DNA from: Chloroflexota bacterium
GTDB taxonomy: Bacteria > Chloroflexota > Anaerolineae > B4-G1
Direction: 5' to 3'
Assembly (NCBI GenBank): GCA_011048615.1
Contig: DSDT01000374.1
Span: 1-33,102, forward strand
DNA length: 33,102 nt
The notes beneath the pieces are model-generated. The model worked only from the letters and a program-made list of their open reading frames with translations. It did not search any database and was not told where the DNA came from. Within the stretch, counting starts at the first letter, position 1. Each line of letters begins with the position of its first letter. Positions 1 to 33,102 of the stretch are shown here, in pieces. The position numbers were made by a program, and so were the translations under genes.

Positions 1-1
1 C

Positions 2-130
2 GTGGTGTTGCGGGCGGTAGGAGAGGAAGCGGTATTGACGGTGTTGGCGCGGCAGCAGACAAAGTTAGGATTGCTCTTTCTGGATATGCGCCGAGCGTCA
101 GATGACCTGGCAACCATCCTGGGAGCTTAG
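2..130 (+). CDS. Roadblock/LC7-domain protein, C-terminal fragment (5' truncated by window edge)
   Basis: Open frame from the window start, ...VVLRAVGEEAVLTVLARQQTKLGLLFLDMRRASDDLATILGA*, ending TAG at 130; resembles the C-terminal strand/helix of roadblock/LC7 proteins. Not in the supplied ORF list because the start is missing. Confidence 0.6.
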   Translation: MVLRAVGEEAVLTVLARQQTKLGLLFLDMRRASDDLATILGA

Positions 131-155
131 ACGGGGCGCCAGAAGGAGGGCATAG

Positions 156-809
156 ATGCCTCCGATTGAGCCAAGTGGATACTACTATCCCAACATGATT
201 GTCCATTACATGCTCGAAGCCATGGAAGAGATCATGGGCAAGAATGGATTGAACGCTATTCTCAACTTGGCTGGTCTGTCTCATTTGATTGATTTGATTG
301 ATAATTTGATTGATAATTATCCCCCGACTAATTTGAACAAGGAATTTGAATTCGCCGATTTCTCGGCTCTGTGCGGCGCGTTGGAGGAGATGTACGGGCC
401 GCGTGGAGGCCGGGGACTTCAGTTGCGAGCCGGGCGGGTGGGATTTGCGCGGGGAGGACAAAAGATGGGCGCGATGGTGGGAGTTGGAGACCTGGCTTTC
501 AAAGTACTCCCCCTCAACGCCAAACTGAAGGCCGGACTCCCGGCCATGGCGATGGTCTTTAGCCAGTTCAGTGACCAGAAAAGCACCGTCTCGGATGCAG
601 GCGAGTATTACCGGTATACGATGAAACCGTGTCCGGTATGCTGGGGGCGGACAGCGGACCGCCCTATTTGCTTTGCGGCCAAAGGATTGGTGGAAGAAGC
701 ACTCCATTGGGTCAGCGGCGGGCGCAAATTTCGAGTCGAAGAAGTCGAATGTACCGCTATGGGCGATGACGCTTGCATGTTAGCTATCTACAAAGAGCCG
801 ATCGGATAG
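156..809 (+). CDS. V4R-domain (4-vinyl reductase-like) protein
   Basis: 217 aa; C-terminal CPVCWGR...PICFAAKGLVEEALHWVSGGRKFRVEEVECTAMGDDACML is typical of V4R domains with conserved cysteines. Confidence 0.75.
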   Translation: MPPIEPSGYYYPNMIVHYMLEAMEEIMGKNGLNAILNLAGLSHLIDLIDNLIDNYPPTNLNKEFEFADFSALCGALEEMYGPRGGRGLQLRAGRVGFARGGQKMGAMVGVGDLAFKVLPLNAKLKAGLPAMAMVFSQFSDQKSTVSDAGEYYRYTMKPCPVCWGRTADRPICFAAKGLVEEALHWVSGGRKFRVEEVECTAMGDDACMLAIYKEPIG

Positions 810-856
810 CGTTTTAACGTTTATCTCTCACGGGTGGGTGAGAGGAGGGTAGAAAC

Positions 857-1726
857 GTGGCACAAGTTCCTTATATTCTCATCGTCGAGGATCAGGCGAA
901 CACGGCTGAGATGCTGACCTCGTACTTTGAAGCCCAGGGTTACGAGGTGACTGCCGTAGGCTGGGGAAAAGATGCGATAAAGATTGTCGAGAAAAAGGTC
1001 CCTGATCTGATCATGTTGGATATTCGTCTGCCGGATATTGATGGCTACGAAGTGTGCCGCCAACTGCGCGCCCATCGGCGAACCGAGCACGTACCGATCA
1101 TTTTCCTGACCGAGAGACGGGAGCGGGGAGACAAATTGACCGGTCTAGAGTTGGGGGCCGTGGATTACATCACCAAACCCTTTGACGTTCAGGAACTCCG
1201 TTTGAGGGTGCGCAACGTGCTGCGCCGTTCCAGCCTGGAGCGCTTATCCCATCCCATCACCAGCCTGCCGGCGGCCTCGTTGGCGGACGAGCGCTTACGT
1301 GAGCTGCTGACTTCCTCCGACTGGTCCCTCCTCTCGGTTGGGTTGCGAGGCTTGAAAAAGTTTGCCGAGGCCTATGGATTTGTGGCCCGGGACGACGTGG
1401 TGCGAGCCGTGGGCTTGATGCTGGGTCACGTCGTAAACGAGGTCGGTGATCCCGACGCATTCATCGGTCACTTGGATGACGTCAACCTTTTCGTCGTCGT
1501 CACGGTGGACAAGGTGAAGCAGATACAAGATGCTCTCACCGTGCGGCTTGACGAAGCAATGGCTTTCTTCTATCCGCGGGCCGATTGGGAGGCTGGACAA
1601 AAAGATCCGAGCGTCAAAATACCACGGATGAGCGTTGCGATGGGGGTGCTCAAGCCTCAGGACCAATCCTTTGCTAGCCTGGAAGATCTGAAGAAAGCGA
1701 TTATACACGTTCAACGTGCCGTCTAG
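857..1726 (+). CDS. Response regulator: N-terminal REC domain and C-terminal degenerate GGDEF-like domain
   Basis: ILIVEDQANTAEML...DLIMLDIRLPDIDGYEVCRQLR...PIIFLTE...GAVDYITKPF is a classic REC; the C-terminal half has GGDEF-like layout but GHLDDVNLFVV at the signature position. Confidence 0.8.
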   Translation: MAQVPYILIVEDQANTAEMLTSYFEAQGYEVTAVGWGKDAIKIVEKKVPDLIMLDIRLPDIDGYEVCRQLRAHRRTEHVPIIFLTERRERGDKLTGLELGAVDYITKPFDVQELRLRVRNVLRRSSLERLSHPITSLPAASLADERLRELLTSSDWSLLSVGLRGLKKFAEAYGFVARDDVVRAVGLMLGHVVNEVGDPDAFIGHLDDVNLFVVVTVDKVKQIQDALTVRLDEAMAFFYPRADWEAGQKDPSVKIPRMSVAMGVLKPQDQSFASLEDLKKAIIHVQRAV

Positions 1727-1840
1727 AACGTGGATTCGATTGGTGGGCGGTGCGGCAGGACGTGACTTCTGACAACCCAGCCCCGGCTCTGGCAGACGTT
1801 TTGCAATTGGCCGGGGTTCTTTGGTGAGTGGAGGACTTGT

Positions 1841-2582
1841 GAATCCAGTTGTCGTCGTACCGACCTACAACGAGGCCGAAAATGTCACCCCCATGGTCGA
1901 GGCTCTGCTCGCCCTGGGAATTCCCGATCTCGGTGTGCTGATCGTGGATGACGAGTCGCCCGACGGCACCGGGGCCATCGCAGATGACCTGGTCGCTCAG
2001 CACCCGAACCGGGTGCACGTGCTGCACCGCACCGGCCCTCGCGGGTTAGGGGTCGCTTACGTGGATGGGTTCCGCTGGGCGCTGGCCCATGGCGCGGACT
2101 ATGTCGTGCAGATGGACTGCGACTTTTCTCATTCGCCGGAATACATTCCCCAATTTCTCGCCCAGATACCGAATCACGACGTGGTGGTCGGTTCTCGCTA
2201 CGTGCGCGGCGGCCAAACAGACGAGGGGTGGGGCCGGGGCCGTTGGCTGCTCTCCTGGTGGGCCAACAGCATCTATACCCGGTTGATCCTGGGCGTCGAA
2301 ACCAAAGACACCACCGCCGGTTTCAAGTGCTGGCGACGCGAGACGCTGCACGGCATTGACTTGAGCCGGATTCATTCTCAGGGATACATCTTCCAGGTCG
2401 AAATGGCATACATCACTGAGCGATTGGGATATCGTGTTCTCGAGATCCCAATCTACTTCCCTGACCGCCAAGTGGGGCGCTCCAAGATGTCCATGAGCGT
2501 CAAAATCGAGGCGGCGATGCGAGTATGGCAAGTTCGCCAGCGTCACCACCGCCTACGACCGGCCGACCGGATCCCCGTATGA
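1841..2582 (+). CDS. Polyprenol monophosphomannose synthase-like (Dpm1-type GT2) glycosyltransferase
   Basis: VVVPTYNEAENVTPMVEALL...VLIVDDESPDGTGAIAD...VVGSRYVRGGQTDEGW...TKDTTAGFKCWRRETL; soluble GT2. GTG at 1841 is a plausible start (the ORF track begins at 1821). Confidence 0.88.
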
Positions 2583-5500
2583 TCCGTCGGTCACTGCCCG
2601 ACCTGGGCGCTCTCGTGCTCCTCCTGCTGCTGCCGCTGCTGTTGTACGCCCCCGTTGCGCTGGGCCCGCGCACGATGGTCCCGGCCGATGCCCTCTTTCT
2701 CTTCGAACCGTACCGGACCGCCGCTCCAGACTTTGGGATCACCTATCCCCACAATCAGCTGATTACGGATCTGGTGCTAGAGAACTATGCCTGGAAACAG
2801 TTCCTGGTCGAGTCGGTCCAGCAGCGCGAGCTGCCGCTGTGGGATCCGTATCTCTTTGCCGGCCATCCATTCCTGGCCAACGGACAGCACTCGGGGCTTT
2901 ATCCTCTGAGCGCCCTGTTCTACATCCTGCCCCTCTGGCGCGCTTATGGGGTTTTCGCCTGGCTGCAACTGGGCCTGGCTGGAATATTTGCGTACACGTT
3001 TGCCCGGGCGCTGGGTATGCGCCGCCTGGGCGGGCTGATCACAGGCATCACCTTCCAGTTCTGTGGATTTATGGTCGTCTCGTCTGCCGTGCACCCGATG
3101 ATCGTCGCCGGGGCTGCCTGGCTGCCTCTCATCCTGGCGATGGTCGAATTGATCGTCCAGCAGCGGCCTCTGTTCGGCAGACCCACGACGCTGCCGTGGG
3201 CATTGGTCGGTGCGCTCAGCCTCGGCTGCCAGATGCTCGGCGGTCACGCCGAGAACACCTACTTTGTGCTGCTGGTGACGGGGGCCTATGCGGCGTGGCG
3301 GTTGGCGGGACAGTTGAGACTGGGCTGCAGACCCATCGGCGCAGGGCGGGCGGCGACGTGGCTGGTCATAATGGCGGCGCTGGGGTTGGCGTTGGGAGCA
3401 ATCCAGTTCGTGCCCCTGTACGAAGTGGTGAACGGTAGTTTCCGCAGTGGGGAGGCGGCCGCCACCCTCGAACAGGTGTTGGGCTGGGCCTATCCCCCCC
3501 GCCGACTGCTCACCTTTGGCATCCCTAATTTTTTCGGCGGTCCAACCCAGCACGGCTACCTGGACCTCTTTACCTGGCGCTGGACTCCCGCCATGACCTT
3601 TCCCGATGGACAGTACATAGACTGGGGTGTCAAGAACTATGTCGAGGGCGGAGCCTACCTGGGGCTGCTGCCGTTGTTCCTGGCGCTCATCGCAGTGCTC
3701 CAGTGGCTCGCTCCTTTCGCCCGGCGGTTTACATCGCGCCTGACCTCTGGTTCTGCTCGCGACAGGTTGTATCCTGAATCTCGTCCCGGTCCCGGTCAAC
3801 ACGTCATTCCGTTCTTTGTCCTGCTGAGCGTCTTTTCGCTGGGCTGTATCTTTGGCACACCACTCTACGCCCTGGTCTATATCCTGCCGGGATTGGAACA
3901 GTCCCACTCGCCGTTCCGGTGGGTGTTCCCCCTGTCCCTCTCGGTGGCGGTGCTGGCCGGCCTGGGAATCGAGATGGTCGCCCGCAGCCGGAATCGCCAC
4001 CTGAGCCAGGAGACGGTTCGCCGGCCGCCTCGCGCTGTGCTCAACCTGCTGCTGTTCGGCGCCACCCCCTCCCTCGTCACCCTGTTCGCGGCCCTGGCCT
4101 TTTGGGGAGGTTTGGCGACGCTGACCGGGCTGCTCCTCAGCCGCCTCTTTTTTGCTCAGATCGAGCCGCTGGTCGCGCGGGCCTTTCTCTCGCTGGCCAA
4201 AGCGCCGGAAGCGTTCCCCGATCACCGCGCGTTTTACTCGTACGAGTTCAAGTGGATCGCGCTGTTCGGCCTGCTGCTGATGGGAACCGGCATCGTGCTG
4301 CGCGTCAGCCGCTGCCCCATCTACCTGCGCCGCCGGCCGGTGTGGGAATTTCTGGCCGTGGGGCTGCTGGTGTTGGACCTCGTGGCCTTTGGCGCAGGAT
4401 TCAACGCGGCGGTCGACCCGGCGCTGCTTGCCCATGTTCCCCCAGTGGCCGAGTTTCTGAAACAGGACCTCTCCCTCTGGCGGTACGCCACGTTCACCCC
4501 GCCCGGCACGACCAAGACGATGAATGCCAACGTCGGCATGTTCTACCAGTTCCAGTGCGTCGCCGGGTACGACTCCCTCTTCACCCACCGGTACGCTGAC
4601 TATATGGGGCTGATCGAGGAACAGGACGAGCGGCAGTACAACCGCATCGCCTCCTTCCGCCAATGGTCCAGCCTGGACAGCCCTCTTACCGACCTGCTCA
4701 ACGTCAAGTACGTCATCACCGAGGTAGAGATCCCCAATCCCAAATACAGGTTGGTTTATCAAGACACGGCGGTGCGGGTCTATGAGAACCTGGCGGCGAT
4801 GCCTCGGGCGTATACCCTCCCGTTTTCCGCTGCGCTGGAAGCCAGTGACTTGGCGAGGGTGGTGCAGGATCACGATTTGCGTCACTATGTTGTGCTCGAC
4901 CCCGGTATGTATCCGCTCGATTATATTTTCCCTCAGCCGGACGACGCCACCCCCCAGACCGTGGCTCGCTACGACATCAACGAGGTCGAGGTGGACGTGC
5001 AGGTCGACGTGGCCAGTTGGCTCGTTCTGGCCGATGCCTACTTTCCCGGCTGGAAAGCGTTCCTGCGGCCCCAGGGCGCGGGCGAGGAGGTCGAAGTCGA
5101 GGCTTTGGTCTACCGGGTGAACGGTGTCTTCCGAGGCGTGCTGTTGGCAGCACCGGGCGCGTACACAGTGCGCTTCAAGTACAGCCCCGACAGCGTCAAG
5201 ATCGGCGCCTTTGTCACCTTCATCGCCGGCATGGTGATCCTGTTCTTGATTGGGATCTATGTGTGGCGTTTTTTCTATCGCGAGGAGCCGGAGGGGGATG
5301 CTGCCAGTACAGTCAAGCGAGTGGCCAAGAACTCGATCGCGCCCATCGTCCTCAACCTGTTCAATCAGGCCATCCTCTTTGCCTTTGCTGCACTGATGGC
5401 CCGCGTCCTGGGCCCGGAGGGAACGGGCCGCTACGACACGGCCGTCGTCATCTATGGCTGGTTCGAGACGGTCGCCAACTTTGGGCTGGATATGTACCTG

Positions 5501-6796
5501 ATGCGGGAGGTGGCCCGGGATCGAGATCGGGCCTGGCGGGTGTTTGTCAATACGACGGTGCTGCGGCTGTTGCTCTTTCTCGGCACCTTACCCCTACTGG
5601 GGATTTTTTTGGCCGGGCGGCAGGGGATCGGGACGCCCCTGGAGGCCGAGACGGTGTGGGCTGTGCTGCTGCTCTACGCCGGGCTGCTGCCGGGGAGCGT
5701 AGCCAACGGGTTAGCCGCCCTCTTCCGGGGCTGCGAGAAGCACGAGTACCCCGCCGCTATCCAGACCGTCACCGCCATCATCCGGGTCACGCTGGGGGTG
5801 CTGGTGCTGGTGGGTGGGATGGGGGTCGTCGGCGTGGCCGGGGCCTCCATCCTGACCAACGGGGCGACGCTGGTGATCCTGGCAGTATTGGCGCGGCGCC
5901 TGGTCTGGGCGAACCTGCCCCGGACGCGAGGGAAAGTGGTGTGGCCCTTGCAGCGGACTATGCTGACCGAGAGTTGGCCGCTGATGGCCGCCCTCCTGCT
6001 GCAACTGCTCTTTCCCGGCGTCAACGCCCTGCTGCTCCAGTATTTTCACGGCGACGCAGCGGTGGGCTGGTACGGAGCCGGTCGCAAGTGGGTGGACGCC
6101 CTCAACATCGTGCCGGCCTTTTTCACGATGGCGGTCTTTCCCGTGGTCTCCCGCCTGGCGGCGGAGGACCGGGGGGGACTGCTCCGCTCGTACCGCATCT
6201 CGGTCAAACTGCTGACGCTGGTCGCCCTGCCGGCGGCGGTGCTGGTGACGCTGCTGTCGCCGGGATTGGTGGGACTGCTCAGCGGGTCCAGATTCCTGCC
6301 CCAGGGGGCACACGTGTTGCAGGTCCTGATCTGGTCCATTCTCTTTGGCTGGGTCAACAGCCTGACCAATTATGTGCTCATCGCCCTGAACCGGCAGCGG
6401 TACGTGCTTGTGGCCTCGGGGGCTAGGGTGATTTTCACAGTGGCGGCGAACCTGCTCCTGGTGCCGGCTTTTGGATACGTGGCCTCGGCCTGGATTCTGG
6501 TGGGTGGTGAACTGCTGCTGGTGGCGCTCTTTGACGCCGACCTGCGCCGTCAGGTGGGCCCGCTGGCTTGGGGGCGAACCCTAGGCCGCGTCCTGCTGAC
6601 CGGCCTGGCCATGGGAGCGGCGGTGGGGGCAGCGGCGATCATCAGCCGGCCGCTGGCGCTGCTGGCGGGGCTGGTCGTCTACCCGGCGGCGGTGGCGCTG
6701 CTGCGGGCGCTGACGGCCGAGGAGTGGGCGCTGTTGGCGCCGCTTCTGCCGGCGCGGCTGCGCCAGGTCGTTGCCAGGCGGCCGGTAGTGTCGTGA
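2579..6796 (+). CDS. Fused membrane protein: YfhO-like (GT-C-type) N-terminal region plus oligosaccharide flippase (Wzx/MATE-like) C-terminal region
   Basis: ATG at 2579 overlaps the upstream stop (ATGA). N-terminal ~900 aa is YfhO-like (LFEPYRTAAPDFG...GHPFLANGQHSGLYPL); from about nt 5300, VAKNSIAPIVLNLFNQAILFAFAALMARVLGPEGTGRYDTAVV is a flippase start, all in one frame. Confidence 0.85.
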   Translation: MIRRSLPDLGALVLLLLLPLLLYAPVALGPRTMVPADALFLFEPYRTAAPDFGITYPHNQLITDLVLENYAWKQFLVESVQQRELPLWDPYLFAGHPFLANGQHSGLYPLSALFYILPLWRAYGVFAWLQLGLAGIFAYTFARALGMRRLGGLITGITFQFCGFMVVSSAVHPMIVAGAAWLPLILAMVELIVQQRPLFGRPTTLPWALVGALSLGCQMLGGHAENTYFVLLVTGAYAAWRLAGQLRLGCRPIGAGRAATWLVIMAALGLALGAIQFVPLYEVVNGSFRSGEAAATLEQVLGWAYPPRRLLTFGIPNFFGGPTQHGYLDLFTWRWTPAMTFPDGQYIDWGVKNYVEGGAYLGLLPLFLALIAVLQWLAPFARRFTSRLTSGSARDRLYPESRPGPGQHVIPFFVLLSVFSLGCIFGTPLYALVYILPGLEQSHSPFRWVFPLSLSVAVLAGLGIEMVARSRNRHLSQETVRRPPRAVLNLLLFGATPSLVTLFAALAFWGGLATLTGLLLSRLFFAQIEPLVARAFLSLAKAPEAFPDHRAFYSYEFKWIALFGLLLMGTGIVLRVSRCPIYLRRRPVWEFLAVGLLVLDLVAFGAGFNAAVDPALLAHVPPVAEFLKQDLSLWRYATFTPPGTTKTMNANVGMFYQFQCVAGYDSLFTHRYADYMGLIEEQDERQYNRIASFRQWSSLDSPLTDLLNVKYVITEVEIPNPKYRLVYQDTAVRVYENLAAMPRAYTLPFSAALEASDLARVVQDHDLRHYVVLDPGMYPLDYIFPQPDDATPQTVARYDINEVEVDVQVDVASWLVLADAYFPGWKAFLRPQGAGEEVEVEALVYRVNGVFRGVLLAAPGAYTVRFKYSPDSVKIGAFVTFIAGMVILFLIGIYVWRFFYREEPEGDAASTVKRVAKNSIAPIVLNLFNQAILFAFAALMARVLGPEGTGRYDTAVVIYGWFETVANFGLDMYLMREVARDRDRAWRVFVNTTVLRLLLFLGTLPLLGIFLAGRQGIGTPLEAETVWAVLLLYAGLLPGSVANGLAALFRGCEKHEYPAAIQTVTAIIRVTLGVLVLVGGMGVVGVAGASILTNGATLVILAVLARRLVWANLPRTRGKVVWPLQRTMLTESWPLMAALLLQLLFPGVNALLLQYFHGDAAVGWYGAGRKWVDALNIVPAFFTMAVFPVVSRLAAEDRGGLLRSYRISVKLLTLVALPAAVLVTLLSPGLVGLLSGSRFLPQGAHVLQVLIWSILFGWVNSLTNYVLIALNRQRYVLVASGARVIFTVAANLLLVPAFGYVASAWILVGGELLLVALFDADLRRQVGPLAWGRTLGRVLLTGLAMGAAVGAAAIISRPLALLAGLVVYPAAVALLRALTAEEWALLAPLLPARLRQVVARRPVVS

Positions 6797-6809
6797 CTCG
6801 GGCGCCTCT

Positions 6810-7646
6810 TTACTCCTCGGCGTTCATCCCCAGGTAAGAGAGCACCAGCCGCCGGCGCGAAAAATGCCCCAGCGTGACCGCCTCGATCAGCATGGGGCCG
6901 CCCATCAGCGCACGGACGATCTCTCCCACCCGCCGCCCTTCGCGGTGCAGGGCCAGCACCCGCTCCCCCAATCCCTCCAGGTAGGCGATTTTCTCCCTCA
7001 GCGCTTCCGCCGGATGGTCGCGCACCCGGGCGCTGCCGGGAAAGAGGGTGGTCGCTGGCAGGGCCGCGATGCGCTTCAGGGAGGCGATGATCTCCCAGAT
7101 GTCGTACCCGGCCCGCAGGGCCCGGTCCTGCCCGCCGACAAACAGGTCGCCGGTGAACAGCCAGCCCTGCTCCGGTTCGTACAGGCAGAGATGGTCCGGG
7201 CTGTGACCGGGGGTGTAGATCACCTGGAGGCGGTACCGCGCCGTCTCGATCATCTCCCCGTCGGTGAGGGGGCGGCCCTGCGACGGTTCGGGCCAACCCC
7301 ACATCACGCGCCGGTAGGGATGGAGTGGCTGCCGGCCGCGCGGGTCGGTCAGCACGGGCAGGGCCAGCGGGTGGGCCAGGATCTCTAACCCCGCGTGCCG
7401 GCGCTGCAAGGGGCCGTTGGCGCCGATGTGATCCTCGTGGGTGTGGGTGTTGACGACGCGGGTTAGGGGGACATCCGCCAGCGCCGATAGCAGTTCCGGC
7501 GCGCTGTGGGCGCAGCCGGTATCTATCAGCAAGCCATCCTGGTCGCCGTTCAGCAAGTAGGCGGTGGTCCAGTACCGCCCTCGCCCCCAGAGCGTGCGGG
7601 CCAGGTCTAAGCGAGTGATTTCGCCGTAGGAATGCGATTTGAGCAC
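6810..7646 (-). CDS. MBL-fold metallo-hydrolase
   Basis: 278 aa with THTHEDHIGANG, YTPGHSPDHLCLY and FTGDLFVGGQD metallo-beta-lactamase motifs. Confidence 0.9.
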   Translation of the reverse strand: MLKSHSYGEITRLDLARTLWGRGRYWTTAYLLNGDQDGLLIDTGCAHSAPELLSALADVPLTRVVNTHTHEDHIGANGPLQRRHAGLEILAHPLALPVLTDPRGRQPLHPYRRVMWGWPEPSQGRPLTDGEMIETARYRLQVIYTPGHSPDHLCLYEPEQGWLFTGDLFVGGQDRALRAGYDIWEIIASLKRIAALPATTLFPGSARVRDHPAEALREKIAYLEGLGERVLALHREGRRVGEIVRALMGGPMLIEAVTLGHFSRRRLVLSYLGMNAEE

Positions 7647-7685
7647 AGTTCTGACCAGGCCGCCTTTTCGGAATTAGCTTGGGGC

Positions 7686-7714
7686 AGTGTAACACAGTTT
7701 GCTGGCAGACGCAA
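7686..7714 (-). promoter_or_regulatory. Candidate sigma70 promoter for the MBL-fold hydrolase
   Basis: Minus strand TTGCGT - 17 nt - TACACT (plus-strand ACGCAA 7709-7714, AGTGTA 7686-7691), about 40 nt upstream of the start. Confidence 0.45.
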
Positions 7715-7815
7715 GCGGATTTTCCCCATCTCGTGGTCGTGCTATACTATGAGGAGGGTCGAGAGCCGGCAAGCGATCTTTCTGAACGACTGCATTTGCC
7801 CGCTGTGCTGTACCA

Positions 7816-10575
7816 TCAATCCGTACCCAATGCCTGAGCTACCGCCTCTGCTAGCTCCTCGATACTGGGCGGTTTGGACAGCCAGACGCCTACCCCATAC
7901 GCGCGCAGTTTTGCCATGGCTCGCTCCTGTGGGTAGCCGCTCAACAGGATCACTGGCATCACCCACCCCCGCTCGCGCAAGGCGTGTGCCAGCGCCACAC
8001 CCCCCATCTCCGGCATCACTACGTCGCTCAACACCAGGTTGACCGCACCCCCCAGTTCTTCCAGTAGCGCCAATGCCTGCACGCCGTTAGCCGCTTCCTG
8101 TACTTGATAGCCCCACTCTGTCAATGTCTCCCGTAGTGTCGCCCGCAACGAGGGATTGTCTTCCACCACCAGTATCACCTCGCCTTTCCCTTGAGGCGGG
8201 ATGGAGACGTCCGGTGAGAGAGGCATAGTCGGAGGCGCCTCCAGCGCAGTCAGGTAGATGGTGAAGGTCGTCCCTGCGCCCACCTGCGTTTCCACGTCAA
8301 TGCGCCCTTCGTGTTGAGCCACGATGCCGTATACTTGCGCCAATCCTAAGCCGCTGCCCTGGTCAGGCGGTTTGGTGGTGTAGAACGGCTCGAAGACGTG
8401 CGGCAGTACCTCCGGCGGGATGCCGACACCGGTGTCCGCCACGCTCAACCTGATCCAGTCGCCGGCCTCCAGCTCCGGCAAGAGCGGCGACGCGCCTGGC
8501 TCGACCGTGATGCGTTCCAGGGCGAGGGAAAGGATTCCGCCTTCCGGCATGGCATCGCGGGCGTTGACGGCCAGGTTCATCACCATCTGTTGCATGCGGG
8601 TGGGGTCGGCATTGACCGTGTACTCACCATGCCCATAGTCCAACCGGGTCGTGATGTGCTCCGGTAGCGTTCGTTTCAGCAACTGGACCTGTTCCTTGAG
8701 CAGCAGTAGCAGATCGAGCGGCTGGCGCTCCAACACTGCCCGCCTGCTAAAGTCGAGGATCTGCTGGATCAGCCGGGTGGCGTGGTGGGCCTGCTCATTG
8801 ATGGTCGCCAATCGCCCCCGGTCACGGTCCGATAGGGCCGCCGAGCGGGCCGTCATCTGGGCGTGGAGGACGATGACGGCCATGATGTTGTTGAAATCGT
8901 GGGCGATGCCGGCCGCCAGTTGTCCGATGGCGGCCAATCGCTCCTGCTGCTGAATGCGCCGCTCGGCCTCGTACTGCTGGGTCACGTCGCGGATGACCAG
9001 CACCCAGCCCTTGGGAGTGGCGTCGTTCTCGACAGGCCGGGCGAGAACCTGGAGGCTCCGACCGTCCGCGGCCACTTCGTGCCATAGCCCCTTGGGCGGC
9101 GAGGTCAGCAGCTCCACCAGCGGACGATTGCCCAGACGGGTGAGGGTATCGCCCACTTGCGCGCCGGCCAGGGCAGCCAGATCCCTCCGGCCCAGCGGGT
9201 TGGTCAGGACGACGCGGCAATCGGAATCCAGCAGCAGCACGCCCTCCGGCACCGTGTCCATAATCTCCTGCACTCTTTGGGCCTGCTCCTGAACCTGCGC
9301 CAGCAGTCGTTCCCGTTCCTCCTCTGCCCGCTTGCGCTCGGTGATGTCGCGGACGTACTCAATGATCCCCTCCATCTGTCCTGTTGTCGCATCAATCATG
9401 GGGAAACTGTAGAGGTCCAGCCATCCGACAATCTCTCCTCCCGGCCCACGTTTGGGAACGACTTCATATGCGGCTTGACCAGTCTGCAATGTTCGCCAAG
9501 TAGGGCAGACTTCACAGCGCTCGCTCCGACCGTGGTAGGCCACATAACATTTCTTGCCCACAAGCGGGAGGGCATGCGCATACCACTCTTCCATGGTCGG
9601 GTTGACACGGATAATGTTCATGTCCCTATCGAGGACGCTGATGCCGTCTTGTATGCTCGTGAAGATGTTATCCAGGAAACGTTCTCTCTCCTGCAGCACT
9701 TCCTCTGCCCGCTTGCGCTCGGTGACGTCCCGGGCGATGCCTAACACGGCCACGACCGCCTCATCCTGGATCAGCGGCGTGACGACGAGTTCACCGATCT
9801 GCTCTTCCCCCATCGCATTGTTGATGCGCAACTCGAATGGCGGTGGTGTCTCGCCCCGCATGATTTGCCCGAGCAAGCTCGCAGCTACGGGTCTATCTTC
9901 TGGATGAAGAAAACCAGCGAAGGACTTGCCCAGCCAGTCCGCGCGCGACCAGCCGGTAAGAGTTTCAAAGGCCGGATTAAGCGACACGAACGTCCCGTCG
10001 GCCGCCACAGTAAAGATTACGTCCTGTGCGGTCTCGACCAGCGTGCGGTAGCGTTCTTCGCTTTGCCGCAGTGCCTCTTCGGCCTGTTTGTGCTGGGTGA
10101 TGTCGGACATTGCGCCGGTCAGACCTACCACCTGCCCCTCTTCTACCAGCGTCCGACTCGACGTGCGCAAGTGACGCACCGTGCCGTCACTGCTATACAC
10201 GCGAAATTCGAACGGCTCTATTTGGCCGGACAGAGAACGCTCAAAGCTGGCCGCCAAACCAGGTAAATCGTCGGGATGGATAAAACGGGTAAAGGATTGG
10301 CCGATGACTTCATCTGCCCTGTAGCCGGTATATTGCTCAATGGCCAGACTGATGTAGGTAAAGCGACCTTGCGCATCCAGCGTAAAAATCACCTCGCTCA
10401 GGTTCTCGACCAGCGTGCGATATTTCTCTTCAGATCGCCGCAGAGCTTGTTCTGCCTGCTTGCGCTCGGTTTCCACTGCCTCCAGCTCAGCGACCCGTCG
10501 GCGCAGCACAGCCAACTCATCAATAAGCTGCTGTTCGACCGCAGCGGTTGGCTTGGCCTTGGCTCGATCTTTCAT
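7816..10575 (-). CDS. Multi-PAS hybrid sensor histidine kinase (several PAS, HisKA, HATPase, C-terminal REC)
   Basis: Repeated EEKYRTLVEN...ITQHKQAEEAL PAS units, AAGIAHDFNNIMAVI H-box, MNLAVNARDAMPEGG N-box, GSGLGLAQVYGIV, then ILVVEDNPSLRATL...VMPEMGG REC. Start placed at MKDRAKAK (10575), preceded by AGGAGGT; the ORF track extends to 10671. Confidence 0.92.
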   Translation of the reverse strand: MKDRAKAKPTAAVEQQLIDELAVLRRRVAELEAVETERKQAEQALRRSEEKYRTLVENLSEVIFTLDAQGRFTYISLAIEQYTGYRADEVIGQSFTRFIHPDDLPGLAASFERSLSGQIEPFEFRVYSSDGTVRHLRTSSRTLVEEGQVVGLTGAMSDITQHKQAEEALRQSEERYRTLVETAQDVIFTVAADGTFVSLNPAFETLTGWSRADWLGKSFAGFLHPEDRPVAASLLGQIMRGETPPPFELRINNAMGEEQIGELVVTPLIQDEAVVAVLGIARDVTERKRAEEVLQERERFLDNIFTSIQDGISVLDRDMNIIRVNPTMEEWYAHALPLVGKKCYVAYHGRSERCEVCPTWRTLQTGQAAYEVVPKRGPGGEIVGWLDLYSFPMIDATTGQMEGIIEYVRDITERKRAEEERERLLAQVQEQAQRVQEIMDTVPEGVLLLDSDCRVVLTNPLGRRDLAALAGAQVGDTLTRLGNRPLVELLTSPPKGLWHEVAADGRSLQVLARPVENDATPKGWVLVIRDVTQQYEAERRIQQQERLAAIGQLAAGIAHDFNNIMAVIVLHAQMTARSAALSDRDRGRLATINEQAHHATRLIQQILDFSRRAVLERQPLDLLLLLKEQVQLLKRTLPEHITTRLDYGHGEYTVNADPTRMQQMVMNLAVNARDAMPEGGILSLALERITVEPGASPLLPELEAGDWIRLSVADTGVGIPPEVLPHVFEPFYTTKPPDQGSGLGLAQVYGIVAQHEGRIDVETQVGAGTTFTIYLTALEAPPTMPLSPDVSIPPQGKGEVILVVEDNPSLRATLRETLTEWGYQVQEAANGVQALALLEELGGAVNLVLSDVVMPEMGGVALAHALRERGWVMPVILLSGYPQERAMAKLRAYGVGVWLSKPPSIEELAEAVAQALGTD

Positions 10576-10690
10576 TTCGTGTACCTCCTGATGTGCTCGT
10601 ATACACTCTCGGTGGGATGAGTGAGGCGGCGTCATCGAGGATCTTTGGGTGCAAAGGGGTTTCCGTGCCAAAATCCCATCCGAAAGATTC

Positions 10691-10732
10691 GTAGCATAGG
10701 GCCTCGTGCCCGCCCACGAGGGGCTAAACTAC
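10691..10732. repeat. Palindromic hairpin element GTAG..GCCTCGTG-CCCGCC-CACGAGGGGC..CTAC
   Basis: CCTCGTG 10702-10708 / CACGAGG 10715-10721, with outer GTAG 10691-10694 / CTAC 10729-10732. Confidence 0.5.
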
Positions 10733-10835
10733 AGTTATTCGGACAGGCTAATCCATACACGCTCTTTTTCAGTATATATCGATTTGCCAGGCTTGTAAAG
10801 CTCCACTGGCCACGCAATCAGACCAGGCGAAACAG

Positions 10836-10864
10836 TTGACGTCGCCCTGTATGCATGGTATAAT
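10836..10864 (+). promoter_or_regulatory. Near-consensus sigma70 promoter for the T-box-valS transcript
   Basis: TTGACG (10836-10841) - 17 nt - TATAAT (10859-10864). Confidence 0.8.
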
Positions 10865-10884
10865 TTCGTCACAACCGAAATTTG

Positions 10885-11190
10885 AAAGGCAATGAGCAGG
10901 AGGAGTAGGTGGGTCAGGCCCTGGCGAGCCCCGTGGAGTGAGCACGGGGGTAGAGAAGAGGGTCACCGGCTGCAAGCCCTCGCAGCGCCCCCGCCGAAGG
11001 TCGCCTGGGAGTCGAGCGGCTGAACCGGATTATGTGCCGGACAAGCTGCTCCGGGTTCGCCCGTTAGCGCGAGCGCCCTTGTTGGAGGGCGGCAGAGTGC
11101 GACGGCGGCATCAACGTAGATGTCGTTGTCGAATCAGGGTGGTACCGCGAAAGGATGCCCCTTCCGTCCCTGGACGGAGGGGGCTTTTTG
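10885..11190 (+). promoter_or_regulatory. T-box leader (tRNA-Val-responsive) upstream of valS
   Basis: T-box motif AGGGTGGTACCGCG at 11136-11149; Stem I-type GAGGAGTAG and GCGAGCCCCGTGGAGTGAGCACGGGG; candidate specifier GTC (10962-10964) followed by ACC; terminator immediately before valS. Leader start approximate. Confidence 0.9.
11157..11190 (+). terminator. T-box intrinsic terminator
   Basis: GCCCCTTCCGTCC-CTGG-ACGGAGGGGGC followed by TTTTTG; lies between the T-box motif and the valS start. Confidence 0.85.
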
Positions 11191-11214
11191 TTTGATCAAC
11201 TTGGGAGGTTTACT

Positions 11215-13944
11215 ATGAACGAGCAACTGTCCAAAACCTACGATCCCGCGGAACACGAGAGCCGCCTCTACCAGTGGTGGGAGGCGCAGGGCTACTTTCG
11301 ACCCGAGACGCAGGTTGCGCTGGGATTGGTCTCCGAGGACGGGCCGCGCTGGTGCATCACCATGCCGCCCCCCAACGTGACCGGCGTGCTCCACCTGGGC
11401 CACGCCATGACCGCCGCCGTCGAGGACCTGATGACCCGCTACTACCGCATGCGGGGCTGCCAGACCCTTTTCCTGCCCGGGGCCGACCACGCCGGCATCG
11501 CCACCCAGAACGTGGTGGAGCGGGAGCTGGCCAAAGAGGGCCTCACCCGCCACGACCTGAACCGCGATCAGTTCGTCGAGCGGTGCTGGGCCTGGGCGCG
11601 AACATCGCTGGCGCGGATCACCGAGCAGCACAAGCGGCTGGGCATCTCATGCGACTGGACGCGGGAGCGGTTCACGCTGGACGACGGCCTCAGCCGGGCC
11701 GTGCGCACCGCCTTCGTGCGGCTGTACAAACGCGGGCTGATCTACCGGGGCGCCTACCTGGTCAACTGGTGCCCGCGCTGTGAGTCGGCCGTCTCCGACC
11801 TGGAGGTGGAGCCGGAGGAGCGCGAGAGCCACCTGTGGCACATCCGGTACCCGATCATCAATGGGGATTGGGACGGGCCGCGGGCCGAGTGGGGCAGCGG
11901 CCGGTGGGCCGCGGGCGCCACCGCGTTCATCCAGATGGCGACCACCCGCCCGGAGACGATCCTGGGAGATACCGCCGTGGCGGTCCACCCGGACGACGCG
12001 CGCTGGCGGCATCTGATCGGCCAGACGGCCATCTTGCCGGTCATCGGGCGGCGCATCCCCATCATCGCCGACGAAGTGGTGCAGCCCGAATTCGGCAGCG
12101 GCGCGGTCAAGGTGACGCCGGCCCACGACCCAACCGACAACGAGATCGGCATCCGCCACGGGCTGGAAGCGCCCGACGTGATGACCGAGACGGCTCACAT
12201 CAACGAATTGGGCGGCCCCTACGCCGGGCAGGACCGGTTCGCGTGCCGTCGTAACATCGTGGCCGATTTCGAGCGGGAAGGGCTGCTGGTCAAGATCGAG
12301 CCGTACACCCACGCCGTGGGGACCTGCCAGCGGTGTGGCACCGACATCGAGCCCCGCATCTCGACCCAGTGGTTCGTGCACGTCAAACCGCTGGCCGAGG
12401 CGGCGATGGAGGCGGTGCGCAGCGGCGCGACGGCCATCGTCCCGGAGCGGGAGGAGGCCCGCTTCTTCCACTGGATGGAGAACATTCGCCCGTGGTGCAT
12501 CTCGCGCCAGCTCTGGTGGGGCCACCGCATCCCGGTCTGGTACTGCGACGACTGCGGCGAGCAGACCTGTGAGTTGGAGGACCCGACCGCCTGCGCCCAC
12601 TGCGGCAGTGCGCACATCCACCAGGACGAAGACGTGCTCGACACCTGGTTCTCCTCCGGGCTGTGGTCTTTCTCCACCCTCGGCTGGCCGGAGGAGACAG
12701 CCGACCTGCAACGCTACTATCCCACCGACGTGCGGGAGACTGGCTACGACATCCTGTTCTTCTGGGTGGCGCGGGAGATGATGCTGGGGATCGCGATGAC
12801 GGAGGAGACACCTTTCGCCACCGTCTATCTGCACGGATTGGTGCGGAACGAGGAGGGGAAGAAAATCTCTAAATCCATGGAGAACATTGCAGAGTACGAC
12901 CCGCTCCACATCATCGTGAAATACGGCAGCGACGCGCTGCGCTACACGCTGCTGACCAGTTCGACGCCGGGGCTGGACATGAATCTCGATCAGCGCCGGT
13001 TGGAGGGGGCGCGCAATTTCGCCAACAAAGTCTGGCAGGCAGCGCGGTTCGTGTTGATGAACAGCGCGGACTCGGACAGGCTCGATCTGGCATTCGATGG
13101 CGTGCAGCTTGCCGACCGCTGGATCCTCTCGCGCCTCAACCGGTTGATCGAGAGCGTCACTCGTCTCTTTGAGAGCTACCAGTACGGCGAGGCCGGGCGG
13201 CAGATCCACGACTTTTTGTGGAGCGAGTACTGCGACTGGTACCTCGAGGCCAGCAAAGTGCGGTTGTACGATGATACGCTTGCCGAGGCGGACAAAGATG
13301 TGACGCGCGCCGTTCTGCTGCACGTGCTGGAAACGGCGCTGCGGCTGCTGCATCCCTTTATGCCGTTCCTCACCGAAGCGCTGTGGCAGGCGCTGCCAGA
13401 CGCCATGCGCACAGGCGAGGCGCTGATGATGGCCCGTTGGCCTGAACCGAATGCCGCGCTCATAGACGACGCGGCCGAGGTGCACATGGCGACGGTGATG
13501 GAGCTGATTCGCTCCATCCGGAACGCGCGGGCCGAGTACGACGTGATGCCCGGCAAACGGATCCCGGCCCTCGTCGCGGCGGGCGGCGCGGTCAACTGGC
13601 TCGACGGGCAGCGCGACACGCTCTGCTTCCTGGCTCGCCTCGATCCCGACGGATTGACCATCGCGGCGCAGCTCGCGCCGCCGGAACAGGCCGCGGCTGT
13701 GGTGGTCGGCGACGTGGCGGCGTACCTGCCGTTGGCCGGGCTGGTGGATTTGGAGGCGGAGCGGGAGCGGCTTACAAAGGCGCTGGTCGAGCTCGAGGGG
13801 CGCATCGCCCGCAGCGAGGGGCTGTTGGGCGGCGAGTTCGCGCACAAGGCCCCAGAACAGATCGTCCAGCGGGAGCGGGACAAGCTGACCGAGATGCAAG
13901 TGGAGAAGGTCAAGTTGGAGGAGCAGTTGGCGATGTTGAAGTAG
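11215..13944 (+). CDS. valS: Valyl-tRNA synthetase
   Basis: ITMPPPNVTGVLHLGHAM (HIGH), GADHAGIATQNVVERELAKEG, GKKISKSMENI (KMSKS-type) and a C-terminal coiled coil; ATG at 11215 with GGGAGG upstream. Confidence 0.97.
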   Translation: MNEQLSKTYDPAEHESRLYQWWEAQGYFRPETQVALGLVSEDGPRWCITMPPPNVTGVLHLGHAMTAAVEDLMTRYYRMRGCQTLFLPGADHAGIATQNVVERELAKEGLTRHDLNRDQFVERCWAWARTSLARITEQHKRLGISCDWTRERFTLDDGLSRAVRTAFVRLYKRGLIYRGAYLVNWCPRCESAVSDLEVEPEERESHLWHIRYPIINGDWDGPRAEWGSGRWAAGATAFIQMATTRPETILGDTAVAVHPDDARWRHLIGQTAILPVIGRRIPIIADEVVQPEFGSGAVKVTPAHDPTDNEIGIRHGLEAPDVMTETAHINELGGPYAGQDRFACRRNIVADFEREGLLVKIEPYTHAVGTCQRCGTDIEPRISTQWFVHVKPLAEAAMEAVRSGATAIVPEREEARFFHWMENIRPWCISRQLWWGHRIPVWYCDDCGEQTCELEDPTACAHCGSAHIHQDEDVLDTWFSSGLWSFSTLGWPEETADLQRYYPTDVRETGYDILFFWVAREMMLGIAMTEETPFATVYLHGLVRNEEGKKISKSMENIAEYDPLHIIVKYGSDALRYTLLTSSTPGLDMNLDQRRLEGARNFANKVWQAARFVLMNSADSDRLDLAFDGVQLADRWILSRLNRLIESVTRLFESYQYGEAGRQIHDFLWSEYCDWYLEASKVRLYDDTLAEADKDVTRAVLLHVLETALRLLHPFMPFLTEALWQALPDAMRTGEALMMARWPEPNAALIDDAAEVHMATVMELIRSIRNARAEYDVMPGKRIPALVAAGGAVNWLDGQRDTLCFLARLDPDGLTIAAQLAPPEQAAAVVVGDVAAYLPLAGLVDLEAERERLTKALVELEGRIARSEGLLGGEFAHKAPEQIVQRERDKLTEMQVEKVKLEEQLAMLK

Positions 13945-13969
13945 CTCCTTCCGACCACCGAGAGAACAC

Positions 13970-14011
13970 GAACTGTCCAGGTCGAAGGCGGAACCTGGGC
14001 AGTTCTTTGTT
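13970..14011 (+). terminator. Intrinsic terminator after valS
   Basis: GAACTGTCCAGGT (13970-13982) / ACCTGGGCAGTTC (13993-14005), 13-bp stem with one wobble, followed by TTTGTTT. Confidence 0.75.
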
Positions 14012-14079
14012 TGGTGTGTGGGCATAGTTGTGGTATAGTATAGGCGGTTACGAAATCCACATTGAAATGGAGGGTGTCT

Positions 14080-15639
14080 ATGTCGGCTGAGGCAAAGAAT
14101 GCAAAAATTGCCGGGTTACACCACATGCGTGAGCAGGCCCGCCTGGGCGGTGGGCAGGCCCGTATTGATCGCCAGCACGAGCAGGGCAAGATGACGGCTC
14201 GCGAGCGGGCCGAGAAACTGCTCGATCCCGGCACCTTTCGGGAGATAGATCCGTTCGTCACGCACCGGGCCACCGGTTTTGGGGTGGAGGAAAAGCAGAT
14301 CCTGGGCGATTCCGTGGTCACCGGTTGGGGGCAGATCGCCGGGCGGCTGGTTTACGTCTTTTCCCAGGATTTTACCGTCTTTGGGGGCAGCCTGTCGGAA
14401 GTGCACGCCGAAAAGGTGTGCAAGGTGATGGATCTGGCGATGAAGAATGGCGCCCCGGTCATCGGATTGAACGATTCCGGCGGGGCGCGCATCCAGGAGG
14501 GGGTCGTCTCGCTGGCCGGGTACGCCTACATTTTCTTGCGCAACGTGTTGGCCTCCGGCGTCGTGCCCCAGATCTCGGCCATCCTCGGCCCGTGCGCCGG
14601 CGGTGCGGTCTACTCGCCGGCCATGACCGATTTCATCCTGATGACGAAAGAGACCAGCCACATGTTTATCACCGGGCCGGAAGTGATCAGGGCAGTCACT
14701 CACGAGGAGGTGACGTTCGAAGAGCTGGGCGGTGCAATGGCTCACGCCTCCAATAGCGGGGTGGCCCACTTTGCGGCCCAGAATGAGGAGCACTGCCTGG
14801 GGTTGATCCGCCAACTGCTGAGTTACGTGCCGCAGAACAACCTGGAGGACCCGCCTGTCGTCCCCACCGCCGACCCCGAGGATCGGATGGACGAGGCGCT
14901 CAAGACGATCATCCCGGACAGCCCCACCCGGGCCTATGATATGAAAGAGGTCATCCGCCACGTAGTGGACGACGGGCAGTTCCTGGAAGTGCACGAGCAC
15001 TGGGCGCAGAACATTATCGTCGGCTTTGCCCGTTTTGGGGGGTTCTCGGTCGGCATCGTGGCCCAGCAGCCGATGGTGCTGGCGGGCGTGCTGGATATTG
15101 ACGCCTCTCGCAAGGGCGGCCGTTTCGTCCGCTTCTGCGATGCGTTCAATATCCCCATCATCACTTTTGTGGACGTGCCGGGCTTCCTGCCGGGGGTGGA
15201 GCAGGAGCACGGGGGGATCATTCTCAATGGGGCCAAGCTGCTGTACGCTTACTGCGAGGCGACCGTGCCCAAGATCACCATCATCACGCGCAAGGCCTAC
15301 GGCGGGGCTTATGACGTGATGAGCTCCAAGCACATCCGGGGAGACATCTCCTACGCCTGGCCGACGGCCGAGATCGCGGTGATGGGGCCGGAGGGGGCGG
15401 TCAATATTGTCTTTCGCAAAGAGATCGCTGCCGCCGCGGATCCGGAGGCCGAGCGAGAGCGGCTGGTGCAAGAGTATCGGGAGCAGTTTGCAAATCCGTA
15501 CGTTGCCGCTGCGCGGGGGTACGTGGACGACATCATTGAGCCGCAGGAGACCCGCCCGCGTTTGATCGAGGCCCTCAAGATGCTCCAGAACAAGCGGGAC
15601 GCAAACCCGCCGAAAAAGCACGGGAATATTCCGCTGTGA
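14080..15639 (+). CDS. Acyl-CoA carboxylase/carboxyltransferase (methylmalonyl-CoA carboxyltransferase 12S-like, MmdA/PccB family)
   Basis: [78 protein letters not shown] 14080 preceded by GGAGGG. Confidence 0.93.
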
Positions 15640-16106
15640 TGATGGAAGAACCCACTATGCCGGCATACGCCCGTCCGGGCCGCGCGCTTCATCTGGCCTT
15701 CATCGCATCCATCCTGTTCTATGTGCTGGTGGTGGAACTGGGTGTGCGTCTGCTAGAGCCCTTTGCGGGATTCGCGCCCGACTTTAACAGCGACCAGATT
15801 GCCTTCGGCGCGCTGCGGCTAGGCTTTATCGTGTTGGGAGCGATCAGCCTGGTGATGTTATCGGTCGTTTGGCAGCGTCCGCGTCTGATCAAATCCGTCG
15901 GCAGTATCTTTATCGTTGCGTACGCCAGCTTGGATGTTCTGGCCACTTTGGGCCTGATCCTGTTCTTACTGGGAGGCCTCCGTCTCGACTTTTACAGTTT
16001 CGCGGTTCCGGCGCTGGCAGGGCATCTGCTGCTGCTGACGCAGGGTCATCGCTGGGATGAACTCGTTGATGAATTGGCTGCGTCACAGCGAGATGAACTG
16101 GGGTAA
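15639..16106 (+). CDS. Small multi-TM membrane protein of unknown function
   Basis: About 155 aa, roughly four hydrophobic segments; start overlaps the upstream TGA (TGATG). Confidence 0.7.
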   Translation: MMEEPTMPAYARPGRALHLAFIASILFYVLVVELGVRLLEPFAGFAPDFNSDQIAFGALRLGFIVLGAISLVMLSVVWQRPRLIKSVGSIFIVAYASLDVLATLGLILFLLGGLRLDFYSFAVPALAGHLLLLTQGHRWDELVDELAASQRDELG

Positions 16107-16125
16107 TGAGGAGAAGGAGAATAGC

Positions 16126-16440
16126 ATGGCAAAGAGTGTGCTGACCGAATTGGCGCAAGATTTGACCGAGCCCTTCAAGCACGTGATCGTGGGGCAGGTA
16201 GACGATTATTGCGCTTATCTGACTCGCATAGAAGGCGCCTACATCTTTCACCAGCACGCCAGGGACGAGATGTACCTGGTGATGGAAGGCGAGATCGTCA
16301 TCGAATACGCCGATGGCGCCAGCGTCTCTGTTGGCGAGGGCGAGAGCTTGGTGGTGCGAGCGGGGGAGAAGCACCGCTCCCGCTCGGAGGAAGGGGCGTT
16401 GGTGTTGATGTTCAAGGCGCGGGATCTGTTCGCGGCGTAA
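16126..16440 (+). CDS. Small cupin-domain protein
   Basis: YIFHQHARDEMYLVMEGEIVIEYADGASVSVGEGESLVVRAGEKHRS is a single cupin barrel; ATG 16126 with AAGGAGA upstream. Confidence 0.85.
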   Translation: MAKSVLTELAQDLTEPFKHVIVGQVDDYCAYLTRIEGAYIFHQHARDEMYLVMEGEIVIEYADGASVSVGEGESLVVRAGEKHRSRSEEGALVLMFKARDLFAA

Positions 16441-16456
16441 AACTTTTGGAGGAACT

Positions 16457-17971
16457 ATGACAAACCCATTAAAAATCTGTGATCTGATGCTGCGCGATGG
16501 CCATCAATCGCTGCTGGCGACCCGTATGCGCACCGACGACATGCTGCCCATCGCGGAAAAAATAGACCAGGTGGGCTTTTGGGCCGTCGAGATGTGGGGC
16601 GGCGCGACCTTTGATTCCGCCATGCGCTTCCTGGATGAGAACCCCTGGGACCGGGTGCGCCGACTCAAGGCTGTGATGCCCAACACCCCCTTCCTGATGC
16701 TGCTGCGGGGGCAGAACGTCGTCGGCTACAAACACTATCCCGACGACGTGCTGGAGCGGTTCGTCGTCCACGCCCACACCAACGGCATTGACGTGTTCCG
16801 CATCTTTGACGCCCTCAATGACGTGCGCAATATGCGGCGGGCGATGGAGGTCGTCAAGCGGGAGGGGGGCCACGTCCAGGCGGCCATTTCGTACACCCTC
16901 GGGCCGCCCTACAGCGTCGACTATTTCGTGGACCTCTCGCGTCGCCTGGCGGACATAGGCGCCGACACCATCTGCATCAAGGATATGGCCGGGCTGATCA
17001 CCCCCTACGTGGCCTACGAACTGGTCGGGCAGCTCAAGGCTACGCTTGACCTACCGATCCTGCTCCACTCCCATGCCACCAGCGGCATGTCCACCACTGC
17101 GCTCATCAAAGCGGTCGAGGCCGGAGTGGACATTGTGGATACGACCATCTCCTCCCTCTCCCTGACTACCTCCCACTCGCCGACGGAATCGGTCGTGGCG
17201 GCGCTGAAGGGCACAGAGCGGGATACGGGATTCGACCTCGGTCTGCTGGCCGAGATCGCGAGCTATTTTGGCCAGGTGCGTCGCAAGTACGCCCGCTTCG
17301 AGAGCGGCATGTTCGGCGTGGACGTGCGGGTGCTCCAGTACCAGATCCCCGGCGGGATGCTCTCCAACCTGGTCTCTCAACTGCGGGGACAGAGTGCCGA
17401 GGACAAGTACGAGGAGGTGCTGGCCGAAGTGCCCCGTGTGCGGGCCGAGTTGGGGTATCCGCCGCTGGTGACTCCCTCCAGCCAGATCGTCGGCACCCAG
17501 GCCACGTTGAACGTGGTGCTGGGTGAGCGGTACAAGATCATCCCGGAGGAGGTGCGGCAGTACGTGCGGGGCTACTATGGTCGTCCGCCGGCGCCGATCG
17601 ATCCCGAGATTCAGCGCCTCGTCATCGGCGATGAGCAGCCGATTGACTGCCGGCCCGCCGACCTGCTCCCGCCCGGCATGGAGCAGGCGCGGCAAGAGAT
17701 CGGCGACCTGGCCCGAAACGAGGAGGACGTGATCTCTTACGCCCTGTTCCCCCAGGTGGCCCGTCCGTTTCTGGAGCGGCGCGCTCAGGGCGGCACCGGC
17801 AAGGAACCGATAGCGGCCGCCGTCGCCGGGCTGTTGCTCAAGCGCATCGAGGCCCAGGCCGGTGCGGCCCCTCAACCCGCCGGGCCAGCCGTCTCACCGT
17901 GGAAGGTCGCCGGCCGGCCCGGAGCCGTCCGCTGGACCGGGCTGATTGACGGTGCGGGAGGATTGCGATGA
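16457..17971 (+). CDS. Carboxyltransferase of the OadA / pyruvate carboxylase-B / transcarboxylase 5S family
   Basis: LMLRDGHQSLLATRMRTDDMLPIAEKIDQVGFWAVEMWGGATFDSAMRFL, ICIKDMAGLITP, LHSHATSGMSTTALIKAVEAGVDIVDTTISSLSL (metal-binding HxH); no C-terminal biotinyl domain. Confidence 0.93.
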   Translation: MTNPLKICDLMLRDGHQSLLATRMRTDDMLPIAEKIDQVGFWAVEMWGGATFDSAMRFLDENPWDRVRRLKAVMPNTPFLMLLRGQNVVGYKHYPDDVLERFVVHAHTNGIDVFRIFDALNDVRNMRRAMEVVKREGGHVQAAISYTLGPPYSVDYFVDLSRRLADIGADTICIKDMAGLITPYVAYELVGQLKATLDLPILLHSHATSGMSTTALIKAVEAGVDIVDTTISSLSLTTSHSPTESVVAALKGTERDTGFDLGLLAEIASYFGQVRRKYARFESGMFGVDVRVLQYQIPGGMLSNLVSQLRGQSAEDKYEEVLAEVPRVRAELGYPPLVTPSSQIVGTQATLNVVLGERYKIIPEEVRQYVRGYYGRPPAPIDPEIQRLVIGDEQPIDCRPADLLPPGMEQARQEIGDLARNEEDVISYALFPQVARPFLERRAQGGTGKEPIAAAVAGLLLKRIEAQAGAAPQPAGPAVSPWKVAGRPGAVRWTGLIDGAGGLR

Positions 17972-18453
17972 GTCGAGAATTTACGCTGACGTTGGATAAC
18001 TTCGCATACCCCATCGTGGCCGAGGGTGAGACGATCACCGTCAACGGCCGGCCGTTCGCCGTCGAGGTGACCGACGATGGCCAGGTGCTGGTGGACGGCA
18101 TCGCCTACGACATCACATTGGAGAGGGAGACGGCCGTTGTAGGCGGCGAATCCTACCCGGTGCAGGTGACCGGCCTGACGCTGACCGCTGCCGCCCCCCT
18201 GCCAGCCGTCGCCCTCGCCGCTCCGGTGGTCGAGGCCGGAGCCGGCGCGGTGCTGGCGATCATGCCCGGCAAGATCATCCGCGTCATGGTCGAGGTGGGG
18301 CAGACGGTCGAGGAAGGGAAGCCGGTCTGCGTGCTGGAAGCGATGAAGATGGAGAACGAGCTCAACGCCCGCCAGGGAGGAACCGTCAAGGCGGTGCACG
18401 TCCAGCCGGGGGACGACGTTGAGAAGGATCAGGTGTTGGTAGAGATCGAGTGA
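17968..18453 (+). CDS. Biotin carboxyl carrier protein (1.3S-like biotinyl domain)
   Basis: C-terminal GKIIRVMVEVGQTVEEGKPVCVLEAMKMENELNA with the biotinylation motif AMKM; overlaps the upstream gene by 4 nt (ATGA). Confidence 0.93.
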   Translation: MSREFTLTLDNFAYPIVAEGETITVNGRPFAVEVTDDGQVLVDGIAYDITLERETAVVGGESYPVQVTGLTLTAAAPLPAVALAAPVVEAGAGAVLAIMPGKIIRVMVEVGQTVEEGKPVCVLEAMKMENELNARQGGTVKAVHVQPGDDVEKDQVLVEIE

Positions 18454-18459
18454 GAGGCT

Positions 18460-18630
18460 GTGCGCTCTGGGGAGGTAGGGGGTGGAATCTCGCTGCTTTC
18501 CTACCAGATCACCTCCACCCTGGAAGAGGCCACAGAGATGGGCCTGGATACCTTATACGTGGCCTATCGAGAACCCGGTTCACAGGGCCGTCTTGAGGCC
18601 GCCGGCTCGCTGGGCGACTGTTATCCCTAG
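18460..18630 (+). CDS. Possible 56-aa sORF or gene remnant downstream of the biotin carrier
   Basis: GTG...TAG open frame VRSGEVGGGISLLSYQITSTLEEATEMGLDTLYVAYREPGSQGRLEAAGSLGDCYP; not in the supplied ORF list. Confidence 0.3.
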   Translation: MRSGEVGGGISLLSYQITSTLEEATEMGLDTLYVAYREPGSQGRLEAAGSLGDCYP

Positions 18631-18654
18631 CTACGAGTGGTGTGAGGAGGAACT

Positions 18655-20220
18655 GTGACAAAGCTGAAGAGAGTGGTACGTGTATGGATGCTGGTACCGA
18701 TGGTCGCTGTGGTGTTCGTGGCTTGCCGCCCCAAAGTGACAACCCCGCCGGGCGATACTCTCCCCGCCGAGACGTCATCTCCCCGACCATCAGGCACGCT
18801 GACGGTGGGTCTTTCTGCCGATGCCGAGAGTATGGACCCCTTCTACGTCAACCAAGCCGCCGGCTGGTCGGTCGTGCACGCGCTGTTCGATCACCTGATT
18901 GACCGGGATTTCGAGAGCAACCTGGTGCCGGGTCTGGCAGAGTCCTGGAAGGTAGTAGGCGAGCGGACGCTGGAATTTAGCTTGCGTCAAGGGGTGATCT
19001 TTCATAACGGCGAACCCTTCGACGCCGAGGCGGTCAAGTTCTCGGTGGAGCGCATGCTGGTGGCGGAGGATGCTCCCAACCGTAGCAAGTTTACGTCTAT
19101 TGACGGGGTAGAGATCGTGGACAGGTACACGGTCCGGCTGCTGCTCAACCAGCCAGACGGGACGCTCTTTGACAGCCTGACCAGCCGCCTGGCTATTCTG
19201 CCGCCCCAATATTTTGCCGAGGTGGGGGCAGAGGGATTCGCCCGCGCCCCGGTGGGCAGCGGGCCCTTCCAGTTCGTGGAGTGGGTGCCGGACGATCACG
19301 TCACGCTGGCGGCCAACGAGGCGTATTGGGAGGGGAGCTACAAGGGACAGCCCCAGGTGGAGCGGGTGATCTTGCGCCCCATTCCCGAGGCCGCCACGCG
19401 CCTGGCAGAATTGCAGACGGGTGGCATTGACATTATGCAGGACCTGTCCACAGACCAGATAGCGACGGTGGAATCGGCTGGCCTCAAGGTCGTGGCCGAC
19501 GAGACCTACCAACTGGCCTACGTCCTGTTCGTCACCGAGGACGAGTCACTGCCGACCCACGACGTGCGGGTGCGGCGGGCCCTCAATTATGCCGTGGACG
19601 TGGATGCCATCATCGAGAATCTGCTGGGCGGGTATGGCTCCCGCATCGCCAGCCCAATTGGACCGGGCTACCTGGGCTATAACCCGGACGTGACCCCCTA
19701 CCCCTACGATCCAGAGCGGGCGGTGGCCTTGCTGGCTGAGGCCGGGTACCCCACTGGATTCGCGACGGTGATGGATATCAGCACCACCGATCGGACCGAC
19801 ACGGCCGAGGCGGTGGCCGGCCAGTTGGCCCAGGTGGGGGTAGACGTCACCATCCGCTCCTTCGATATCGGCCAGTTCAACCAGAATTGGATGGAGAGGA
19901 CGCAGAGTCCGTTTTGGCGGGCGCGGTGGGGGAACACGCCCGATCCCCAGAGCATTGGACTGTTCGCCTCTTGTACCGGCTGGATCAGCCGGTACTGCAA
20001 CCAGGAGGTGACGGCGCTGCTCGAAGCGGCGCAAGCGACGATGGACCAGGAGGAGCGGGCAGCGTTGTATAGTGAGGCCAGCCAACTGATGCACGACGAT
20101 CCGCTGGGAATCTATCTCTGGACCTCGACCCAGATTTACGGGTTGGGATCGGGGGTCCAGGGATTCCGATCATCCCCCCTGCTGGCGCTGATCGTGTCCG
20201 GTGTCGCGGTTTCCCGGTAG
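18655..20220 (+). CDS. ABC transporter substrate-binding protein, family 5 (peptide/nickel-type), lipoprotein
   Basis: Signal/lipobox-like VPMVAVVFVACRP; LTVGLSADAESMDPFY...LVPGLAESWKV...LEFSLRQGVIFHNGEPFDAEAVKFSVERM. Confidence 0.93.
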   Translation: MTKLKRVVRVWMLVPMVAVVFVACRPKVTTPPGDTLPAETSSPRPSGTLTVGLSADAESMDPFYVNQAAGWSVVHALFDHLIDRDFESNLVPGLAESWKVVGERTLEFSLRQGVIFHNGEPFDAEAVKFSVERMLVAEDAPNRSKFTSIDGVEIVDRYTVRLLLNQPDGTLFDSLTSRLAILPPQYFAEVGAEGFARAPVGSGPFQFVEWVPDDHVTLAANEAYWEGSYKGQPQVERVILRPIPEAATRLAELQTGGIDIMQDLSTDQIATVESAGLKVVADETYQLAYVLFVTEDESLPTHDVRVRRALNYAVDVDAIIENLLGGYGSRIASPIGPGYLGYNPDVTPYPYDPERAVALLAEAGYPTGFATVMDISTTDRTDTAEAVAGQLAQVGVDVTIRSFDIGQFNQNWMERTQSPFWRARWGNTPDPQSIGLFASCTGWISRYCNQEVTALLEAAQATMDQEERAALYSEASQLMHDDPLGIYLWTSTQIYGLGSGVQGFRSSPLLALIVSGVAVSR

Positions 20221-20223
20221 CTT

Positions 20224-21144
20224 ATGGCGCGATACATCCTCTACCGCATGGCCCATGGTCTGGTCGTCCTGGTGGGCGTCTCGGTGGTCGTCTTTCTGCT
20301 GATGCATCTGAGCGGGGATCCGGCAGCGGTGCTTCTGCCGCTGGATACGCCACCAGAGGACGTGGCGATTTTCCGGCGCGAGATGGGGCTGGATCGCCCG
20401 CTGCCGGTGCAGTACGCCCATTTTCTATCGCGGGCAGTGCGGGGGAATTTTGGGTACTCGTACCACTACCGGACTGACGCTCTCTTCATCGTCTTGCAGC
20501 GGCTGCCGGCGACGCTCAAGTTGGCCGGGGCGGCGCTCTTGTTCTCGCTGTTCTTTTCGCTGCCGGCTGGCTTTGTCGCCGCGACGTTGAAGGACACCTG
20601 GTGGGACCTGTTGATTCGCTCGTTCGTGCTCGTTGGGCAGGCGGTACCGGGTTTCTGGCTGGCTCTGGTACTGATCATGTTGCTGGCTGTCAGGTGGCAG
20701 TGGTTCCCGGTCTCTGGCTCCCAGGGCTGGCAAAGCCTGGTGTTGCCGGCCATCACCGCCGGCTCTTTCTCGATGGCGACAGTGACCTACATCCTCCGTT
20801 CCAGCCTGTTGGAGGTCATGGCGAAGGAGTATATCCTCACAGCTCACTCCAAGGGGGTAGGTCCGTGGGCGGTGCTGACGCGCCACGCGCTGAAAAACGC
20901 GGCCATCCCTGTGATGGCCGTGATCGGTGTGCAGATCGGGTGGCTGCTGGGTGGGTCGGTCGTTGCTGAGGTGATCTTTGCCTATCCGGGAATGGGTCGT
21001 CTGGCCGTGAATTCCATCGGCTACCGGGACTTGCCCGTTCTCCAGGCGTTCGTCGCGGTGATGGCGGTGCTGGTGGTACTGCTCAATCTCGGCCTGGATG
21101 TATTATACGCGTGGCTCGATCCCAGGATTCGGTTGTATGGTTGA
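20224..21144 (+). CDS. ABC transporter permease (DppB/OppB type)
   Basis: MARYILYRMAHGLVVLVGVSVVVFLLMHLSGDPA...GLDRPLPVQYAHFLSRAVRGNFGYSY...EYILTAHSKGVGPWAVLTRHALKNA (EAA loop). Confidence 0.95.
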   Translation: MARYILYRMAHGLVVLVGVSVVVFLLMHLSGDPAAVLLPLDTPPEDVAIFRREMGLDRPLPVQYAHFLSRAVRGNFGYSYHYRTDALFIVLQRLPATLKLAGAALLFSLFFSLPAGFVAATLKDTWWDLLIRSFVLVGQAVPGFWLALVLIMLLAVRWQWFPVSGSQGWQSLVLPAITAGSFSMATVTYILRSSLLEVMAKEYILTAHSKGVGPWAVLTRHALKNAAIPVMAVIGVQIGWLLGGSVVAEVIFAYPGMGRLAVNSIGYRDLPVLQAFVAVMAVLVVLLNLGLDVLYAWLDPRIRLYG

Positions 21145-22021
21145 TGGGTTGACGGATGATCGGCTCCGGCGTATCCCGCGCCATCCGGCTGGTTGGACGG
21201 GGGTGGGGATGGTGATGCTGGTGGTGATGATGGCCGTGTTTGCTCCCTGGCTCAGTCCGCACGATCCACAGCGCCAGGACCTGACCCTGCGCCTCAAGCC
21301 GCCGGCGTGGATTGAGGGGGGGAGCGGAGCGCACCTGTTGGGCACCGACGGCCTGGGCCGTGACGTACTCAGCCGCGTCATTCACGGGTCGCGCATCTCT
21401 TTGCTTGTGAGCTTTTCGGCCGCCGGCCTCTCGGGGGTCATCGGCGTGTCGTTGGGATTGGTCGCCGGCTATTTTGGCGGAGCGGTGGATGGGCTGCTCT
21501 CACGGCTGGGGGACGTGCAGCAGGCGATTCCTGTTCTGGTGCTGGCCATCGCCGCGGTAGCGATGCTTGGCCCGGGGCTGCTCAATCTGCTGCTCGTGCT
21601 GTCCGTGACGACGTGGATCAACTATTTCCGCGTCGTACGGGGTCAAGTGCTGGCCGTGCGCGAAGAGTTGTACGTCTGGGCCGCCCGATCCCTGGGCTGC
21701 TCCAGTCTTAGAATCCTGTTTCGTCACATCCTGCCCAACGTCTCGGCCTCCATCATCGTCGTCGGCACGCTGCTGATCGCCAACATGATCATTTTCGAGG
21801 CTTCCCTCAGCTTTCTGGGGCTGGGGGGGGCGGTGGATATTCCGACCTGGGGGCGTATCGTCTCCGATGGCCGGGAGTACATCAGCACAGCCTGGTGGAT
21901 ATCGTTCTTTCCGGGGTTGGCGATCTCGTTCACCGTGATGGGGATCAATCTGTTGGGGGACTGGCTGCGCGAGATAGGGGACCCCAGGACGTCGGTCCAG
22001 CGGTTCGTCGTAGGACGATAG
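21137..22021 (+). CDS. ABC transporter permease (DppC/OppC type)
   Basis: HLLGTDGLGRDVLSRVIHGSRISL...ELYVWAARSLGCSSLRILFRHILPN; ATG 21137 overlaps the upstream stop by 8 nt. Confidence 0.95.
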   Translation: MVDGLTDDRLRRIPRHPAGWTGVGMVMLVVMMAVFAPWLSPHDPQRQDLTLRLKPPAWIEGGSGAHLLGTDGLGRDVLSRVIHGSRISLLVSFSAAGLSGVIGVSLGLVAGYFGGAVDGLLSRLGDVQQAIPVLVLAIAAVAMLGPGLLNLLLVLSVTTWINYFRVVRGQVLAVREELYVWAARSLGCSSLRILFRHILPNVSASIIVVGTLLIANMIIFEASLSFLGLGGAVDIPTWGRIVSDGREYISTAWWISFFPGLAISFTVMGINLLGDWLREIGDPRTSVQRFVVGR

Positions 22022-22040
22022 AATAAAAGGAGAAGGGGAT

Positions 22041-22841
22041 ATGGTCACGTCCAAGATGCGTCGCTGGCGGCGGATCTTTGGTGGGGATGATCGGACGGTC
22101 ATCGTGGCATTGGACCACGCGGCCGCCTTCGGCACGGTGGAGGGGCTGGAGAGGCCGGGCGATCTCCTCCGCCAGATTCGGATGGCGGGCGCGGACGCCA
22201 TCCTCACCACTCGCGGCATCTGTGCGCGATTTGCGGCCGAGATCGGGGACTTGGGCGTCATCCTGCGGGTGGATGGCGGTGTCTCGGCGCTGACCGCGGC
22301 CGATGGGCGCGGGCCGCTGCAGTTGATCCACGACGTGGACGACGCGCTGCGCCTCGGCGCCGACGGCGTGGGAGCGATGGGAATGCCCGGCGCGCGACAC
22401 GAGGCCGTGACGCTGCCGTACCTTTCGGAATTGGTCCGCCAGGGGGCGGCGTGGAACGTACCGGTGATGGCCGAGATGCTGCCGGGTGGGTTCGAAGATC
22501 CGTCCCTCTGGTGGACGCCGGAGAACGTGGCCCACGCCTGCCGCATCGGGGCCGAGTTGGGGGTTGATTTCATCAAGACGGTCTATACTGGCGAAGAGGC
22601 GAGTTTTCGCCGCGTCGTTGAACAGGTATACGTCCCTCTCGTCGTGCTGGGGGGTGGACGGTCGCAGCAGCCGCGCGAGTTGCTGGCAAACATCCACGGC
22701 GCGATGCAGGCCGGCGCCAAGGGAGTGGCGGTGGGGCGCAACATTTTCCGTCACCCGCATCCTGACCGGCTCACGGCGGCCGTGACAGCCATCGTCCACC
22801 GGGAGGCAACAGTGGATGACGCGTTAAAGCTTTTGAGCTAG
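22041..22841 (+). CDS. Class I aldolase family protein (DhnA/DeoC/LsrF-like)
   Basis: VIVALDHAAAFGTVEGLERPGDLL...PVMAEMLPGG...GVDFIKTVYTGE (Schiff-base Lys context)...VVLGGGRSQ. Confidence 0.85.
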   Translation: MVTSKMRRWRRIFGGDDRTVIVALDHAAAFGTVEGLERPGDLLRQIRMAGADAILTTRGICARFAAEIGDLGVILRVDGGVSALTAADGRGPLQLIHDVDDALRLGADGVGAMGMPGARHEAVTLPYLSELVRQGAAWNVPVMAEMLPGGFEDPSLWWTPENVAHACRIGAELGVDFIKTVYTGEEASFRRVVEQVYVPLVVLGGGRSQQPRELLANIHGAMQAGAKGVAVGRNIFRHPHPDRLTAAVTAIVHREATVDDALKLLS

Positions 22842-22908
22842 AGAGGCGGAAGTCAGGTGCTGCTGGAGCAAGCATAGCGGAATACAAACTACAAATAGAG
22901 ATTTGAAA

Positions 22909-23226
22909 ATGAATCGCGACTTTGTGGCACGATGTGGGGCTTATTGCGGAACCTGCAAGTGGAGAGAGAGAACCAACTGCTTGGGATGTCAATCGAGCAA
23001 AGGCGCCATGTTCTGGGGTGAATGTCTTGTCGCCAAGTGTTCCATTGAAAAGAAACTGGAGCACTGCGGTTTCTGCCCCTCTCTTCCCTGTGACGTGCTT
23101 CAAGAAGCATTTGATCACCCTGAGCATGGCGATAATGGTGAGAGATTGGCCAATTTGAGAGCTTGGGCAAGGGGGGAAGAGTCATACATCGAGTTAGGAA
23201 CGTTACCCGTACAGAATGATCACTAA
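22909..23226 (+). CDS. DUF3795-like Cys-rich protein
   Basis: RCGAYCGTCKWRERTNCLGCQ...CLVAKCSIEKKLEHCGFCPSLPCDVLQEAF spacing is characteristic of DUF3795. Confidence 0.82.
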   Translation: MNRDFVARCGAYCGTCKWRERTNCLGCQSSKGAMFWGECLVAKCSIEKKLEHCGFCPSLPCDVLQEAFDHPEHGDNGERLANLRAWARGEESYIELGTLPVQNDH

Positions 23227-23285
23227 ACTCGCGTTGCGGCGGCCTACCCTCCGATGCAAGCAACTGGGCTTTACCGTTGTCTGAA

Positions 23286-24326
23286 ATGAGAGATACGTAC
23301 AAGCGAGCAGTTTTTGTCGGGCCACGGCAGATTCGCTTCGACGAGCTGCCCATTCCTGTCCCGGGCCCGTATCAGGCGCTGGTGCGGGTGCGGGCCTGCG
23401 GGCTGTGCACCTGGGAGCAGCGCTCCTACACCGGGGTCGAGGCCTTCTATCCCCTGTCCAGTGGGCACGAGGTGGCGGGCGAATTGGTCGCGCTGGGCGA
23501 GCGGGTCTATACTGATACCCAGATCGGCGAGCGGGTGGTGGCCTCGATGTTGACCCGGTGCGGCTATTGCGAGTCGTGTCGGCGCGGGCTGGACAATCTG
23601 TGCGACAATGCCCGCCGACAGTATCAGGGCGAAGGCGTCGTCGGACCGGCCGGGTTGGCCGAGTACGTTCTCATCCAGGACTATCAGCTGTACCGGGCCC
23701 ATCACGAGGTGCCATTCGAGGAGCTCTGTCTCGCCGAGCCGTTGGCCTGTGTGATTCACAGCGTGCGCAAGGCCCGGGTGGAACTGACGGATACGGCTGT
23801 CGTGGTGGGGGCCGGCGTGATGGGACTCTTGCACCTGGCGCTCCTCAAGCGGGCCGGGGCGCGGGTGATCGTCAGTGAGCCTGACCCGAAGCGGGCCGAG
23901 TTCGCCCGTCAGATGGGGGCGGATGCCGTCATCGGTTCGGCCGATGACTTTTTCGCCGATCAGGTGCTGGAGCTGACCGATGGGCGTGGGGCCGACGTGA
24001 TTTTCTGTGCCGTGAGCGTTGGGATGGTGGTCAAGAGCAGCGTCGAAGCGGTGGCCAAGGGCGGCCGGGTGCACGTTTTCGCCAGTGTTCACCCGCGGGG
24101 TGTCGGGGTGTTGGTGGACCCCAACCTTTTTCATGGTCGGGAGATCACGCTCACTGGCACAAAGGGTCAGAACAAAGAGGACATGCGTCAGGCGGTGCAG
24201 TTGCTCTCCCATCGGGCGATTGATCTGGGTCCGCTCATCTCGCTGGTGCTGCCGCTCGAAAGGCTGGAGGAGGGCTTGCAGGCCGCGCTGCGCTCCGATA
24301 CGTACCGGGTGGTCATCACTCCGTAG
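23286..24326 (+). CDS. Zinc-dependent MDR-family alcohol/polyol dehydrogenase
   Basis: GHEVAGELVALGERV, CGYCESCRRGLDNLC (structural Zn), VVGAGVMGLLHLALLKRAGARVIVSEPD (Rossmann). Confidence 0.92.
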   Translation: MRDTYKRAVFVGPRQIRFDELPIPVPGPYQALVRVRACGLCTWEQRSYTGVEAFYPLSSGHEVAGELVALGERVYTDTQIGERVVASMLTRCGYCESCRRGLDNLCDNARRQYQGEGVVGPAGLAEYVLIQDYQLYRAHHEVPFEELCLAEPLACVIHSVRKARVELTDTAVVVGAGVMGLLHLALLKRAGARVIVSEPDPKRAEFARQMGADAVIGSADDFFADQVLELTDGRGADVIFCAVSVGMVVKSSVEAVAKGGRVHVFASVHPRGVGVLVDPNLFHGREITLTGTKGQNKEDMRQAVQLLSHRAIDLGPLISLVLPLERLEEGLQAALRSDTYRVVITP

Positions 24327-24348
24327 GGTAGAAGGATAGGAGGAGACG

Positions 24349-25968
24349 ATGGATGCGAGAATTCTCATCGTGGACGACAGTGTCAGCCTGGTTGATACGC
24401 TGATCGACATTCTCTCTGACCAGGGATATGACGTCGAGGCTTGTGGCGATGGCGAGTCGGCCTGGGATCGGCTGGTGACCGGAGCAGAACGGAAGTCGCC
24501 GATGCCCGATTTGCTGTTGCTGGACTTGAATCTGCCCCGCATGGATGGGCTGACGCTCCTGCGTCGCCTGCGGGCGGATGAACGGTTCGCCCTCCTGCCC
24601 GTGATTATCCTGACGGTGGAGACCGACGCCGCCACTCGGCTGGCGGTGTTGGAGGCCGGGGCCAACGACTATATCCTCAAACCGATCCAGGCGGTCGAGT
24701 TGCTGGCCCGCGTGAGGGTGCTCATGGGATGGAAGCTGGCCGAGCGCATCGAGCAGCGTCGCATGGAGCAGCTGATCGAGGCGGGACGGATTCTGCTGTC
24801 CACCCTCGATCTGGACAGCGTACTGGAGCGCGTCATGGAGATCGCCATGGTCGAGCTGGGCGTGGAGGACACGGCCATCTGGCTGCGTGAACCGGATGGA
24901 ACCCTCACCTGCCGGGCGGCCTTTGGAAGAGCGGCCAGTCTGCTGGTGGGGACGCAGATGGAGCCGGGAGCGGGGGTTGCCGGGTGGGTGCTCGAGCAGA
25001 AACAGTCCGCCCTCGTGGCCGACGCCCAGACCGACCCGCGATTCAATCCCACGATAGACCGCCGGCTGGGATTCCACACCCGCGATCTCGTCACGGTGCC
25101 GCTTCTGGTGCGGGGGATGGGCACTGGTGTCCTGCAGGCAGTCAACAAGAAGGACGGGGGCTTTTCCCCTGTTGATCTGGCGTGGATGGAGGTGTTGGCG
25201 CCTCTGGCGGCGGCGGCTATCGCCAGCGCACGGTTGTTCCAAGAGTTGCAGCAGCGCACCGTTCAGCTTCAAAAGCAGACGGTGCAGCTCCAGGCGCACA
25301 ATGAGGAATTGGATGCCTTTGCTCACACCGTGGCCCACGATCTCAAGTCTCCAGTGACCAGCATCTATGGCTATGCCACCATGTTGGAGGAGACGTATAC
25401 CGAACTGTCGGAGGACGTGCTGTACGAGAGTGTGCATCGTATTGTGCGTGGGGCAGACAAGATGCACCGCATCATTGACGAACTGTTGCTGCTGGCCGGG
25501 GTGCGGAAGCAGGAAGTGAAGGCGGCTGCCCTGGATATGGGGTCCGTCGTGGCCGAGGCCGTGCAGCGACTGACCGACGTAATCGAGCAGTCCCAGGCCG
25601 AGGTCGTGCTGCCGGATGCGTGGCCGGTGGCGCTAGGGTACGGGCCGTGGATCGAGGAGGTGTGGACTAACTATATCAGCAACAGCATCAAGTATGGTGG
25701 TCGTCCGCCGCGCGTCGAGTTGGGCGCGGTGGCCCAGCCGGACGGTTGGACCCGGTTCTGGGTGCGCGACAATGGGCCAGGTCTCACTGCAGAGGCCCAG
25801 GCCAGGCTGTTCGTGCCGTTCACGAAACTGGACCAGGTGCGGGTGGAGGGGCACGGGTTGGGGCTCTCCATCGTGCAGCGCATCCTGGAAAAGCTGGGGG
25901 GCAAGGTGGGAGTGGAGAGCGAGATCGGGCAGGGCTGTGTGTTCAGCTTTTTCCTCCCAACGTTATAA
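24349..25968 (+). CDS. REC-GAF-HisKA-HATPase sensor histidine kinase
   Basis: ILIVDDSVSLVDTL...LLLLDLNLPRMDG; GAF-like middle; DAFAHTVAHDLKSPVTSIYGYATML H-box; FWVRDNGPGLTAEAQARLF...GHGLGLSIVQRILEKLGG. Confidence 0.93.
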   Translation: MDARILIVDDSVSLVDTLIDILSDQGYDVEACGDGESAWDRLVTGAERKSPMPDLLLLDLNLPRMDGLTLLRRLRADERFALLPVIILTVETDAATRLAVLEAGANDYILKPIQAVELLARVRVLMGWKLAERIEQRRMEQLIEAGRILLSTLDLDSVLERVMEIAMVELGVEDTAIWLREPDGTLTCRAAFGRAASLLVGTQMEPGAGVAGWVLEQKQSALVADAQTDPRFNPTIDRRLGFHTRDLVTVPLLVRGMGTGVLQAVNKKDGGFSPVDLAWMEVLAPLAAAAIASARLFQELQQRTVQLQKQTVQLQAHNEELDAFAHTVAHDLKSPVTSIYGYATMLEETYTELSEDVLYESVHRIVRGADKMHRIIDELLLLAGVRKQEVKAAALDMGSVVAEAVQRLTDVIEQSQAEVVLPDAWPVALGYGPWIEEVWTNYISNSIKYGGRPPRVELGAVAQPDGWTRFWVRDNGPGLTAEAQARLFVPFTKLDQVRVEGHGLGLSIVQRILEKLGGKVGVESEIGQGCVFSFFLPTL

Positions 25969-25970
25969 CG

Positions 25971-26003
25971 AGGTGCGACGCACTTGTCAAGTGCGTCGCA
26001 CCT
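25971..26003. repeat. 33-bp perfect palindrome (AGGTGCGACGCACTTG-T-CAAGTGCGTCGCACCT)
   Basis: 16-bp arms around a single central T; lies between the histidine kinase stop and the RBS of the MFS gene. Confidence 0.95.
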
Positions 26004-26018
26004 GTAAGGAGGTTTGGC

Positions 26019-27341
26019 GTGAAACTGGATTACAAGAAAACGTTTTTGATCGGCTTTGGATTCTTTGGCATCAGTGTGTTGTGGACGATGTATAACGCCT
26101 ACGTACCCATCTATTTGCAGGCGGGCAATCCGGGCTTTGACGCTCCCGACGAGGTAGGCTTTGGCCTGCGGGCCGGGCTGACCGGAGTGATTATGACGCT
26201 GGACAACGTGGCGGCTTTCTTTCTCCTGCCGCTGATCGGCGTGTGGTCCGACCGGGTGTGGACCCGCTTTGGCCGCCGCATGCCGTTCATCCTGGCGTTG
26301 GCCCCCATCGCCATCCTGGCCTTTGTCCTGATTCCCGTGGCCGTCCAAATGATCCCCCCCGAGTTGAACGGGCAGACGGATCAACTGGTGACGCCGCTGG
26401 CGCTGTTCATGGTCGCTGTGGGCCTCTTTTTGCTGGCGATGGCCTGTTTCCGTACCCCGGTCATCGCGCTGATGCCGGATCTGACTCCCAGCCCACTCCG
26501 TTCCCAGGCGAACGGGGTGATCAACATGATGGGCGGCATTGGCACCCTGATGGCGACTCTGGGGAGCGGCTTTCTGTACAGCATGGGGCGGATGGTTCCC
26601 TTTCTCTTTGGCGCTGTGTTGATGGCGGCCGCCGTGCTGATGCTGTACTTTTTCGTCCAAGAGCGGCGGGATGTCGAGATCGAGGCGCGGGAGGACGAGG
26701 GGTTAGGGGGGCTGCGGGGCGTCCAACGGGTCTCGCCGGAGGCCCGCCGCAGTCTGGCCTTCCTGATGAGCGCCATCTTTTGCTGGTTCGTTGGCTACAA
26801 CGTGGTAGAGACCTTTCTCTCTTCCTACGGTGTGAGCGAGCTGGGCATGTCCACTGGGCGTGCGCCGCTGCTGATGGGTGTGGCGTCGCTGGCCTTCCTG
26901 GCCTTTGCGGTTCCGGCCGGCTATGTCGCGGCGCGCTTCGGGCGGCGGCGCACGATCATCTCTGGCCTGGCGATCTTTGCCTTGCTGCTGACGGCCAACT
27001 TTTTCCTCCGCAGTGGGACCCTGATCTGGCCCATTATGGCGATTGGCGGTGTGGGCTGGGCGCTGGTCAACATCAACTCGCTGCCCATGGTGGTGGATAT
27101 TTCCGCCTCCGACGCCGACCTGGGCACCTACACCGGGCTGTACTATATCGCCTCCCAGTTTGCGGCCGTGGTTGGGCCCATCGTCAATGGCTACATCGTC
27201 GAGTGGGGCGGCAACGATTACAATCTGATATTTGTCGTGACGCCGGCCTTTTTCCTGCTGGCGATCCTGTGCATGCTGGGTGTGACGAAAGGAGAGGCAA
27301 AGGGAGCGGACAGTGAGTATTGGATGATCCAGTCCGCTTGA
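26019..27341 (+). CDS. MFS transporter (sugar/sucrose-permease-like)
   Basis: VKLDYKKTFLIGFGFFGISVLWTMYNAYVPIYLQ...GVWSDRVWTRFGRRMPFIL; GTG 26019 after AAGGAGG. The ORF track's longer 25746 start is an upstream read-in. Confidence 0.9.
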   Translation: MKLDYKKTFLIGFGFFGISVLWTMYNAYVPIYLQAGNPGFDAPDEVGFGLRAGLTGVIMTLDNVAAFFLLPLIGVWSDRVWTRFGRRMPFILALAPIAILAFVLIPVAVQMIPPELNGQTDQLVTPLALFMVAVGLFLLAMACFRTPVIALMPDLTPSPLRSQANGVINMMGGIGTLMATLGSGFLYSMGRMVPFLFGAVLMAAAVLMLYFFVQERRDVEIEAREDEGLGGLRGVQRVSPEARRSLAFLMSAIFCWFVGYNVVETFLSSYGVSELGMSTGRAPLLMGVASLAFLAFAVPAGYVAARFGRRRTIISGLAIFALLLTANFFLRSGTLIWPIMAIGGVGWALVNINSLPMVVDISASDADLGTYTGLYYIASQFAAVVGPIVNGYIVEWGGNDYNLIFVVTPAFFLLAILCMLGVTKGEAKGADSEYWMIQSA

Positions 27342-27352
27342 GCGTTTAGCAA

Positions 27353-27388
27353 GCGAGCCTCGCTCATTCCCGAGCGAGGCCCGCTTTT
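27353..27388 (+). terminator. Intrinsic terminator after the MFS gene
   Basis: GCGAGCCTCGCTC-ATTCCC-GAGCGAGGCCCGC followed by TTTT (one stem mismatch). Confidence 0.8.
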
Positions 27389-27568
27389 GTGTCCATCGTC
27401 GCCCTCTCGTGTCCGGCGTTTTATCTCGTACTGGCTCCCGCTGTGCCCAGACCCTAAACGATGGGTCTACTGCCGCTGCCGGTGTGGAGGCCGGACGTGT
27501 GGGTAGGAAACGGCCGCGGGATGAGGGGAACTCGGCATCTTCCTACTTTGACAATGGCACATTAGCGT

Positions 27569-27687
27569 CAGCAATTCCCGTTTTAGCATCGCCGTCACAC
27601 ATTTGACGTTCGTAGTGGCGACTTTAGTCGCTTCTATTGCGCAAACAGCGAAAGTCGCTACTACGAACTCCATAACGGGAATTGCTG
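27569..27687. mobile_element. Nested 119-bp MITE-like insertion with 14-bp perfect TIRs and a 9-bp target-site duplication
   Basis: CAGCAATTCCCGTT (27569-27582) / AACGGGAATTGCTG (27674-27687); flanked by CATTAGCGT at 27560-27568 and 27688-27696. Confidence 0.88.
27608..27668. repeat. Inner palindrome of the nested MITE
   Basis: GTTCGTAGTGGCGACTTT (27608-27625) / AAAGTCGCTACTACGAAC (27651-27668), 17 of 18 paired. Confidence 0.9.
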
Positions 27688-27719
27688 CATTAGCGTAAAA
27701 CCGCGCTTGTGGCGCAAAC

Positions 27720-27838
27720 GCCCGGCGATAAAGTCGCCGGGCTACGGAGCAGCGCCCGATTCATCGGGCTTAGGAGCCCCGTTCACGGGGCGAAAGCTCT
27801 GTAGCCGGGGCACTTTATGCCCTGGCGGGCCTTGCCCG
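27720..27838. repeat. Array of five adjacent short hairpins inside copy 1
   Basis: GCCCGGCGA-TAAAG-TCGCCGGGC (27720-27742); GCCCGAT-TC-ATCGGGC (27754-27769); GCCCCGT-TC-ACGGGGC (27776-27791); GCCGGGGCA-CTTTA-TGCCCTGGC (27804-27826); CGGGC-CTT-GCCCG (27826-27838). Confidence 0.9.
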
Positions 27839-28136
27839 GGAACTAGGCCGCCAAAGGTAGAATGTGCCATTGTCAAGCTACGGTCATTCCAGTGGCGGAG
27901 CTTTTGCCAACTCGCGCGTTATCTGGTAAAGTATGGGAGCGAGTTAGCAAGGGTCGGCCGTGGAGTTCTGGCGGCGGTCGGTATTCGGTAGGTGGATTTC
28001 GTACCCATGGTAGAGTTGAGAATCCGTCCTACATGTGGAGGGTATCGTCTGCGGCTGGGCTTGACTGGGGAGCATCCCCGTCGGCGCAGGGGGAGAAACC
28101 GGTGTAATTGGGCGTATCTTGTATTTGGAGGGTTCC

Positions 28137-28850
28137 GTGTCTGAGACTGAAAATCAAAGGGAGAATAACGACAGTTGGAAACAGCATTTCAAACAGGGTA
28201 TGATGCACGGGAACGTTGGAAGCACGGACCAAGCGATGGCGAGTTTTCGCCAGGCTATCGAGTTGGCGCCGGATGAGCCGTATCCCCATTACGAACTGGG
28301 GTACACGCTGTTCCGCCAGGGGCAGTACGAGGAGGCGCTTCACGAGCTGCGGACTACCGACGCGCTCTCTCCCGGTTTTTTCCAAGTTCAGACCGAAATC
28401 TACCTGTGCGAGTGCATGGCAGCCGGCAAGGTCGGCCTCGATGGGCTGGAAGTGCTGCGGATGCTCAAACAATTGGCAGACCTCGGCGTGGCTCAGAGCG
28501 AGGAGGCGGTCGCCCTCAGTCGTCGCGCCGTCGAGTTGGCGCCCTCCTGTGCGCTGGGTTACCTGCACCTCGGTCAGGCGCTGTGGGAGACCAACCCCCC
28601 CATCGCCGAAAAGGCGCTGCTCCACTGCCTCAAACTGCAGCCCGACGACACGACGGTCATCAACGCCAAGATGTACTTGGGAATGATTCGGCAGGCCAAG
28701 GGCGAGTTGGACGCGGCTCGCCAAATCTGGCAGGTGGTAGTGGACGAGTACGAGGGGAATCCCCATGTCAAGATGTGCCAGGTGCTGCTATCCAGGCACG
28801 AACCCACCACCTCTCAGGGCGAGGAGAAGGCGAGCAGCAGCAATGGGTGA
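28137..28850 (+). CDS. Tetratricopeptide repeat protein
   Basis: ASFRQAIELAPDEPYPHYELGYTLFRQGQYEEALHELR and SRRAVELAPSCALGYLHLGQALWE TPR units; GTG 28137 after GGAGGG. Confidence 0.85.
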   Translation: MSETENQRENNDSWKQHFKQGMMHGNVGSTDQAMASFRQAIELAPDEPYPHYELGYTLFRQGQYEEALHELRTTDALSPGFFQVQTEIYLCECMAAGKVGLDGLEVLRMLKQLADLGVAQSEEAVALSRRAVELAPSCALGYLHLGQALWETNPPIAEKALLHCLKLQPDDTTVINAKMYLGMIRQAKGELDAARQIWQVVVDEYEGNPHVKMCQVLLSRHEPTTSQGEEKASSSNG

Positions 28851-29136
28851 GAATATCCTGATTGACGTCAGCGGGTGGGTCGGCGTCGTGGCGCTGCTCC
28901 TAGCCTATGTCCTGGTCTCGACGAGGAAAATCGAGGGGGATTCGAGCTCCTATCAACTGCTGAACGCCGTCGGCAGTGGTTTGCTGATCCTCAATTCCTA
29001 TTACTACGGCGCATACCCATCGGTAGCGGTCAACGTCGTGTGGATCGGCATCGCCGTCTATACCATGATGCGGGTCAGGTCCAAGACCAGGTCCGGGTCA
29101 GGGACGGGATGCGCTGGCGGCCCGGTAGAGGAATAA
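28843..29136 (+). CDS. CBU_0592-like small membrane protein
   Basis: IDVSGWVGVVALLLAYVLVSTRKIEGDSSSYQLLNAVGSGLLILNSYYYGAYPSVAVNVVWIGIAVY; overlaps the TPR gene end. Confidence 0.8.
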   Translation: MGENILIDVSGWVGVVALLLAYVLVSTRKIEGDSSSYQLLNAVGSGLLILNSYYYGAYPSVAVNVVWIGIAVYTMMRVRSKTRSGSGTGCAGGPVEE

Positions 29137-29137
29137 A

Positions 29138-29175
29138 AAACACCGCAGGGTCTGCGGAGCAACCCTGCGGTGTTT
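29138..29175 (-). terminator. Hairpin terminator, oriented for the minus-strand csp-RRM operon
   Basis: AAACACCGCAGGGT (29138-29151) / ACCCTGCGGTGTTT (29162-29175), perfect 14 bp; minus-strand continuation is TTT-ATTC. Confidence 0.85.
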
Positions 29176-29195
29176 GCGGTTAGAGTGGATTGACT

Positions 29196-29492
29196 CTACC
29201 AGCGACGACGACGTCCGCCGCTGCCACCGCCACCCCGGTCGTCCCTTCTTGGCCGCGCTTCGGCTACCTTGATGGGTCGTCCATCTACATCTCGACCGTC
29301 GAGTTGGCTAATGGCCTCTTGAGCGGCATCATCTTCTGACAGCTCGACGAACGCAAAGCCCTTGGACCGTCCCGTCATCCGATCTGTGATGAGGTTCACG
29401 GATAGCACGTTTCCGATTTCCTCAAAGAGTTCAGACAGTGTGGCCTCGGTTGTCGCGTAATTGAGATTACCGACATATAGTTTCTTTGCCAT
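29196..29492 (-). CDS. RRM-domain RNA-binding protein with Gly/Arg-rich tail
   Basis: KKLYVGNLNYATTEATLSELFEEIG (RNP2) and RSKGFAFVEL (RNP1), tail RRDDRGGGGSGGRRRRW. Confidence 0.95.
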   Translation of the reverse strand: MAKKLYVGNLNYATTEATLSELFEEIGNVLSVNLITDRMTGRSKGFAFVELSEDDAAQEAISQLDGRDVDGRPIKVAEARPRRDDRGGGGSGGRRRRW

Positions 29493-29529
29493 GTTTTCTC
29501 CAAGTGCGGTTGCAGCCGCACAAATCTGC

Positions 29530-29739
29530 CTACAGAACCCTCACATGGACGGCCTGCAGTCCCTTGGGACCTTGTTCAACGCTGAATTCGACGCTCTGTT
29601 CCTCGCGTAATGAACGGAATCCCTCTCCCTCGATGGCCGAATAGTGGACGAATACGTCCTCTTTACCCTCGCGGGAGATAAACCCGTATCCCTTTGCATC
29701 ATTGAACCACTTGACGGTTCCGATTTCCCTTTCACTCAC
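29530..29739 (-). CDS. Cold-shock (CspA-family) protein
   Basis: [30 protein letters not shown], 69 aa, canonical CSD RNP motifs. Confidence 0.97.
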
Positions 29740-29770
29740 CTTACTTTACTCCTTAACTTTACATGATTCT

Positions 29771-29859
29771 GGACAAAGTAGCACAGGCAGAACAAAAAAA
29801 CTGCTCAATCTCCGCAAGCTTGGACAGTTTTTGTTATACAGCCAAAACTTACTTTGTCC
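29771..29859 (-). promoter_or_regulatory. Nested long-range hairpin in the presumed 5' UTR of csp
   Basis: Outer GGACAAAGTA (29771-29780) / TACTTTGTCC (29850-29859); inner AACAAAAAAACTG (29791-29803) / CAGTTTTTGTT (29825-29835). Confidence 0.65.
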
Positions 29860-29869
29860 TAACGCTGAT

Positions 29870-29898
29870 ATTCTACCATACCTTGGCAGAACCGCCAA
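29870..29898 (-). promoter_or_regulatory. Candidate sigma70 promoter for csp-RRM
   Basis: Minus strand TTGGCG (29898-29893) - 17 nt - TAGAAT (29875-29870), just upstream of the nested hairpin. Confidence 0.55.
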
Positions 29899-29910
29899 AT
29901 GGGATGGGAT

Positions 29911-29939
29911 TTGAAGTTTCACGGGATTTGTGCTATCAT
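29911..29939 (+). promoter_or_regulatory. Candidate sigma70 promoter for the HD hydrolase
   Basis: TTGAAG (29911-29916) - 17 nt - TATCAT (29934-29939). Confidence 0.5.
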
Positions 29940-30091
29940 CCCCCATGTGGACGTGAGGGGCGACCAACCCATCATCTTTATGCCATACGGTTCAATCAGG
30001 ATTTCGAGGGATAGATCAGGCAGATTGGCGATCCGTACTATGGTGCTTGACCGGATTGATCTTCTTGCCCGGTCGAAAGAGAGTCGACGAG

Positions 30092-30697
30092 ATGCCAGAA
30101 TACGTTGACCAGGCCAAGCTCACGGCGCGGTTCGAGCAGGCCCTGATATATGCCACTCGCCTCCACGCCCGGCAGGTTAGGAAAGCATCTCAAGTGCCGT
30201 ATATTGTACATTTGCTCAGTACGGCTGCCCTCGTGGTCGAAGATGGGGGCGACGAGGACGAGGCTATCGCGGCTCTGTTACACGATGCCATCGAGGATCA
30301 GGGAGGGGACGAGATTCGCCAAGAGATTCGCTGTCGGTTTGGCGACCGGGTGAGGGCTATCGTGGATGGCTGTACCGATGCGGATGTGCAGCCGAAACCA
30401 CCCTGGCGCGAGCGGAAAGAGAGGTTTCTTGCCTCGTTGGTCCATGCCTCGACCGAAGTGCGTCGTGTGACGGCCGCCGACAAACTTCACAACGTCCGAT
30501 CCATTCTCCTGGAATTCCGGGAGCATGGGGATGCCATTTGGCCGCGCTTCAACGGTGGCAAGAAAGGCACCCTCTGGTACTATCGTGCGGTGGTCCGGGC
30601 GCTTCAAACTGTTGAAGCCCGGGAGGAGACGCGCACTCAACTGGTTGGGGAACTGGATCGGGCTGTCACAGAACTGGAAACTCTGATCCGGAGTTAA
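30092..30697 (+). CDS. HD-domain hydrolase (SpoT/MESH1-like ppGpp hydrolase family)
   Basis: ALIYATRLHARQVRKASQVPYIVHLLSTAALV, AIAALLHDAIEDQGG (HD), AADKLHNVRSIL; ATG at 30092 (the ORF track starts at 30047). Confidence 0.85.
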   Translation: MPEYVDQAKLTARFEQALIYATRLHARQVRKASQVPYIVHLLSTAALVVEDGGDEDEAIAALLHDAIEDQGGDEIRQEIRCRFGDRVRAIVDGCTDADVQPKPPWRERKERFLASLVHASTEVRRVTAADKLHNVRSILLEFREHGDAIWPRFNGGKKGTLWYYRAVVRALQTVEAREETRTQLVGELDRAVTELETLIRS

Positions 30698-30754
30698 TAA
30701 TCGCCGGTTCGATCCCAGATCAGGACTAATAATCAAACCGAGGAGGAGCAGCAC

Positions 30755-32272
30755 ATGGACGTACACGTCATCCCTGGAGTCATTCAGGAGAGCGATGCCG
30801 ACGCTATTGTCGTCAATCTGTTCGAGGATGTGCAGCATCCCGGCGGCGCCACTGGGGCTGTCGATGCCGCGTTGAACGGTGCGATTGACGAGTTGATCGC
30901 CAGCGGTGATTTCACTGGCCAGGTCGGACAGGTGGCCGTGTTGTATCCCCGGGGTGCGATCCCGGCCCGGCGTGTCATCCTGGTGGGGCTCGGGCCGCGG
31001 GCCGAGTTCTACGCCGACCCGGCCGAGGGGGTGCGCCGTGCGGCGGCCAGCGCCATCCAAAAAGCACGCGACCTCGAGACCAAGCGTGTGGTCAGCATTC
31101 TCCACGGCGCTGGGGCCGGCGGTCTTTCTGTCGAGGATGCGGCCCGGGCTGTTGTAGAGGGAAGCTTGCTAGGGTTGTACGAGTATCAAGGTCAAAAGAC
31201 CGAGGCCCATTCCAAGGAACCGCCCCAGGTTTTGGAGCTGGTGATTTTCGGTGAGGAGGACGTACCCGCCGCTCAGCAGGGTGTGGAGAGAGGGTGCGTC
31301 ATCGCCCAAAGCGTCGCTCTGACGCGCGATCTGGTCAATCTGCCGCCCAACATCTGCACCCCGGCCTACCTGGCCCAGACCGCCGCCGAGGTGGCCGCCG
31401 AGGTGGGGCTGGACGTTCGTGTGCTGGACCGCGAGCAGATGGAAGCCCTGAACATGGGCGCGCTGTTGGCCGTGGCCCAGGGCAGCGATGCGCCTCCCAA
31501 GTTCATCATCCTGGAGCACAACGCCGACCGCTCCGACGAATTGGATACCCTCGTGCTGGTCGGTAAGGGGATTACCTTCGATACGGGGGGGTACAGCCTC
31601 AAGGGCCATGAAGGGATGGCCACGATGAAGACCGATATGGCCGGCGCGGCAGTCGTCATCGGTGCACTGCGGGCCATTGGAATGCTCGATCTGCCTCTGC
31701 ACGTGGTTGGCCTGACCCCGGCTTCCGATAACATGATCAGTGGTCGGGCCTACCGTCCCCAAGAAGTCGTCACTGCCAGCAACGGCGCTACCATCGAGAT
31801 CAAATCTACCGATGCCGAGGGGCGCATGCTCCTGGCCGACGCCCTGGTCTATGCCCGGCGGTTCGAACCGACTGCAGTGGTGGACATTGCCACGCTGACC
31901 GGCGCGTGTGTCGTCGCCCTGGGCAAGGGGATTGCGGCGGGTCTCTTTAGCACTGACGACGCACTGCGAGACGCTCTCCTGGGTGCCAGCAAGGCTACGG
32001 CCGAAAAGCTCTGGCCTCTGCCCCTGTTTCCCGAATACAAGAAGCGGCTCGAATCCCAAACGGCGGACCTGCGGAACAGTGCCGACCGAATGGACGGAGT
32101 GGGAACCTCGGCCACGTTCCTCAAGCAGTTCGTGGATTATCCGGCCTGGGCCCACGTGGATATGGCAGGGATGGCCTATGGCATCAAGGGCATTCCGTAC
32201 ATCCCAGAAAAGAGCAGCACTGGCTTTGGCGTGCGCCTGTTCGTCGAGTTGGCGCGGCGCTGGAAGCGTTGA
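30755..32272 (+). CDS. pepA: Leucyl aminopeptidase (M17)
   Basis: VGKGITFDTGGYSLKGHEGMATMKTDMAGAA and STDAEGRMLLADALVYA, the M17 metal/active-site signatures. Confidence 0.95.
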   Translation: MDVHVIPGVIQESDADAIVVNLFEDVQHPGGATGAVDAALNGAIDELIASGDFTGQVGQVAVLYPRGAIPARRVILVGLGPRAEFYADPAEGVRRAAASAIQKARDLETKRVVSILHGAGAGGLSVEDAARAVVEGSLLGLYEYQGQKTEAHSKEPPQVLELVIFGEEDVPAAQQGVERGCVIAQSVALTRDLVNLPPNICTPAYLAQTAAEVAAEVGLDVRVLDREQMEALNMGALLAVAQGSDAPPKFIILEHNADRSDELDTLVLVGKGITFDTGGYSLKGHEGMATMKTDMAGAAVVIGALRAIGMLDLPLHVVGLTPASDNMISGRAYRPQEVVTASNGATIEIKSTDAEGRMLLADALVYARRFEPTAVVDIATLTGACVVALGKGIAAGLFSTDDALRDALLGASKATAEKLWPLPLFPEYKKRLESQTADLRNSADRMDGVGTSATFLKQFVDYPAWAHVDMAGMAYGIKGIPYIPEKSSTGFGVRLFVELARRWKR

Positions 32273-32325
32273 CTCGTGCGAGTCTGTCCCGTCAGATCAG
32301 CGGTTCTCTTGCCTGGGCTGATTAT

Positions 32326-32449
32326 CTTGACAATGTCAGATTAGAAAACAGGACACGGATTTTCGCGGATGCATACAGATACCTGTGATTCTTATCCGTG
32401 AAAATCCGTGTCCGAAACATTGTTTGCACTGAAATGTGATATTGTCAAG
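32326..32449. mobile_element. MITE-like element, copy 2: TIRs CTTGACAATGTCAGATT / AATGTGATATTGTCAAG with TTAT direct repeats
   Basis: TIRs 15 of 17 matching (CTTGACAAT perfect); 4-bp flanks TTAT 32322-32325 and 32450-32453; related to copy 1 in both ends. Confidence 0.72.
32351..32413. repeat. Inner palindrome of copy 2
   Basis: GGACACGGATTTTCGCGGAT (32351-32370) / ATCCGTGAAAATCCGTGTCC (32394-32413), 19 of 20 paired. Confidence 0.9.
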
Positions 32450-32465
32450 TTATCCTGGGGCGGGT

Positions 32466-33102
32466 CTAGTCCGGCCGGTCAGGGTAAAAGTCTACGACTG
32501 TCTGTTCTCCGACGAAGGATAGCGCGGCCGCCCGTCCCCTTACAGCTTCGAGCACGAGATTTGTGCCGGTAGTCTGGGCCACTGTTTGGCTCAGCATCTC
32601 GAGGGGCAGGGCCAGGCCGATGACAGTGCGAGACTCCCCTATGCGGAAGCGGGGGACGCCGGGACCATCTACCCATTGCCCCTGGTTGGAATCCCAGACC
32701 AGGAAGTAAGGGGCATACTCGGCCTGAACTGGGTTGTACAGCACGCCGATGATGACGTCGTCCCCCAGGTCGGGATTGATGCGGGCCGAGTTGACAGGAC
32801 GCCCAGTGGCCGTGTTGCCATCCAGGTCGAGGGCAAAGAGCCAATCTGTGTAGGCGGGGGGATCGGGGATGGGGGCGTACAGGGTCATCCATAGCAGGAT
32901 CTCGCCCTCGGCTGCCCATCCGGCCAGTTCCTCTGGCACTCCCAAAGTGGGCAACAAGTTGATCTGTAGGTTCGGTTCCACGTTGGCGGTGCGAATATCT
33001 ATGCTGCCGGGAGCCCCCTCGACGGGAGCTCCGGTGTCATAGAGGCCCACGTCGCCCTGGCGGTCGGTGGGCAGAGGGGTGGGAGTGGGCGAGGGGATAG
33101 GA
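32466..33102 (-). CDS. Hypothetical secreted/surface protein, N-terminus truncated by window edge
   Basis: Frame stays open to the window end upstream of the listed start (PIPSPTPTPLPTDRQGDVGLYDTG...), with a Pro/Thr-rich linker typical of exported proteins. Confidence 0.65.
   Translation of the reverse strand, partial: PIPSPTPTPLPTDRQGDVGLYDTGAPVEGAPGSIDIRTANVEPNLQINLLPTLGVPEELAGWAAEGEILLWMTLYAPIPDPPAYTDWLFALDLDGNTATGRPVNSARINPDLGDDVIIGVLYNPVQAEYAPYFLVWDSNQGQWVDGPGVPRFRIGESRTVIGLALPLEMLSQTVAQTTGTNLVLEAVRGRAAALSFVGEQTVVDFYPDRPD

Follow-up and report, generated by a model that had tools for sequence, protein, structure and literature searches.

Two short elements in the analysed stretch of DNA (33,102 nt, hereafter the window) are, judged from their sequences, non-coding type II MITEs with the ends of an IS701-family insertion sequence. 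For the family as a whole we consider it quite probable that IS701-end type II MITEs are mobilised in trans and carry a replaceable, nearly always palindromic cassette. The same ends surround about 30 different interiors, and some of these interiors are also found between unrelated ends; the ends and what they enclose thus act as modules independent of each other.

Two Mini-Elements in the Window

The window represents contig 7 of a 3.94-Mb genome in 425 contigs (G000, 92% complete). Every sequence that an earlier, sequence-only reading had assigned to the two elements (copies 1 and 2) is present where it had placed it. The features are as follows.

27543–27546, no strand: target-site duplication CTAC, left, copy 1 (the family as a rule duplicates 4 bp)
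27547–27877, plus strand: copy 1, IS701-end MITE of family A, 331 bp, with a second MITE nested in it
27547–27563, plus strand: left terminal inverted repeat (TIR) TTTGACAATGGCACATT of copy 1, 16 bp of it identical in the parent IS
27560–27568, no strand: 9-bp target duplication CATTAGCGT, left, of the nested element
27569–27687, plus strand: nested MITE of family D, TIR CAGCAATTCCCGTT, interior GTAGTGGCGACTTTAGTCGC...ACTACGAAC, with near-identical copies elsewhere in the genome
27688–27696, no strand: 9-bp target duplication CATTAGCGT, right, of the nested element
27697–27860, plus strand: family-A cargo, a GC-rich hairpin array with its core at 27719–27826, the hairpins lying within a CTACGGAGC/GCTCTGTAG closing stem
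27861–27877, minus strand: right TIR CTTGACAATGGCACATT of copy 1
27878–27881, no strand: target-site duplication CTAC, right, copy 1
32322–32325, no strand: target-site duplication TTAT, left, copy 2
32326–32449, plus strand: copy 2, IS701-end MITE of family B, 124 bp
32326–32342, plus strand: left TIR CTTGACAATGTCAGATT of copy 2
32351–32413, no strand: family-B cargo, GGACACGGATTTTCGCGGAT / ATCCGTGAAAATCCGTGTCC palindrome with arms at 32351–32370 and 32394–32413
32433–32449, minus strand: right TIR CTTGACAATATCACATT of copy 2
32450–32453, no strand: target-site duplication TTAT, right, copy 2

In copy 1 the terminal base at 27547 is followed by 16 bp of inverted repeat (27548–27563 versus 27861–27876) that are 100% complementary. 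When the motif CTTGACAATGNCACATT was searched with up to three mismatches, its only matches in the window were the four ends of copies 1 and 2; the chance expectation for the window is 0.10, and four matches were reached in no shuffle. Both interiors fold far better than their shuffles (z of -8.0 for copy 2 and -4.4 for copy 1), and copy 2, which is flanked by convergent reading frames, can fold end to end. No Rfam family reached the gathering threshold in the window and four related loci. An outward promoter in the TIR was considered as well and rejected, the TTGACA hexamers facing inward and consensus matches not being evidence.

The nested element of copy 1 is complete, with 14-bp ends of its own and a 9-bp duplication, and has at least 33 copies in the genome. 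Its removal restores ATTAGCGTAAAAC, in agreement with the sequence-only reading; many further family-A copies lack an interruption at this position and represent empty sites. At least one family-D copy has a different interior. Two solo family-D ends were followed in the search for a full-length parent; one led to another D-ended mini-element, whose interior differs, and a transposase could not be recognised.

Copies in the Host Genome and a Full-Length Parent

The two elements had been described as a two-copy family, which is correct within the window but not genome-wide. The terminal motif TTGACAATNNCANATT (16 bp) has 45 exact matches in the host genome, compared to none for the reversed control. 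Family A, with its GC-rich hairpin array, accounts for about 24 matches with at least 87% identity and for weaker matches to the interior only, and family B, with its GGACACGGATT palindrome, is found at about 10 places. The interiors of the two families are unrelated to each other in spite of the common ends.

A search for a transposase-bearing copy with the same TIRs, which had been proposed as a check, revealed a full-length parent in the host, where two matches to the terminal motif lie 1.6 kb apart. It is located at positions 2557–4171 of locus L031 (1615 bp including the terminal bases), is flanked by a TTAA target duplication, and has 16-bp TIRs that are 100% identical to those of copy 1. 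The encoded transposase of 465 aa scores 208.2 bits against the NCBIfam IS701 model NF033540 (cut-off 150) and 97.9 bits against Pfam DDE_5 (cut-off 27). It is the sole intact transposase of its type found in the host genome. DNA searches of the host genome with families A and B gave no match inside the parent on contig C179. Copies 1 and 2 thus share just the ends with the parent, and therefore they are classified as type II MITEs.

IS701 elements generate target duplications of exactly four bases, have a published length of 1400–1550 bp, and have the terminal consensus ---YACT-Y--YR, which is said not to cover the whole family (PMC2266710). The parent agrees with this family in its above-cut-off transposase match and its 4-bp duplication. 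It differs in its length of 1615 bp and in its end CTTGACAATGGCACATT, which lies outside the YACT consensus, itself not family-wide. Two relatives have divergent IS701 elements with full TIR pairs (48% and 59% identity), and the parent transposase had no match in several MITE-bearing relatives. As the host has one intact transposase and several relatives have no match, some of the MITEs may be relics or may be moved by a transposase that has diverged too far for such a match.

Evidence for Insertion

The sequence-only reading had also suggested looking for further copies and tabulating their 4-bp flanks. Many further copies exist in the host genome and in other genomes. Among the loci collected, 82 distinct mini-elements have both ends, and 81 of these have both flanks. 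Perfect 4-bp duplications surround 55 of the 81, and at least three positions match in 69; nearly all follow the pattern NTAN. When the compared 4-mers were shifted outward, only 0–1 of about 80 controls showed a duplication.

Empty sites, likewise proposed as a check, were obtained for one copy of family A and for the nested element; none was obtained for copy 1 as a whole or for copy 2. The family-A element in L001 (contig 3) interrupts a repeat of which uninterrupted paralogous copies are present in L086, L104, L092, and L099. GTAA is single at these four empty sites and duplicated around the L001 element; the L086 copy aligns with 91.5% identity over 142 bp, free of gaps. Upstream of copy 2 lies an aminopeptidase gene with orthologues in G006 and G002; the downstream region is not syntenic, so that the site does not permit an exact comparison.

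Many contigs terminate in these elements. This behaviour is expected of repeats when a MAG is assembled from short reads, and it could be taken to mean that the family is an assembly artefact or a set of chance repeats. However, the same termini and duplications occur in independent assemblies, including those of archaea and other bacterial phyla, and complete flanked copies lie inside contigs, which leaves this explanation with a negligible probability.

Interiors Are Diverse and Palindromic

Among 119 genomes of relatives, 23 contain the terminal motif. Different palindromes lie between the motifs in G002, G023, G025, G026, G027, G028, G043, G058, G085, G093, and G102, and a few classes are common to neighbours. 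A GTDB-wide pattern scan gave at least 115 stretches. Among the matches listed, elements with both ends are found in Anaerolineae, Parabeggiatoa, Methanothrix, Nitrospirae, Calditrichaceae, and Deltaproteobacteria, and their palindromes are again lineage-specific; some single motif matches in distant phyla, among the same matches, are probably due to chance.

The interiors of the collected mini-elements form 30 sequence clusters across bacteria and archaea. Across 28 cluster representatives the DNA fold z has a median of -3.5, compared to -0.06 in 97 length-matched flank segments (Mann-Whitney p = 2.5e-12), and 27 of the 28 representatives fold better than their own shuffles. The same excess of interiors over flanks is seen in the length of the longest inverted repeat. 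Some of this excess may have arisen because palindromic elements survive or are detected preferentially. The earlier proposal that one terminal module carries differing palindromic interiors is supported by the 30 clusters and by interiors that are far more palindromic than the flanks.

Cassettes Shared Between Unrelated Ends

Matches to the family-A interior alone led to a second MITE family of the host, which has the ends GTAA[C/G]CGTTCAG and 8-bp duplications; the duplications are perfect in 7 of the 12 listed pairings. GTAA tips and 8-bp duplications are also traits of IS66-type elements, so that these may be IS66-derived MITEs. Their interiors in the host include an array homologous to that of family A, a palindrome homologous to that of family B, and a third class. 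The local alignment score of the A array with its GTAA-ended counterpart is 71–72 (shuffle maximum 30), and that of the B palindrome is 32–41 (shuffle maximum 24), the latter homology being based on a 28-bp match. The negative pairings (A versus B-like and B versus A-like interiors) stay at chance level. In SuakinDeep_MAG45_1 a cassette is common to L245, which has IS701 ends, and L311, which has GTAA ends (score 51, shuffle maximum 25). The Anaerolineae MAG T11_maxbin2_scaf2bin.315 contains the A cassette with neither IS701 nor GTAA ends around it. This occurrence of cargo classes between other termini is a point beyond the reach of the sequence-only reading.

The elements might be ordinary MITEs only, with decayed or random filler between IS ends that was amplified by chance and without any modular cargo. 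Type II MITEs with interiors unrelated to the parent are indeed well known (PMC10969869), and the copy number per genome may reflect the amplification of one or two founders. However, nearly all cluster representatives fold better than their own shuffles, the set differs from the flanks at p of about 2e-12, and two cassette classes are found again between unrelated ends in the host, as is a third in another MAG. We therefore regard this explanation as unlikely.

Another possibility is that mobility resides in the palindromes, which would be REP-like, would be moved by a RAYT or by another system, and would land in existing MITEs. The cassette hairpins are often, not in all cargo classes, GTAG/CTAC-tagged like REPs. 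REP dimers within longer palindromes have been described, namely GTAG-15 of A. variabilis, GTAG-23 of T. roseum, and CGTC-1 of H. neapolitanus (PMC3733652). The A cassette without either type of end would also fit, as would L181, in which two palindromes lie within one TIR pair. However, a RAYT match (NF047646) is absent from the four TIR-rich genomes G000 (the host), G002, G025, and G027, in contrast to 34 of the 48 genomes scanned that have one, a difference that was seen post hoc in incomplete genomes. Furthermore, cassettes bounded by TIRs outnumber free-standing ones, in a collection that is biased towards TIRs. The missing match speaks against a RAYT as the present mover in the host genome, and a RAYT-driven origin of its palindromes is not supported. 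Actively moving palindromes thus appear a rather doubtful explanation overall.

A third alternative is selection for structure, in which an interior that extrudes a hairpin is favoured irrespective of its origin, either because the two ends of a very short element are thereby brought together or because the hairpin serves as a harmless terminator or RNA stabiliser between genes. In the A cassette, three base pairs are changed on both sides with pairing kept across the three contexts, a modest signal from 14 related sequences. Compensatory changes can also be read from the sequences of L231 and L304, which are apparently orthologous, and the position and end-to-end fold of copy 2 point in the same direction. 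However, structure alone leaves the homologous cassettes behind unrelated ends unexplained, and template-switch correction of palindromes yields the same pattern without selection. As a full account, selection for structure can be held only tentatively.

Proposed Mechanism and Relation to Known Systems

In the preferred model of trans-mobilised IS701-end MITEs with replaceable cassettes, the transposase of the full-length IS701 of the host, or of lost relatives, would recognise the ends of about 17 bp in trans. The mini-element would be inserted with a 4-bp NTAN duplication, and any DNA between two 17-bp ends might be movable. The interior would be a replaceable cassette, nearly always with at least one palindrome. 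Which palindromes the ends acquired would have varied from lineage to lineage, and MITEs with the unrelated GTAA-tipped ends and 8-bp duplications carry these classes too. New mini-elements may originate from a pre-existing genomic palindrome that becomes flanked by the ends or inserts between them, and not from decay of the IS. They may be retained because a hairpin interior is harmless between genes, or because its extrusion helps ends that are 100–200 bp apart to meet. Mobilisation by the terminal module is what we infer from these sequence comparisons. A wider proposal would be a cross-genome pool of palindromic cassettes that pass as independent modules between unrelated IS ends (IS701-type, GTAA-ended, and 9-bp-duplication), with the hairpin being required for efficient movement of short elements, e.g., by juxtaposing the ends through extrusion; this we offer as a speculation that is more probably wrong than right.

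MITEs, type II MITEs, and IS701 elements are established knowledge. Type II MITEs of bacterial IS elements are short, non-coding, TIR-bounded, and multicopy, have target duplications, and differ from the parent IS in their interior (PMC10969869). All of these traits apply to copies 1 and 2. However, the families described in the literature searched have one core each that decays in size, whereas here one set of ends has about 30 unrelated interiors, which are nearly all palindromic and are in part shared with MITEs of other ends. The likeness to REP and BIME sequences with RAYTs comprises GC-rich, GTAG/CTAC-tagged hairpins, arrays, and inverted pairs; in contrast, the present elements are bounded by IS-type TIRs with duplications, and the host lacks a RAYT match. 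With the REP dimers they have in common a palindrome within a larger inverted repeat; the passage on them describes one REP family per outer palindrome and reports no IS link (PMC3733652), whereas here one IS-derived set of ends has many cargoes in different phyla. The TIR sequence was not found in the literature searched, nor was anything relevant on the four common cargo palindromes, the search having covered mostly non-subscription literature. Within that literature, modular exchange of palindromic interiors at the present scale appears to be undescribed.

Because many contigs end in these repeats, they account for part of the fragmentation of such MAGs. One conserved pair of ends with dozens of unrelated palindromic interiors, some of which cross between end families, represents a natural experiment that separates the function of the ends from that of the interior. 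It also offers a route by which the abundant unexplained palindromes of genomes could become dispersed while lacking their own transposase.

Hairpin interiors and element ends

In the relative genome G025, which carries MITEs with IS701-type ends, two unlike palindromes, of the GGGGTTTTGCAGGC and CACGAATTAACACGAA classes, lie inside a single TIR pair (locus L181, 276-529), as if one palindrome had been inserted beside the other. A lone TIR is present in the same genome near position 466 of locus L191 (contig C168), immediately upstream of GGGGATGAAATGGCTTCGACGGGG, which from its sequence looks like the start of a tmRNA gene. Elements at L231 2718-2837 and L304 3454-3573, from two Chloroflexi MAGs, are apparently an orthologous insertion, a long palindrome whose arms differ between the two loci through compensatory changes.

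In the host genome (G000), a GGACGCGGATTTTCGCAGAT palindrome of class B occurs at L371, L375 and L377 (contigs C40, C209 and C372), in every case at a contig end, and its surrounding ends are apparently of yet another type, CTGGA[C/G]TCTGGCAAATT. The GTAA-ended MITEs of this genome include a third interior class, CAGGTGCGACGCACTTG...AAGTGCGTCGCACCTG (L085, L093, L095, L099 and L103), and several of these copies have perfect 8-bp duplications. A separate repeat family with a ACCGCAGAGCGCGC...CTCTGTGGGCTCTGCGGT palindrome (L086 1311-1452, L104, L092, L099 and L001) often adjoins GTAA-ended elements, and one of its members is the target of a family-A insertion.

The family-D MITE

Family-D ends likewise enclose another interior in G000: the element at L391 186-381 (contig C123), with flanks agreeing at 8/9 positions, has a hairpin interior unlike that of the nested copy, comprising the GTTTCGAACGCAC class and others. 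The MITE nested at window positions 27569-27687 has at least 33 matches in G000, with 88-100% identity (most 97-100%), and forms the terminus of many assembly contigs. Its great abundance and near identity show that this MITE has undergone recent amplification.
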